Part shown: positions 1 through 58,005 of the stretch, piece after piece
Position numbering within the stretch: the first letter of the stretch is position 1
Layout: each line of letters starts with the position of its first letter
NCBI GenBank assembly: GCA_944390795.1
Contig: CALXRI010000019.1
Span: forward strand, 1 to 58,005
From: an uncultured Victivallales bacterium
GTDB taxonomy: Bacteria > Verrucomicrobiota > Lentisphaeria > Victivallales > UBA1829
Length of the DNA: 58,005 bases
Reading direction: 5' to 3'
Made by a program: the position numbers and the translations under genes
Notes under the pieces: generated by a model
The model's input: the letters and a program-made list of their open reading frames with translations, nothing else
Told to the model about the DNA's origin: nothing
Databases searched by the model: none

Positions 1-7
1 CGTTCAT
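1..7 (-). CDS. Possible start of a gene leaving the left edge
   Basis: On the minus strand an ATG (positions 7-5) sits six bases after an AAAGGGG ribosome binding site. Only two codons lie inside the window, so nothing can be said about the product. The AT-rich stretch to its right (about 20-200) would be the promoter region. It could also be chance. Confidence 0.3.
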
Positions 8-929
8 AATACCCCTTTCAATGAAAATTTTCCAAATAATCTGCGAAAGGGGCTTGATTTTTGACACACTATCTTTTTTTACCTTGTTAAAACCATTTTT
101 TATTTTCTTCCTTATAGTTTTGCAGAAGGTTTTAACAGTCGCCCGCAACAATGTGAAAACCGTTTCCCATTCGCTGCGAAAACTTCGTCATACAATATAT
201 TGACGGCCGGGAGATTCCACTCCCGCGTGTTTTGAACGCTCGCGAAACGGAGTCATGCGGCAACCGGGCGCCACATGAATATGCGCTTTGCCCGGTCGGA
301 AGACCATAGGGAATGCAGACACGAAAACGCCTCGGACGGATGGAATATGCGGGAGGTCTCATAGAACGGCTCTCACGGAACTCAGCCGCTTTTCAGAGAA
401 AGATCCACGAATCCATTGAGATGCCGCAGCACGATCCGGATGAACGGCCGCGGGAAGAGAACGGATCACGTCCGCAGGCGGAGGCATTTCCATGGAAAGG
501 AGCCTATGCATACATTCCCGGATTCCCCGGTTCTTGCAAAAGAGAAAATGTTGCAGTATAGTAATCGCATTTCAAATCAAAAAGGAAATATGACAGACCG
601 TCAGACGATGTCATGGCTTGTCCATATCGGCCGGCAGACAAATGTCATTGAGGAAAATCAGGTCCGTGCAACGGCTTCAGGCAGGGACAGGGAATGATGC
701 GATGCGGAGATGGTTCTGAAACCGTTGTCGGAATGAATTTCCTTGACTGTAAAACAGATTCGGTGAATCTTGAGGACTGAAACTTTTTTTGACATCCGCA
801 TCAGATCGATGTTTTTCATGAATCAAGTACCGTACATCATGCACTTTGCTGTGAATGCAGCGCATCCGACTTCAGTAATCCTCAAGTATACCAGAAGTGT
901 CTGAACTTATATTGAAAGGAGATATTCAG
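8..929. other. Gene-free left end (about 920 bp)
   Basis: No reading frame here resembles a known protein. The best candidate is a 63-codon plus-strand frame at 506-697, which has an AAAGGAG four bases before its ATG but no recognisable motif. A 6-bp GC-rich hairpin lies at 208-225 (CGGGAG, six-base loop, CTCCCG). A TTGACA at 789-794 has no good -10 partner at the right distance. The stretch may contain the remains of a decayed gene, but I cannot identify one. Confidence 0.4.
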
Positions 930-1835
930 ATGAGTGTTTCGGAAAAATGGAAAGAGTGCTTGCAGAGGCCTGCGGCATATACCTGCAAGCCCTCATGGAG
1001 CCTGGTGAAAACCTACTCCTTTGACATTTGCAATGCAGAATTGTATCTTCAGGCAAATGGCCCGGGAACATTTCAGCGTGTACTGATGGTTTTTCCAAAA
1101 AACATGCGGGGACGCCTCCCCGCCGTGGTTGTCCCTTATTATTTCCCTGAAGGAATGCTTGGTTTTGAACTGGAAACAGAGGAAAAGCTGACTCAATATA
1201 CGGAAGTGGCCATGATGTCACATCTGGCCGAACGGGGCTTCATCACAATTTCCGCGGATGCTTACCATCTGACCTACCTTGATTTGCCGCTTCCCCGTGA
1301 TGATTTCAGGCGCTGGCAGCTTGTTGGAGCCGCATTGAATCAGGACTATCCTGGATGGTGCGGCATGGGCAAGCTCCATGCGGATACCATGCTTCTGCTG
1401 GAGGCGCTGGAGGCCGATGAACGGGTAGACCGAGAACGCATCGGAATTGCCGGACACTCTCTGGGGGGAAAGATGGCATTTTATACCGGTTGTCTTGATC
1501 CCCGAGTAAAGGCTGTGCTGGCAAGTGATTTCGGATTCCCGTGGGAACAGAGCAACTGGGATGATGCATGGTATTTCGGATCTCGCCTTGCTGAAATGAA
1601 AGCCATCGGAATGAATCATACGCAGATTCTGGATCTGGCGGACGGGAAGCCGTTTTTTCTGCTTGCCGGGCAGTATGACAACGAAAAAAGCTATGAGATG
1701 ATGCAAAAGGCCGCCTCCTACCGGAGCTGTCCGGAAAATCTGCATTTTCTGAATCACGCTTCCGGGCACAGGCCTCCTGCGTGGGCATTGAAGCAAGGCT
1801 ATGACTTCCTGGAACAAATTCTTAAAAAAGGGTAA
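930..1835 (+). CDS. Alpha/beta hydrolase, dienelactone hydrolase or acetyl-esterase type
   Basis: A 301-residue alpha/beta hydrolase. The nucleophile elbow G-H-S-L-G-G is clear, with the catalytic serine at residue 177; likely acid and base are the Asp in AGQYDNE and a C-terminal His in NHASGHRPP. The arrangement fits the dienelactone hydrolase/acetyl-xylan-esterase-like clan, so ester cleavage on a sugar or small metabolite is plausible, but the substrate cannot be read from the sequence. There is no signal peptide, so it should act in the cytoplasm. The ATG at 930 follows AAAGGAGAT at good spacing; an in-frame ATG at 897 has none. The gene stands alone and is followed by a strong hairpin at 1898-1944. 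Confidence 0.8.
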   Translation: MSVSEKWKECLQRPAAYTCKPSWSLVKTYSFDICNAELYLQANGPGTFQRVLMVFPKNMRGRLPAVVVPYYFPEGMLGFELETEEKLTQYTEVAMMSHLAERGFITISADAYHLTYLDLPLPRDDFRRWQLVGAALNQDYPGWCGMGKLHADTMLLLEALEADERVDRERIGIAGHSLGGKMAFYTGCLDPRVKAVLASDFGFPWEQSNWDDAWYFGSRLAEMKAIGMNHTQILDLADGKPFFLLAGQYDNEKSYEMMQKAASYRSCPENLHFLNHASGHRPPAWALKQGYDFLEQILKKG

Positions 1836-1897
1836 ATGCGACGTGTACACAGAGGTTTAAACAGGCATTTCGGTCCGTTCGAAATTCCGTTTTCATC

Positions 1898-1944
1898 AAA
1901 AACTGCTTCGTATCCTCCCGTCAATCCTGCACGAAGCAGTTTTT
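1898..1944. terminator. Strong hairpin, probable bidirectional terminator
   Basis: A perfect 14-bp inverted repeat (1898-1911 and 1931-1944) with a 19-base loop. The arms begin with AAAAA and end with TTTTT, so the stem is followed by T residues on either strand. It lies 62 bp after the esterase gene. Confidence 0.65.
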
Positions 1945-2263
1945 GCGATGCGGAGTGCCGCCGGAATGGATTCTGTTCATACCATTGATTTTTCTGCATT
2001 GAAGCTATATTGTCCGCATGAAAATCACGCCGGATCGGAAATGGAGTTCTTCAACGCATTTTTGAAGGGGTGCAGCGGAATGGAAAATCCCCTTGGGCAT
2101 GGAACGGGGAATTCCATGAGCGAAGGAACACGGTCGAACGCTTCTCCTGCGAATCAGGCGTTTTCGCAGATTTTCCACTCTCTATGACAAGACGGACATT
2201 AATTCCCAGGATTCATTTTATTTGCCATGATCTCATCTGTCATCTCCTGCGGCCGATCCTTCC
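1945..2263. other. Gene-free spacer after the esterase terminator
   Basis: No protein-like frame is convincing here. Around 2080-2130 there are short nested inverted repeats (for example CATGGAA and TTCCATG arms). They are not followed by a T-run, and I can assign no function. Confidence 0.4.
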
Positions 2264-2632
2264 TCATTTCTCCGGGATGACCTCCAGCCAGTAGTCGTCC
2301 GGATCATTCACGAAGTAAATGCCCATTTCGGGATTCTCGCAGCAGATGCAGCCCATCTTTTCATGGCGGGCATGGGCGGCATCATAGTCATCGACCTTGA
2401 ACGCCAGATGAAATTCATTGTCTCCAAGATTGTACGGTTCCTTCCGGTCTCTCAGCCATGTCAGTTCCAGCTGGTGAGAACTGCTGCCGTCTTCCAGATA
2501 GACGATGATGAAACTTCCGTCCTTCGCCTCGAGCCGGCGCACTTCACGCATATCAAAAGCCTCACGGTAGAATTTCAGGCTCTTCTCAAGGTCAAGGACA
2601 TTGAAATTGTTATGGACCATTCTGAATTTCAT
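2264..2632 (-). CDS. VOC family protein (glyoxalase I / lactoylglutathione lyase-like)
   Basis: A 122-residue single-chain vicinal oxygen chelate protein. It starts HNNFNVLDLEKSLKFY, the usual first beta-alpha unit with a metal-ligand-like His near residue 6, and ends with a YFVNDPDDYWLEVI strand whose Glu is the typical last metal ligand. Length and residue pattern (QLELTWLRD, FHLAFKVDD) match glyoxalase I rather than a dioxygenase. It would detoxify methylglyoxal hemithioacetal in the cytoplasm. The start at 2632 follows AGGAGG by seven bases. It sits 62 bp downstream of the SGNH hydrolase gene on the same strand and may be cotranscribed, though no functional link is obvious. Confidence 0.8.
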   Translation of the reverse strand: MKFRMVHNNFNVLDLEKSLKFYREAFDMREVRRLEAKDGSFIIVYLEDGSSSHQLELTWLRDRKEPYNLGDNEFHLAFKVDDYDAAHARHEKMGCICCENPEMGIYFVNDPDDYWLEVIPEK

Positions 2633-2694
2633 TGGAAACCTCCTCTTCTCCACTGTCATGTATACAATCCGAAGCGGACATCAACGACGGAGAA

Positions 2695-3489
2695 TCAAAC
2701 ACCGGCGGAGAAAGACCGCCATCCGTCCCCCTCCTGCCCGATTCCACTTTTCCTTGAAACGCTCCGCGCAATCCAGGGCGCAATAGCGTTCCCCCAGACC
2801 TGATACCCCGCACGCTTGAGATGACACAGATCCGCCTGGTAGAACCACTCCCGCGGACATCCGTTCTCATCTCCGAAAATCCCGCCGAGATCCACCCATT
2901 CCGCAAACGGCATCGCCGGAAGCGCGGCACGCAGAATCCGGTTGGTTTCCCGGATCTCGCTGACCTTGTTCCCGCGCGGGAACAACGCCATCAGCAGGAC
3001 AAGCGCATCCGGCGCTCTCCTGTGAAGCTCCTCCGCCACGCATACAATCCCGCGCGCAGCTTCTTCCGGCGTATCGCCGCTGTAGGCTGGCGTGATGGAA
3101 AACTGATTCGTCCCGATATTGACGACGAAAAGCGACGGCGACTGTTTTTCGAGTTCCCCGTGCGCCATGCGCCAGAGCACGTTCTGCGTCCGATCGAAGC
3201 CGAATCCCAGGTTCAGGACCGGCAAATCCCCGTAAAGCTCGTTCCAGAGCCCCTCGCCGTAATCAGGGCCGGACTCGCCGGACCAGAAATGCGTCAGGGA
3301 GTCCCCAAGAAAGACAACCTCCGCGCGAAAGGAACAGGCCGTGCGGCATTTTTCCTCGTGCCGGGCCCACCAGTCATAGCAGTCCTCCTCAATCTTCGGG
3401 ACGGGAACACAGGAACGCGCAGTCCGGGAAGACTCCGGCGGCACGGCAGCCTTCTCTCCCGGAGCACAGTCATCCGATGTTTTTTTCAT
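2695..3489 (-). CDS. SGNH/GDSL-type hydrolase
   Basis: A 264-residue SGNH hydrolase. The four blocks are visible: G-D-S-L (serine 64), the Gly of block II in LNLGFGFDR, block III as NIGTNQ, and the catalytic Asp-His as DLCHL near residue 240. The overall pattern is that of the platelet-activating-factor acetylhydrolase-like branch, which acts on acetyl or acyl esters. The first 50 residues are polar and cysteine-containing, with no signal peptide, so a cytoplasmic or unusual location is likely. The ATG at 3489 is preceded by AGGATGGAA. The same fold appears in the larger secreted protein at 55049-56611, but the two share little besides the catalytic blocks. Confidence 0.8.
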   Translation of the reverse strand: MKKTSDDCAPGEKAAVPPESSRTARSCVPVPKIEEDCYDWWARHEEKCRTACSFRAEVVFLGDSLTHFWSGESGPDYGEGLWNELYGDLPVLNLGFGFDRTQNVLWRMAHGELEKQSPSLFVVNIGTNQFSITPAYSGDTPEEAARGIVCVAEELHRRAPDALVLLMALFPRGNKVSEIRETNRILRAALPAMPFAEWVDLGGIFGDENGCPREWFYQADLCHLKRAGYQVWGNAIAPWIARSVSRKSGIGQEGDGWRSFSAGV

Positions 3490-3559
3490 TTTTCCATCCT
3501 GTTTTCAGAATCTTTCACTTCGTACGGCGGCAGTCAATCCGCTGAAAAACAACAACAGA

Positions 3560-3576
3560 GCGGGAACACCTCCCGC
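3560..3576 (-). terminator. Possible terminator after the RodZ-like gene
   Basis: A 6-bp GC-rich stem (GCGGGA / TCCCGC) with a 5-base loop. On the minus strand it is followed after a few bases by a T-rich tract (TGTTGTTGTTTTT). It lies about 130 bp past the end of the RodZ-like gene and before the SGNH gene. Confidence 0.35.
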
Positions 3577-3707
3577 CGTTCTCCGCAAAACCAAAAAAAT
3601 CCGGAAAAAAATGAAGGACGCCGTGCCGAGACGGACCGGGTTCAGAAACACGGCGGAAAAGCGGCACGGAAAGAATCGGATTCCATTCCTCCGATCTGCC
3701 CGCGAGG

Positions 3708-4754
3708 TCATTTCACGGGAACCTCCAGAACACGGACTTCCGGAACCTGCTGAGGCAGCAGTTTCTCCAGATCGGCAGTCTGAACGGCAGGAACGGTCTG
3801 CGCTGAAACGACAGGAACGGTTTCCGCCGTGTTCCGTGCACGTCCGACCGCGGCCGCGACAATGCACGTGACAGTAAGGGAAATTATCAGCGCCACGGCA
3901 AGACCCGCATAAAGAATCATCCGTTTCAGCTTTTTTGTCTCCTCCTCGCTGACCTGGACATCCCTCTCAAGTTTCTGCAAAAGCTGTCTGGGCACGTCCG
4001 CCGGCGGCTCCAGTTCATCCACCCGGCGCATGACGGCGTCCAGCGCGGCCTGATCCAGTTTGTAAAGCATGGCAAGCGTCCGGGAATAGGCACGGATGAA
4101 CACCACCGGAGGCAGACGCTTGAAATCGTCGTTCTCTATCCCGACAATGTAATCCAGACGGATCTTCGTGACATCCGCCGCCTGTTCCGCCGTCAGTCCG
4201 GCAGTGTTTCTGGCCTGCCGGAGAATCGTGCCGAGGGAAGCGTGCTCCATATCGGGAACGGCGATCTGCCGATGCGGAACCGGATTCCGGGGCGCGGGAA
4301 CAGCTCCGGATTCCCGGACAGGGGCGGGAGAAACAGGAGGCGCGGAGGACGGCTCCGGAACGGGAGCAGGCATCTCCTCAAGAGAACGGGAGACGGAAAC
4401 CGCAGGCTCTTCCGGCACAGGGAGCGGCTCTTCCGCAGAGGCGGAATCGGCAGGAAGCGGTTCCGCGGATTTCACCGGCTCGCTGAAGACATCATGCTTC
4501 GCCGGAGGACGGCTCTCGGAAAAAGTTCTGATCGCGGGGGCGGAATGCGGCTCATCAGGAACCGCACGGGAAAAATCCTCCCTGACAGGCACAAATCCCG
4601 CCGCAACGGGATTCAAGTCCTCGTCCGGGACGGGAAGCGGTTTCAGAACGTCGTCGAGCGGAACGGGAGCCTTTCCGGAGAAATCCTCCGCGGCAAAAAG
4701 ATCGTCTTCGACTTTTCTGAGTTCCGCATTCAGTTTGTTGTTTCCGTCTGCCAT
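3708..4754 (-). CDS. RodZ-like protein with internal HTH and one membrane segment
   Basis: A 348-residue protein. Residues 1-170 are low-complexity, rich in Pro, Glu, Ser and Ala. A helix-turn-helix of the RodZ type follows (about 173-240; LGTILRQARNTAGLT, then FIRAYSRTLAMLYKLD), then a charged linker, a single hydrophobic helix (about 279-304) and a 44-residue outer tail. RodZ links MreB to the elongation machinery; in the family the HTH is normally at the very N-terminus, so the long disordered leader is unusual. A promoter at 4790-4817 places the transcription start near 4783, which rules out the upstream GTG at 4784 and favours ATG 4754. It lies 59 bp downstream of ftsK. Confidence 0.7.
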   Translation of the reverse strand: MADGNNKLNAELRKVEDDLFAAEDFSGKAPVPLDDVLKPLPVPDEDLNPVAAGFVPVREDFSRAVPDEPHSAPAIRTFSESRPPAKHDVFSEPVKSAEPLPADSASAEEPLPVPEEPAVSVSRSLEEMPAPVPEPSSAPPVSPAPVRESGAVPAPRNPVPHRQIAVPDMEHASLGTILRQARNTAGLTAEQAADVTKIRLDYIVGIENDDFKRLPPVVFIRAYSRTLAMLYKLDQAALDAVMRRVDELEPPADVPRQLLQKLERDVQVSEEETKKLKRMILYAGLAVALIISLTVTCIVAAAVGRARNTAETVPVVSAQTVPAVQTADLEKLLPQQVPEVRVLEVPVK

Positions 4755-4789
4755 GATGCACCGTCGCATGTTTTCTGTTTTCACGTATA

Positions 4790-4817
4790 ATTATAACACG
4801 GTTTGCCGGGAAATCAA
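4790..4817 (-). promoter_or_regulatory. Sigma70-like promoter for the RodZ-like gene
   Basis: On the minus strand TTGATT (4812-4817) and TATAAT (4790-4795) are separated by 16 bp. The -35 box overlaps the ftsK stop codon, so the RodZ-like gene probably has its own promoter in addition to readthrough from ftsK. Confidence 0.55.
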
Positions 4818-7396
4818 TCCGGTTTTCCCAATTCGTCAAAAACCAGTATGTCGCGTTTCTGTCCGCCGGGAAGCGGCGCCGAGACAATGCCGCGCTGCTC
4901 CAGACGGTCGATGATTTCTGCCGCCTTGTTGTAGCCGATTCCCATGCGCCGCTGAAGATAGGAGGTGCTTGCCTTGCCCTCGCGGATGATGATGTCAAGC
5001 GCCTTCTTCACGTTCTCGTCATCGCCTGGCTGCAGATATTTGGCAATGACAGTCCGGACGTAATCCGCCGTGCCGTCGTCGTCGAACTCCTCGTCCGGGA
5101 AGGAATTCTTCCCGTCATCGGGCTCCTCCTCGTCCTCCGGTTTTTCCAGCACGACCTTGGTGTCGAAGTGCTGCTCCACCTGGCTGGAGACGAAGTCGAC
5201 AACCTTCTGGATTTCGGGATCGGATACCATGGAGCCCTGGATGCGCTCGGTTTCCCCGCTCGGCCCCTTGAACAGCATATCGCCTTTCCCGAGCAGCTTT
5301 TCCGCCCCCATCGCGTCGAGAATGACGCGGCTGTCCATCACCGTCGACACCTTGAACGCGATCTTCGTCGGCAGGTTCGCCTTGATCGTTCCGGTAATGA
5401 TATCCTTTCGAGGCGTCTGCGTGGCAATGACAAGGTGGATGCCTGCGGCGCGCCCCTTCTGCGCAATCCGGCAGATCGAAGTCTCCACGTCGCTCTTGGC
5501 CTCGGTCATCATGATGTCCGCCAGTTCGTCGACGATAATCACCAGCAGCGGAAGCTTCGGCGGAATCAGATCGCCGTTCTCGTCGTAGACCGGTTCCGGA
5601 TCGGGCGGCCGCGAATTGAACGCATTGAGATTTTTCGCCTTGACCTTCGCCAGCATCTGATAGCGGTGCTCCATCTCGTTGACGCCCCAGCGCAGGGCGA
5701 ACGGCACTTTTTTCGGGTCGTTCACAACCGGTGTGATCAGATGCGGCAGCGGCCGGTACATTTCCAGCTCGACAAACTTCGGATCGACGAGAATCAGCTT
5801 CAGATTGAAGGGCGAGAACTTGAACAGAAGACTCATGATGAGGGTGTTCATGCAGACGCTCTTTCCGCTGCCGGTCGATCCGGCGATCAGAAGATGCGGC
5901 GCCTTCGCCAGGTCGGCGATAATCACCTTGCCGGAGACGTCCTTGCCGAGGATGATCGGAATGTCCGCCTTGGAACCGCGCCAGGCCTCGGATTCAAACA
6001 GTTCGCGGATGAACACCATGTTGGATACCTTGTTCGGCAGTTCGATGCCGACGGCGTTCCTGCCGGGAATCGGCGCGAGAATGCGGATGCTTTCGGCGCT
6101 CATCTCCATGGCGATGTTATTCTGGATGTTGGTGACTTTCTCCACCTTCACGCCGGGTTCCAGCTGAATGTCGAAACGGGTGATGCGCGGGCCAACGACC
6201 GTGTCGGCGACCCGGCCGTTGATTTCAAAACTGTCCAGCGTGGCCTGCAGAATCGCACAGGCCTGCTTCAGATGTTCGTCGTCCTCGCTCCGGACATCCC
6301 GGGGTTTGTCGAGAAGGGGTACCGGCGGAAGATTGTAATTCGCAGGATTGGCGGTCTGCACGGAAGGCGCCTGATGCTGCTTCTGAAGCTTGGAGCGCGT
6401 CACTTCGGAAGGACGCATTCTCTCGTCCGCAAATGCGTCGTCGCGTTCGGAAGCGGCGGCGCGGTCCGTCGCGTCAAGGCTGTCCGCATGGGAACGCGGA
6501 CGCGCCGCAGGCGGCGGTTCCTTCCGATTTTCCTCCTCTTCGTCCGGAAGCGCATCCTCCTTCTCATCCGGATCAGCCGGACGATTTTTCAGCAGACCGA
6601 ACAGAGTGCGACGCCCGGCTTTTCCCGGTTCCGGAACTTCCTCCGCTCCCGCAGATTCCGCCGGAGCCTCCTCCTCGAATTCAGGACGGTATTTCGGCTT
6701 TTTCCCTTTTTCCGGAGAATCGGAAACATCCTCCTCGAACATCGGCTCCCGTTCCGTATCCGGAAGTCTGCGTCCCTTCCGGTCCGGCGCGCGCCCCCCT
6801 CCCCGGATCGCCTCGAAAATCATATCCTTCCAGTCCTGGAGGAAAATCCAGACGAGCCCTGAAAAGATCAGACAGAGCGCGGTCACCATGGTGCCGATCG
6901 TTCCGATGAAGCGCCGGAGAATTCCGGCGGAAATATTTTCCGTTTCCGGCGCCGCGATCAGGGCGCCGAGCGCGCCGCCGGACAGGGCGAACTCCGGTTT
7001 TCCGCCGTGTCCGATCCCGAGACGCTCCGTATGGAGGACGAATTCCTGCGGGAAAAGCGCAAGCAGAATCACGATGCCGAGAATCGTCACGCAGAGCGCC
7101 ATGATGTAGCCGCGCCGCTTCAGCGGATAGGGAATGAAGCCGCGCGCCAGACAGATGATCAGAAGACTGGTGATCGGATAAACCGCCAGTCCGAATATAT
7201 AAAAAAGGGCGCGGGAGAGATTGGCTCCGAGCGGCCCGACCCAGTTCCGGAGCGGTTCCGAAGATCCTCCGTCCAGCACGGCCAGATCCGCCCGGCTGTA
7301 GGAAAATATGGAAAGCAGGAAGAGCAGCAGCGCAATCCCGCAGATCAGATATCTCAATTTGAATGTCGCCGTTTTTTCCCCGGTCTCAGATGCCAT
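4814..7396 (-). CDS. ftsK: DNA translocase FtsK/SpoIIIE
   Basis: An 860-residue chromosome-segregation motor. The N-terminus has four membrane helices (about 16-35, 60-85, 97-116, 160-187), followed by an acidic, proline-rich linker (about 200-350). The motor then carries Walker A GSTGSGKS at about 506-513 and Walker B VIIVDELAD near 620. The C-terminal gamma winged helix (about 795-850; RRMGIGYNKAAEIIDRLEQR) is the part that reads KOPS-type polarity sequences. It pumps DNA at the closing septum. The start at 7396 follows GAGGA by eight bases; an upstream TTG at 7411 overlaps that site and is unlikely. The RodZ-like gene follows on the same strand. Confidence 0.96.
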   Translation of the reverse strand: MASETGEKTATFKLRYLICGIALLLFLLSIFSYSRADLAVLDGGSSEPLRNWVGPLGANLSRALFYIFGLAVYPITSLLIICLARGFIPYPLKRRGYIMALCVTILGIVILLALFPQEFVLHTERLGIGHGGKPEFALSGGALGALIAAPETENISAGILRRFIGTIGTMVTALCLIFSGLVWIFLQDWKDMIFEAIRGGGRAPDRKGRRLPDTEREPMFEEDVSDSPEKGKKPKYRPEFEEEAPAESAGAEEVPEPGKAGRRTLFGLLKNRPADPDEKEDALPDEEEENRKEPPPAARPRSHADSLDATDRAAASERDDAFADERMRPSEVTRSKLQKQHQAPSVQTANPANYNLPPVPLLDKPRDVRSEDDEHLKQACAILQATLDSFEINGRVADTVVGPRITRFDIQLEPGVKVEKVTNIQNNIAMEMSAESIRILAPIPGRNAVGIELPNKVSNMVFIRELFESEAWRGSKADIPIILGKDVSGKVIIADLAKAPHLLIAGSTGSGKSVCMNTLIMSLLFKFSPFNLKLILVDPKFVELEMYRPLPHLITPVVNDPKKVPFALRWGVNEMEHRYQMLAKVKAKNLNAFNSRPPDPEPVYDENGDLIPPKLPLLVIIVDELADIMMTEAKSDVETSICRIAQKGRAAGIHLVIATQTPRKDIITGTIKANLPTKIAFKVSTVMDSRVILDAMGAEKLLGKGDMLFKGPSGETERIQGSMVSDPEIQKVVDFVSSQVEQHFDTKVVLEKPEDEEEPDDGKNSFPDEEFDDDGTADYVRTVIAKYLQPGDDENVKKALDIIIREGKASTSYLQRRMGIGYNKAAEIIDRLEQRGIVSAPLPGGQKRDILVFDELGKPD

Positions 7397-7546
7397 AAGA
7401 AAATTCCTCAAAACAAATTGCTCAGCAATGGATACGGAAGGAACAATAGCATAAATATGAAAATATGAAAGCGTGTTTCCCGATTCCCTTTCGATTTTTT
7501 TGAAGAATCGCCGCCGGACCGGAAATCTCCGGAAAACGCAGGCCGG

Positions 7547-8329
7547 TCACTTTTCATTTCTGTATGCGCAAGGCGTGACAAAAGTGTATTTCTTGAAGAC
7601 GCGAGTGAAATGATACCGGTTGCGGAATCCGGTTTTTTCCGCGATTTCATCAATGGAGGCTCCGCCTTCCCGGAGCAGGCGCCTGGCGTTCCGTATCCGG
7701 ATATAGTTGAGATAGGAGTGCGGAGTCTGCCCGACATCGCGCTGGAACAGTCGCAGAAAGTTGTTCTGCGACATGTTGATCCGGCGGCAGATCTTCCGGT
7801 TGTCCAGATGTTCCGCGTAATCCCGGTTGATGATTTCCAGCGCCTCCCGGATTCTTTTGTCCGGCTGTTCCGGTGCGGAGAAATCCGCCGGGCCCAGCTT
7901 CAGCAGCACGTTTGCGGCAATGCGCAGGGGAAGAGCGGAACGCCACGGCACGGCATTTCCGCTGAGAATCATGGCGCAGAGTTCCAGAAGTTCCGCGCGC
8001 TCGGCCCGGTTCAGAAACACGGATTTCCGGCGGGATATCACGGTCTCATAAGCGGGCTTGAGTTCGAAATAGAGATACAGAAGCGGAATTTCCCGGCCGT
8101 CTGAACTCACCTGATAGGCTGCGTACGGAGGGATCAGCACGCCATGCTCCCCACCGAACGGAAGATCCTCCCCGGAAAAGCGGATGCTTTTGTCCTCTTC
8201 CGCATTCCAGAAGAAACACCAGTAGGATTTCGGCGGATGTCTCTCCTCCCACAGAAGACGGGGATAATAGGCACAGGAAATCAGTCTGATCTCATTTTCG
8301 AAAAAATGGTAGTTCATGACGCTGTCCAT
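7547..8329 (-). CDS. AraC family transcriptional regulator
   Basis: A 260-residue regulator. The N-terminal half (about 1-150) is a cupin-like sensing domain with a FGGEHGVLIPPYAAY segment. The C-terminal 100 residues form the double helix-turn-helix of the AraC/XylS family, with NRKICRRINMSQNNFLRLF as the first and ASIDEIAEKTGFRNRYHF as the second recognition unit. The start at 8329 follows GGAGG. It is transcribed away from the DUF4838 gene across a 206-bp gap, so it most likely activates that gene and the prepilin-like gene behind it. The inducer is unknown, presumably a sugar released from the target glycan. Confidence 0.9.
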   Translation of the reverse strand: MDSVMNYHFFENEIRLISCAYYPRLLWEERHPPKSYWCFFWNAEEDKSIRFSGEDLPFGGEHGVLIPPYAAYQVSSDGREIPLLYLYFELKPAYETVISRRKSVFLNRAERAELLELCAMILSGNAVPWRSALPLRIAANVLLKLGPADFSAPEQPDKRIREALEIINRDYAEHLDNRKICRRINMSQNNFLRLFQRDVGQTPHSYLNYIRIRNARRLLREGGASIDEIAEKTGFRNRYHFTRVFKKYTFVTPCAYRNEK

Positions 8330-8476
8330 ATGCCGCCTCCGGAAATCAATCTCGTTTTCTACAGGAATATAACTGCGGCAGATATTTTTTCAAGCGTTCC
8401 GGAGACCTGGAAACTTGAAAGGACACAGCACGTCCATTTTTGGTGATTTCAGATATCAAATATAAAAAAAAAGGCA

Positions 8477-8504
8477 TTTACGATCCCTGTTTCCCGCATA
8501 TAAT
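8477..8504 (+). promoter_or_regulatory. Promoter candidate for the DUF4838 operon
   Basis: A consensus TATAAT at 8499-8504 is preceded at 16 bp by a poor -35 (TTTACG, 8477-8482). A good -10 with a weak -35 is what one expects at a promoter that needs an activator such as the divergent AraC protein. The start codon is 32 bp downstream of the -10. Confidence 0.4.
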
Positions 8505-8535
8505 ATTAAAAAATCGAACAGAAAAAGGACTTCTC

Positions 8536-10956
8536 ATGAAACGACTCATTTCCGCCCTGCTTCTTTCCGCCGCCTTTTTCACGGAAGCCATGCCGCCGGC
8601 GGAGGATGTCTTCCGGATCTTCCGTGAAGGACGCCCGAACGCCGCAATCGAGCTTCCGGGCGCGGAATACGCGGCACGGATCAATCAGTTCAATCAAATC
8701 CTCAGACGGGTCTGCGGGAATGCGCTTCCCGTCTGTTCTCCGTGCCAAACACCGCCGCGGCATCAGAGAATCGTCTTTCAAATCATCCGGAATCCGCCGC
8801 CGCTGGAAGACGACCGCTTCACGCTGGATTTTCCCGACCGCGCAACCCTGCGGATCACATGCACGGACGTCTCGCTCCAATGGGCGCTCAACACGCTTCT
8901 GGAGGAATATGCCGGGGTCCGCTGGCTTTTCCCGGAACGGTGCGGACTGAGTTATTCCCCCAGGACGGAGATGGCAATCCCGCGGACCGCAACGGTCCGG
9001 ACGCCCTCTTTTCCGCTGCGCAGATTTGTGGAAAGGACCCATCCGTCGTGGTATCCGAAGGCGCGCTTCAAGGATACCATTGACATGAACCATCTCCTGC
9101 TGAAATACGTCTTTCCCGCCGAACGCTATGACAAGGAAGGATGGCCGGAGAACATCATGCCGCTCCTGAACGGGAAAAAACTGAAATCTCCTCCGAAAGA
9201 GCATCCCAACGGACGCTGGCAGCCCTGCTACTCCCACCCGGACACGGCGCGGGCCGCCGCGGAAAACATCTGCGCCTGGCTGGCGGAACATCCGGATCAG
9301 AAAAGCATATCCCTGATCCAGAACGACGTCGGGGGATTCTGCGAATGCAGCAGCTGCGCCCGGGCGAACGGCGGACGGAAACATCAGAAATCGGAAGTCT
9401 ATTTCCGATGGGTGAACGCCGTCGCGGAAAAGGTGGCGGAAAAATACCCCGGCGTCCTCTTCACGGCGGGCGCGTATGTGGAAACGAAGATGCCGCCCTC
9501 CTTCCGTCTGCATAAAAACGTCATCGTGATCCTGACCATGGATCTTTACCAGTGCGTCGTGCCGGAAATCATGAAAAAACAGAAGGCATACGTCGCCTCC
9601 TGGCGGGAAAAGGCCGCAACACTCGGAGTCTGGGATTATTCCTGGGGACACGGCTACGTGCTGCCGCGGGTCTACTTCCGGGTGCATGCGGAAATGCTGC
9701 GCTATCTCCGCGGTCAGAACACTTTGGTCTACTTCGGGGAAAACGAGTGTTTCGACGCAAAGGAAGGACCGAAGGAGTATCTGGTCGCCAGACTGCTCTG
9801 GGATGTCAACGCCGATGTGGACGCCCTGCTTTCCGACTGGTGCCGGAACTGCGTCGGAGAGGAGGCGGCTCCGTATCTGAAGGAATATTACACTCTCTGG
9901 GAAAACGTGATGAGCGGACCGGAAATCCGGAAAACCCCGTGGTTCAAAAGCGCCTATACCAGCGTCTACATGACCTGGGACGGCGACAGATCGCACATGT
10001 ATGCGGTGTCGGAAAAGGATCTCGCGCATGCGCGGGAACTGATGCGGCAGGTCGTTTCCAGGACGCGGACGGCGCAGGAAAAGGAGCGCGCGGCGCTTCT
10101 CCAGCGGCACTTCGAATACATGGAAACGATTCTGAAGCTGTACGGCGCGGAATATCTGCCTCCGGAAAATACGCTCGGGGATGCGGAAAGCGCCGCTGCC
10201 GTCCTGCGTTCCTTCGAGCGGATCCCGCGTCTGATCGAAAAGCGGAACCGTCTGGCGGAGGAATTCCGGAACGACCCCGTCATGGGATATTACTACCGTT
10301 CCAGAATCTACAGCCGACGCCTGCGTTTCGAAGAGCCCGCTTCGGAAATCATGCTCTGGCTTCTCTCCTTCGCACTGGATTTCGCCGACGCGCCCCCCGT
10401 GCAGGCCGAATTGAAAAAACTCGCGGACGGCAGGATGCCGGAACCGCTGGTCCGTTCCGTCGCGGAGGCGCTGACGAATCCGGAGGGGAACGCGCCGAAT
10501 CTCTTTCCGAACGGCGGAATGGAATCTCCGGTGGACGAAGCGGTCTTCCATCTGCATCCGGGACATCGGAAAAAAGGGTCCGGGATCCGGACTTCGGAGC
10601 AGAGTTTTTCCGGAAAGTTCGCGTGGAAGGTTCTCCCCGGCGATTATTCCCTGGTCCGCTTCCAGCTTCCGGCGGAACCGGACTCCCGGTATCTTTTCTC
10701 CTTCCGCATCCGCAGCGGGGATTCCGGCGGAAGCGCAAACATCCGCTGCGGGCTTTTTCCCGCGAAAAACACCCATAATCAGGCGTGGAACATGCTTCCG
10801 GAAAAACGGCTTCCCGCCGGAGCGTGGCGGAAATATGTCGCCTTTGTGCAAACGCGCCCGGATTCCAACGGCATCAACGGCTATCTTTTCCTGAATGATT
10901 TCACCGCAGGAAAAGCGGTTTTTCTTGATGATTTGAAGCTGGTCAAACTGAAATAA
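8536..10956 (+). CDS. Secreted DUF4838 domain protein with carbohydrate-binding-like C-terminus
   Basis: An 806-residue exported protein. Residues 1-17 are a signal peptide. About 30-165 resembles the small N-terminal domain of GH67 alpha-glucuronidases (ALNTLLEEYAGVRWLFPE). The central part, about 190-480, is a DUF4838 domain (NDVGGFCECSSCARANGG, then a WDYSWGHGYVLPR segment), a family of unproven activity thought to be glycosidase-like. The last 150 residues (after NLFPNGGMES) look like a CBM4/9-type beta-sandwich. Placement beside a GH78 enzyme and under an AraC regulator suggests plant or host polysaccharide breakdown. The ATG at 8536 follows AAAAAGGAC; a longer in-frame start at 8440 has no signal peptide. 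The prepilin-like gene follows 15 bp later. Confidence 0.85.
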   Translation: MKRLISALLLSAAFFTEAMPPAEDVFRIFREGRPNAAIELPGAEYAARINQFNQILRRVCGNALPVCSPCQTPPRHQRIVFQIIRNPPPLEDDRFTLDFPDRATLRITCTDVSLQWALNTLLEEYAGVRWLFPERCGLSYSPRTEMAIPRTATVRTPSFPLRRFVERTHPSWYPKARFKDTIDMNHLLLKYVFPAERYDKEGWPENIMPLLNGKKLKSPPKEHPNGRWQPCYSHPDTARAAAENICAWLAEHPDQKSISLIQNDVGGFCECSSCARANGGRKHQKSEVYFRWVNAVAEKVAEKYPGVLFTAGAYVETKMPPSFRLHKNVIVILTMDLYQCVVPEIMKKQKAYVASWREKAATLGVWDYSWGHGYVLPRVYFRVHAEMLRYLRGQNTLVYFGENECFDAKEGPKEYLVARLLWDVNADVDALLSDWCRNCVGEEAAPYLKEYYTLWENVMSGPEIRKTPWFKSAYTSVYMTWDGDRSHMYAVSEKDLAHARELMRQVVSRTRTAQEKERAALLQRHFEYMETILKLYGAEYLPPENTLGDAESAAAVLRSFERIPRLIEKRNRLAEEFRNDPVMGYYYRSRIYSRRLRFEEPASEIMLWLLSFALDFADAPPVQAELKKLADGRMPEPLVRSVAEALTNPEGNAPNLFPNGGMESPVDEAVFHLHPGHRKKGSGIRTSEQSFSGKFAWKVLPGDYSLVRFQLPAEPDSRYLFSFRIRSGDSGGSANIRCGLFPAKNTHNQAWNMLPEKRLPAGAWRKYVAFVQTRPDSNGINGYLFLNDFTAGKAVFLDDLKLVKLK

Positions 10957-10971
10957 GTAAGAGGATCCCTC

Positions 10972-11751
10972 ATGCCGAAACATCATTTTTTCACATTGGT
11001 GGAACTGCTCACCGTCATTGCGATCATCGCGATTCTCGCTTCGCTGCTTCTTCCCTCCCTGAATCAGGCGAAAGAAAAAGCCCGGTCCGTCCAGTGTCTC
11101 AACAATCTCAAGAACACGGGCATGGGCGGATTCCTGATGTATGCGGGAGATTACGGGAACACCGCGTATGTCTACAACGGCAACAACGCATGGAGCGGAA
11201 TTCTGGCGGGATTCGACCTCGTTTCCCGGAAGGCGGCGTCGGAAATCGCCCCGAACGGAAATCCAGCGCGCCTGGGATATCTCAAAACTCCGGAAAGCAT
11301 GCGGTGTCCAGGTCTGGAAAATGAAGCGGATACCATTCAGAAGCATTTCTACGGGGGGCCTTGCCCGTATATACGAGGCTGGTTTCTTTCCGCGGACGCG
11401 CTTTACAGCGTTTCCAATCCGTCCGGCGACAATCCCTGGTTCGTCGCAATCGGAAAAATCGCAAAAACCAGTCTGGCTTTCGGTCTCTGCGACTCCATGT
11501 ATCTCAATCCGGCCAACGGCAGGCCCGGCCAGCATTCGGCCGTCAGGTCGGACGCCGCCTCGACGGCCTCCACCTATGGCGGCATTCATCTCCGCCATCA
11601 CGGCAAAGCCAATGTCTGGTTCTGGGACGGGCATGCCGCAGCCTCCGGACGGGAAGACTTCACAAAAATGGCGAAATCCATTTCATGCGGCAATTCCGCC
11701 ATGTATCTGTTTTCAAAAGAATTCGCTCCCCTGATCACCCCTGCAAGATAA
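10972..11751 (+). CDS. Prepilin-like protein with H-x9-DG motif
   Basis: A 259-residue protein with a type IV prepilin N-terminus: a short basic leader, FFTLVELL with the conserved Glu at +5, then a hydrophobic helix ([15 protein letters not shown]). The leader lacks the usual Gly before the Phe. The C-terminus carries H-x9-DG (starting at HHGKANVW), the signature of the processing-associated prepilin family common in Lentisphaerota and Planctomycetota. Such proteins are thought to be surface or pseudopilus subunits handled by a type II secretion-like peptidase. No other secretion gene is in the window. It is 15 bp behind the DUF4838 gene, so both are probably made together and may work on the same polymer. 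Confidence 0.9.
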
Positions 11752-11822
11752 AGCCGGGGAAGCGGAGGACCGGGATTCCCGGCTGCGGCATGGAAATTTT
11801 TCAAGACAGACGGGGAAACCCC

Positions 11823-14009
11823 TCAGTCCAGATCCACTTCGAAGAACTGGACCCCCTCCCCGGCGCGGCTGCGGTCTCCGCCGGGAAGAACCACTTCCGC
11901 GGACGTTCCCTTCGGCACCGTCAGAGTCAGGATGAAACGCTTTTCCTCGCGCGTCCAGTCCACCACGATTCTGCCGCGGGGAGTGTCATGCGTCATAATC
12001 AGGTTCGTCAGGCCGCACACGGCGTTCGGCGCCACGCGGAACTCGGAAAATCCGTTCTTCAGCGGGCGGACGCCGGCGAGGTACTCGAACATCCACGCGC
12101 CGACGTCTCCGAACATGATGTGATTGCGGGAGGTACCCCCCTTCCAGTCCTCCCACAATGTCGTCGCACCGTGCCGGATCCAGTATCCCCAGCCGGGATA
12201 TTCCTCCTGCATCAGAATCCGGCAGGCGAGCTCCGCATATCCGTAGTCGGCAAGCACGCGGGGCACGTATTTGGCGCCGAGAATCCCGAAGTTCGCCCGG
12301 CAGCCCGCGGCGGCGACTTTTGATGCGAGCAGGTCGGCGATCTTCCGTTCCTCGCCCTGCGGCGCAAGTCCGAGGTGGAGCGGCGCGGCGAGAGCGGTTA
12401 AGGAGCCGTCTCCGAAGACCCCGTCACCGTGATAGAATTTCCGGTTGAAGCTCGCCTTGATGTCCTCGGCAAGGCGTCCGTAGAGAAGCGCATCGTTTTC
12501 CGCCTCCCCGACCAATGTGGCGAAACGGGAAAACAGCCATGCGTCCCGGTAGTAGAAGGCGCTGGAAGTCAGTTCGACGGTGTTCACCGGCGCGCGGTCC
12601 GGCATGCACCAGTCCCCGAGTCCGAAGCGCAGCAGATGATCCTCCGACATGCCCGCGCAGAAATCAAGATAGCGCCGCATCGCCCCGTAATGGAGCCGGA
12701 TCATTTCATCGTCGCCGAAAAAGCGCAGAACACGGAAGGGAATTTCAAAAAGCGCGCTGTCCCACGCGGGGCCGCTTCCCCAGTTGTATCCCCAGCCGCC
12801 GGTCGGAACGATTCCGGGGAGCTGGCCGCTCGGACGCTGCGCATCCACGAGCATCTGGATGAAATGCTTGTATGCGCGGACGGAATTGTAGTTCCAGAGT
12901 CCGGTCTCGCAGGCAAGCTGCGCATCGCCGGTCCATCCGTTTTTTTCGCGGTGCGGACAGTCCGTCGGAATTCCGGTGAAATTGGAAAGGTAACTCTGGC
13001 GCACGCACTTGAAAAGCCGGTTCAGCAGCTCCGACGAGCATTTGATCAGCCCGATGGAGGCGAACGCGTTGTGAATGAAAACCGCCTCCACGCTCTCCAG
13101 CTCCGTATCGGGCCGGCACCCCGATATTTTCACGTAACGGAACCCGTGATAGGTGAAGCGCGGGCTCCAGGTTTCCCCTTCCGGCGCGCCGCGCAGCGTG
13201 TAGCGGTCGGTCTGGAACTCGCCTTCCCGGACGTAGAGATTGATATTGCCCTGATCGATGTCGCCGTTTTCCGCAAGGCATTCGGCGTACCGCAGCGTCA
13301 GGACGGTTCCGGCGGCGCCGCGCACGCGGATCCGCGCCCAGCCGGTCAGATTTCTTCCGAAGTCGTATACCAGCGAACCGTCCGCAAGGATCTTCACGCC
13401 GGCCTGCGGAAAACATTCGCACTCCCGGCACGGCTCCATATCCTCCTCGACGAGCACGCCGGGCGGCGGCGCGCACTGCACCGCGTCCGCCCACGCGGAA
13501 TCGTCAAACTCCGGAGCGCTCCAGCCGTCGATTTCGCGCCGGGCGTCGTAGTATTCCCCGTTCCGCAGGGAATTGAACCGGATCGGACCGTCCGCAGTCT
13601 TCCAGGAACGATCCGTTTTCAGGATCACCCTGCCGTCCGCGACGACGTTGCAGAGGAGTTTCGGCACATCAATCCAGGAGGCGGAATCAAAATTCCATAC
13701 ATTTTTCGGAAAGCGGCAGTTGTACCAGCCGTTCCCGAGCATCACGCCGAGCGCATTTTTCCCCGGCTTCAGCAGCGCCGTAATATCATAGCGGATGTAG
13801 GAAACGCGCTTTTCATACTGTGTCACAACGGGACTCAATACACGGGAATCGGCCTTTTTCCCGTTGACATACAGTTCATGCCAGCCCAGCCCGGCAACCA
13901 GCGCATAAACCTGTCCGGACCCATTCTCCCATTCAAAGGACCGCCGCAGAAGCGGCCCCTTCTCCCCGGCGGAAATCCAGATGCCTTCCCATGAATGCTG
14001 TTTTCCCAT
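11823..14009 (-). CDS. Alpha-L-rhamnosidase, GH78
   Basis: A 728-residue GH78 enzyme that releases terminal L-rhamnose by inverting hydrolysis. N-terminal beta-sandwich domains include the family motif GNGWYN. The (alpha/alpha)6 catalytic domain carries TDCPHREKNGWTGDAQ, matching the usual TDCPxRDExxGWTGD, with the Glu after HR the likely acid. Near the end GATTLWEDW and NHIMFGDVGAW are also family hallmarks. There is no signal peptide, so it should act on imported oligosaccharides. The start at 14009 follows AGAGGGACG. It runs convergent to the prepilin-like gene and divergent from guaB. Confidence 0.93.
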   Translation of the reverse strand: MGKQHSWEGIWISAGEKGPLLRRSFEWENGSGQVYALVAGLGWHELYVNGKKADSRVLSPVVTQYEKRVSYIRYDITALLKPGKNALGVMLGNGWYNCRFPKNVWNFDSASWIDVPKLLCNVVADGRVILKTDRSWKTADGPIRFNSLRNGEYYDARREIDGWSAPEFDDSAWADAVQCAPPPGVLVEEDMEPCRECECFPQAGVKILADGSLVYDFGRNLTGWARIRVRGAAGTVLTLRYAECLAENGDIDQGNINLYVREGEFQTDRYTLRGAPEGETWSPRFTYHGFRYVKISGCRPDTELESVEAVFIHNAFASIGLIKCSSELLNRLFKCVRQSYLSNFTGIPTDCPHREKNGWTGDAQLACETGLWNYNSVRAYKHFIQMLVDAQRPSGQLPGIVPTGGWGYNWGSGPAWDSALFEIPFRVLRFFGDDEMIRLHYGAMRRYLDFCAGMSEDHLLRFGLGDWCMPDRAPVNTVELTSSAFYYRDAWLFSRFATLVGEAENDALLYGRLAEDIKASFNRKFYHGDGVFGDGSLTALAAPLHLGLAPQGEERKIADLLASKVAAAGCRANFGILGAKYVPRVLADYGYAELACRILMQEEYPGWGYWIRHGATTLWEDWKGGTSRNHIMFGDVGAWMFEYLAGVRPLKNGFSEFRVAPNAVCGLTNLIMTHDTPRGRIVVDWTREEKRFILTLTVPKGTSAEVVLPGGDRSRAGEGVQFFEVDLD

Positions 14010-14208
14010 AATCGTCCCTCTGCGTTCGGAATGTTCGAGTCTGCGACGGAATATAATCTTGACAGAAGGAAAATGCAAGAACCGGGAGAACGGGATTTTG
14101 AGAAACACGTTCCGCGCATCCGGAGAAAGCATATCCGAACGCGGAATCAGGCCCGTGCCGGGCGGATGTTCCGCATGAAGTTTTTATCAAGTTTTTTCCC
14201 TTCCGAAG

Positions 14209-14236
14209 TTGAAAAAAAGGCGTTTCATGATACATT
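14209..14236 (+). promoter_or_regulatory. Promoter candidate for guaB
   Basis: TTGAAA (14209-14214) and TACATT (14231-14236) at 16-bp spacing, 61 bp ahead of the guaB start codon and following a T-rich stretch. Confidence 0.45.
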
Positions 14237-14297
14237 ACGATGGCAAATGAAAAATTTGCCGCTTCCGGCGGCCCACCCTCAATCATGGAGAAGTAAA

Positions 14298-15797
14298 ATG
14301 GGCAATCGCTATCTGGATCAATTCATGTCCAAGTTCGAGTTCGAAGGTCTTACCTTTGACGACATTTCCCTGCTGACGCAGTACGCCGACTTTCTGCCGG
14401 ACCAGGCCGACATCTCGACCTACTTCTCCAAAAACATCAAGCTCAACGTGCCCTTCATCAGCGCAGCCATGGACACCGTCACCGAAAGCGAAATGGCCAT
14501 CGCCATGGCGAAACTGGGCGGCATCGGCGTCATTCACAAGAATCTTGCGCCCGCCGCACAGGCGGACGAGGTCCGCAAGGTCAAGCAGTATCTCAACGGA
14601 CTGATCCGCAAACCCGTCGTCTTCAACGAGGAGACCACCCTTGGGGAAATGCTCCGGGAAAAGGCGGAAAAACAGTATTCCTTCTCCGGTTTTCCGATCG
14701 TCAACGCGGACGGAAAACTGGTGGGCATCCTCACGTCCCGCGACATCAAGTTCCTCACCGATTACACCAGGAAACTCAAGGAGGTCATGACCACGCGCCT
14801 TGTGACCGCCCCGACCGGCACCCAGCTGGAAGAGGCGTTCGACATCATGCGCAAAAACAAGGTCGGCAAGCTTCCGATCATCGACAAGGACGGAAACCTG
14901 AAGGGACTCTACAGTTTCCAGGATGTCAGCACCCTCATTGAAAAAGAGGAGCCCGCCTACAACCGCGACTCCGAACACCGCCTGCGCGTCGCGGCGGCGA
15001 TCAGCCCCTATGACTACGAGCGCGCCGCGGCTCTCGCGGATGCGGATGTGGACGCGCTGGTCATCGACACCGCGCACGGACACAGCAAGGGCGTGATCGA
15101 AACGATCAAACTCTTCAAGAAAGAGTATCCGGAACTGGACATCGTCGCGGGGAACATCGCGACCGAGGCCGCGGCGGAGGCGCTCGTCGATGCGGGCGCG
15201 GACGCGATCAAGGTCGGCATCGGCCCCGGTTCCATCTGCACGACGCGCGTCGTCGCCGGCGTCGGAACTCCCCAGGTGACGGCGATCTACCAGGCGGTCA
15301 AAGCCGCGCGCGGCAGAGTGCCGATCATCGCCGACGGCGGAATCAAGCAGTCCGGCGACGTGGCGAAGGCGCTTGCCATCGGAGCATCCTCCGTCATGAT
15401 GGGATCGGTTCTGGCGGGAACCATGGAAAGTCCCGGTGAAAAAATCATCCATCACGGCAGACGCTTCGTCGTCTACCGCGGCATGGGCAGTCTCGAAGCG
15501 ATGAAAACCTCCAAGGGAAGCCGCGAACGCTACGGCCAGGCCGATGTGGACGACGCGAAGAAACTCGTTCCCCAGGGCGTCGAAGGCATGGTGCCATACC
15601 GCGGACCGCTCTGGGAGGTCATTCACCAGTTTGCGGGCGGTCTGCGCTACTCGCTCGGCTACTGCGGGGCGCGCAACCTCGAAACGCTTCGCGAAACTTC
15701 GAAATTCATCCGGATCAGCGGCGCGGCGCTCCGCGAGGCGCATCCGCACGACATCCTGATGCTCAAGGATGCCCCGAACTACACGCCGGAGGCATAA
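14298..15797 (+). CDS. guaB: IMP dehydrogenase
   Basis: A 499-residue enzyme that oxidises IMP to XMP with NAD, the committed step to GMP. The barrel opens with [17 protein letters not shown]. It is interrupted at about 100-220 by two CBS domains (for example [13 protein letters not shown]). The catalytic loop GPGSICTTR has its nucleophilic cysteine at residue 314, and the flap region contains RGMGSLEAM and [10 protein letters not shown]. Length is normal. The ATG at 14298 follows TGGAGAAG; longer upstream frames are not protein-like. It appears to be monocistronic or the first gene before the small membrane protein 78 bp downstream. Confidence 0.97.
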
Positions 15798-15808
15798 GAA
15801 AAAACTTC

Positions 15809-15838
15809 CGCCGGGTTCGGAGCCAGCCGTTCCCGGCG
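15809..15838 (+). terminator. Hairpin downstream of guaB
   Basis: A perfect 7-bp GC stem (CGCCGGG / CCCGGCG) with a 16-base loop, 11 bp past guaB. No T-run follows, so it may be a weak or Rho-dependent terminator, or an mRNA-stabilising hairpin ahead of the next gene. Confidence 0.35.
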
Positions 15839-15875
15839 TCATACTCATACCGCAGGCCGGAAGGAAGATGGAAAA

Positions 15876-16199
15876 ATGAAGCTCTTGTTTTCCCTGTTCA
15901 TGCTTCCGGCGATTCTTACCACCGCGATCGCCGCAGTTGCGGCGATGTTCCTTTATCTCGACGCGGGGGGATTCCGTCCGAACATGGAATTTCATTCCTT
16001 CTGGTCGCACTTCTACTTTGCGATGCTGCATCTTTCGATGGTTCTAGGACTGATCCTTTCCATTCTGACCAGCCTATACGCCGCGGCGATGTGCCTGATC
16101 GGTTTCATCATCAAAACATGGCTCGGCGCCATTCTCGCAGGCGCCATCGCCGTCTTTTCCTTTCTCATCATGAACTATCTGATGAATACAGTCATTTAA
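15876..16199 (+). CDS. Small three-helix membrane protein, function unknown
   Basis: A 107-residue, very hydrophobic protein with three predicted membrane helices (about 4-27, 48-73 and 80-105) and a short polar loop around residues 31-44. I do not recognise the family. The start at 15876 follows GGAAGGAAGATGG. Its stop lies 11 bp before ispF, so the two are probably cotranscribed; the position suggests a housekeeping membrane role but gives no direct clue. Confidence 0.7.
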   Translation: MKLLFSLFMLPAILTTAIAAVAAMFLYLDAGGFRPNMEFHSFWSHFYFAMLHLSMVLGLILSILTSLYAAAMCLIGFIIKTWLGAILAGAIAVFSFLIMNYLMNTVI

Positions 16200-16210
16200 G
16201 GGGAACACGT

Positions 16211-16699
16211 ATGATTTCGGAGATTCGGATCGGATACGGCTGCGACGTCCACCGCTTTGCGGAGGGACGGGAGCTGATTCTATGCGGCGTGAAACTGCCT
16301 CATGAAAAAGGACTTTTGGGACACAGCGACGCGGATGTCGCCGTCCATGCTCTGATCGACGCGCTGCTCGGCGCACTTGCGCTCGGCGACATCGGGTACT
16401 TCTTCCCCGACACGGATCCCCGCTACCGGGGCGCGGACAGCATGGAACTCCTGCGGAAAACTCTTGCGCATGAAGCGTTTTCCTCCTGGAACATCTCGAA
16501 TGTCGATCTGACGCTGATTACGCAGAAGCCAAGACTGGCGCCCCATATCACCGCCATGCGCGAATCGCTCGCGAGGGCATTGTCTCTCACAACGGAACGC
16601 ATCTCCGTAAAGGCGAAAACGAACGAGGGAATGGGCTTTGTCGGACGTATGGAAGGCATGGAGGCGCGGGCAGTCGTACTTCTGACGGCGGAAAAGTGA
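16211..16699 (+). CDS. ispF: 2-C-methyl-D-erythritol 2,4-cyclodiphosphate synthase
   Basis: A 162-residue enzyme of the MEP isoprenoid pathway that forms the cyclic diphosphate with loss of CMP. The metal-binding Asp and His are in GYGCDVHRF, followed by GHSDADVAVHALIDALLGA and DIGYFFPDTDP. The C-terminal KAKTNEGMGFVG is also diagnostic. Length is normal and there is no IspD fusion. The ATG at 16211 follows AAGGGGAAC. The gene ends ahead of a duplicated hairpin element and faces murE. Confidence 0.97.
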   Translation: MISEIRIGYGCDVHRFAEGRELILCGVKLPHEKGLLGHSDADVAVHALIDALLGALALGDIGYFFPDTDPRYRGADSMELLRKTLAHEAFSSWNISNVDLTLITQKPRLAPHITAMRESLARALSLTTERISVKAKTNEGMGFVGRMEGMEARAVVLLTAEK

Positions 16700-16724
16700 A
16701 AATTTCGCGCTGCGCCCGACAAGG

Positions 16725-16772
16725 GCCAACGGACCTTGACCCCGAGAAAAATGCTCACGCATTTTTCCGTCT
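16725..16772. repeat. 48-bp intergenic repeat, copy 1
   Basis: First of two identical 48-bp copies in the ispF-murE gap. Each contains a perfect 9-bp inverted repeat (GAAAAATGC / GCATTTTTC) with loop TCAC. The T-rich 3' arm would let it act as a terminator for ispF. Confidence 0.85.
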
Positions 16773-16783
16773 CTAAAAACAAA

Positions 16784-16802
16784 AAAATTGCAAGGCAATT
16801 TT
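16784..16802. repeat. 8-bp perfect hairpin between the two repeat copies
   Basis: AAAATTGC and GCAATTTT arms with a 3-base loop. It lies between the two 48-bp repeats, so three T- or A-flanked hairpins stand in a row between convergent genes. Confidence 0.6.
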
Positions 16803-16827
16803 GTGATCGTGCTTTCCTCTCAGTCCT

Positions 16828-16875
16828 GCCAACGGACCTTGACCCCGAGAAAAATGCTCACGCATTTTTCCGTCT
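16828..16875. repeat. 48-bp intergenic repeat, copy 2
   Basis: Identical to the copy at 16725, offset by 103 bp, and ending two bases before the murE stop codon. Its hairpin may terminate both ispF (plus) and murE (minus) transcripts. Confidence 0.85.
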
Positions 16876-16877
16876 TT

Positions 16878-18386
16878 TTATGGTAAATGACGGAGTATTT
16901 CCCGGTCGTCGAACGGATGCCTGACCCCGTTGATCTCCTGATAGTTCTCATGCCCTTTTCCCGCGATCAGGATGACATCGCCGGCGCGTGAGAGCGCGAC
17001 GGCTTTCCGGATCGCCTCAGCCCGGTCGGGTACCGTCAGGCATTCCGTTCCCGGCCGGATTCCCTTCAGGATTTCCGCGATGATTGCGAGCGGGTCCTCG
17101 GTCCGGGGATTGTCGCTGGTTACGACGGCGATATCGGAAAGCTCCGAAACCACCTTCGCCATCCGGGGACGTTTTGTCCGGTCGCGGTCGCCGCCGCAGC
17201 CGAACACGGTGATAATCCGGCCTCTGCAGAAAGTGCGGATTGCGCCGAGCACCCGGAAGAGCGCGTCATCCGTGTGCGCATAATCGACAAACGCCCGCGC
17301 CCCGTTGGGCAGATCGAACGGCTCAAGGCGGCCCGGCGGCGCGATATCCGGCGCGGACAACGTTTCCGCGACAAGCGCCGGAGGAACGCCGGAGGCGCAG
17401 GCGGCAAGCGCGGCAAGCCCCATGTTGAAAACATTGTGCTCTCCGATCAATACGGAACGAATCCGGATGGAAACGCCGTCCGCAGACGGCATGGGATTTT
17501 TGAATACGGCATGATTCATGTGCAGGGTGAATTCGCTCCCGGAAGCGTGCAGCTGAATGGAATCGAGATATCCGGAAGCGGCGGAATTGTTTTTCGAAAG
17601 AGTCAGGACACGCCGTCCCCGGCATTCGGAGGCCAGGCGCGCGCCCCATTCGTCGTCGATGTTGATGACCGCGGGTGCGCCGGGGCGGAGCATTTCCGCA
17701 AACAGCAGTTTCTTCGCCTGATAATAGGCCTCCATCGTGTGATGATAATCCAGATGGTCGCCGGTCAGATTGGTGAAGAGCGCGCCGGCGAAACGGGCGT
17801 TCCCGAGCCGATGCTGATGAAGTCCGTGGCTCGACGCCTCGATCACGGCGCAGTCGCATCCGCTGCGCACCATCCGCGCGAAATATTCCTGGATGGTGAA
17901 CGCTTCCGGCGTGGTCCGCGCCGCCTCTTCGGCAATCCCGCTTCCATCATCATATTCGACAGTGGAAATCAGTCCGCAGCGGTGTCCGTGCGCGGCGAGA
18001 ATCCGTTTCAGCATGAAGGCAATCGAGGTTTTTCCGTTGGTTCCGGTAACGGCGAAAACGTCCAGATGCTCCGTCGGATTCCCGAAAAACGCGGCGCAGA
18101 CGACACCCCAGGCATGGTAGAAGTCGGAAACCCGAATGAAAGACACGCCGGGAGGAACGGCAGCGCGCTCCGCCGCAAGAATGACGACCGCGCCATTCCG
18201 GACGGCATCGGGAATAAAGACGTGCCCGTCGGCGTTCACACCTCTGATTGCACAGAAAAGAAACCCATCCCGCACTTTCCGGGAGTTGTTTGCAACGCCT
18301 CGGATCAGTTGTCCGGGATCGGCCGCGCCCGCGTCAAGCGCCAGCGGACCGAGCGCCGCAAGATAATCAGCCAGCGTCTTTTCCAT
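16878..18386 (-). CDS. murE: UDP-MurNAc-L-Ala-D-Glu:meso-DAP ligase
   Basis: A 502-residue Mur ligase that adds the third stem-peptide residue in the cytoplasm. The ATP loop is TGTNGKTS (about 114-121). The amino-acid selectivity motif is DNPR (in SDNPRTEDP), which in this family marks meso-diaminopimelate rather than lysine. GKGHE near the end is a further family signature. Length is normal. It starts six bp after the murF stop, with a GGAG site overlapping the murF end, so the two are translationally linked. This shows that the organism makes ordinary mDAP peptidoglycan precursors. Confidence 0.97.
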   Translation of the reverse strand: MEKTLADYLAALGPLALDAGAADPGQLIRGVANNSRKVRDGFLFCAIRGVNADGHVFIPDAVRNGAVVILAAERAAVPPGVSFIRVSDFYHAWGVVCAAFFGNPTEHLDVFAVTGTNGKTSIAFMLKRILAAHGHRCGLISTVEYDDGSGIAEEAARTTPEAFTIQEYFARMVRSGCDCAVIEASSHGLHQHRLGNARFAGALFTNLTGDHLDYHHTMEAYYQAKKLLFAEMLRPGAPAVINIDDEWGARLASECRGRRVLTLSKNNSAASGYLDSIQLHASGSEFTLHMNHAVFKNPMPSADGVSIRIRSVLIGEHNVFNMGLAALAACASGVPPALVAETLSAPDIAPPGRLEPFDLPNGARAFVDYAHTDDALFRVLGAIRTFCRGRIITVFGCGGDRDRTKRPRMAKVVSELSDIAVVTSDNPRTEDPLAIIAEILKGIRPGTECLTVPDRAEAIRKAVALSRAGDVILIAGKGHENYQEINGVRHPFDDREILRHLP

Positions 18387-18392
18387 GGCGCC

Positions 18393-19787
18393 CTACTCCG
18401 CCGGCTCAATAATTTCGAGACCTGTTCTGCGCGACGCCTTCAGAAAGACAAGATCGCCCTTGCGCACCTTCGCGCGGACAGGTTCCACGGCGGCGGATGC
18501 GGAGGGATATGCCGCAATGTTTTTCCGGGAGACAAGCTCCATTACCGCGACAGCCTTGCTCATGTGCCTCCCGACGGCGGCAATTTCCGCCTCGGGAAAT
18601 ATCCGGCGGGCATAGGAAAGAACCTTGAGATGCTCCTTCAGAGCCGTCCGTCCGATTTCCCCCATGTCGCCGAGTACAAGCAGCAGATGATTTTCATCGG
18701 CGAATTCGCCCAGCCATTCCAGGGAGGCGCGCATGCTGTCCGGATTGGCGTTGTAGGCATCGTTGATCCAGGTCGCCCCCGCGTGTTCCGTGACGCGCAT
18801 CCGCAGCCCGGGAAGGCGTGTTTCCGCGATGCCTTCGGCAATCTGCGCAAGCGGAATTCCGAAGGCAATCCCCACGGCCGCCGCCCCCGCCGCATTGCAT
18901 GCCTGATGTCGCCCGGAAAGTCCCCATTCTACGGCGGCGCGTTCTCCGTTCTCATGATTGATGAGTTCAAACGAGCTGCCGCGAATGTTTCCACCCTTGT
19001 AAACGACTTCCAGAGTCGCCTTGTCCGAATATCCGAACGTCAGGATTTGCGCCGCATGTCCTGCGGCGGCGCGCAGAATGCCGTTTCCGGGCGAGGTCTG
19101 CGGGATGACCGCCGTCCCGTCCTTGGAAAGCGCCATAAGGATATGCGACTTCTCCGTCGCCACGCCGTCAAGAGTTTTCAGATATTCCAGATGGCAGCTC
19201 CCGATGGAGACCACCAGTGAGACATCCGGCTCGGCGATCCGGGCAATCGGCTCAATCTCCCCGAAATGATTGGTTCCCATTTCCAGAATGCAGATTTTAT
19301 GCTTGTCCGTCAAACGCATGAGATTCTGCGGCACGCCGATCTGGTTGTTGGTGTTACCCTCCGTCGCAAGGACATGCTCCGCTCCGTAAACGTGCGAAAA
19401 GATGGCGCGAAGCGCCTCTTTCGCGCTGGTTTTTCCGCTGGAACCGGTCAGAGCGATCACCTTGAGATCCTTGAAGCGGCGGCGGTAGAGATGCGCAAGC
19501 TTCTGATAGACAAGCAGGGGGGAATCAACCAGAATCGCCGGGACACCGGGCGGAAGAAGGGAAATTTTCCCCTTTTCAATGCAGAGCAGAACCGCACCTG
19601 ACGCAATCGCCTGGCGCAGATAGTCGTGTCCGTCAAAGTTTTCTCCGGAAAGCGCGATGAAAAGACCGTTCTTCATCGGCTTACGGGAATCCGTGGAAAG
19701 AGAATCAACGGAAATGTGGAAGTCCGAAACATTGACGAACTCGCCACCCGATGCATTTAAAATTTCACCGAAGGAAAACAGCGGCAT
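18393..19787 (-). CDS. murF: UDP-MurNAc-tripeptide D-Ala-D-Ala ligase
   Basis: A 464-residue Mur ligase that attaches D-Ala-D-Ala and completes the UDP-MurNAc pentapeptide. The ATP loop is TGSSGKTS (about 113-120). LEMGTNHFGEI and WINDAYNANPDSM are the typical middle and C-terminal motifs. The start at 19787 follows a GGGAG site. It lies 29 bp behind the UDP-xylose-synthase-like gene and directly ahead of murE, a pair usually found in the dcw cluster but here separated from mraZ/ftsW by about 16 kb. Confidence 0.97.
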   Translation of the reverse strand: MPLFSFGEILNASGGEFVNVSDFHISVDSLSTDSRKPMKNGLFIALSGENFDGHDYLRQAIASGAVLLCIEKGKISLLPPGVPAILVDSPLLVYQKLAHLYRRRFKDLKVIALTGSSGKTSAKEALRAIFSHVYGAEHVLATEGNTNNQIGVPQNLMRLTDKHKICILEMGTNHFGEIEPIARIAEPDVSLVVSIGSCHLEYLKTLDGVATEKSHILMALSKDGTAVIPQTSPGNGILRAAAGHAAQILTFGYSDKATLEVVYKGGNIRGSSFELINHENGERAAVEWGLSGRHQACNAAGAAAVGIAFGIPLAQIAEGIAETRLPGLRMRVTEHAGATWINDAYNANPDSMRASLEWLGEFADENHLLLVLGDMGEIGRTALKEHLKVLSYARRIFPEAEIAAVGRHMSKAVAVMELVSRKNIAAYPSASAAVEPVRAKVRKGDLVFLKASRRTGLEIIEPAE

Positions 19788-19816
19788 TCCGACACTCTCC
19801 CGTATTTCCGATTGCG

Positions 19817-20776
19817 CTAGTGATTTCGGTTCCGGTTCCGGATCAGATCGGAAAAATAGGCGATCGTCCAGGTAAGCCCCTCGTCCAGAGCGATTTCAGG
19901 CTTCCATGCAAGAACCTTCTTCGCCAGCGAGATGTCCGGCCTGCGCTTGACGGGATCGTCCTGCGGCAGCTCCCGGAACACCAGCTTCGACCGGCTTCCG
20001 GTCAGTTCGATCACCTTTTCGGCGAGCTGGCGGACGGTGAACTCCTGCGGATTGCCGAGATTCACGGGACCGGAGAAGGATTTCGGCGTTTTCATGACAC
20101 GCACCAGCGCTTCCACGAGATCGGAAACATAGCAGAAACTGCGGGTCTGGGAACCGTCTCCGTACAGCGTGATGTCCTTCTTCATCAGCGCCTGCATGAT
20201 GAAATTGCTCACGACGCGCCCGTCGTTCGGGTGCATGCGCGGCCCGTAGGTGTTGAAAATGCGGACGACCTTGGTGTCCAGTCCGTACTGTCTGCGGTAG
20301 TCGAAAAACAGCGTTTCGGCGCACCGCTTCCCCTCGTCATAGCAGCTCCGCACGCCGATGGGATTCACATTGCCCCAGTAGGACTCCTTCTGCGGATGCA
20401 CTTTCGGATCGCCGTAGACCTCGGATGTGGACGCCTGAAGGATCGGAATCCGGAGGCGCCGCGCAAGCTCCAGCATGTTCATCGCGCCGAGCACATTGGT
20501 CCGCGCGGTCTGCACCGGGTCATGCTGATAGTGAACCGGGGACGCCGGGCATGCCAGGTTGAAAATCGCGTTGACCTCCAGACTGATCGGCACGGTGATG
20601 TCGTGACGGATCAGTTCAAACGAGGGATTGGCGAGCAGATGGCGGATATTGTCCTTGGCCCCCGTGAAAAAGTTGTCCAGACAGATGACGTCCATCCCTT
20701 CCGAGAGAAGCCGTTCGCAGAGATGGGAGCCGATGAAGCCGCCTCCGCCGGTGACAAGAACCGTTTTGTTGTTCAT
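19817..20776 (-). CDS. UDP-glucuronate decarboxylase (UDP-xylose synthase)-like SDR
   Basis: A 319-residue extended short-chain dehydrogenase. The NAD-binding motif is [10 protein letters not shown] at residues 9-18. The catalytic set is Ser/Thr in [10 protein letters not shown], Tyr146 and Lys150 (SCYDEGKR). The run [19 protein letters not shown] and the DNFFTG motif are characteristic of UDP-glucuronate decarboxylases, which make UDP-xylose. It would supply a pentose donor for surface glycans. The start at 20776 follows CCGGAG. It is embedded between a lipoprotein gene (15 bp) and murF (29 bp), which suggests joint expression with envelope synthesis. Confidence 0.9.
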
Positions 20777-20791
20777 CTCGTGCGCTCCGGA

Positions 20792-21364
20792 TCAGATTTC
20801 GATGATCTCGACGACCCGGTTCCCGAAAAACACGATTTTTCTGGAAACGCCGTTGTCCGTCCAGTAGGTCCAGGTGTCGACGGACTCCACCGGCGTCCGC
20901 ATGGCGGGCGGCGGGCCGAACGCGAGAAGCACTTCGTTGCGCGTCATGCCCTTTTCCACGATTCCGCGCTTGATCTTTTCATAAACGACCGGACGGATGC
21001 CCGCGGCCAGGGTCTCTCCGTTGTCAAAAACGAAAAGACGCTTGATGAACATCTCAATGGGAATGATGTTCTTGTTTTTGTCGTATATGATCTTGAAGAC
21101 CTTTCCGTCGCTGACGCGCTTGAAATTGATCTCATTTTCGTTGGCGTTTATGAAAGTGATCTCGGTGCCGAACGGAATGACGGTGCCCTTCTGGATATTG
21201 GCGCTGGGGATTTCGGATTTCTCATTCGCCCAGAGATTGTAGGCCGTATAGACCGAGGTGTATTCGGGAAGCTGAAGCACCTCCTCCGGGATCACGGTCC
21301 GTGCACAGCCCGCGGTCAGAATCAGAGTGCAAAGTGAAAGAAGCAGGGCGGTTGTTTTGTTCAT
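20792..21364 (-). CDS. Lipoprotein with BamE/SmpA-like C-terminal region
   Basis: A 190-residue lipoprotein. The signal ends in the lipobox LTAGC, so the mature protein begins with a lipidated Cys near residue 20. The middle part is a polar beta-rich domain of unknown type. The last 70 residues (GMTRNEVLLAFGPPPAM, then TWTYWTDNG and a final VVEI strand) have the order seen in BamE/SmpA-like folds: a helix starting GMT-E-V, a GPP turn, then W-rich strands. It may be an outer-membrane assembly or envelope factor. Of two nearby ATGs, 21364 is better spaced from AAAGGA than 21370. Confidence 0.75.
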   Translation of the reverse strand: MNKTTALLLSLCTLILTAGCARTVIPEEVLQLPEYTSVYTAYNLWANEKSEIPSANIQKGTVIPFGTEITFINANENEINFKRVSDGKVFKIIYDKNKNIIPIEMFIKRLFVFDNGETLAAGIRPVVYEKIKRGIVEKGMTRNEVLLAFGPPPAMRTPVESVDTWTYWTDNGVSRKIVFFGNRVVEIIEI

Positions 21365-21459
21365 TGTCATCCTTTCGACTCGTTATTGAAATGCAGGTAT
21401 GGAAATATGCACGTTCTTTTCCGGAAAGACAAGTCCGGAAGACGAAATTTTCCCGCAAA

Positions 21460-22770
21460 TCAGCGGCTGTTCCGGTTTTTCAGGAAGAGATTGACTCCCT
21501 TGAGAAGCTCCAGCGCCCGTTCAAGCTGAATGTCCTTCACGCCGCGCCCGTCTTTCGCGAGGATCCCGCCGGGCGCAGTATTGAGCCGCAGCGCAAGCAG
21601 CGCCTCCGCTCCGGGCGTCATGGGCACGATGATATCCGGCATGATGCCCTTTTCATGGATGACGCGGCGGCTCGGGGTGTAGTATTTTCCGGTCGTCAGG
21701 CGCATCGCGCCCTTGTCGGGAAGCGGAATGACCGTCTGGACCGAAGCTTTTCCGAAAGTCTTCGTCCCGAGCAGAACCGCCCGGTGGTGATCCTGAAGAC
21801 AGCCGGAGAAAATCTCCGCGGCGCTCGCGGTGTTTCCATTGACCAGCAGGACAAGCGGAATATCCGGATACTTCACCGCGTCACCCGCGTAAAAACGCTG
21901 TTTCGAGCGTTCGGACTGTCCCTCCGTATAAACCACCAGATCGCCTTTCTTCAGAAAACGGCTGCACACTTCAATTGCAGCACTCAGAAGTCCGCCGGGA
22001 TTGTTCCGCAGATCAATGACTATGCCCCGGACCTTTTTCGCGGCGAAATCCGCCAGAGCCTTGTCCAGATCCCCCGCCGTCGCCCTGGAAAAACTGGAGA
22101 TGCGGATGTAGCCGAATTCATTTCCGATCACTTTCACGCCGTGCAGCGAAGGAATTTTGATGAACGCACGAGTCAGCGTGAAATCGAAAACGGCATCGGG
22201 CTTCCGCCGGTAGACCTTCACTTTCACCTCTGTCCCCGGCGGACCTTTCAGCCGGGCGACGCAATCGCGGAACGTCATTTTCGCCACCGGACGCCCATCC
22301 ACCTCGATCAGCACATCACCGGGAAGAAGTCCCGCCTTCTGAGCGGGCGCTCCGTCGACGAGCGAAACGACCTGAACCGTATTCCCCCGCCTGGAAAGGG
22401 TCAGACCGATTCCTGCAAAGCGTCCCGCGGTGTCCTCTCTGAGGGCCCTCAGCTGCTCGGGCTCCTCATACATGCTGAACGGATCCAGCTCCTGCAGCAT
22501 TCCCCGCAGAGCGGCTTTCAGCAGTTTCCCGTCGGACACCTTCTCCCGGTCCACGTAATTTTCCCGGACAATGGCCAGGGCACGAAGAAAAAAAGCAATC
22601 TCCTTGTAAAGATGCGGATCCTGTTCGATCGCCTTCCTGACGGACGGCAGAGGCAGCGCGGGCATGGCGGACCGCTTCCCGGCGGGCGGCTCTGATTTCA
22701 CACCGGCAGATTCCGCGGACCATGCATGAAACATGCAGAAAAGGAAAAGAAAAAACAGAACTGCTCTCAT
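21460..22770 (-). CDS. S41 family C-terminal processing peptidase
   Basis: A 436-residue exported serine protease. A signal peptide covers residues 1-18, a helical region follows, then a PDZ domain (about 95-190; IGLTLSRRGNTVQVVSLVDGAP). The tail-specific protease core has the catalytic Ser in NGNTASAAEIF and the Lys in GTKTFGKASVQT. It should trim periplasmic proteins at their C-termini. The gene leads the run S41 - lipoprotein - UXS-like - murF - murE on the same strand, with a promoter at 22801-22829. The start at 22770 follows AGAGGAC. Confidence 0.93.
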   Translation of the reverse strand: MRAVLFFLFLFCMFHAWSAESAGVKSEPPAGKRSAMPALPLPSVRKAIEQDPHLYKEIAFFLRALAIVRENYVDREKVSDGKLLKAALRGMLQELDPFSMYEEPEQLRALREDTAGRFAGIGLTLSRRGNTVQVVSLVDGAPAQKAGLLPGDVLIEVDGRPVAKMTFRDCVARLKGPPGTEVKVKVYRRKPDAVFDFTLTRAFIKIPSLHGVKVIGNEFGYIRISSFSRATAGDLDKALADFAAKKVRGIVIDLRNNPGGLLSAAIEVCSRFLKKGDLVVYTEGQSERSKQRFYAGDAVKYPDIPLVLLVNGNTASAAEIFSGCLQDHHRAVLLGTKTFGKASVQTVIPLPDKGAMRLTTGKYYTPSRRVIHEKGIMPDIIVPMTPGAEALLALRLNTAPGGILAKDGRGVKDIQLERALELLKGVNLFLKNRNSR

Positions 22771-22800
22771 AAATGTCCTCTGGTTGCATGATGATGCGGT

Positions 22801-22829
22801 AATCTATTCTTTCCGCCGGAAAGTTTCAA
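22801..22829 (-). promoter_or_regulatory. Sigma70-like promoter for the S41-mur run
   Basis: On the minus strand TTGAAA (22824-22829), 17 bp, TAGATT (22801-22806). The start codon of the S41 gene is 31 bp downstream of the -10. Confidence 0.55.
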
Positions 22830-22901
22830 GCGCCGGGAGGGATTTGCATTTCGAAAACCGGGAAAAATCCCGTTTCGCGGATATCTCGCATCCCGGACAG
22901 C

Positions 22902-22939
22902 AAAAAATCCCGGCAGCGGGAAAGGCCTGCGCCGGGATT
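22902..22939 (-). terminator. Rho-independent terminator of the Gfo/Idh gene
   Basis: A perfect 9-bp stem (22906-22914 and 22931-22939), 16-base loop, followed on the minus strand by TTTTTT. It lies 30 bp after the stop codon of the gene at 22969. Confidence 0.8.
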
Positions 22940-22968
22940 CCATTCCGATAAAAAACAGGAAGGAGGCG

Positions 22969-24135
22969 TTATTTCTTCACCTGATTGTTTTCAAAATACT
23001 CGATGATCTCACGGGGAAGCGGAGGAACGTCCTGCCGGTTGCACCCGTGCCGCATGGAGTAATGGCCGAGAACGCCTGTCGCCACGGAGTTGCGGGCGGC
23101 AACCGGGGAGGTGTTCGTTTTGGCGCCGTGCATGACGAAGTCGAGGAAGTTGTCCACAATCGGACCGTCCGCGCCGCCGTGTCCGCCGACCGCGGGTTTC
23201 ACATGATAGATGATGTCCGGCGTGGAACGCGGTCCGCGGCGGGTCCAGACATGCACATAGCAGTCTCCGCTGTCGCCGATGTTTTCAATTCTGCCCTTTG
23301 TTCCGATGAAGGTGTAATTGCGTTCGGCGTCCGGCGCGTAGTGGCACTGCAGATAGGTTGCCTGCGCGCCGTTTTCCATCTGCATCATGATCATGTTGTG
23401 ATCTTCGACGTCGATGATCGGGGAGAATCCGGTCTGTTCCAGCGGGGGATACTGGGCGGCATCCCACTTCGCGCACCCCGGCGTTTCGGGAGAGCGTCTC
23501 GCGCACTTATTGTAAACGGAGAGCATGCCCATTCCGACAACCGATTTCGTATAGGTTCCCATCAGCCAGTGCATGACATCAATGTCGTGCGCGCCTTTCT
23601 GGAGGAGCAGACCGTTGGAATAACGCTGTTCGGAATGCCAGTCGCGGAAATAGGCGTCGCCGCCGTAGCCGATGAAATGGCGGGTCCAGCCGACCTGAAC
23701 ATCACCGATGATGCCCGACTGAATGATCTCCCGCATTTTGAGCACAACGGGAAAATGGCGCATGTTATGACCGATGAAAAGCTTGGACCCGGTTTCCATG
23801 GCGGTTCTGAGAATGCGGTCGCATCCTTCAATCGTGATCGCCATGGGTTTTTCCAGATAAATCGCCTTGCCCGCCTTGAGTGCGTCAATCGCCATCTCCT
23901 CATGCAGATAATCGGGAGTGGAAATGAAAACGGCTCCGATCTCGTCCATCTTCAGCAGTTCCCGGTAGTCCTCGAACACTTTCGCTTCGGGAAACTTCTG
24001 CTTGAACTCCTCGCGTGCAGCCGGTGCGATGTCGGCGCCGGCGACAATCGTGACGCCTTTTTCCGGCTGATGCGCCTGCCATCCGTTGTGTCCGCGCCCC
24101 CCTGTCGCGATGAGTCCCACTTTCAATGTTTCCAT
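22969..24135 (-). CDS. Gfo/Idh/MocA family oxidoreductase
   Basis: A 388-residue NAD(P)-dependent sugar oxidoreductase. The Rossmann fold starts GLIATGGRGHNGW, and the conserved EKP (YLEKPMAITIEG) carries the catalytic-region Lys. The C-terminal alpha/beta domain includes HMLDY-like elements seen as GAHDIDVMHWLMG. Inositol, glucose or amino-sugar derivatives are typical substrates; the exact one cannot be told. The start at 24135 follows GAGGAG. It is divergent from an AraC gene 150 bp away, which most likely controls it, and it ends at a strong terminator. Confidence 0.9.
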   Translation of the reverse strand: METLKVGLIATGGRGHNGWQAHQPEKGVTIVAGADIAPAAREEFKQKFPEAKVFEDYRELLKMDEIGAVFISTPDYLHEEMAIDALKAGKAIYLEKPMAITIEGCDRILRTAMETGSKLFIGHNMRHFPVVLKMREIIQSGIIGDVQVGWTRHFIGYGGDAYFRDWHSEQRYSNGLLLQKGAHDIDVMHWLMGTYTKSVVGMGMLSVYNKCARRSPETPGCAKWDAAQYPPLEQTGFSPIIDVEDHNMIMMQMENGAQATYLQCHYAPDAERNYTFIGTKGRIENIGDSGDCYVHVWTRRGPRSTPDIIYHVKPAVGGHGGADGPIVDNFLDFVMHGAKTNTSPVAARNSVATGVLGHYSMRHGCNRQDVPPLPREIIEYFENNQVKK

Positions 24136-24195
24136 TCCAAAAACTCCTCTGAAATAAGTTGGTTGGTTGATTGCTTTTTCCCTCATCCGTGATAT

Positions 24196-24223
24196 AATGT
24201 AGTATCTTTATGGGAAACATCAA
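24196..24223 (-). promoter_or_regulatory. Promoter for the Gfo/Idh gene
   Basis: Minus strand TTGATG (24218-24223), 16 bp, TACATT (24196-24201), in the 150-bp gap shared with the divergent AraC gene. Confidence 0.45.
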
Positions 24224-24285
24224 ACCGAAAGACGGATTTATCCCGGTAAAATCCATGAATAAAATATAATAAAGGATGAGCAATC

Positions 24286-25155
24286 TTGACTGAAACGAAT
24301 CAGAATCCGTCCCATGAGACAGTCTTTCCCTTTCAGTTTTTCGCGGCGACAACCGCCGCGGCGAACAGCCGGACGGGAAGCATCACGCGCACGAATTACC
24401 AGCAGTGCACCGTCGAATACGTCAGTTCCGGAGCGGGCGGTCTGGAAATCAACGGGCAGTCCTACCGGCCGGGAAAAGACAGCGTCTATGTGCTTTCCCA
24501 GTACAGCACCCACACCTACTGGCCGGACCGCGCCGATCCGTGGCAGAAACTTTTCTTCGTCATCAGCGGCGACATGATGCACTATCTGCTCCGCGCATAC
24601 GGCCTTGAGGAGGTCTATTATATCCCGAACTGTCCGGGACTGAAAAAGCATTTCGAATCCATGCTTGCAGTCAATCACAACTCTCCGGACGCCAACCGGC
24701 AGGCGGCCCTGATCTTCCACCAGTTTGTCGAGGAGGCCGCACGCATCGTGCACGGCATGACAACGGAACTCCCCCCGGAAGTCGAAGCGCTGAAGAACGC
24801 GCTGGACGAATCTCTGGAAAACGGCTTCAATCTGGAACACTACGCCGGGGAAAAAGGATTTTCCGAGGCGCATCTGATCCGCTCCTTCCGCCATGCGTTC
24901 CAGACAACGCCGTACGAATATCTGATGAATAAAAAAGTCGAAACCGCAAAACGCCTGCTGCTTTATTCCAGACTTTCTGTCAAGGAAATCGCCGCACGCC
25001 TCTCGTTTTCCGACCAGTATTATTTCTCGAATTACTTCAAGCGGAAAACCGGAGCCGCGCCGCGGACTTACCGGAATCAGTTCCCCGCACAGGCAAGACC
25101 CCCCGCGCCGGAGGAGAAAAAACCGGAGCCCTATCGGACATGCCCGGAATTCTGA
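24286..25155 (+). CDS. AraC family transcriptional regulator (TTG start)
   Basis: A 289-residue regulator with an N-terminal cupin-like sensor (about 20-130; SYRPGKDSVYVLSQYSTH) and a C-terminal double HTH (about 175-270; EKGFSEAHLIRSFRHAF, then LSVKEIAARLSFSDQYYFSNY). The frame has no ATG before the sensor domain; a TTG at 24286 sits behind AAAGGATGAG and gives the expected family length, so a TTG start is inferred. It faces away from the oxidoreductase gene at 22969-24135 and probably regulates it. Confidence 0.88.
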   Translation: MTETNQNPSHETVFPFQFFAATTAAANSRTGSITRTNYQQCTVEYVSSGAGGLEINGQSYRPGKDSVYVLSQYSTHTYWPDRADPWQKLFFVISGDMMHYLLRAYGLEEVYYIPNCPGLKKHFESMLAVNHNSPDANRQAALIFHQFVEEAARIVHGMTTELPPEVEALKNALDESLENGFNLEHYAGEKGFSEAHLIRSFRHAFQTTPYEYLMNKKVETAKRLLLYSRLSVKEIAARLSFSDQYYFSNYFKRKTGAAPRTYRNQFPAQARPPAPEEKKPEPYRTCPEF

Positions 25156-25575
25156 AGTGCGTCAAAAGACTCAGGCGCCAGGCCCGATCAGGATGACCAG
25201 CCCCGGCGCGCATAAATGCCCGGCGGCAGATTCCGGATATAGAACCGGCAATGAGGCCGGCGGCGAGTCCCCGCACATCCTCCGGCACGAACCCGACGCC
25301 CGACGCAACGGAAATCGCCAGAATCGGAATCCGCATCGCATGCCGGTCCTGCAGAAAAAGACCGGACGATTCCGGAAATACGGACAGGAATGGGAGTCTC
25401 TCCCCTGTGTCGGACATGTCCGACACATTCCTCAGGTCATGTCCGGAAGCGTCTCGTCCACGATAAAATCTGTGACGACCGCAAGAGAAACAACGCCCGT
25501 TCCCGAACCTTCTGCCTTCTCTCCGCATGCGCACAGAAGAGGGCACACGAAAACGGGGCAGACCGCGGATCCGGA
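25156..25575. other. Gene-poor gap with possible gene remnant
   Basis: No intact gene. On the minus strand the MarR frame continues past its TGA for about 45 codons with protein-like composition (GVVSLAVVTDFIVDET), and a neighbouring frame encodes a hydrophobic stretch (PILAISVASGVGFVPEDV). This may be a decayed membrane-protein gene, but no family is recognisable. A 22-bp perfect palindrome lies inside. Confidence 0.35.
25406..25427. repeat. 22-bp perfect palindrome
   Basis: TGTGTCGGACA and its exact reverse complement. It lies between the convergent AraC and MarR genes and has no T-run. It may be a transcription stop by cruciform or hairpin formation, or a protein-binding site. Half-site-like TCGGACATG and CATGTCCGG copies occur nearby at about 25136 and 25438. 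Confidence 0.7.
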
Positions 25576-26058
25576 TCACGAAGTCTCATCTTCCTGCTTC
25601 ATCCTCTCAATATCATGATTGAACCTCGTGAGAAGCTTCATCACGGTTTCATACTCCTCGCGCGAGATGTCCGCAAGAAAATCCGCAGTCACCCTGGTAA
25701 AAAAATCACCGTAGCATCCGACAATGCGCCTGCCCTGCTCGGAAAGACCGATGCAAACGGCGCGGCGGTCCACGTCGCTGGTTCTGCGATCCAGGACTCC
25801 CTGTCTCACCAGCGTATCGACAATGATCGATGCCGCTCCGGGAGTCAGGTTCACCTTTTCCGCAAGAAGCTTGAGCATTACGCCATCCGGATATTTCTCC
25901 TGAAAGGCGAAAATGGCCTTCAGAACGCGCATCTGTCCCACTGTGACATTGGCAAATTCCGCAATCTCCATATTCCGGTTCCTGTGGGCCGCCAGCTCAC
26001 GAAAGTCATCCACAAGATTGAACAGCAAACGCCAGAAATCCATTGCTTCGGGCTTCAT
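25576..26058 (-). CDS. MarR family transcriptional regulator
   Basis: A 160-residue winged-helix regulator. The DNA-binding part includes VTVGQMRVLKAIFAF, LLAEKVNLTPGAASIIVDTL as the recognition region and the wing LDRRTSDVDRRAVCIGLSEQG with its usual D-x-R-D-R. Helices at both ends would form the dimer. The ligand is unknown. The start at 26058 follows GAGGAG; longer upstream frames run into AT-rich sequence and lack a ribosome site. No obvious target gene is divergent from it, and the next gene upstream (a sulfhydrylase) runs the same way. Confidence 0.88.
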   Translation of the reverse strand: MKPEAMDFWRLLFNLVDDFRELAAHRNRNMEIAEFANVTVGQMRVLKAIFAFQEKYPDGVMLKLLAEKVNLTPGAASIIVDTLVRQGVLDRRTSDVDRRAVCIGLSEQGRRIVGCYGDFFTRVTADFLADISREEYETVMKLLTRFNHDIERMKQEDETS

Positions 26059-26346
26059 TTCAGGATGCTCCTCAGAGAATATTTCATTTTTTAAATTATT
26101 TTGAGCGTAAATATATTGCATTTCGTTCTGAAAAGCAATTTTGAAAAAATTTTTTTTGAAAAAACATTTCTGTTGAAGCGCCGGAGAAAAAACAGAGTCC
26201 ATGCAGCCGGGAAACAAGACCGGCAGAGGGACCTGCAAACAGGAATACGGAAACGCCGTGTGGAAAATTGCGGCGCAGCGCCGTCTCCGGGAAAACCGTT
26301 TCTGATGCGGCAAACGCCGGGAGGCGACACTGCCCGGGAGATCATG

Positions 26347-27624
26347 CTATGCCTGACGCAGAGCCTGGTCGAAATCCGCCTTCAGATCATCGATATGCTC
26401 AATGCCGACGGAAACGCGGATCAGATCCGAGGACACGCCGGCGGCGATCAGCTCCTGCTCGCTGAGCTGACGGTGCGTCATGCTCGCCGGATGCAGCACT
26501 CCGGTGCGGATGTCCGCGACATGCACGACGATCGCAGCGATTTTCAGACTGTTCATCACCTTTTCCCCGGCAGCCTTGCCGCCCTTGACGCCGAAACAGA
26601 GCACGCCGCTTGCGCCGCGCGGCATATACTTCTGCGCCAGCGCATGCTGCGGACTGGATTTCAATCCGGGATAATTCACCCACGCCACCTTCGGATGGGA
26701 TTCCAGAAACTCCGCCAGCGCAAGCGCATTCTGGCAGTGCCGCTCCATTCTGACATGCAGAGTCTCGACGCCGATCATCGAAAGAAATGCGTTGAACGGC
26801 ATCATCGGCGTTCCGATATCGCGAATCCACTGGACACGCAGTTTCACGGAATACGGCGCCTCCGGGAAATTCTTCGTATAGACAAGCCCGTGATAGCTTT
26901 CATCCGGATTGATGAATTCCGGGAATCTGCCGTTGCTCCAGTCGAATCCGCCTTTTTCGACGACAATTCCGCCGACGCTGGTGGCGTGTCCGTCGATGTA
27001 CTTCGTGGTGGAGTGCGTCACGATATCCGCGCCGAACTCGAACGGACGGCAGAGAAACGGCGTCGGGAATGTGTTGTCCACGATCAGCGGAAGCCCGTGC
27101 CGGTGGGCGGCCTGTGCCATTTTTTCGATATCCAGGACGATCAGCGCGGGGTTTGCGAGCACTTCGGCGAAAATCGCCTTCGTGTTCGGCCGGATTGCCG
27201 CCTCGAGCTCCCCGATCGGAGCATCGGGCAGGACAAAGGTGAATTCCACGCCCATTTTCTTCAGCGTATTGGAGAACAGCGAGACCGTTCCGCCATACAG
27301 ACTGGAAATCGCCACAATGTGATCGCCGCTGCGCGCTATGTTCATGATCGCCAGCGTGTTCGCGTTCTGACCGGAACTCGTCGCGACTGCGGCGACGCCG
27401 CCTTCCAGCGCGGCGATCTTCTTTTCAAAGCAGTCCACCGTGGGATTGGCGAGCCGCGTATAGAAGAATCCGGGACGTTTCAGATCGAACAGGTCGGCGA
27501 CGCTCTGTGCGTCGTCGTATTTGTAGGTCGTGCTCTGCGCAATCGGCGCCACGCGCGGGCCGCCGTTTTCCGGCGTGTACCCGGCCTGCACGGCCAGGGT
27601 TTCCAGCTTCAGTTTCTGATTCAT
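26347..27624 (-). CDS. metY: O-acetylhomoserine (thiol)-lyase
   Basis: A 425-residue PLP enzyme of the Cys/Met metabolism family that makes homocysteine from O-acetylhomoserine and sulfide. It opens with LETLAVQAGYTPENGG and PIAQSTTYKY, has the cofactor phosphate-binding YTRLANPT segment, and the Schiff-base lysine in THSTTKYIDGH. The length and the insert near residues 260-300 fit MetY rather than the shorter MetB/MetC. The start at 27624 follows AGGAGG by seven bases. It lies 119 bp downstream of the SIS-domain gene on the same strand, but a weak terminator-like hairpin separates them, so it may be an independent unit. No SAM-box-like leader is visible. Confidence 0.9.
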   Translation of the reverse strand: MNQKLKLETLAVQAGYTPENGGPRVAPIAQSTTYKYDDAQSVADLFDLKRPGFFYTRLANPTVDCFEKKIAALEGGVAAVATSSGQNANTLAIMNIARSGDHIVAISSLYGGTVSLFSNTLKKMGVEFTFVLPDAPIGELEAAIRPNTKAIFAEVLANPALIVLDIEKMAQAAHRHGLPLIVDNTFPTPFLCRPFEFGADIVTHSTTKYIDGHATSVGGIVVEKGGFDWSNGRFPEFINPDESYHGLVYTKNFPEAPYSVKLRVQWIRDIGTPMMPFNAFLSMIGVETLHVRMERHCQNALALAEFLESHPKVAWVNYPGLKSSPQHALAQKYMPRGASGVLCFGVKGGKAAGEKVMNSLKIAAIVVHVADIRTGVLHPASMTHRQLSEQELIAAGVSSDLIRVSVGIEHIDDLKADFDQALRQA

Positions 27625-27709
27625 GCTTCCGCCTCCTTGTTTCGTAGCCAAGTCGGAAATATACCGTCATCCGCCGCCGATTTCAACAGAAAAACAGTCC
27701 GGAAGAAAG

Positions 27710-27725
27710 AAAAACCGCAAAGCGG
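27710..27725 (-). terminator. Weak terminator-like hairpin after the SIS gene
   Basis: On the minus strand CCGC-TTT-GCGG followed by TTTTT, next to a GC palindrome at 27722-27733. The stem is only four base pairs, so this is tentative. Confidence 0.3.
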
Positions 27726-27743
27726 GCGCCCGCCGCGCAGGAG

Positions 27744-29420
27744 TCATTTCCGCAGACCGTTCAGCACATGCTGGACGGCGGAAGGCTTCTCCTTCGCCGG
27801 AGCCGGACTTGCCGCAAGCTCCTCGACCGCCGCGAAGAGCCGCCTGCAGCTTTCGCCGTAGTCCAGACCGCCGATTTCGGAAATCAGCCGGATTCCCCGG
27901 TCCATCAGCTTCTTGTTGGTCACATCGACCCAGCTCATCCAGTTCCCCGTCACGCGCCCAAGCTTCACCATGATTCCCGTCGAGGCGGTGTTCAGGACCA
28001 GCTTCACGGCCATATGGAACATGAGGTGCAGCGGCGAATCCGCGCAGGAAACGGGAATTTTGAAATCGGCGGAGCCGTTCCCGCCGACCGCAAGACGTTT
28101 CCGGAAACGGAACCCGGCGGAGATCGCGTCAAACGCCTCCTGAAGACGCGGACCGTCCCCACGGCCTCCGACCGTCACAAGAACGGCGCCGTCCTCTCCG
28201 GAATCGCAGCGTTCCGCGACAGACTCGTTTCCGACTTCGAATTTCAGGAGTTCGGTTGCGGCGATTTTCGGAGGATTGCCCTGAATCGCCGCGGGGGCGC
28301 CCATCTGCCTGTAGTCCTCCGGCGTCCATTCCAGACAGCGCAGCGCGCGATGCATGCCGTGCGCCCAGACCTCCGGAGTCGAACGCAGCGGATTCTTGAC
28401 AAACGCCCACGGCGGCGGCGAAACAAGGTCGTCCTTTTTCCGGAACGGCGGAAGCATGAAGGTCGGGGAACGTTCCGTCGTGTCGGTGAAGATGTCCAGC
28501 AGATAATCATCCGCAAAATAGGTGATCTTTCCCCTGTTCCGGTAGACGCCGGACTCAAAGTCGATATAGGAGGCGATTGCATCCGCGGACGCCTCGAGCT
28601 CTCCGAGCAGGGTTTCAAACTCCTTTGCGTAATCCGGCGCGGGCACATGCAGAAGAGAGCACATGACAAGCTCCAGCGCGGCTCCGGCCACCAGCTGTTC
28701 GGAGGTCGTCGCCTGCATCCGGGTCGATCCGGCAAGCGCCATCGGCCCGCAGGAGAGATCCAGCACGCAGACCGCGGGATTCCGGATCGCCCGGCGGGAA
28801 CGCTCCAGATGCTCCGCCAGGAGATCGGCGGGATTGTTGAACAGCAGAAAAACTTTCGAGCCGCACCGGAGCGCCTCGTCCACGGTGCCGAGCACGGAGG
28901 AGGTTTCGCCGCCTTCGGTGATCGCGACCAGCATGTCGTTCCCGGACATTCCCGTTTCCCGCACCTGCCGGCGCCCGAACTCCTGATAATCCTCGAAAAA
29001 CTCCACGGAACGGACAAGCGCGTAATCGCCGCCGGTCATGATGCTGAACACCTGGTCCGCATACTGCGCGACAGACGGATGTTCCGCACAGCAGTCGCGC
29101 CACATGCATTCCAGCAGAATGCTCAGACGCCCTGTTGCGCCGCAGCCGGAAAACACGATTTTCCCGCCGTTGCCGATTGTTTCCTTTCCGGTTTCCACCA
29201 GTTTCCGAAACGCTTCGCTCCGGAAAATGCGTCCCGCCATTTCGAGCACATTGCGGTCGACGCGCTGGAGACAGCGCACGCCGTTCCCGCTGCCGGACGC
29301 GAATTCACGATCCAGATTCCGCGTCAGCGGACTGGACTGCTCCGTCGGCAGAAAGCCGAGATGGAACTGGGTTTCGTTTTCCATGAAATTCACTGCCTGA
29401 CGATCAGACTCTTCACTCAT
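27744..29420 (-). CDS. Double-SIS sugar-phosphate protein, MurQ/GCKR-like
   Basis: A 558-residue protein. The N-terminal half matches MurNAc-6-phosphate etherase and glucokinase-regulator proteins: LGFLPTEQSSPLTRNLD at the start, VFSGCGATGRLSILLE, ITEGGETSSVLGTV, and the signature GSTRMQATTSEQ. MurQ is about 300 residues; the extra 250 residues here, with a second SIS-like region (LKFEVGNESVAER, AVKLVLNTASTG), match the two-SIS layout of GCKR instead. It may cleave or sense a MurNAc/GlcNAc phosphate. It follows a GH20-like gene and an IclR regulator on the same strand, which supports amino-sugar use. The start at 29420 follows AAGGTG; a shorter start at codon 13 is possible. Confidence 0.75.
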   Translation of the reverse strand: MSEESDRQAVNFMENETQFHLGFLPTEQSSPLTRNLDREFASGSGNGVRCLQRVDRNVLEMAGRIFRSEAFRKLVETGKETIGNGGKIVFSGCGATGRLSILLECMWRDCCAEHPSVAQYADQVFSIMTGGDYALVRSVEFFEDYQEFGRRQVRETGMSGNDMLVAITEGGETSSVLGTVDEALRCGSKVFLLFNNPADLLAEHLERSRRAIRNPAVCVLDLSCGPMALAGSTRMQATTSEQLVAGAALELVMCSLLHVPAPDYAKEFETLLGELEASADAIASYIDFESGVYRNRGKITYFADDYLLDIFTDTTERSPTFMLPPFRKKDDLVSPPPWAFVKNPLRSTPEVWAHGMHRALRCLEWTPEDYRQMGAPAAIQGNPPKIAATELLKFEVGNESVAERCDSGEDGAVLVTVGGRGDGPRLQEAFDAISAGFRFRKRLAVGGNGSADFKIPVSCADSPLHLMFHMAVKLVLNTASTGIMVKLGRVTGNWMSWVDVTNKKLMDRGIRLISEIGGLDYGESCRRLFAAVEELAASPAPAKEKPSAVQHVLNGLRK

Positions 29421-29487
29421 CTTTCAACACCTTGTCCTTGAAAATCAATGCGGTCAATGCGAAATTCCGGTTTCCGGATTCCGGAAC

Positions 29488-31353
29488 TTAAACAAACCAT
29501 CCGCCCGTGGCGATCATGCGGTAACGCGTCTCGCCGAGTCCGGCGGTCTCCGGCCGGAGCTCCAGTTCGTCGATCCGGTCGATCCGTCCGTCGAGCAGTT
29601 CGCCGATCCGGCGCGCCAGCTCGGTGTACCGCTCGCGAAGCCCAGCAAGGCGGATCTGCATGATTTCGAGCCCGTAGGATTTATAACCGCGGAACCACTG
29701 GTCGCGGAAGGAGTCGTTGAGTCCCTCCAGGGCGTCAATCACCTCCGGGACATATTTTTCCGCGACGACGCCGAGCGTGGAGAAATCCCGCCTGCCATAG
29801 GCGTTCAGCAGCACAAGGCGCAGTTCCACCTTCTTCGCCAGCACGTTCAGGATGTTCCATGCGTGGTTGACAATCCCCGCCGCACGGTCTTCCCGGTGCG
29901 CCTCCGCCCTGTCGCGCAAGACGCGGTAGGTTTCGAGGGCGTTGCGCCAGACGTCCGGATCGCGCGCAAGCATTTCATGCCAGACGATTCCCATCAGCGG
30001 ATCGTCCCAGAGCACGGACGGCGCATTGACATTGAACCATTTCCCCTTCGCATCCCCCCGGTATGCAATCTCCATTTTCCCGAGCTCGGTCTGCAGTTCG
30101 TAGGAGGTTCCGCAGACCGCGCGGTAAAGCGGGCTCAGACGCTCCTCGGAGACTTCGCCGTTGAAGGCGCAGTCCGCCGCCCACGCCATCCCGGCGAATG
30201 CGGATTCAAATTCGCAGTAGCCCCCGTCGTCACCCCACATGGTGTACACCATGTCGCGGATCTTCCGACGGCGGCAGGCGTCAATGCAGGGTTTCACCGT
30301 GGCAAGGGTCTGTTCCGCATCGTACCAGAGGCGCGACCAGGTCCAGATGCCGGACGCCATGAACGGTTCCCCGCCGTTCAGGCCGCGTGTCCGGTCCAGC
30401 ATTTTCAGATAGGTCTCCTCGTCGCGGTGATAATAATCCCAGTAGGAAAGCTGAACCATCTTCGGGATCGCGTCCTTCACATCCTGCGGGATCGGGGAAT
30501 CCGCGTCGTAATAGTCCTGCGCCTTGTTCGCATAGCGGAAATACATGTCGTTCCAGATGATCGGCCTGAGGCTGTATTTCTCACAGATTCCGCAGAGGCG
30601 TTTCAGATGGCGATTGTAGATGTCGAAAGGCCGTTCATAGCCGTGCATGTCCATGAATCTGCCGCGCCCGAGGTCGTGCGTTTCGTCCATGCCCAGATGA
30701 ATCCGGCGGGTGCCGAGCGCCTCGCTCCAGAAGCGGATCATCTTCTCCAGCAGCAGATAGGATTTTTCGCAATCCACCAGGATCACGTTGTCCGTGTCCC
30801 TGATCTCATAATAGGCTCCCCATCTCAGAATCGGCTCAAGGTGCCCGAGCGCCTGGATCGACGCGATCATCTCGATGCCGAGCTTTTGCGCATACGCGTC
30901 GATCTCCCGGATCTCCTCCATGGAGTATGCGCCGCGCATGTATCCGAAATAGGTTTCGCCGGGCACCCGGTAGGCGTCCTTCGTATAAAGCATCGCCATG
31001 TTGTAGCCGAGCAGGGCGAGACGCCGGAGCCAGCGCTTGAAATAATCCGGGCGCACCACGAACGTCCGGGAACAGTCCAGCAGAATCCCGTGTGTGCGGA
31101 AACAGATCTTTTCATCGCATTCCTGCCCGGACAGGGCGTAGGCGACACCGCGCGCGGCAAATGACGCGTCGCCGTATGTCACGAGAAACGCGTCTCCGTG
31201 CCGGGTCACGCGGAGCGTCTCCGCCTCCGGGACCTTCTCAAAGCTCAGGCAGACGCCCTGCGACCCTTCCAGCAGGGGATATTCCTCGCCGAGCGCCCTC
31301 AGGACCGGATGCAGTTCCGAGGGAGTGTTCCGCGCATTCCAGATCAGATTCAT
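29488..31353 (-). CDS. GH20-like beta-N-acetylhexosaminidase
   Basis: A 621-residue glycosidase. A short N-terminal alpha/beta domain (about 1-85) precedes a (beta/alpha)8 barrel that begins FRTHGILLDCSRTFVV. The catalytic Asp-Glu pair of GH20 is visible at residues 223-224 in HLGMDETHDLG. GH20 enzymes remove terminal GlcNAc or GalNAc by substrate-assisted catalysis. There is no signal peptide, so it probably acts on imported oligosaccharides. The start at 31353 follows AAAGGATATGAA. It stands 41 bp behind the IclR gene and 67 bp ahead of the SIS gene; all three are probably one operon. Confidence 0.85.
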   Translation of the reverse strand: MNLIWNARNTPSELHPVLRALGEEYPLLEGSQGVCLSFEKVPEAETLRVTRHGDAFLVTYGDASFAARGVAYALSGQECDEKICFRTHGILLDCSRTFVVRPDYFKRWLRRLALLGYNMAMLYTKDAYRVPGETYFGYMRGAYSMEEIREIDAYAQKLGIEMIASIQALGHLEPILRWGAYYEIRDTDNVILVDCEKSYLLLEKMIRFWSEALGTRRIHLGMDETHDLGRGRFMDMHGYERPFDIYNRHLKRLCGICEKYSLRPIIWNDMYFRYANKAQDYYDADSPIPQDVKDAIPKMVQLSYWDYYHRDEETYLKMLDRTRGLNGGEPFMASGIWTWSRLWYDAEQTLATVKPCIDACRRRKIRDMVYTMWGDDGGYCEFESAFAGMAWAADCAFNGEVSEERLSPLYRAVCGTSYELQTELGKMEIAYRGDAKGKWFNVNAPSVLWDDPLMGIVWHEMLARDPDVWRNALETYRVLRDRAEAHREDRAAGIVNHAWNILNVLAKKVELRLVLLNAYGRRDFSTLGVVAEKYVPEVIDALEGLNDSFRDQWFRGYKSYGLEIMQIRLAGLRERYTELARRIGELLDGRIDRIDELELRPETAGLGETRYRMIATGGWFV

Positions 31354-31394
31354 TTCATATCCTTTCCACTTGTTTGATGAAGAAAAGTTCAGAC

Positions 31395-32108
31395 TCAATA
31401 AGCCCGTGTTTCCGGAGTCAGGTTCCGGATGATCCGCCGCGCGGTCTCCTCCGAGAGTTTCAGCGCCTCTGCCGGGTCCTCCTCCGGCAGAATGCCGAAT
31501 CCGATCGCGGCGGGCGGATAACCGTCCAGACGGATCAGATGCCCCATCACCCGGATGAAATCGCCGGGAGAGACAAAATCGACAAAGCCGCGTTCGGAAA
31601 CACGCGCAAGATCGCGCCGTGTGATCGGAAGCTGCTTCTCCCGGATGATCCGCATGGCGGCCTCCTCCTCCATCGCGGAAAGCAGAAGCCAGCCGGTCGC
31701 GGTCGCCGCATGATCCTGGCCGAATGTAAAACTGTTCCAGACCTTCCAGTTCCGGCGCGCGGAGTGAAAGCAGAGCATGATCCGCCGGTCGCGGTTCATC
31801 ACCGCGAGATTCACCGCCATGCGGAGGCGTTCGGCAAGCGCCCGGACCGGCTCGTTCGCGGCGGCGGCAAGCCGCCGGTAGCAGTTGTCGCGCGTCGCAA
31901 GCGAAACCACCATCGGACCGGGGGCGTAACCGGATTTCCGGGAAATCTTGTCCAGATATCCGCGTTCCACCAGTTCGCCCATGATCCGCGTGCAGGTCGC
32001 GGCATTCAGGTTCGCATACTCCGCCACCTCGCTCGGCGTCACATGCCGTCCGCACTGGAGAACCACATACTCCAGAATGTCAAGCGCCTTGTGAAGGGAT
32101 TTTGTCAT
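31395..32108 (-). CDS. IclR family transcriptional regulator
   Basis: A 237-residue regulator. The N-terminal winged helix (about 1-60; LHKALDILEYVVLQ, then TPSEVAEYANLNAATCTRIM) is followed by the IclR effector domain (YAPGPMVVSLATRD, then DHAATATGWLLLSAM and the final GFGILPEED). It heads the GH20-like/SIS operon and likely senses an amino sugar or its phosphate. No ribosome site precedes the ATG at 32108; instead the promoter ends about 10 bp upstream, so the message may be leaderless. Confidence 0.88.
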   Translation of the reverse strand: MTKSLHKALDILEYVVLQCGRHVTPSEVAEYANLNAATCTRIMGELVERGYLDKISRKSGYAPGPMVVSLATRDNCYRRLAAAANEPVRALAERLRMAVNLAVMNRDRRIMLCFHSARRNWKVWNSFTFGQDHAATATGWLLLSAMEEEAAMRIIREKQLPITRRDLARVSERGFVDFVSPGDFIRVMGHLIRLDGYPPAAIGFGILPEEDPAEALKLSEETARRIIRNLTPETRAY

Positions 32109-32110
32109 AA

Positions 32111-32172
32111 TTTCATAATATAAAATTATTATTTTGCATTTCAATTTTAAAATAACGTATTATAAAATGAAA
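32111..32172. repeat. AT-rich imperfect inverted repeat at the IclR promoter
   Basis: Two outer arms (TTTCATAATATAAAAT-like and its imperfect complement) and a perfect inner TTATTTT / AAAATAA pair flank a 12-base centre. The repeat spans the IclR promoter and faces the cation-efflux gene. It is a plausible autoregulatory operator. Confidence 0.45.
32117..32144 (-). promoter_or_regulatory. Promoter of the IclR-GH20-SIS operon
   Basis: Minus strand TTGAAA (32139-32144), 16 bp, TATATT (32117-32122). The expected transcription start (about 32110) nearly coincides with the ATG at 32108. Confidence 0.55.
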
Positions 32173-32325
32173 TCAAGAGGAGAAACAAAAAATTTCTGAA
32201 AAGTTCCGGCAATGCGGCAGGCGGACATGGCGGATGCGGGCAAAAAAATCGGCAGAAAGAAAAAAAGCGTTTGCAATCGGCATCCTTTCCGGATATAGTA
32301 TCCGTTCGCATGCAAAGGAGAAATC

Positions 32326-33495
32326 ATGAATGAACTGCTGATCCGGCTTTTTCTGCGGAATCCAGGTGACGTGACGTCGTCGCGGGGCAGAACCGCCTAC
32401 GGCGTTTTCTGCGGCTGGTATGGAATTCTGACCAACCTCGTGCTGTGCGCCGTCAAGGTCTCGGTCGGAATCCTGACCGGAAGCATCGCGGTGAGCGCGG
32501 ACGCGGTGAACAATCTCTCCGACGCGGGATCGGCGGTCATCACGCTGTTCGGCTTCAAATTCGCCGACAAGCCGGCCGACGACGAACATCCGTTCGGGCA
32601 CGGACGGCTCGAATATGTCGCGGGGCTGATCGTGGCGGTCATCATCATCGCCGTCGGGCTCGATTTTCTCAAGCTCTCCTTCGAGCGCCTGATCCATCCG
32701 GCGCGGATCGAAATGACAACGGCCGCCCTGGCCTTCCTGCTGGCGACGCTTCCGGTCAAGCTCTGGATGTTTTTCGTCTACCGGAAGGTTGCCGGGAAAA
32801 TCGCCTCGAAAACCATCCATGCCGTCGCCTTCGACAGTCTGAGCGACATTCTGACGACCTCACTTGTGATTCTCTCCCTCGTCATTTCGCACTATACGAC
32901 GTTTCCCGTGGACGGCCTCGCCGGGCTGCTGGTGGCGTTCTTCATCATTTTCGGCGGGGCGAAGGTGGTGCGGGAAATCATCAATCCGCTTCTCGGGGAA
33001 TGCCCCGACCGGAAACTGGTGAACGAGATCCGCGAACGGCTCCTGCAATGCAGAGACATCTGCGGCGTCCACGACATCATCGTCCACAGCTACGGGCCGG
33101 ACCGCTACTTCGCCACCGCACACGCCGAAATCAATCCGGAAAAAAGCGACATGGTCCAGATTCACGATGCACTGGAAGCCGCGGAAGTCGAAATCGCCCG
33201 CCATATGCCCGTGCGCCTGCTGCTCCATTGCGATCCGTTTTCCACGCAGGATCCCGAACTGAAACGCTGGCGCACGCTCGCGGAGGAGCTGATCGGTGCG
33301 CTGGATCCGGAACTGAAGGTTTATGACTTCCGCCTGGAACAGTCCGGAGAACGGATCCTTCTGAATTTCCAGCTGCTTGTCCCGCGGAAGTTCTTTCTCG
33401 GCAACGAGGAACTGATCCGACGGATCACCGCACAGCTCCGCGAACACGATCCGCGGGTCAGCGCGCAAATCCGGATTACCCACAGTTTCGTATAA
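32326..33495 (+). CDS. Cation diffusion facilitator family transporter
   Basis: A 389-residue inner-membrane metal/proton antiporter. Six membrane helices occupy about 25-225, with SADAVNNLSDAG in the second helix and AVAFDSLSDILTT in the fifth carrying the paired Asp/Asn metal ligands; HPFGHGRLEY is the family motif between helices two and three. The cytoplasmic C-terminal domain (about 230-310) is followed by an extra 75-residue tail. Zn, Fe or Mn are likely substrates. The start at 32326 follows AAAGGAG. It is divergent from the IclR gene, probably unrelated in function. Confidence 0.92.
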   Translation: MNELLIRLFLRNPGDVTSSRGRTAYGVFCGWYGILTNLVLCAVKVSVGILTGSIAVSADAVNNLSDAGSAVITLFGFKFADKPADDEHPFGHGRLEYVAGLIVAVIIIAVGLDFLKLSFERLIHPARIEMTTAALAFLLATLPVKLWMFFVYRKVAGKIASKTIHAVAFDSLSDILTTSLVILSLVISHYTTFPVDGLAGLLVAFFIIFGGAKVVREIINPLLGECPDRKLVNEIRERLLQCRDICGVHDIIVHSYGPDRYFATAHAEINPEKSDMVQIHDALEAAEVEIARHMPVRLLLHCDPFSTQDPELKRWRTLAEELIGALDPELKVYDFRLEQSGERILLNFQLLVPRKFFLGNEELIRRITAQLREHDPRVSAQIRITHSFV

Positions 33496-33651
33496 CCGGG
33501 CCGGGGTGCGGATTCCCCATGCGGACATCCTGTTGCAGAAAATGAAAAATGCCGTTCCCTCCCGGCTTGAAAATACCATTCGAAACATTTATTTTAAGAA
33601 CAGCCGTTTCTCCAGGCAAAGATGCATCCGGAAATCAAAATGAGGAATACC

Positions 33652-34875
33652 ATGTTTCAGAACAGGATGATGAAACTTCGTGAACCGGTCGGAAAAACAT
33701 TTTCAATCGTCTTCACGGGAGATGTCTGCCCGAAGTCTCCCGAGTCCAGGGAGCGGACAATTCACAATGCGGAAGAACTGGCCGCGGAAATCAGGCCGTT
33801 CTTTGCGTCCGCCGCTCTGAAGCTCATGCAGTGGGAAGCCGCTCTGACGGAAGCGGACACTCCGATCGACAAATCCGGCCCCAACCTGAAATGCCCGCCG
33901 GAATGTCTGAATTTCGGCAGGGCTCTGGGGATTGACGTGATGCTGCTGGCCAACAACCATGTCGGCGATTTCGGCCCGGACGCGGTTCTGGAAACGGTCT
34001 CCCATGTTGAAAACGCGGGCTTTCTCCACGCGGGAGCGGGAAAAAACCTGGAGGATGCCGGAAAAACGCTCTTTCTGGAGCGGAACGGTTTCAGAATCGC
34101 AATCGTCAATTTCGCGGAGAACGAATTCGGAACCGCCGGACCGGACAAACCCGGCGTAGCGCCCATGCACCCCTTCGCCAACATCCGGCAGATCCGGGAG
34201 GCGAAAAAGAACGCGGACATTGTGATCGCCGCCATTCACGGCGGACATGAATACTACGCCTATCCCTCTCCGCGCATGGTGGAGCTCTACCGCGAGTATG
34301 CCGCCGCAGGAGCGGACATTGTCTGGGGATGCCATACGCACTGCTGCGTCGGATGCGAGATTTTCGGGAATGTCCCGATTGTTTATTCCCCCGGCAATTT
34401 TTATTTTCCGTATCCGGGGCCGCGCCCGGGGTGCTGGCACACAGGCTATCTCAGCAAGTTTTTCTGCGATGAAAAAGGCGTTTATGCGCTCGAACTTCTG
34501 CCGTATAAATTCGATGCGAATGCAGTCACCCCGCTGAACCCCGAAGATGAAAAGCTGTTTTTCGAATATTACGAAAAAATCTCGGCGCCCATCCGGCATC
34601 CGGATCTGCTCCAGCGCTGCTTTGAAGCCTGGTGCACCCGTTCAGGCATCGGCTACCTTTCGTGCCTGAACCGGGAAAAGGTGGAAAACTGGCCGCCGGA
34701 CTGGACCAGACAGGAAATCGTCAGATCCTGGCTGCCATGCCGGAATCTTTTCACCTGCGAGGCGCACAACGACATGCTGAAACAGACGCTGCGCCTGGTG
34801 GAGGAACACCGCATCGGCGAAGCCGGGAAACTGCTTCCCGAAATTCTCGCGCTCCAGAATCCGCCCTGGATGTGA
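33652..34875 (+). CDS. CapA family protein (metallophosphatase-like)
   Basis: A 407-residue protein of the CapA/PgsA family named for poly-gamma-glutamate capsule synthesis, with a calcineurin-like metal-binding core: FTGDVCP, LANNHVGDFG, IAAIHGGHEYY and GCHTHCCVG give the Asp, Asn-His, His and His-x-His ligands. No signal peptide or membrane anchor is seen, so unlike capsule CapA it should be cytoplasmic, and a phosphatase or amide-ligase partner role is open. The ATG at 33652 follows GAGGA; an ATG at 33622 has a weaker site. No capsule genes lie nearby. Confidence 0.8.
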   Translation: MFQNRMMKLREPVGKTFSIVFTGDVCPKSPESRERTIHNAEELAAEIRPFFASAALKLMQWEAALTEADTPIDKSGPNLKCPPECLNFGRALGIDVMLLANNHVGDFGPDAVLETVSHVENAGFLHAGAGKNLEDAGKTLFLERNGFRIAIVNFAENEFGTAGPDKPGVAPMHPFANIRQIREAKKNADIVIAAIHGGHEYYAYPSPRMVELYREYAAAGADIVWGCHTHCCVGCEIFGNVPIVYSPGNFYFPYPGPRPGCWHTGYLSKFFCDEKGVYALELLPYKFDANAVTPLNPEDEKLFFEYYEKISAPIRHPDLLQRCFEAWCTRSGIGYLSCLNREKVENWPPDWTRQEIVRSWLPCRNLFTCEAHNDMLKQTLRLVEEHRIGEAGKLLPEILALQNPPWM

Positions 34876-34907
34876 AACGGAAAACCGCGCCGCAATGACG
34901 GAGCTGT

Positions 34908-35732
34908 TCACCGCGGGATTTTCCGCTCCGCGGCTTTCGCGTTGGCGTAGCAGTAGATACAGCCGGCCGGACAGGTATTGTAGGAACCGATGTCCACGCT
35001 CGGCGCACAATGGCAGAGCTTCCTCTGGCCTGCGTCTTTCCCGCGTTTCAGACTCTTTCCGGAAATCCGGGCGATCCGATCCGGATCGACGCAGGCGCCT
35101 GCGGGAATCCCGTAACGGGCAAGCGTCTCGCAGCAGGATCGGAGTTCCAGGCCGTTTTCTCCGGCAATCCGCAGAAACGCTTCGGCAACGGCAGCCGTCA
35201 TGGATCCGTCCGGGGGAAAGATGCCGCTGCCGGCCATATTGCGCTCCGTCTTCCGGTAGAAATCAAGAAAGCTGACGACACAGCGTTCCGTAAAACCTGC
35301 CAGCCGCTCCGCCAGAATCCGGAACTGAGCGGCATGCCAGTCCGGATCCAGCGCGGGAGTGAACAGAACGGGGTCATAGCGCCAGACGACTCTTTCCTTT
35401 CCGATCCGCCGCGAAAGACGCTGAAAGACACGGACCAGTCCGGATTTCGGAGGCAGATTTCTTTCGATCTCCCTGCCGTAGGGGTTCAGCGTAAACTGAA
35501 AATAATAGCGGTATCCCATGGCGTCAATTTCCGGAAGACGCACCATCAGCGGCGCGGGATTCTTGGTCCAGAACACGATGCAGTCCACGGTGTCCGGAGA
35601 AAGGACGAGCGTCCTGATCTGTTTCGGATTGAACGGATTCCGGACGGAAAGCGACCCCTTTTTCAGGGCTTCCAGAAACCAGTCCCCGTAAAAGGCGGGA
35701 ATATCCGTGCGTCTGCTTGCGCTGAGAATCAT
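34908..35732 (-). CDS. DUF1848 family protein with C-terminal Cys cluster
   Basis: A 274-residue protein recognisable as DUF1848 by its start ILSASRRTDIPAFYGDWF and VFWTKNPAP. The C-terminus carries a cysteine cluster (CHCAPSVDIGSYNTCPAGC, then CYAN), which looks like an iron-sulfur site of radical-SAM-like proteins although it is at the wrong end of the chain for a classical one. The biochemical role is unknown. The start at 35732 follows AGGAG. It converges on the CapA-like gene and lies 54 bp behind ftsW on the same strand... in the direction of transcription. Confidence 0.8.
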   Translation of the reverse strand: MILSASRRTDIPAFYGDWFLEALKKGSLSVRNPFNPKQIRTLVLSPDTVDCIVFWTKNPAPLMVRLPEIDAMGYRYYFQFTLNPYGREIERNLPPKSGLVRVFQRLSRRIGKERVVWRYDPVLFTPALDPDWHAAQFRILAERLAGFTERCVVSFLDFYRKTERNMAGSGIFPPDGSMTAAVAEAFLRIAGENGLELRSCCETLARYGIPAGACVDPDRIARISGKSLKRGKDAGQRKLCHCAPSVDIGSYNTCPAGCIYCYANAKAAERKIPR

Positions 35733-35786
35733 GATATGCTCCTTTTTCTCATAATTTGACACGGCCCGCCATTTGCGCAGCAGATT

Positions 35787-36884
35787 TCATTCCTCTTTTG
35801 CCGCGCTGAAAGCCATGCCGCAGGCGAGCATGACGGACAGCAGGGAGCTTCCGCCGTAACTCAGAAGCGGCAATGTCACACCGGTCGGCGGCAGAAGGAC
35901 GCTGTTGACGCTGATGTGAATCAGCGCCTGAACCAGATACATGGCGCCGACACCGAAAACAAAAACACGTCCGGCGCCCTCCCGGATTTTCCATGACATT
36001 GCCGTGAATCCGGCCCCCATTGCGCAAAACCCGCAAATCACAATCATGCCGCCGATGAAACCCGTTGATTCCACCAGGGAGGCAAACAGCGAATCCGTAT
36101 GGGGAAGCGGCAGAAACGCGCTTGACCAGAGCGCGTTGCCCCATGCGGAACCGCTCCATCCTCCGTGTGCCATCGTATACTGAAACTGCCGGATATGCCA
36201 GGCGTCGACGCCGTAACCGCCTTCCGGATCAAGATAGCCGAGAATGCGGAGCAATGCGTAATCGTTGAGCGCAATGAAAATCACTCCGCAGACGGCGAGA
36301 AGCGCCACCGCGGCGGCAAGATGGCGGGAACTTGCGCCGGAAACCGCCATGACTGTGAGAAATGCGGCGAAAAACACCAGTGCGCCGCCGAAGTCCGGCT
36401 CCAACATCAATAACAATATGACAAGAAAACTCATTCCGAACAGAAAAAGAGTCTTCCGGAAAGACGCGGCGGCACTTCCGGTAGCGGCAACACTCAGCCA
36501 GAGCAGGAAAAACACTTTGCCGAATTCCGACGGCTGGATGCTGAGCGTCTCCGTCAGACGGAACCAGCCGTGCATTCCGTTGATCTCAACGCCGCAAAAC
36601 AGCACCAGAAACAGCGAGAGGAGCGTGAGCAGAAAAAGCCAGCAAGCCGCTTTCCGATACCAGGAGAAAGGAACCAGTCCGGCGGCAAGGAAAACCGCGA
36701 CACCGGCCCCCAGCCAGACCAGCTGTTTCATGGCGAAAACAAGCGGCGCCTCGGAAAAGGCCCGCGCGCTGTAAATGGAAAGACATCCAAGCAGTCCCGC
36801 AACGGTCAGGATCAGAAGCGCGGCAAACGGAAGCAGTCTTCCCGATTTTCCGCCGAGGGGGATGGAGAATCTAATTTTCCGCAT
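35787..36884 (-). CDS. ftsW: SEDS peptidoglycan glycosyltransferase, FtsW-type
   Basis: A 365-residue SEDS protein with about ten membrane helices that polymerises lipid II into glycan chains. Conserved elements are present: IQPSEFGK, LEPDFGGAL, PHTDSLFASLVESTGF with the catalytic Asp, and PPTGVTLPLLSYGGSS. That last motif is nearer to FtsW/SpoVE than to RodA. The start at 36884 lies inside the last codons of the upstream pedestal gene (14-bp overlap) behind GGAG, so the two are translationally coupled. An in-frame start at 36953 would extend it by 23 residues into that gene. It closes the mraZ - ftsL-like - pedestal - ftsW unit. Confidence 0.93.
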   Translation of the reverse strand: MRKIRFSIPLGGKSGRLLPFAALLILTVAGLLGCLSIYSARAFSEAPLVFAMKQLVWLGAGVAVFLAAGLVPFSWYRKAACWLFLLTLLSLFLVLFCGVEINGMHGWFRLTETLSIQPSEFGKVFFLLWLSVAATGSAAASFRKTLFLFGMSFLVILLLMLEPDFGGALVFFAAFLTVMAVSGASSRHLAAAVALLAVCGVIFIALNDYALLRILGYLDPEGGYGVDAWHIRQFQYTMAHGGWSGSAWGNALWSSAFLPLPHTDSLFASLVESTGFIGGMIVICGFCAMGAGFTAMSWKIREGAGRVFVFGVGAMYLVQALIHISVNSVLLPPTGVTLPLLSYGGSSLLSVMLACGMAFSAAKEE

Positions 36885-37584
36885 TTTCAAGCCGCTCCAC
36901 GGACGCATCCGTTCCTGCCGGCAGGAGAAAATCCGCCGTAATGTCTTTTCCATTCTCCGCCCGGCGCGTAATGCGCAGCGTCTCGTTGCACCAGTTCCCG
37001 TTCCGGTCCAGCATCACGATCACTCTGCCGGCCCTTCCGGAAAGTTCCATATCATATTTCCGTTCCAGTCCGGAAATCCCCACAATCTCGCCGGCATTGT
37101 TCCGTGCCGTTTTTCCGATCCGTTCCCGGATCTCGGGGGGTCCCGTGACAACGCGGCGTATGACCGGAACAATTCTCACTTCCGGGAAAAAGCGGAATTC
37201 GCGCGCGTACAGAACAATCTCCTCGGGGGAGAGAGAGTTTTTCAGAAGAAGCGGCATTTTTGCCGTCCATGACACCTCCGCGGAGAAAAAACGCGCCATC
37301 CGCCGCCGCAGAGTCTCTCTCCGGCGGGGAGATTCCGGGACCCTTTCCAGAATGAAATCATGACAGAGCTCAGTCCAGGCGGCGGGAACACCGTTCCGGT
37401 CAAGAATTTTCCCGCGCAGCGCGGGGATTTCCGCCTCGCGCCAGGCAATGCGGCGCGTTTCGGCCAGGGATTCCTCCCGTTTCGCAACTGCGTAATAAAA
37501 GACATGGGCGGCCGCAACGACCGCCCATATCAGTAGGAAAGAAAGGATTGTCAATGTTTTCAGTTTGAATCCGCCGGCAGCCAT
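36871..37584 (-). CDS. Class B PBP (FtsI-like) pedestal protein without transpeptidase domain
   Basis: A 237-residue bitopic protein: membrane helix about 9-31, then the class B penicillin-binding-protein pedestal. RGKILDRNG (57-65) and GLERKYDMELSGRAG (172-186) are the classic motifs of FtsI/PBP2 dimerisation domains. In FtsI about 350 further residues with SxxK, SxN and KTG follow; here the chain stops 50 residues after the second motif, and the coding frame runs directly into ftsW. No SxxK is present and the downstream DNA encodes FtsW, so the transpeptidase is absent rather than frameshifted. It could serve as a dedicated FtsW activator. The start at 37584 has only a weak ribosome site. 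Confidence 0.82.
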   Translation of the reverse strand: MAAGGFKLKTLTILSFLLIWAVVAAAHVFYYAVAKREESLAETRRIAWREAEIPALRGKILDRNGVPAAWTELCHDFILERVPESPRRRETLRRRMARFFSAEVSWTAKMPLLLKNSLSPEEIVLYAREFRFFPEVRIVPVIRRVVTGPPEIRERIGKTARNNAGEIVGISGLERKYDMELSGRAGRVIVMLDRNGNWCNETLRITRRAENGKDITADFLLPAGTDASVERLENAEN

Positions 37585-37613
37585 GGTTCCCGCGCATCCC
37601 GTCCGGAATCACC

Positions 37614-37886
37614 TCATTGCGCCTTCATGCCCGCGGAGCATGCCCGGAGGAAAAGCTCCGGCTCCGCTCCGGCCAGTTCGGACCAGCTTTGCCGATACCG
37701 CTCCGCAATTCCATTTTCCAGCTCCGCAACAGCTTCCCGGCATGCCGCCTTCGTCTGCATGGAGCGAATACGGCGATTGCCCAGGTCTTCCCGGAATCTT
37801 CCGGCGCCGAGCAGCAGAAGGGAAAGAAGCAGGATCGCCGCATAAAGGACATAATGCATGCGGCCGTTTTTTCTGACCGGTTCCAT
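37614..37886 (-). CDS. Small bitopic protein at the FtsL position
   Basis: A 90-residue protein: a short basic cytoplasmic tail, one membrane helix (about 11-27, YVLYAAILLLSLLLLGAG), and a roughly 60-residue outer segment of helical, charged character. Topology, size and place between mraZ and an ftsI-like gene are those of FtsL, but the outer segment is too short and poor in heptads to be sure. The ATG at 37886 is favoured over the GTG at 37898, which overlaps its AAAGGAG site. The gene rsmH, normally found here, is absent. Confidence 0.6.
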   Translation of the reverse strand: MEPVRKNGRMHYVLYAAILLLSLLLLGAGRFREDLGNRRIRSMQTKAACREAVAELENGIAERYRQSWSELAGAEPELFLRACSAGMKAQ

Positions 37887-37939
37887 TGCCGTCTCCACTC
37901 CTTTCCTCTCAAAATACTTGATTTCACCTTGACTTCAGC

Positions 37940-38419
37940 TCAAACGCCCCGGTCCGTTTCCAGATCGGACTCCATTTCCCGCTCGCCTTTCACGCGTTCA
38001 TGCTCCAGAATCATCTTCTGTTCCTCAAGCCAGCGTTCCCGGCTCCAGATTTCAACGCCGATCTCATTGCCGACCACCATGACGTCACCGCCGGGAACAA
38101 GTCCGGCGTGTTCCCGGTATTCCGGAGGAAGCGTGATCCGCCCCTGGGCGGAAATCCTCTGCGACTGACTCCAGGCGCCGAATCTGCGCAGACTTCTGCG
38201 GAACACCATGCTTTCCGCCGCGCGCTTCGCCGGATCCGGGACCGCGCTGCGCATTGCAAGGTAAATATCTTCCGGATAAACCGCGACGGCGCCTTCCGGC
38301 AGACAATGAAGCACGACGTCGCTTCCCCGGCGGGCAAAATCCTCCATCACCCGGGGACTGAGCTTGATTCTTCCATTGGCGTCAACAGAGCACCTGTCAA
38401 GACCGCAAAAGGCGAGCAT
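37940..38419 (-). CDS. mraZ: Transcriptional regulator / division cluster protein MraZ
   Basis: A 159-residue MraZ with two AbrB-like swapped-hairpin repeats. The first has the canonical DANGR (D-x3-R, residues 13-17) and the second SAQGR, with Ser in place of Asp. MraZ forms a ring that binds tandem 5-bp boxes upstream of its own gene and adjusts the division cluster. Such boxes lie just upstream (38433-38467), so autoregulation is likely. The C-terminal 30 residues are highly charged and extend beyond the usual length of about 145. The start at 38419 follows GGGAGAGG. The next gene is 53 bp downstream. Confidence 0.94.
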   Translation of the reverse strand: MLAFCGLDRCSVDANGRIKLSPRVMEDFARRGSDVVLHCLPEGAVAVYPEDIYLAMRSAVPDPAKRAAESMVFRRSLRRFGAWSQSQRISAQGRITLPPEYREHAGLVPGGDVMVVGNEIGVEIWSRERWLEEQKMILEHERVKGEREMESDLETDRGV

Positions 38420-38432
38420 TTGCCTCTCCCTG

Positions 38433-38467
38433 TTCCATTATATTCCATTATATTCCATTTTTATCCA
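38433..38467 (-). promoter_or_regulatory. MraZ-box-like operator: four TGGA[A/T] repeats
   Basis: On the minus strand TGGAT, TGGAA, TGGAA, TGGAA stand at exact 10-bp intervals (38463-38467, 38453-38457, 38443-38447, 38433-38437), separated by 5-bp spacers. This matches the known MraZ operator layout (TGGGN boxes with 5-bp spacers), with a G-to-A change in each box. The last box is 13 bp upstream of the mraZ start codon. Confidence 0.7.
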
Positions 38468-38474
38468 AAATCAA
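38447..38474 (-). promoter_or_regulatory. mraZ promoter inside the boxes
   Basis: TTGATT (38469-38474), 16 bp, TATAAT (38447-38452). A second TATAAT is formed at 38437-38442 by the next spacer. The operator boxes overlap the -10 and the expected start site, which fits repression. Confidence 0.55.
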
Positions 38475-38748
38475 ATCTTTTTTCAAAGAAAAACAATATT
38501 TTTTCCTGTTTCAACGGGGCAAGGGACGAAACGCAGGGAGGCGGAAACCGTTTTCAGCAGGCAGACGCCGCAGGTCTAACGGAAATTTAACACGAACTTA
38601 ATTTTCCCTGAATTCCGGAAGGCTATATTACCTTTCGCAAGCCGGAAAGTCCCGTCTTTTCGAAGAAGGCGGGCTCCGGATTGAAAAAAGATTCCGCCGC
38701 ATTATTTTAAAAGGAAAATACGGTATTGAAAACCTGGAAAGGGATGTC

Positions 38749-39450
38749 ATGAGCAGAGAAAGAATCATGATCGTGGAGGACGAGGAGTCCATCCAGGAAC
38801 TGATCCGCTACAATCTGCTGCGGGAGGGATTTCTGGTTCCCGTCTGCTGCGAGAACGGCGAATCCGCGCTGGAGAACGCCGTCACCTACAAACCGGACCT
38901 GATCCTGCTGGATCTGATGCTGCCAGGCATGGACGGCCTGACGGTCTGCCGGAATCTCAAAAACGATCCGGTCACGCGGCGGATTCCCGTCATCATGCTG
39001 ACCGCGAAGAGCGAGGAAAGCGACATTGTGATCGGTCTGGAACTCGGCGCTGACGATTACATCACCAAGCCGTTCAGCCCGAAAATCCTGACGGCGCGCA
39101 TTCACGCGGTGCTCCGGCGCATCGCCGCGCTGGCGGAGACTCCCGCGGATGAAAAGGAACTTGTAAGGGGACCGCTCCACATGAACGCTGTGCGGCGCTC
39201 CGCAAGTCTGGACGGCCGTGAACTGGACCTTACCTGTTCCGAATTCAACATTCTCTACCATCTGGCAAAACGTCCCGGATGGGTGTTCACGCGCAGCCAG
39301 ATTGTAAACGCCGTACGCGGCGACGACTATCCCGTGACAGAACGTGCCGTGGACGTCCAGATCGTCGGCCTCCGCCGGAAGATGGGCGGATTCGGCGAAC
39401 TGATCGAAACCGTACGCGGCATCGGATACCGTTTCACCCAGGAGCTGTGA
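38749..39450 (+). CDS. OmpR/PhoB-type response regulator
   Basis: A 233-residue two-component regulator. The receiver domain has the acidic pair in IVEDEES, the phosphorylated Asp55 in LILLDLMLPGMDG, Thr in MLTAKSEE and Lys in YITKPFSP. The C-terminal winged helix (about 135-230; LDLTCSEFNILYHLA, GYRFTQEL at the end) is OmpR/PhoB-like. The closest match of the whole chain by eye is PhoB/PhoP of phosphate regulation. It is four bp ahead of the sensor kinase. Phosphate genes are not in the window, so the signal remains inferred. Confidence 0.92.
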   Translation: MSRERIMIVEDEESIQELIRYNLLREGFLVPVCCENGESALENAVTYKPDLILLDLMLPGMDGLTVCRNLKNDPVTRRIPVIMLTAKSEESDIVIGLELGADDYITKPFSPKILTARIHAVLRRIAALAETPADEKELVRGPLHMNAVRRSASLDGRELDLTCSEFNILYHLAKRPGWVFTRSQIVNAVRGDDYPVTERAVDVQIVGLRRKMGGFGELIETVRGIGYRFTQEL

Positions 39451-39453
39451 AAC

Positions 39454-41244
39454 ATGAAAACATTCAACGTCAAACTCTTCATCTATCTCCCGCTTTTTCT
39501 CCTTCTGGCCGTTGCGCTTCTGCTGTTCGCGGTCTACCGCCAGGCGGTCAAGCTGGAAGAGGGATACTTTGAAACGGTCCGTTCCGGACTCGCCGCGCGC
39601 GACTTCCTCATGCGTGAGCCGATCAGGGAATACATCCGGCGCAATGAATATGAAAAACTGCGGGCCTACTGCGCAAACGCTGCAAAGCAGATGAACATCC
39701 GCGTCACAGTGATCGACGGGAACGGAAAAATCCTTGCGGAATCGGAAAATGATCCTCATTTCATGGAAAATCACCTGGAACGCCCCGAAATCGCATCCGC
39801 CCTCGCGGGGACCGCATCCGGAGCGACCCGGTACAGCAGCACGCTGGCAACCGACATGTCTTATTATGCCATGCCGATTTCCGTCGACGGAAAAAACTAC
39901 TGCATCCGGACCGCGGTCGGATCAGCCAGGCTCGGAATCCTCCTGAAACAGGTGTTCCGCACCATTCTGCTGGCGGGAATCATCGGAGCGCTGGTTGCGG
40001 CGGGACTCGCCTTCTACCTGTTCCGCCTGGTCACACATCCGCTGGACGAACTGCGCCACGCGGCGGAAAAGGTCGCGCGCGGGGATTATGACGTCAGTCT
40101 CCCGGTCCCCGCAAACGGAGAGATCCGCATGCTTGCCGTTGCGCTGAATTCAATGAGTGAAGAACTCAAGGCGAAACTTGCCAAGATCACCCGGGAAAAA
40201 AATGAACGAGATGCCATTCTTTCCAGCATGACCGAAGGCGTGATCCTCGTCAAAGGCAGCGGCATCATCAAACGCTGGAACAGGGCAGCGGAAACGATGT
40301 TCCGCTTCACCGGAGCCGGAGAGCGCGAACTCTCCTTTGCGGCGGTCACAGGCAGCCGCGAACTGATCCGCCTGACCGAGGAGGCAAAGAACACCGAGGG
40401 CATCTGCGAGGCCGAACTGACGTTGAACATGCCGGACGGACCGCGCAGTTTCATTGCGCGCGCAGGCCGTTTGAATCTCGGGGAAAAGCGCCGCCCCGGC
40501 GTGCTTCTGGTGCTGACCGACATTACCGTGATCCGGAAACTCGAGGAGTTCCGGCGCGACTTCATCGCCGATGTCTCGCATGAGATCAAAACGCCGCTCA
40601 CCTCCATTGTCGCCGCCGTCGAAACGCTGGAGAACGCCCGCGGCGATCAGGAGGCGCAGGCGCGTTTCCTGAAAATCATCACGCAGCAGGCGACGCGTCT
40701 GAATGCGCTTGTCCAGGATATCTTGAGTCTCTCCAATCTGGAGCACAAGCGCCTGAGTTCGGCAGGAGAAATGCAGGAACTTTCCATCGAGGGCGTGCTG
40801 CGGGAAGCGGTCGAACTCTGCCGTCCCCGCGCGGAAGAAAAAAACATCCGTCTCAATCTCGAAATCACCGACGGCATGACGGCGCACGCCGATGCGCGGC
40901 TGCTGGAACAGGCGGTTGTCAATCTGATCGACAATGCCGTCAAATACAGCGATGAAAATTCCGAAGTGAAAATTTCCCTGCGCCGCATGGAAGGAGATCT
41001 TGCGCGAATCGACGTGACGGATCACGGGATCGGCATCGCGAAAGAGCATCAGGAACGCGTTTTCGAACGCTTCTACCGCGTGGACAAGGCCCGAAGCCGC
41101 AAGCTTGGCGGAACCGGACTCGGACTGGCTATCGTCAAACACGTCGCACTCTTCCATGGAGGAAAGGCCGGGGTTGTCAGCGAACCGGGAAAAGGAAGCG
41201 ATTTTTACATCCAGTTCCCGGTGAACTGCCCGAAAAACGGCTGA
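39454..41244 (+). CDS. PhoR-type sensor histidine kinase
   Basis: A 596-residue membrane kinase. Two membrane helices (about 7-26 and 170-192) enclose a 140-residue periplasmic sensor domain. A HAMP linker (about 192-245), a PAS-like domain (about 250-360), the H-box with phospho-accepting His376 in DVSHEIKTPLTS, and an HATPase domain with N-box NLIDNAVKY and G-boxes GIGIA and GGTGLGLAI follow. The order TM-sensor-TM-HAMP-PAS-HisKA-HATPase is that of PhoR/WalK-like kinases. It shares an operon with the response regulator just upstream and converges on the U32 gene 17 bp away. Confidence 0.93.
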   Translation: MKTFNVKLFIYLPLFLLLAVALLLFAVYRQAVKLEEGYFETVRSGLAARDFLMREPIREYIRRNEYEKLRAYCANAAKQMNIRVTVIDGNGKILAESENDPHFMENHLERPEIASALAGTASGATRYSSTLATDMSYYAMPISVDGKNYCIRTAVGSARLGILLKQVFRTILLAGIIGALVAAGLAFYLFRLVTHPLDELRHAAEKVARGDYDVSLPVPANGEIRMLAVALNSMSEELKAKLAKITREKNERDAILSSMTEGVILVKGSGIIKRWNRAAETMFRFTGAGERELSFAAVTGSRELIRLTEEAKNTEGICEAELTLNMPDGPRSFIARAGRLNLGEKRRPGVLLVLTDITVIRKLEEFRRDFIADVSHEIKTPLTSIVAAVETLENARGDQEAQARFLKIITQQATRLNALVQDILSLSNLEHKRLSSAGEMQELSIEGVLREAVELCRPRAEEKNIRLNLEITDGMTAHADARLLEQAVVNLIDNAVKYSDENSEVKISLRRMEGDLARIDVTDHGIGIAKEHQERVFERFYRVDKARSRKLGGTGLGLAIVKHVALFHGGKAGVVSEPGKGSDFYIQFPVNCPKNG

Positions 41245-41261
41245 AGCGCGGAGCGTCCTCT

Positions 41262-43511
41262 TCAGGAAAGCCCGCGCCGGAAGTTGAATTCGGAAGTCTC
41301 CGGTTCATTCAAACGGGCATGCCGCAGGTCGATGAAATGCGAGCAGTATGCATTTTCTCCTTCGATCTTCAGCGGACGTTCGGGCAGAATCATGGTCAGG
41401 ATGCCGTTCTTCCGCAGGGAGAAGCGATTGTTCCGGACGTCCGCGATCCCATGATACGCGACGGGGAGGGTGGCGCGTGTCGCCAGAAGCGGAGGCCGTC
41501 CGTATGCATACAGCTCCAGCGGAAGCGCCGCATGCCGGCTCAAATCGCGCAGATCCCCGGCCCCGAGCTCAATCCATGCCTGCACGCCGGAAGCGCCGAG
41601 ACGTCTGCATTCCAGAACGGCAAAGGAGTTCGCGGCGGGGAACGGAAAGGTTGTCCGGAGTGTGACGCCGGACTCCTTCAGCAGCGCGAACTGAAAGAGC
41701 GATGTAATGCGGAAGACCCGGCTGCCTTGCAGAATCCTTTCCCTGATTGACGAGCGCAGGGAGTCCAGCCCGCCTTCCGGGACAAAGGATGGCAGGATCA
41801 CCTCCTCGGAGGAAGACTCCACATCGGCAAGCTCCCGCGCCGCCGCGGGCGCAAAGGAGCCGTGCATGTTTTTCCCGAGTGCGGCGCAGTCCGGGAAGAG
41901 CGGCTGCCTCTCCGGATTCCGCGAACGGTAAAAACGGATAAACTTCTCCAGTGCGTCTTTCCCCTTCCACACGGCGTTTTCCCGGGTGACGGCGGCATCC
42001 GCCCACTGCCAGAAGGCACGGCGGATCTTCTTGAGTTCCCCGGCGGGAACAAACGGATTTTCCGCGATGCGCACACGGCATTCGCCAAGGGAAAAACGTT
42101 CCGACGCGCTTGCGGAAAATTCCTCCCGGAGCGTTTCGCATTGCAGCGGATTCTTCAGCGCCTCGGAAAATGCGGCAGACGTCTCCCAGTGCATCTCCCG
42201 CGCAAGATTCCGCACGGTGACGGAAAAAATACCGCGTGACACTGCGATTTCCAGATCCAGAGGGATCCGGGGTTCGGGAAGCGCGGCAATGCGTTTCGCA
42301 TAATCGGAGGAGGACTCTCCGGTTTTGTAGATCAGCGCATCCTTCGGCACCTGTTTCTCCGTGCCGATGAAACAGGTTTCCCCGGGAAGCGCCTTCATCA
42401 CAGGTTTTCCGCCGGCAAGAAGGCGCAGAACGGAAAGGGTGGTGCCGTCGCCGGAGTCGGAAAGCGCCTGGACGCGGATGGTATCGCCGACATGCAGACG
42501 TTTTGTCAGGAGTGCGGAAAATCCGTCCGGACGCGCGGACACGACTCTGCCGCAGTACAGCCCGGAAGGTCCGGCCGCGTCGCGCCGGACCAGATTCTCC
42601 GCCGAATCCGCGGTATAAAAGCCGAGGGAGAGTTTCCGCGTATAAGCTCCGCGCAGAATCTCCTTCGCCTCCTTCCGCGCCCGGGCACGGTGTTCGGGAG
42701 AAGCGTCCATGACGCGGCGGTAGGCGGAGACGGTCCGCGAGACATAGTCGGCGCGGCGGAGTCTTCCTTCGATCTTGAAGGAGCAGACGCCCGCTTTCCG
42801 GAACTCCTCCAGAAGATCGACGGCGCAGAGATCGTCGGGGGAAAACAGAAACGCGCCCTGTTTTTCCGCCGGATCCGCCGCATTGAAATAACGCCTCCGG
42901 CAAGGCTGCTTGCACTTTCCGCGGTTGCCGCTCCATCCGCCGAGCCATGAGGAGAACAGGCAGGAGCCCGAAAGGCAGCAGCAGAGCGCGCCGTGCACAA
43001 AGACTTCCAGTTCCAGAGGAAGACGCGTTCCGTTTCCGGTCATCGCGCTGATTTCTCCGAGCGTGACCTGCCGTTCCAGAATCACCCGCTTCACACCCAT
43101 GGCGCACGCGCTTTCCAGTCCGGCGGAGTTGTGAATTCCCATCTGCGTCGACGCATGGATCACAAGATCCGGGAAGAAATCCCGGATGACGGACACAATG
43201 CCGATGTCCTGCACGATGACGGCGTCCGGCCGCAGATCCGTCAGCACGGCGAGCGATTCCGCCGCGGAAAGGAGTTCGGACTCCCTGACAAGAGTATTGA
43301 AGGTCACATGGACGCATTTCCCGTTCCGGTGCGCATATTCGATGAGTTTCGCCATTTCGCGCACGGTGAAATTTTCGGAACGCTCCCTGGCATTGAACTG
43401 TTTCAGCCCGCAGTACACGGCGTCCGCACCCGCGTCGAACGCGGCAAGCGCGCTTGCCATATTTCCCGCCGGAGCAAGCAGCTCAATTTCCGAAAGCTGA
43501 TTTTTTCTCAT
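41262..43511 (-). CDS. U32 family peptidase / RNA hydroxylation protein
   Basis: A 749-residue U32 protein. The N-terminal barrel has LLAPAGNMASALAAFDAGAD, the conserved EVFVHGALCC and a cysteine cluster (CCCLSGSC, then CKQPC) that in the family holds an iron-sulfur cluster. A C-terminal DUF3656-like domain occupies about 370-490, and another U32-like region follows. Characterised relatives (RlhA, TrhP) hydroxylate rRNA or tRNA bases with prephenate rather than acting as proteases, so an RNA-modification role is likely. The ATG at 43511 is preferred over the TTG at 43538; neither has a strong ribosome site. Confidence 0.87.
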   Translation of the reverse strand: MRKNQLSEIELLAPAGNMASALAAFDAGADAVYCGLKQFNARERSENFTVREMAKLIEYAHRNGKCVHVTFNTLVRESELLSAAESLAVLTDLRPDAVIVQDIGIVSVIRDFFPDLVIHASTQMGIHNSAGLESACAMGVKRVILERQVTLGEISAMTGNGTRLPLELEVFVHGALCCCLSGSCLFSSWLGGWSGNRGKCKQPCRRRYFNAADPAEKQGAFLFSPDDLCAVDLLEEFRKAGVCSFKIEGRLRRADYVSRTVSAYRRVMDASPEHRARARKEAKEILRGAYTRKLSLGFYTADSAENLVRRDAAGPSGLYCGRVVSARPDGFSALLTKRLHVGDTIRVQALSDSGDGTTLSVLRLLAGGKPVMKALPGETCFIGTEKQVPKDALIYKTGESSSDYAKRIAALPEPRIPLDLEIAVSRGIFSVTVRNLAREMHWETSAAFSEALKNPLQCETLREEFSASASERFSLGECRVRIAENPFVPAGELKKIRRAFWQWADAAVTRENAVWKGKDALEKFIRFYRSRNPERQPLFPDCAALGKNMHGSFAPAAARELADVESSSEEVILPSFVPEGGLDSLRSSIRERILQGSRVFRITSLFQFALLKESGVTLRTTFPFPAANSFAVLECRRLGASGVQAWIELGAGDLRDLSRHAALPLELYAYGRPPLLATRATLPVAYHGIADVRNNRFSLRKNGILTMILPERPLKIEGENAYCSHFIDLRHARLNEPETSEFNFRRGLS

Positions 43512-43656
43512 TGGATTTTCCGCATCATCCCGCGGCAAGCCGCTTTTTTTTCTGTAATATACACGCTTTTTTCCGGAAAATACAGGGTTCCGGGGATGAA
43601 AAAACGCAAAACGGGTGATACCTTACCCGGATTCAGAAACAAGGTTTCGGAAAACA

Positions 43657-44940
43657 ATGAATATCAGAACAGAATTTTTTCTCTCGTGGAAATATTTCAA
43701 ACCGAAGCGGAGCGCGGTTTCGGTCATCACGCTGATTTCGGTGATCGGCGTGGCGCTCGGCGTGGCGGTGCTGATCGTCGTTCTCGCCGTGATGAGCGGA
43801 TTCTCCGACAAGATGCGGGACAAACTGCTCGATACGACCTCCCATGCGCAGATCCGCCCGAAATTCCGCTCGATGGTGATCGACGATCCGGACCGGATTG
43901 CGGCGATGGTCGAGAAGGCGGGCGGCGAGGCTCTGCCGACCGTCATCGCGCCCGTGCTGCTCCAGAAGAACGACACGTTCGTGCCGAAGGCCGTCATCGG
44001 ATTTGACCCGGCGCGCACGACGAACCGCCTGCGTCTGGACGATGTCGTGTTTGCGGGGAAATACTCCCTGAAACGCGGCGAGGTGATCGTCAGCTACGTC
44101 GTCGCGCGCGAACTCGGACTGAACGTCGGCGACCGGATCCTGATCCACTCCTCGACGAACATCGCAAAACTCTTCAAGCGGAACAAGGACGGCAGAATCG
44201 AACTGGCGAAAAATTCCGAACTCTATCTGCCTTCGGAATTCCGGATTTCCGGGATTTCCAATTTCCGCAAGTACGATTTCGACCGCGATTTCCTGTTCAT
44301 GAACCTGGACGACGCGGATGAACTCTTTGGACTCGACTGGGGAACGGCGACCGCGATCTACGTCTGGACGGACGATCCGTTCCATATGGACCAATTCATG
44401 TCGGCCATGCGGAAAAGCCTGAAGGAAACCGCGCCCCTCTATTTCATCGAATCCTGGAAGGAGATCAACGGCAGAATTCTGGGTGTGCTGGCGGTGGAGA
44501 AGAACATGCAGTTCTTCCTGCTGGTGTTCATCGTTCTGGTCGCGGCGTTCAGCATCACGAACACGCTGATTACGCAGGTGATCCAGAAGACGCGCGAGAT
44601 CGGGCTCCTGAAGGCGATGGGCGCAAGTTCCGGAACGGTCATGCGCATCTTCATCCTTCAGGGGTTCTACGTCGGCGTGATCGGCACCGCATCGGGAATC
44701 GTGCTGGGAACACTGGTGGTGATCTACCGCATGAGCATTCTGCGCGCGCTGCGCTTTCTGACCGGGCAGGAGATTTTCCCGCAGGAGATTTACCTGTTTG
44801 ATGAGCTGCCCGCGCGGATCATTGCCACGGATCTTCTGTGGATCGGACTGATTTCCGTCCTTCTGTGCACGTTCGGCGGCGTGATCCCCGCGCTGCGCGC
44901 CGCAAAACTGGACCCCTCGAAGGCGCTGCGCTATGAATGA
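43657..44940 (+). CDS. Lipoprotein-releasing ABC transporter permease LolC/LolE
   Basis: A 427-residue FtsX-type permease with four membrane helices: one near residues 20-50 (VITLISVIGVALGVAVLIVV), a large periplasmic domain to about 285, then three more. The C-terminal PALRAAKLDPSKALRYE is the LolC/E hallmark. With LolD it lifts outer-membrane lipoproteins from the inner membrane. Only one permease gene is present, so a homodimer (LolF-like arrangement) or a second gene elsewhere is implied. The start at 43657 gives the typical short cytoplasmic N-terminus. Its stop codon overlaps or abuts the lolD frame. Confidence 0.92.
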   Translation: MNIRTEFFLSWKYFKPKRSAVSVITLISVIGVALGVAVLIVVLAVMSGFSDKMRDKLLDTTSHAQIRPKFRSMVIDDPDRIAAMVEKAGGEALPTVIAPVLLQKNDTFVPKAVIGFDPARTTNRLRLDDVVFAGKYSLKRGEVIVSYVVARELGLNVGDRILIHSSTNIAKLFKRNKDGRIELAKNSELYLPSEFRISGISNFRKYDFDRDFLFMNLDDADELFGLDWGTATAIYVWTDDPFHMDQFMSAMRKSLKETAPLYFIESWKEINGRILGVLAVEKNMQFFLLVFIVLVAAFSITNTLITQVIQKTREIGLLKAMGASSGTVMRIFILQGFYVGVIGTASGIVLGTLVVIYRMSILRALRFLTGQEIFPQEIYLFDELPARIIATDLLWIGLISVLLCTFGGVIPALRAAKLDPSKALRYE

Positions 44941-44959
44941 GACACGGGAGACTGGAACC

Positions 44960-45649
44960 ATGCTTTACCTGAATGCGGAAAACATCTCGAAATCATTCAA
45001 AATCAGTTCCCAGAAAGTGGAAGTGCTCAAAAGCGTTTCGCTTTCCGTGGAACGGGGTGAATGGGTCGCGCTCCTCGGGTCCTCCGGAAGCGGAAAAACG
45101 ACGCTGCTGGACATTCTGGGCACCATCTCGCGGCCCGACGCGGGAACGCTTTCCATCGGCGGCGCGGACGTTCTGGCGCTCTCCTCCCGGGAGACCGTGG
45201 CGTTCCGCCGCAGGAAAATCGGCTTTGTCTTTCAGGCATACCACATGCTTCCCGAACTCAGTATCTGCGAGAATGTGATGCTTCCGGCCATGCTGGACGG
45301 TTTGGCGAAAAAAGAGGCGCGGGAAAAAGCGTGCGCTCTGCTGGAAAGGGTCGGACTTGCACATCGTCTGAAACACCGCGCCGGCGAACTGTCCGGCGGC
45401 GAACAGCAGCGGGCCGCGATCGCCCGTTCCCTGATGAATGCGCCGGAACTGCTTCTTGCCGACGAACCGACCGGAAATCTGGATTCCGTGACGGGACAGG
45501 GCATTCTCGACATCTTCCGGGAACTGCACGCAAACGCCGGCATGACAATCCTCATGGTCACGCATGATAAATTCGTGGCAGGCCTGGCCGACCGGACCGT
45601 CGAACTGAAAGACGGAATGCTCCGCGCCGAACCGCCGCCGGAAGGCTGA
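44960..45649 (+). CDS. lolD: Lipoprotein-releasing ABC transporter ATPase LolD
   Basis: A 229-residue ATPase. Walker A GSSGSGKTTLL, Q-loop FVFQAYHMLPE, ABC signature LSGGEQQRAAIARSL, Walker B LLLADEPTGNLD and the H-loop MVTHD are all present. Length and the HMLPELSICENVMLP motif fit LolD of the MacB/LolD subfamily. It powers the permease encoded just upstream. The ATG at 44960 gives the usual MLYLNAENISKSF start; an in-frame ATG at 44933 overlaps the permease stop (ATGA-type) and is an alternative. Confidence 0.94.
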   Translation: MLYLNAENISKSFKISSQKVEVLKSVSLSVERGEWVALLGSSGSGKTTLLDILGTISRPDAGTLSIGGADVLALSSRETVAFRRRKIGFVFQAYHMLPELSICENVMLPAMLDGLAKKEAREKACALLERVGLAHRLKHRAGELSGGEQQRAAIARSLMNAPELLLADEPTGNLDSVTGQGILDIFRELHANAGMTILMVTHDKFVAGLADRTVELKDGMLRAEPPPEG

Positions 45650-45696
45650 GCAGCTTTTTTCCGGAAAGGAATTCCGGCCCGGCGTCTGTCTGCTTT

Positions 45697-46587
45697 TCAC
45701 TTTCCTCCGGCATGCAGCTGTTTTCTGTGGAAATCGCGGGGGGAAACTCCGTAACGGCGCTTGAACTCCCTGGAAAAAAACGCGGCGTCGCGATAGCCGC
45801 ACTCCTCCGCGACGGACTGTATGTCATGCGTATTGAGGGAAAGCAGCTGCGCGGCGTATTCCAGACGCATCCGGATCAGATACTGCACGGGCGTGCAGTT
45901 CACGTATTTCCGGAAGAGCCGGTTCAAGGTCCGTTTCCCCGCATGGAACTTTCCGGCAAGGGTGTCCAGGGAATAGCCGGCGCCGAGATGACTCATGATC
46001 TCCTCCAGAATCATTTCGAATTCCCCTTTTTTCCCGTCCCGCCCCATCTGCGATGCCAGCTCCGCAAACAGGGCGTAGCCGAGATTGGAAAGCTCGACGC
46101 TCTGATAGGGCGTGCGGACGGAAACCGTCTGCTGGATTCTGTCGAAAATCCCGGCGATCCGCCCCTGCTCCGCCGGATGCAGGACATCCTGCCTGCGCAG
46201 CGCCTCCTGGTTTCCGACAAGGGAAATCAGCGGGCCGTGATCAAAAAGCAGATATTTCTTTTTCAGGAAATCCTTCTGGGATAGCCGGAATGTGTAAGGC
46301 GAATCCGGAGACGCCAGAAAAACATCTCCTTTTCTGAGGCGGAACCGCCCGCCGCCGCAATGCAGGACGCCGCCGCCTTCGGTGATCCACTGAACCGCCC
46401 AGTAGGAGTGTTCGATCGGGATTTCCGCACCGGGCCGGAAGACGGACTCCCCGCAGCCGAAAAGATGCAGCAGGCCGCGGACGGGCCGGGCAAGACGCCA
46501 GCTTTCCAGCCGGATCTCCTCGGCATAATGCGTCCCTTCCGTCCGGATATGGCGGAAGGGATTGTTTTCTCTTCTATTTTTTGGCAT
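45697..46587 (-). CDS. AraC family transcriptional regulator
   Basis: A 296-residue regulator. The N-terminal cupin-like domain (about 40-150; FRLRKGDVFLASPDSPYTF) would bind an effector, and the C-terminal double HTH (about 195-290; LDTLAGKFHAGKRTLNRLF, then IQSVAEECGYRDAAFFSREF) is canonical. The ATG at 46587 gives normal length; the frame runs on upstream but without protein-like sequence. It is divergent from two overlapping Gfo/Idh genes, with a 26-bp palindrome and a consensus promoter in the shared 151-bp gap, and probably controls them. Confidence 0.9.
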   Translation of the reverse strand: MPKNRRENNPFRHIRTEGTHYAEEIRLESWRLARPVRGLLHLFGCGESVFRPGAEIPIEHSYWAVQWITEGGGVLHCGGGRFRLRKGDVFLASPDSPYTFRLSQKDFLKKKYLLFDHGPLISLVGNQEALRRQDVLHPAEQGRIAGIFDRIQQTVSVRTPYQSVELSNLGYALFAELASQMGRDGKKGEFEMILEEIMSHLGAGYSLDTLAGKFHAGKRTLNRLFRKYVNCTPVQYLIRMRLEYAAQLLSLNTHDIQSVAEECGYRDAAFFSREFKRRYGVSPRDFHRKQLHAGGK

Positions 46588-46605
46588 TTTTATCCAATAT
46601 TTTGT

Positions 46606-46631
46606 CAATATACTCCAAATGGAATATATTG
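46606..46631. promoter_or_regulatory. 26-bp near-perfect palindrome, operator candidate
   Basis: CAATATA-x-TCCA-xx-TGGA-x-TATATTG, with both 7-bp outer arms and the 4-bp inner arms matching exactly. It overlaps the -35 box of the promoter for the Gfo/Idh pair and lies 19 bp upstream of the AraC start codon. Confidence 0.6.
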
Positions 46632-46657
46632 TGTTTTCCAGTGGAATCAAGTATAAT
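46629..46657 (+). promoter_or_regulatory. Promoter of the Gfo/Idh pair
   Basis: TTGTGT (46629-46634), 17 bp, TATAAT (46652-46657). The first gene starts 81 bp downstream of the -10. Confidence 0.55.
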
Positions 46658-46738
46658 ATGAAAAAAAGAGCGGCACGAACTGACGCGCTGAGCCGTGAAC
46701 AGGACTCGAGTGCCGGCAGACAACAGGAGAGGAAAGCC

Positions 46739-47962
46739 ATGGAAAAACGGATCGGAATCATCGGTTTCGGAGAGATGGGCAAGCGCCACGCGCTGGAATT
46801 CCGGGAGGCCACATGCGGCATGATCTCAGTCGCGGGCGTGGTGGAACCCGATGATCTGAAGTATCAGCAGGGCTGCGAATGGAATCAGTTCCAGGTTCCC
46901 CGCTTCAAAACCATTGCCGAACTGCTGGAACAGGCGAAGCCGGACGGCATTCTGATTGCGTCTCCGAATTTCATGCACTATGAAAATCTCAGGGAGCTGA
47001 AGGATTTCTCCAATCCGGTCCTGCTGGAGAAACCGCTTGACACGACGCTGGAAAACATTGTCCGGATCGTCCGCTTCGCCCGGGAACACAAGGGGGTCAT
47101 TCTCGTGGACCACGTCATGCGGTATGCTCCGATCATGCAGGAGGCGAAACGCATGATCGAAGAGGGGAAAATCGGAAAGGTCTGCTCGTTCGAGTTCTCC
47201 CAGCGGATGGACGCCGGAGCGATGTACCACACCTTCCGCCGTTCGATCGCGAAAGGCGGAGGACATATGATTGAAAAGGCGACGCACGACCTCGACGTGG
47301 CGCTTTTCCTGACCGGAGCGATGCCGGAAAGCGTCGTCATGATTTCGCGGAGACAGCTTTACGGCGGAACGCGTCCGGACGATCTCTGCTGCTCCAACTG
47401 CCCGGACATTCTGAAATGCGGTTCGGCGAATCTGTCGCACCGGAATGCCGCCGACAACTTCAAGGACATCGACGTGACCAACGACCTCTGCGTTTTTGCA
47501 AAGGAGGTGGACGTCCCCGACAATGAGAGCTGCCTGATTCAGTGTTCCGGCGGGATTTTCGGTTCTTATTCCCACAATTATTTCTCCCGCCAGTCCGGCC
47601 GTTCCCGGACCTATGAAATCATCGGAACGGAAGGGGCGCTCTTCATCGAAATGGCAGCCGCGCCCGATTTTCAGGGGGTCATCCATTATTACCCGCGGAA
47701 TCTGGAAGGAAAGACCGACATCCGCAAATACCATTATTTCGGGAAAATCCATTACAACGGCGGACCTTACCTCGCACGGCATTTCCATTCGTTGATGACC
47801 GGAGCGGAAACGCGGCCTTACACCACCGTTGAGCAGGCGTTTCTGGCGGAGGCGCTCGGACTGGCGGCCATGGAAAGCGCGAAAGCGGGCCGTTTTGTTC
47901 CGCTTGCGGAAATTGTGCCCGATGATCTGAAAGACATTCTGAACGGGGGAAATAAGCGATGA
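46739..47962 (+). CDS. Gfo/Idh/MocA oxidoreductase with cysteine insert
   Basis: A 407-residue oxidoreductase. The nucleotide loop is GIIGFGEMGKRH, the EKP motif LLEKPLDTT is intact, and VDHVMRYAPIMQEAKRMI belongs to the second domain. An unusual segment, CCSNCPDILKCG near residue 220, puts four cysteines close together, suggesting a metal or iron-sulfur site absent from most family members. The start at 46739 follows AGGAGAGG. It overlaps the next oxidoreductase by four bases (ATGA), so the two are made together and may catalyse successive steps on one sugar. Confidence 0.88.
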   Translation: MEKRIGIIGFGEMGKRHALEFREATCGMISVAGVVEPDDLKYQQGCEWNQFQVPRFKTIAELLEQAKPDGILIASPNFMHYENLRELKDFSNPVLLEKPLDTTLENIVRIVRFAREHKGVILVDHVMRYAPIMQEAKRMIEEGKIGKVCSFEFSQRMDAGAMYHTFRRSIAKGGGHMIEKATHDLDVALFLTGAMPESVVMISRRQLYGGTRPDDLCCSNCPDILKCGSANLSHRNAADNFKDIDVTNDLCVFAKEVDVPDNESCLIQCSGGIFGSYSHNYFSRQSGRSRTYEIIGTEGALFIEMAAAPDFQGVIHYYPRNLEGKTDIRKYHYFGKIHYNGGPYLARHFHSLMTGAETRPYTTVEQAFLAEALGLAAMESAKAGRFVPLAEIVPDDLKDILNGGNKR

Positions 47963-49038
47963 AGGTCGGTCTGATTGGATGCGGGGCGATCAGCGAGGTA
48001 TACCTCTCCTGTTCGGAACAGTTCGGAAACTTCAGGATCGTGAAATGCGCCGATCTGGTTCCGGAACTCGCCCGGAAACGGGCGGAGCAGTTTCATCTGA
48101 CCGCCGTTTCTCCGGATGAACTTTTCGCGGACCCCGAACTGGCAATCATTTTGAACCTGACTCCGCCGCAGGCTCACACGGCCTTGAACCTGCGTGCGCT
48201 GGAGGCGGGGAAACATGTGTACTGCGAAAAAGTGTTCGCCCTGACAATGGAGGATGCGAAGAAAGTGTTCCGCAAAGCCGGAGAATCCGGCCTGCATGCG
48301 GCCTCCGCGCCGGATTCCTTTCTCGGGGCCTCCCAGCAGTATGCGCGCGAGCTGACGGATCAGGGAGTGTTCGGCAGATTCTTCGGCGGGACGGCTTCCA
48401 TCATGAACTGCGTGGGATTCGTTTCGGACCATCCGAACATCGACTTTTTCTTCCGCAAGGGAGGGGGGCCGCTCATGGACATGGGCGCCTATTACTTTTC
48501 CGCGCTCTGCAGCATTCTCGGACCGGCCGTCCGGGTGGGATGCCTGGGCGGGCGCCTGGATTCCGAACGGACCTGCATTGCGGGAAAAAGCAAAGGGAAA
48601 CGTTTCCCCGTCGAAGTCGACACGCACATGCAGGGCATCGTCGAATTCGCCTGCGGCGCGGTTGTCACGCTGAACACCAGTTTTGACGTCCGCGCCCATT
48701 CCAATCCGAGAATCGAGCTTTACGGCTCCCGGGGAACGCTCCGTCTGCCGGAACCGTCCGGATTCGGCAAGAGCATATTCGCCTTTACGGAGGATGCGCC
48801 TCGGTGGGAGGAGAAAATCTCGCCTTACGGTTACGGAACAATCACCCGCGGACTCGGGATTGCCGAACTGGCGGACGCCATTGAGCACGGCCGAGAGCCG
48901 CGGTGCTCCGCAGCATTCGCCATGCATGTGCTGGAAATCCTCTGCGCCATGGAGCGTTCCTGCGCGGAAAAACGTTTCATCGAGCTTGAAACGACCTGCA
49001 GCCGGCCGGATCCGATGCCGCGCACCGTTTCTTTCTGA
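47959..49038 (+). CDS. Gfo/Idh/MocA family oxidoreductase
   Basis: A 359-residue oxidoreductase. GLIGCGAISEVY is the dinucleotide loop; the catalytic-region motif reads YCEKVFALTME, so the Pro of EKP is replaced by Val. GGGPLMDMGAYYFSAL is the usual second-domain motif. It overlaps the preceding gene by four bases and belongs to the same unit under the divergent AraC gene. The substrate is unknown. No terminator is visible behind it; a 747-bp gene-free stretch follows. Confidence 0.9.
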   Translation: MKVGLIGCGAISEVYLSCSEQFGNFRIVKCADLVPELARKRAEQFHLTAVSPDELFADPELAIILNLTPPQAHTALNLRALEAGKHVYCEKVFALTMEDAKKVFRKAGESGLHAASAPDSFLGASQQYARELTDQGVFGRFFGGTASIMNCVGFVSDHPNIDFFFRKGGGPLMDMGAYYFSALCSILGPAVRVGCLGGRLDSERTCIAGKSKGKRFPVEVDTHMQGIVEFACGAVVTLNTSFDVRAHSNPRIELYGSRGTLRLPEPSGFGKSIFAFTEDAPRWEEKISPYGYGTITRGLGIAELADAIEHGREPRCSAAFAMHVLEILCAMERSCAEKRFIELETTCSRPDPMPRTVSF

Positions 49039-49785
49039 CGGCGCTCAACCAGACATTGATTCCGCAAGGCACTGAGACAGACATCTGCCCCATGAAGGCG
49101 CGGAATCGCCGGGACAGGTGAAAACATGCGTGCGGGAGCAGTATAATATTGTCCCCAGCCAGGCGCATCCGGGGATAGGCACGAGAGGCTGCTGAGGCGG
49201 AAGCCGACCGTATTTCTGAAAAACGGCAGAACGAACGCGATCCGTGAAAAATGCGGACCGGAATCGAAAGTCCCTGAAAGTTCCGGAGCCCAGACATCCG
49301 GCGTCTCGGATTCGCGACTTCGCTGTTGCAAAACAGCCCGTCTGCCGGAACAGTTTCCGGACCATGTCACGTTCTGGCACGTCCGCATTCGGTTTCATGT
49401 CCGGATTTGCCGGGCACTGCAGGACGGACATGCGCGATACGCCTGCGGCAGTTTTTCCGTTTCTTCCGGGGCGCGGATAGAGATCGCCGCATTGTTCTCC
49501 AGCTCTGACTCGTTCCCCGAAACATGACTCCTCCCCTGTGCCGCACGAATTTCCCGTTTCTCAGGAACAAGATGCCCCGCAATCAAAACGTTTTCAGCTG
49601 CGTTTCATGCAACATCAACAGATTGTGCCGCATTCGGCAGCCCCATGGCTTAACGGGCATTTCAACCAGGTCAAATTGTCCGGTTGTCGGAGCCGGACGC
49701 GGAAGTCACGCTGATTCTGCACAGAACCTTTCCCATTTCAGGTGCAAGGAAGTGGTATTCGGCAGAAATGCCATGCACTGCATCG
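49039..49785. other. Gene-free stretch between convergent oxidoreductase genes
   Basis: About 750 bp without a recognisable protein on either strand. A TATAAT lies at 49142-49147 without a good -35, and a small hairpin (TGCCG-CATT-CGGCA) lies near 49627. No T-tract terminators are visible. It could hold an unrecognised small RNA or remnants of a lost gene; I see nothing firm. Confidence 0.4.
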
Positions 49786-50889
49786 TCACAGACTTACAAC
49801 GCTGTCTCTGTAGATGGAATCATAGGCGGCGTTCATTATCCGGACCGCATTCAGTCCGTCCGCCAGAGTGGATTCCGGAGCGCTTCGTTCCCCTCGTACA
49901 CATGCGGCAAAACTTCCGGCCAGCGTATTGCCGGGATTCAGCCCCGGCCGCGGAGCCATATCTACAATCAGACGATCCGGCGAGGGGCAGTGCCGTCCGA
50001 CGGCATAAAGAGGCTTGTCAAAGAAATCCGCGGCATAATACCCTTTTTCGCCGGTGATCTTCAGATTGCATTCAAGTGATTTCGGCCAGAGAAGTCGACG
50101 CGCGGGAACCTGCTCCTCCAGATTGGAGTAGGATGGATTGATGAAGAAAGGCACTCCCCCGTCGAGTTTTCCCGTGACCGCGACATGATCCTCCACCTTC
50201 AGATGTTTTCTCTGATTCCGCGCTGACATTGCATACACTTCCCGGAATTCCAGCCCTGTGATCCAGCGGACCAGATCGAACGGATGGGGATGGTCGGTCA
50301 GCGCGCCGCCGCGGAAATAATCCGCTCCGGGACGGATCGGCACGACTTTTCCATAGGAAAGTTCCGGATCTCCCCAGTTCGGGAAGTAGTTGCAGGGACT
50401 CTGCGAAATGTTCGTGAGATAGACGGAGCGGATTCTTCCAAGGCGCCCCGAGCGGACAAGTTCCCGCGCATAGCGGAACTGCGGATTGAAATGCAGTTCC
50501 AGTTCAACCTGGATGACTTTGGAATAATTTCTGCTCCATTTCAGAAGCTGAGCGCCTTCTTCCGGATCCATGGTCGGCACTTTCGTGCTGTAAATATGAT
50601 ATCCGCGGTCCATTGCCTCCCGGAACATCTCGAAATGATCTTTGTTGTCGCTTCCGATCTGGACGGCATCCGCCTCGGGATGGGCGTCAAGCATTTTCCG
50701 CCAGTCGGAATAGTATTCCACCTTTTTATTCTTCAGGATCTCCCTGATATTGGCCATGCGCGCGGGATCATGATCCGCCACGGCGATGATTTTCCAGGGA
50801 TATTCGGGATCGTTCGCGAATCCGCGGCAGTAACCGGGGATGTGCGGATTTGCACTTCCCGCGACCAGAATTCCAATTGGTTCCTTCAT
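49786..50889 (-). CDS. Gfo/Idh/MocA family oxidoreductase with altered EKP motif
   Basis: A 367-residue oxidoreductase. The Rossmann start is GILVAGSANPHIPGYC, an unusual loop lacking the GxGxxG spacing. Where EKP is expected the sequence reads YSTKVPTMDPEEG, so the Glu is lost and Pro shifted. Second-domain elements (ELELHFNPQFRYARELV, GALTDHPHPFDLVRWI) are intact. It may be a non-canonical dehydrogenase or a binding protein. It is the last gene of the five-gene glycan operon and overlaps the 191-residue gene by four bases. Confidence 0.85.
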   Translation of the reverse strand: MKEPIGILVAGSANPHIPGYCRGFANDPEYPWKIIAVADHDPARMANIREILKNKKVEYYSDWRKMLDAHPEADAVQIGSDNKDHFEMFREAMDRGYHIYSTKVPTMDPEEGAQLLKWSRNYSKVIQVELELHFNPQFRYARELVRSGRLGRIRSVYLTNISQSPCNYFPNWGDPELSYGKVVPIRPGADYFRGGALTDHPHPFDLVRWITGLEFREVYAMSARNQRKHLKVEDHVAVTGKLDGGVPFFINPSYSNLEEQVPARRLLWPKSLECNLKITGEKGYYAADFFDKPLYAVGRHCPSPDRLIVDMAPRPGLNPGNTLAGSFAACVRGERSAPESTLADGLNAVRIMNAAYDSIYRDSVVSL

Positions 50890-51461
50890 TGTCCCACTGC
50901 CTTTCCGACCGCTTCGGCCAATTGTTCCCAGCCGCTCATTTCCGGGGTTCCTTTCAGACGGCACAGCGTCATGACGTTTTCCAGCATGGAGCCGGCGATT
51001 TCCGGGTCGCAGGAATCCACGGTGAATTGGCGGAGTCCCGATTCGTCGGCAAAAACGGAGCCCTCCTCGTTGAAATGTCCGACGAGCGGCTGATTGGTCA
51101 GATGTCCATGTGTAAAATTTGCCTTGATGAAGAAGGTGTCCGGCATGGAATCGGGAAGAGTTTCATTCAGCTCGAATTCAGCGACGACGCCGGAGTCGAA
51201 AGCGGCGAGGGCGAAGAGATTGTTTCGGCCGGATTCTTTTTCGACATGCAGTTTTTTCAATCCGGCATCGGCCAGTTCACGTGCGAGTCCGAGCAGCTGC
51301 ACGAATGTGCCGTAGAGGAAGTTCTCTTCCGAGGAGGCCGCTTTGGCGGGTCTCTGCCACGTAAAGCGCAGCGAACGGAGTTCCCCGCATTCGCCCATGT
51401 GATTCCGGATGCCCTGGAAAACACACCAGGAAGACAATGGAAAAATCTGATTGCTATTCAT
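50886..51461 (-). CDS. Protein resembling a Gfo/Idh C-terminal domain without Rossmann fold
   Basis: A 191-residue protein with no signal peptide. I do not recognise a named family. The second half (FDSGVVAEFELNETLPDSM, then SCDPEIAGSMLENVMTLCR and a final GWEQLAEAVGKAV) resembles the last 90 residues of Gfo/Idh/MocA oxidoreductases. The nucleotide-binding half is missing. The gene lies 16 bp behind the LamG/GH gene and overlaps the oxidoreductase behind it (ATGA), so it may act as a partner subunit of that enzyme. The start at 51461 follows AAGGGATG. Confidence 0.6.
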   Translation of the reverse strand: MNSNQIFPLSSWCVFQGIRNHMGECGELRSLRFTWQRPAKAASSEENFLYGTFVQLLGLARELADAGLKKLHVEKESGRNNLFALAAFDSGVVAEFELNETLPDSMPDTFFIKANFTHGHLTNQPLVGHFNEEGSVFADESGLRQFTVDSCDPEIAGSMLENVMTLCRLKGTPEMSGWEQLAEAVGKAVGQ

Positions 51462-51477
51462 TGTTTTTCATCCCTTG

Positions 51478-54339
51478 TCATTTGGATTTCATAGTCTTAT
51501 GCATATTTTTGTCAGAAAGATCAAGATGGTAGATTTTTGTTTCGCCGAATTCGAAGGAATCAGTAAAGAATCCGGCCCCGGCCTCCGGCCGGGATTTTCC
51601 GAAAATTTCACTCACTCTCCCGTTTCCCGGCAGAAAAATCTTTTTTCTGCCGGCAGTGGAGGCATGAATCATCAGGAAACCTCGTCCGGCGCTGATTGTA
51701 TCTTCAGTATCGCTCCAGACATGTATGCCGGCCCTGCGGCATATCTCCCGCAGAAGTTTCGCATCCGGCCATGTGAGCAGATAAACACTTGACCAGCTTC
51801 CCATGTTTTTGAACGCCATTGCCGGTTTACCCTGAAACGATCCGAAAACTTCCGCATCCGGGTCCGCGATCTCAAAAAAACGGGAGAGCTTGCAGAAAGC
51901 AATATTTCTATTCTGGCTCACACTCCATGCCGGAACGGGAGATTCATTTTTAATTTCCCGCAATCGGATTCCAGTCAGGGAGCTCACTCCGCCGGGAAGA
52001 ATTTTCCCGTTGCTGTAGTATCCCGGCGCGTAGATCCAGACGGCGGTTTTCCCTCTCTTGCGCACAGTGCGTTCTATCGCCTGGCGCTCGCCCTCCGTCA
52101 AATCATATGCATCCAGAAAAAGATAGACCTGATAGGAAGGGAGATCCGGATTTTCAATATCGGAAAGGTCATAGGTGTCATACGCAATCCCAGAGCGAGG
52201 CAGGATCCAGAGCTCCATTCTCTCCAGCACTCCTGTTCGAAATGAGGAATTTCCATGATACTGTCCTGCTTTGCGGAATACGGCGAGCTGTGCTTCCGGT
52301 TTTCCGGAAACGTCCAGAAAGCGCCGGGACAAATCGGCGCCGCGGGCAATCGTCTCCATGATGGCATTGTCATGAAATGTCTCATTGCCGACAAGAAGGA
52401 ACCACCATGCCTCCCCGCCTTGCGTCAGACTGTATCCGATTGTGCGTTTTATGACGTTCAAGGTCTCCTTCATGTTTCTGCACCGATAGTCGACGAACTG
52501 CCGGTAGTAATGCGTCCGGATATCGGCTTCATCGTAATAAACCTTATTGTGCAGACGGAAAGACCCCTGAAGATTGGAGGAGAAACGCCCCGGTTCTCCA
52601 GCCCGCCTTCCTCCGTAGGTTGTCGGCGAACAGATGAAATCAATCAGAGAGGAATTCAAAATACGTTTGAGCGCCGCATGTTCCGGAATGCCGTACCCAT
52701 AGAAAATACCGGTCAGCTTTCTACCGCCGGTCGCATTCTTGATGACGGCGGCGGCATCAAGAATCACATCCGCGACGGTCTCCGCACGGAAGGCATTCAG
52801 ATTTCGTGCCGCGGCGCTTGCATCCGGGTGGGGAATCGGATCAAAAGGATCATGCCGCCTGCCCGGAGTGCGGAGCGTGACCGTTTCAAAAGAGAGATTC
52901 CTTCCTCTGTAATGCTTGCCCAATTCCGTTGCGTCATTGTGATAGCGATTCCGCAGGAAAGCCCGGAAGGACCGTTCCGCAACGGGAGATTCGATTCTGT
53001 ATGCAATCCATTCGCTGCCTACCATGGCGCCGAACTGATATCCCATGATCCGTCCGGCATACGGCGCGTTTTCCATATGAGTCACAACGTCACGAAGCAT
53101 TCTCCGATAGAGAGCACGCCATTTGACGGATGACGGGGAGACCTGTCCCGGAGCCGCCATCTCATCCGGATTCGCCGCACTCCACCATTCGGGAGGATCC
53201 AGTTTGACACGAGGGAAAACATACCCTTCCGGAGCCCCGTCAATCATGGCTTTCACAATGCCGTCCAGGATACGGAAATCGTATCTGCCCTCTCCAAGCC
53301 ACCAGCGGTTGCGTGATCCCCGGGTCCATATGATATTGCTGTAAAAACGGATTCCCGCCGCGGCGAAGTCCCTTGTGGAGTCAAACGCATTTTTTACGCT
53401 GACATAGGGAGAGGGAAGCATGGCCATTCCGGAAACGGCATCTCCGTTGATCGTGATACGGGGAATTCCCGCAATCTTCCGGATGGCGGTTCGGCAGTTC
53501 GGCAGACCGGGCAGTGGAGACGGCAGACTGTCTTCATATTGTTTCACCAGATCCAGTTTCCGTGAAAATGAGGTTTGCGGAACACGGAGATATGACGAAA
53601 TTCCTGTCGGAAGCAATTTTCGTTCGTGTCGTTCGAGCGCCTGAATCTCCGCGGAGGTGCAGGCCCGGTCGGAAAAGCGCGGACGTGCGATCAGACCCGG
53701 AAAATTCCAGCAGGGAACTCCGGCGCCGGACTGACTCTCTCCGAGAATGACGGGATGGCCGTTGAGCGGCATGAGCCGATTCCCCGCAGTCTCCAGAAAA
53801 ACCTTTCCATTCAGATAAAGCGTAATACGCCCATGGGAAAAGGTCGCGCTCAGCATAACCCACTGATCCAGCGGAATGGTCGGAAGCCGTTCCAGCGGAA
53901 TGCGTTTCCCGATTCCAACCCAGTCGGAGGCATTCATCATGATTCCAGACCATTGCCCCGTCTCTGAAACATATTTGAATTCAGGACGCAGACGACGGAT
54001 GCTCAGCTGAAACTGAATCTGAGGGAATCCGTTTCGACTGCCTTTCATCAAAATTCCATAGTTGCCCTGTTCGCCAAGAGCGGGATCCAGCCTGATCCAG
54101 CAGTTCAAGGTCAGTTCGCCGCTTTTCCCGAAGCCTTCCGGAAGCTCGATTTTCGGAGCGGGACCGCAACCGCCGATCAGAAAACCGTTCCGGCAGGCCA
54201 TTGGGACCTCGGAGATGCATCTGGCTCCTCCGCATACGCTCCGGATTTCATCCCGGGGAGCATTTCCGAAGTCAAAGAGATATTCTTCGGCGCATATGCC
54301 CGTTCCCAGAAGAAGTCCAAGAAAAAACATGGTTTTCAT
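51478..54339 (-). CDS. Secreted LamG + GH42-like glycoside hydrolase
   Basis: A 953-residue exported protein. Signal peptide 1-17; a LamG/concanavalin-like domain about 45-235 (LTLNCWIRLD, WVMLSATFSHGRITLYLNG); then a (beta/alpha)8-like region about 280-640 with GYQFGAMVGSEW and KVYYDEADIRTHY, whose Glu residues fit the acid/base and nucleophile of clan A enzymes; then a GH42-type trimerisation-like domain (YLFLDAYDLTEGERQAIE). Beta-galactosidase-like activity on a complex glycan is inferred. ATG 54339 is chosen because the signal peptide begins there; ATG 54354 overlaps the preceding prepilin-like gene. Confidence 0.8.
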   Translation of the reverse strand: MKTMFFLGLLLGTGICAEEYLFDFGNAPRDEIRSVCGGARCISEVPMACRNGFLIGGCGPAPKIELPEGFGKSGELTLNCWIRLDPALGEQGNYGILMKGSRNGFPQIQFQLSIRRLRPEFKYVSETGQWSGIMMNASDWVGIGKRIPLERLPTIPLDQWVMLSATFSHGRITLYLNGKVFLETAGNRLMPLNGHPVILGESQSGAGVPCWNFPGLIARPRFSDRACTSAEIQALERHERKLLPTGISSYLRVPQTSFSRKLDLVKQYEDSLPSPLPGLPNCRTAIRKIAGIPRITINGDAVSGMAMLPSPYVSVKNAFDSTRDFAAAGIRFYSNIIWTRGSRNRWWLGEGRYDFRILDGIVKAMIDGAPEGYVFPRVKLDPPEWWSAANPDEMAAPGQVSPSSVKWRALYRRMLRDVVTHMENAPYAGRIMGYQFGAMVGSEWIAYRIESPVAERSFRAFLRNRYHNDATELGKHYRGRNLSFETVTLRTPGRRHDPFDPIPHPDASAAARNLNAFRAETVADVILDAAAVIKNATGGRKLTGIFYGYGIPEHAALKRILNSSLIDFICSPTTYGGRRAGEPGRFSSNLQGSFRLHNKVYYDEADIRTHYYRQFVDYRCRNMKETLNVIKRTIGYSLTQGGEAWWFLLVGNETFHDNAIMETIARGADLSRRFLDVSGKPEAQLAVFRKAGQYHGNSSFRTGVLERMELWILPRSGIAYDTYDLSDIENPDLPSYQVYLFLDAYDLTEGERQAIERTVRKRGKTAVWIYAPGYYSNGKILPGGVSSLTGIRLREIKNESPVPAWSVSQNRNIAFCKLSRFFEIADPDAEVFGSFQGKPAMAFKNMGSWSSVYLLTWPDAKLLREICRRAGIHVWSDTEDTISAGRGFLMIHASTAGRKKIFLPGNGRVSEIFGKSRPEAGAGFFTDSFEFGETKIYHLDLSDKNMHKTMKSK

Positions 54340-54344
54340 CGCAT

Positions 54345-55040
54345 CTATTCCCATAACCGGTTTGTGGAGCTGCTGGAGGTATCCGCCGGAACGACCATGC
54401 CAACATCCAACATTTGATTGAATACAGGCTTCTGGCTGCCTGTATGCCCGTCAATAAATGCGATATTGACCGATCCAATATGAGGATTCCCGTAAATGCA
54501 TTCCGCATTTCCGAATCTCAGATTATTTCCCTTCAGTCCCCAGCGTCTGTTCAAAACAACTTCAGGACAGAGCAGGGAAAAAGAAGCGGACGCTTTCCGG
54601 ATATTGGAAATTTTCCCCGCGTTCGGCGTGTAGAAATCAGCCCAGGTTCCGGAACTGTAAGGATAGATGTCCGAGTTGATGCTGTAACGGCAGTAATTAA
54701 CCGCATCGCTCCCGAAACGGCCTATCAGACTGGTGAGGGAAGAGGGGCAGGCCAATTTCAGCAGGGATGCCTGTGTCAGCCGGCTGGCGCCGTTCTGGAC
54801 ATAGACGGCGGAAAGATCGGTCCAGATCGCATAAGGTGTCGCGACAAAGGATGGTGGAAAACATCCCTGATAATCATCCGTATAGAGAGACAATCCCATC
54901 TGAAATGTTCTCATGTTGTTTCCGCATGCAATCTGGCGCACCTTTTCCCTGGCTTTTCCGAGTGCCGGCAGGAGCATAGCTGCCAGAATTGCAATGATTG
55001 AAATCACAGTCAGAAGCTCTATCAATGTGAATTTTTCCAT
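54345..55040 (-). CDS. Prepilin-like protein with H-x9-DG motif
   Basis: A 231-residue protein with the N-terminus [20 protein letters not shown]: short leader, Glu at +5 and hydrophobic helix as in type IV prepilins, followed by [13 protein letters not shown]. The C-terminus has H-x9-DG (from HIGSVNIAF). Between them lies a variable beta-rich head. The start at 55040 follows GAGGAGAC. It is eight bp behind the SGNH gene and five bp ahead of the LamG/GH start, so it is deeply embedded in a secreted-glycan-enzyme operon, repeating the pairing seen at 8536-11751. Confidence 0.9.
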
Positions 55041-55048
55041 TTGTCTCC

Positions 55049-56611
55049 TCATTGTCCCCACCCCTTTTCGGCAAAGTCGCGTAAAAAAAGCCCGGCCAGG
55101 AAATCATGTCCTTTTTCAACAGGGTGAACACCGTCTTCCTGAGAAAAAAGGGAATCTTTTTCCGGATGGTTTTTCAATGCGTCATAAAGATCCAGACAGT
55201 TGACTTTCCGTTCCATGGCGATCTGCCGCAGATTCCTGTTCCACTCTTCCAGAAGCTCCGGGCGCCCGAACAGGTATTTCAGACCGTCCGGTCTCTTCAT
55301 GCTCCGCATCTGCCGGATACAGACAGGTTCATTCAGAGACGCCGCAGAAACGAGGATGATCCGCGCCCGGGTATGTTTTCTGATCTCGTCGATCACCTGT
55401 GTGTAGGCCTTTTTCTGAAGCTCCGGAGAGATACGGGGTTTTTTCAATGTCTTGTCCCATGTGGTGTTTGATACGGTGTCATTATGCCCCAGCCAGATAT
55501 AAACCAAATCATATTTTTCATTCCACAGCCCGTCATAACGGTATTGCTTGAATGCCTTCGGCTTTCCCGTCATCCCTTTGAGACGCTGAAGAGTGCGTGT
55601 TATGAAATCGCCGTGAACGGCAGCGTTCCGGAAGGAAAACATGCCCGGATTGCGGCGGTTAAGCCAGAAGGCCAGTTTGTCAATATAATTGTGACCGCGC
55701 AGAAAATCACTGATGCTGTCTCCAAGAAACAGCACATGCAGGGGTTTGCGCATACGGACACGGGAGGCGAGCGCATCCAGCTTCCGATACTGCGCATCAG
55801 AAATACGGCTGATCCAGACATCGACGGTGTTTCCCAGAGCTGCCGCCCGTACCATACAGGATTCCGCCGGTATGTTCTGAACAGGAAAGACAATCTCTCC
55901 CGATGGGCTTTTCCGTGAACTCACGCATTCGCCATCGATGAACTGATAGAGGGAGATTTCCCGATTCTTTTTTTCGGAGTTGAAACGGATTGCAATTTCC
56001 TGCTGATCGCGGGGAATTATCAGGTGCGGTGTTTCCGCGGCAAGTTTGAAATCGTCTGGCGGAACCTCCCTGATCTCCGCATCGTCGATCAGAATCCTTC
56101 CCTGTGATTCCAGCACAATCAGGGGTTGTATAAGAACAGTGTCGGGAGAATCGGTGAGGTCAATCCTGTAGGAATATTCTGCATAATTGGACGTTGCAGA
56201 ATGCCTTTGCCCGGTTGTCCTGCCGGTGATTCGCCGTCCGTTCTTCTGCCGCGTCTGGACAATTCCCAGTCGAAAATCACCACTGCCTTTGACAAATACG
56301 CGGATCAGAAAGCGACGTCCCGGGACAGTTCCAATCCTGTACTGACTGATCCGCAGGAAGACTCTTCCTTCCACATTGTCTCCATTCGCCGTTGATTCCA
56401 GCGCAAGGCAGCTCTTTCCGGAACGGGCATTTCCGCCGGTATCCAGTTGTGTTTTACCCGGCCATGCCGCGGGATGCAGCCAGTCTGAGCTTTTTTCAAA
56501 ATGCCAGCGGATGGAGAAGGGGTCTTCTCCTGGCTGCGCTCCGTTCACGTGAATTGCAGCCGGAAGGAAAAATGACAGAAGTGCCAGTCCACATGAAGAG
56601 AGACAACGCAT
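55049..56611 (-). CDS. Secreted SGNH hydrolase with N-terminal beta-sandwich
   Basis: A 520-residue exported esterase. Signal peptide 1-25; residues about 30-190 are a beta-sandwich of carbohydrate-binding type; a linker domain to about 290; then the SGNH core with [12 protein letters not shown], the Gly in [15 protein letters not shown], and the C-terminal [10 protein letters not shown] catalytic Asp and His. Likely removes acetyl or other acyl groups from a polysaccharide before glycosidases act. The ATG at 56611 follows AAAGGAAACG; an ATG at 56629 lacks a ribosome site. First gene of the operon, with a near-consensus promoter. Confidence 0.85.
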
Positions 56612-56679
56612 GGATCGTTTCCTTTCCATAAGGGGGTTGAATATTCCAGACAGGCTCCGCATCGTCCCGCCTTGAGAAT

Positions 56680-56707
56680 ATTATAAGACGATTTTCATTT
56701 TTGTCAA
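56680..56707 (-). promoter_or_regulatory. Near-consensus promoter of the SGNH-prepilin-GH operon
   Basis: Minus strand TTGACA (56702-56707), 16 bp, TATAAT (56680-56685). Both boxes are perfect, so the operon may be controlled by a repressing or looping action of the divergent AraC protein rather than simple activation. Confidence 0.7.
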
Positions 56708-56718
56708 TTGAAAAAAAG

Positions 56719-56747
56719 TTGCAAAACTTGTCTTTATGATGTATTAT
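56719..56747 (+). promoter_or_regulatory. Promoter of the divergent AraC gene
   Basis: TTGCAA (56719-56724), 17 bp, TATTAT (56742-56747). It lies back to back with the operon promoter, 11 bp separating the two -35 boxes. Confidence 0.6.
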
Positions 56748-56786
56748 AAAGGAAAGAACTGTTTTGATATCTCAACGGAGAAAAGT

Positions 56787-57602
56787 ATGAATTTTGCACG
56801 GCATCGTTCCGTCCCGGCGGATCGGATTCCACCTATGCCCTTTGTGCTGAAGGCAATAGGATATTATCGGACAACAGCCCCGTGGGAAGAGGAAAATGAT
56901 GGAATTCATCGACCGCATTGCGGACTTTTCTGGTGTGCAGACGGTTCGGCTGAATTCATGATCGGGGCGCACACCTTTGAACTGAAAAAGAATGAAGTTC
57001 TCTGTTATTATCCTTTTGAAGCACACAAGATCCTAGTTCTGCACGATTCCGTCGAGTATTTCTGGATGACCTTTGACGGAACGGATGTTTCCGATACACT
57101 TGCAAAATTCCGCTGCTTCAGGGAGCCGTTCCGCACGGGCCCGCCGCCGGAAACACTCTTCCGCGAAGCATATGACTGTCTGGGAGATCTTTCTGAAGCG
57201 GCACTTTACCGCGGCGGAGCCATCGTTTATCAGATTCTGTCCATGGCCGCATGCCCTCGCGAAAAAAAAGACACAGACACGCCTGAAAATCTTCTTGTTT
57301 CCCGTTTTCAGCAGATTGTAGATGAGGAATCGGGGAACCGTGAACTGAATCTGATGAAAATCGCTTCACGCCTGCATTGTCACCGTACCACCTTAACCCG
57401 TCTTGTAAAACAGAAGCTTGGATTTCTGCCTGTCCATTACCTGAACCAGGTCCGTTTGAGGAATGCGCTGGAGCTGTTGGAGAACAGCGAGCTGACTGCC
57501 GCTGAAATTTCTGAGATCTGCGGATTTGCCACTCCGGAATATTTCTCCCGGAAATTCAAGCAGTTGACGGGGGAACCCCCGCGCCGTTTCAGAAACCACT
57601 GA
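56787..57602 (+). CDS. AraC family transcriptional regulator
   Basis: A 271-residue regulator with an N-terminal cupin-like sensor (about 15-130; HCGLFWCADGSAEFMIG, then KKNEVLCYYPFEAHKI) and a C-terminal double HTH (about 175-268; LMKIASRLHCHRTTLTRLV, then LTAAEISEICGFATPEYFSRKF). The ATG at 56787 follows CGGAG; an earlier in-frame ATG at 56736 lies upstream of the -10 box. It faces away from the five-gene glycan operon and is its probable regulator. Confidence 0.9.
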   Translation: MNFARHRSVPADRIPPMPFVLKAIGYYRTTAPWEEENDGIHRPHCGLFWCADGSAEFMIGAHTFELKKNEVLCYYPFEAHKILVLHDSVEYFWMTFDGTDVSDTLAKFRCFREPFRTGPPPETLFREAYDCLGDLSEAALYRGGAIVYQILSMAACPREKKDTDTPENLLVSRFQQIVDEESGNRELNLMKIASRLHCHRTTLTRLVKQKLGFLPVHYLNQVRLRNALELLENSELTAAEISEICGFATPEYFSRKFKQLTGEPPRRFRNH

Positions 57603-57771
57603 ATGCAGACAGAATATATATGGACTGTAAAATGCAAGGATACTGGAAAAACGTTTGGGATTTCAACCCTTGAACGTCTGCTGAATGATTGCGTCTATTT
57701 TGACAGGCATCCGTGCGAAGGGAGTTCCGGAACGCTTTCGCCAAGGGAGAAAAGCTTGCTTGAGTTCAGGG
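57603..57771 (+). other. Spacer after the AraC gene
   Basis: No convincing gene. An imperfect hairpin (ACGTT-TGGG with its partner, about 57651-57681) follows the AraC gene but has no T-run. The CRISPR-like repeats begin at 57772. Confidence 0.35.
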
Positions 57772-57928
57772 AATTGAGCGTCTGGCTCATTTGGCAGAGG
57801 ATGCGACGTAAAGCCTGTTGATCTGGTTGAGACTCTTAGACCGCCTCAATCTAGCTCATTTGGCAGAGGATGCGACTTTTCATCGCAATAAACATTTTGA
57901 TACGTATATCCCCGCCTCAATCTAGCTC
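57772..57928. CRISPR. Short CRISPR-like repeat series (three copies, two degenerate)
   Basis: The complete unit is 36 nt (57841-57876), beginning CCGCCTCAATCTAGCTC and ending CAGAGGATGCGAC. Copy 1 (57772-57807) matches its last 27 bases with one mismatch and is diverged at the 5' end. Copy 3 (57912-57928) matches its first 17 bases and then diverges. The two unique intervals are 33 nt (57808-57840) and 35 nt (57877-57911). Repeat and spacer sizes fit a CRISPR array. No cas gene is in the window, and only one intact repeat is visible, so this may be an array remnant or another repeat class. Confidence 0.5.
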
Positions 57929-57950
57929 GTCGATTATGCAAAAGCCAGAT

Positions 57951-57996
57951 GCGAGAAGGAAAAACCTTTTGAGGAAAGGTCCTTTCCTTCTCTCGC
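57951..57996. other. Long imperfect hairpin at the right edge
   Basis: GCGAGAAGGAAAAACCTTT and a near-complementary 3' arm ending CTTCTCTCGC fold into a stem of roughly 17 paired bases with small bulges. It starts 22 bp after the last CRISPR-like repeat. It could be a terminator, part of a small RNA or a palindromic repeat; the window ends nine bases later. Confidence 0.45.
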
Positions 57997-58005
57997 TCTA
58001 CCTTT

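Follow-up and report, generated by a model that had tools for sequence, protein, structure and literature searches.

The 58,005-nucleotide window analysed here (the whole stretch of DNA, corresponding to contig C19 of a 3.44-Mb, 95% complete assembly of an uncultured Victivallales bacterium) raises the question of what a class B PBP made up of a membrane anchor and a pedestal, and lacking a transpeptidase domain, does beside an intact SEDS gene. A first-pass annotation had described the locus as a reduced division cluster that had lost rsmH and the catalytic half of ftsI, and had suggested that the truncated protein may serve as a dedicated SEDS activator. All four of its ORFs were recovered where it had placed them, on the minus strand, and are listed here together with a predicted operator and a promoter-like site:

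35787..36953, minus strand: SEDS3, third SEDS-family protein, 388 aa; PF01098 (FTSW_RODA_SPOVE), 7e-63
36871..37584, minus strand: PED, transpeptidase-less class B PBP with membrane anchor and pedestal, 237 aa; Pfam PBP_dimer, 6e-11
37614..37898, minus strand: small bitopic protein, 94 aa, GTG start; FtsL by position only
37940..38419, minus strand: mraZ2, second, divergent MraZ-type regulator, 159 aa; Pfam MraZ, 1e-12
38433..38467, minus strand: predicted mraZ2 operator, four TGG boxes with a 10-nt period (TGGATAAAAATGGAATATAATGGAATATAATGGAA)
38447..38474, minus strand: promoter-like site TTGATT-N16-TATAAT, 10/12 consensus matches, its -10 element within the operator

No match to the Transpeptidase domain (PF00905) was found in PED, for which Pfam yields PBP_dimer alone, and the NCBIfam profiles that it matches (MrdA, PBP2X, SpoVD and others like them) are covered only in their N-terminal part. 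From its first ATG the SEDS3 ORF begins 82 nt inside the PED gene; its likely start is the better-conserved ATG at 36884 (MRKIRF, codon 24), giving a 14-nt overlap with PED, and a 4-nt coupling overlap of the two genes is seen in many relatives. Because the SEDS gene starts at or before the PED stop codon, no transpeptidase motif follows PED. Neither rsmH nor mur genes lie between mraZ2 and SEDS3. The operon is flanked upstream of mraZ2 by divergent genes for a PhoB-like response regulator and a PhoR-like sensor kinase (38749-41244, plus strand), and downstream of SEDS3 by genes for a DUF1848 protein (34908-35762, minus strand) and a PGA_cap capsule synthesis protein (33622-34875, plus strand), the latter two being found downstream in the closest relative (L043) as well. 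Some relatives within the class have a sensor-kinase gene immediately after SEDS3 or PED, or overlapping one of them (L132 7552-8736, L133 4521-5762).

Structure prediction of PED by AlphaFold2 (pLDDT 91.9) followed by a Foldseek search returned a pedestal fold, as the first-pass annotation had anticipated, with PBP2 of the T. thermophilus RodA-PBP2 complex (6pl5_B) as the best match in the PDB and with further matches to class B PBPs such as PBP2x, P. aeruginosa PBP3, PBP2 and PBP2a, and to FtsI in the FtsWIQBL complexes 8bh1 and 8p1u. By sequence profile, residues 10-222 of PED align to residues 14-226 of the 579 residues of P. aeruginosa FtsI, which comprise the anchor and the whole pedestal up to the start of the transpeptidase domain. 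PED carries the class B PBP pedestal motifs RGxI and GLE, with R57, G58, R144 and E174 near-invariant, but not the second hallmark of the family, a C-terminal transpeptidase domain with SxxK, SxN and KTG. The first-pass reading of a transpeptidase-less class B PBP beside an intact SEDS gene is supported. In a quick tree, unrooted as to the time of duplication and with some long branches (as are those of SEDS3 and MraZ2 below), PED forms one clade against the pedestals of FtsI and MrdA (SH-aLRT 100).

The idea of a reduced division cluster did not survive inspection of the rest of the genome. A full-length ftsI (645 aa, full transpeptidase), which the first-pass annotation had proposed to look for, lies in an mraZ-rsmH-ftsL-ftsI cluster on contig C4, mrdA lies on contig C2 beside genes read as mreC and mreD, and the genome yields three matches to PF03717 (FtsI, MrdA and PED) and three to PF01098 (ftsW followed by murG on C1, rodA adjoining purA on C7, and SEDS3). 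The mraZ-rsmH-ftsL-ftsI cluster is likewise intact in 20/20 relatives read, ruling out a reduced or damaged dcw cluster. Since the canonical division genes are intact elsewhere, the window operon is an extra, paralogous third SEDS/class B PBP set. A split PBP, with pedestal and transpeptidase on separate genes, is ruled out in this genome, where no stand-alone transpeptidase domain was found and both PF00905 matches are the full-length FtsI and MrdA. Stand-alone PF00905 ORFs of 282-305 aa, unlinked to PED, do occur in five other genomes (G059:C99:299713, G056:C28, G044:C246, G057:C25 and G052:C15) and are possibly class D beta-lactamase-like.

A protein search of 61 related genomes revealed the short PED gene in many genera. 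Thirty-six relatives in the order carry the same short gene at this locus, as do many more in the class, so that the truncation is conserved, a point the first-pass annotation had proposed to check; those relatives that bear a name are uncultured members of Victivallales and Lentisphaeria. A profile built from 32 members detected short PED in about 121 of the 198 Lentisphaeria genomes, the short-frame matches being counted by reading the listed matches, and in none of the sampled genomes of other classes in an even sample of the phylum. Outside the class, all matches at E <= 1e-12 are frames of 455-719 aa, a size that fits full-length class B PBPs of the usual kind. The median length of PED is 238 aa and its dN/dS within genus is 0.19-0.24. 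Searches of the open-access literature turned up no account of a class B PBP that is conserved without its transpeptidase.

Inspection of 76 PED loci placed SEDS3 directly downstream in 65; of the remainder, three are cut off where the contig stops and eight lack an adjacent SEDS3 despite intact flanks. Upstream of PED, mraZ2 was present in 53 of these loci and the small bitopic gene was recognised in 41, the link of mraZ2 to PED being mostly lost in family f4. Genomes with PED generally have three SEDS proteins, whereas the genomes of genus g5 and family f8 without PED have two, or in one case one. SEDS3 was not found in three genomes (G062, G063 and G064, families f10/f11) although PED is present. 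Most of the surveyed genomes are fragmented metagenome assemblies, and one counted as PED-negative (G004) carries a PED fragment at a contig end. A candidate natural PED-SEDS3 fusion in G165 (a 666-aa frame) turned out to be overlapping frames only.

The SEDS3 proteins make up a single clade (SH-aLRT 100) that excludes the FtsW and RodA of the class; the latter, this genome's copies included, cluster with their E. coli counterparts. Among the positions at which substitutions inactivate E. coli FtsW (PMC8765783), W138, Q147, Y242, R246, D297 and Y379-G381 are kept in nearly all 63 SEDS3 members (W130, Q140, Y232, R236, D287, Y366, G367 and G368 in window numbering), the catalytic Asp D287 in 61 of them. 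R243, essential in E. coli FtsW, is not kept and is mostly V or A in SEDS3; the genome's own RodA differs there too. SEDS3 has in addition its own fixed residues S288, H346 and N350. Loss of FtsW in family f6, with SEDS3 as its substitute, was considered and rejected: two genomes keep FtsW, two keep RodA, and the gaps look like missing contigs. A further SEDS-like protein, with a PF01098 match split by an insert in frames of 410-482 aa, occurs in G070-G072, G068, G069, G093, G097, G110 and G111.

In the tree, MraZ2 and canonical MraZ proteins from the same genomes fall in separate clades (SH-aLRT 97). MraZ2 combines the MraZ domain with 5-nt boxes at a 10-nt period upstream of its own gene, here TGGAA-N5 repeats that overlap the -10 element of the promoter-like site. 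Of 55 mraZ2 genes, 39 are preceded by at least three TGG-type boxes, where shuffled sequences would give 0.1; no such boxes precede PED. Ahead of canonical mraZ genes in the class the boxes read AGGGN or AGGTN, again every 10 nt (at least three in 17/21), and take the form of AGGGG-N5 direct repeats in the window's own genome (G000:C4, L009 11986 and upstream) and in 20 relatives. AGG-type repeats were found upstream of 0/55 mraZ2 genes, and TGGA/TGGT-type repeats (at least three) upstream of 0/21 canonical mraZ genes. E. coli mraZ has the same operator architecture with TGGG-type boxes, and the AGGGG boxes differ both from these and from the TGGAA boxes. The two paralogues therefore probably run insulated circuits, with binding predicted from the boxes.

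The small bitopic protein, which the first-pass annotation had called FtsL-like, owes that label to position and topology; its identity as FtsL found no support, with an hhalign probability of 6.9% in comparison with the class's canonical FtsL and no Pfam family above cut-off. Its family has invariant W72 and P80, and AlphaFold2 gives, at modest confidence (pLDDT 74), one 50-residue helix (12-61) and two short helices. It may be an FtsL analogue.

Taking these observations together, we consider it probable, on balance, that the operon encodes a third peptidoglycan polymerase unit, in which a crosslink-free SEDS3 is activated by PED, served by FtsI or MrdA for crosslinking and controlled by MraZ2. 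SEDS3 would polymerise glycan from lipid II as a unit distinct from FtsW-FtsI and RodA-MrdA; PED would bind it via membrane anchor and pedestal and give it the allosteric activation usual from class B PBPs, without the ability to crosslink; the strands would be crosslinked in trans by FtsI or MrdA; and MraZ2 would repress and tune the operon via a dedicated TGGAA-N5 operator that overlaps the promoter, kept apart from the circuit of the canonical MraZ. In a cell devoid of class A PBPs, such a unit could work at division, in repair or in filling gaps. The analysis shows the anatomy, the fold, the conservation, the separate clades, the retained active-site residues and the operators; the PED-SEDS3 complex, the polymerase activity, the activation and the repression of the operon are what we infer.

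It has been demonstrated that the class B PBP pedestal contacts ECL4 of its SEDS partner and switches on polymerisation (PMC8078798), motion of the RodA-PBP2 complex has been described (PMC10257715), and class B PBPs whose catalytic activity is abolished can go on supporting their SEDS partner (PMC12713402, PMC9426605). Considering the known pedestal activation and the dead class B PBPs together with the operon anatomy, PED is most likely a natural non-catalytic activator dedicated to a SEDS protein. The class-wide conservation of PED, its dN/dS of about 0.2 and its confident pedestal fold support the proposed unit, as gene adjacency (65/76 loci) and co-occurrence support the pairing of PED with SEDS3. 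Also in its favour are the single SEDS3 clade with its retained FtsW residues, PED's own conserved residues at mapped activation positions (W48 and M191), and a genome with neither a class A PBP match nor a stand-alone transpeptidase domain. The eight intact loci without an adjacent SEDS3 and the three PED genomes in which none was found count against an obligate pair, and the unkept equivalent of FtsW R243 and the mostly lost mraZ2 link in f4 count against the proposal more generally.

A narrower form of the proposed unit, in which SEDS3-PED specifically replaces class A PBPs as an autonomous gap-filling polymerase, is possible but rather doubtful. Class A PBPs (PF00912) gave no match in the window's genome, while 10/14 control genomes matched; across the class they are present in 64/198 genomes and were not found in 134/198, and other members of the PVC superphylum are known to lack them too (PMC8406291). 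PED occurs more often where a class A PBP is missing (94/134) than where one is present (27/64; Fisher 3e-4, uncorrected for kinship), and within family f1 the figures are 15/16 versus 4/20. A strict exchange found no support, with 40 genomes having neither (family f8 and part of f4) and 27 having both, and the lineages concerned are few. With kinship uncorrected and those 40 genomes devoid of both, the figures do no more than suggest that the unit substitutes for class A PBPs. The peptidoglycan polymerases of the window's genome appear to be SEDS proteins only. As to the source of crosslinks, the first-pass annotation had named another PBP or an L,D-transpeptidase; since the genome has no class A PBP match and only one weak YkuD match, FtsI or MrdA is the natural source.

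Alternatively, PED might regulate the canonical machines by binding FtsW or RodA and activating them, titrating them or blocking them against FtsI or MrdA, with SEDS3 as a secondary partner. Its persistence in the three f10/f11 genomes and its generic class B PBP pedestal fold would suit such a role; we nonetheless judge it unlikely, as SEDS3 adjoins PED in most loci, genomes with three SEDS proteins carry PED and those of g5/f8 that lack PED have at most two, and PED differs from FtsI and MrdA at the interface. Certain mutations of FtsI or PBP2 alter SEDS activation (PMC8078798), and at the mapped positions PED has a consensus of its own, A47-W48 at E. coli FtsI S61-L62 and M191-L192 at R210-K211, which fits, without proving, a re-tuned pedestal-SEDS contact.

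That SEDS3 polymerises another envelope glycan in place of peptidoglycan, with PED as a scaffold, is more improbable still: its long branch outside FtsW and RodA, the loss of R243 and the new fixed residues S288, H346 and N350 would be in keeping with a changed substrate, but the FtsW active-site residues and a class B PBP-type partner are kept, and the operon has an mraZ gene and an MraZ-type operator. Finally, a local deletion, decaying gene or assembly error, to which the absent transpeptidase domain might point, can be put aside with near certainty, the relatives, the class-wide length, the purifying selection and the coupled gene overlap all standing against it, and the conserved short length and dN/dS together refuting deletion, frameshift or assembly error.

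The proposed third polymerase unit would bear on whether a pedestal alone can activate a SEDS protein and whether polymerisation must be coupled to crosslinking, questions so far studied with engineered mutants; PED is a truncated partner made by evolution and kept across a class, and is thus at hand for in vitro assays. With no transpeptidase, a SEDS unit would have no beta-lactam target of its own, which would matter for how such bacteria respond to cell-wall antibiotics, and two MraZ paralogues with non-overlapping operators offer a direct test of how MraZ reads DNA. More tentatively, and with less confidence than the unit itself, we suggest that the system may be a third kind of SEDS machine, with an obligate pedestal-only activator, polymerisation genetically uncoupled from crosslinking and a second MraZ circuit insulated from the first, and that it may fill the role of class A PBPs in bacteria that have mostly lost them.

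Among known systems, the dcw cluster (mraZ-rsmH-ftsL-ftsI-...-ftsW) shares with the window operon the order of mraZ, small bitopic gene, class B PBP-like gene and SEDS gene, but the operon is without rsmH or mur genes and the canonical cluster stands intact elsewhere in the same genome. The FtsW-FtsI and RodA-PBP2 pairs likewise combine, from adjacent genes, a SEDS protein that keeps the catalytic Asp with a partner that has one anchor and a pedestal; PED differs in having no transpeptidase domain, and SEDS3 and PED fall in clades of their own. RagB (YrrS) of B. subtilis (PMC12457691) is likewise a membrane protein with no transpeptidase that stimulates a SEDS polymerase, one that becomes important when class A PBPs are missing, but it acts on RodA, which has class B PBPs of its own, and it is likened to PED by role and not by relationship to the pedestal. 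A further parallel is offered by class B PBPs made catalytically dead (B. subtilis PBP2B, C. difficile SpoVD S311A and S. aureus PBP1*; PMC12713402, PMC9426605), which act as non-catalytic scaffolds or activators while crosslinking comes partly from others; these are laboratory point mutants of full-length enzymes, whereas PED is a natural, conserved truncation.
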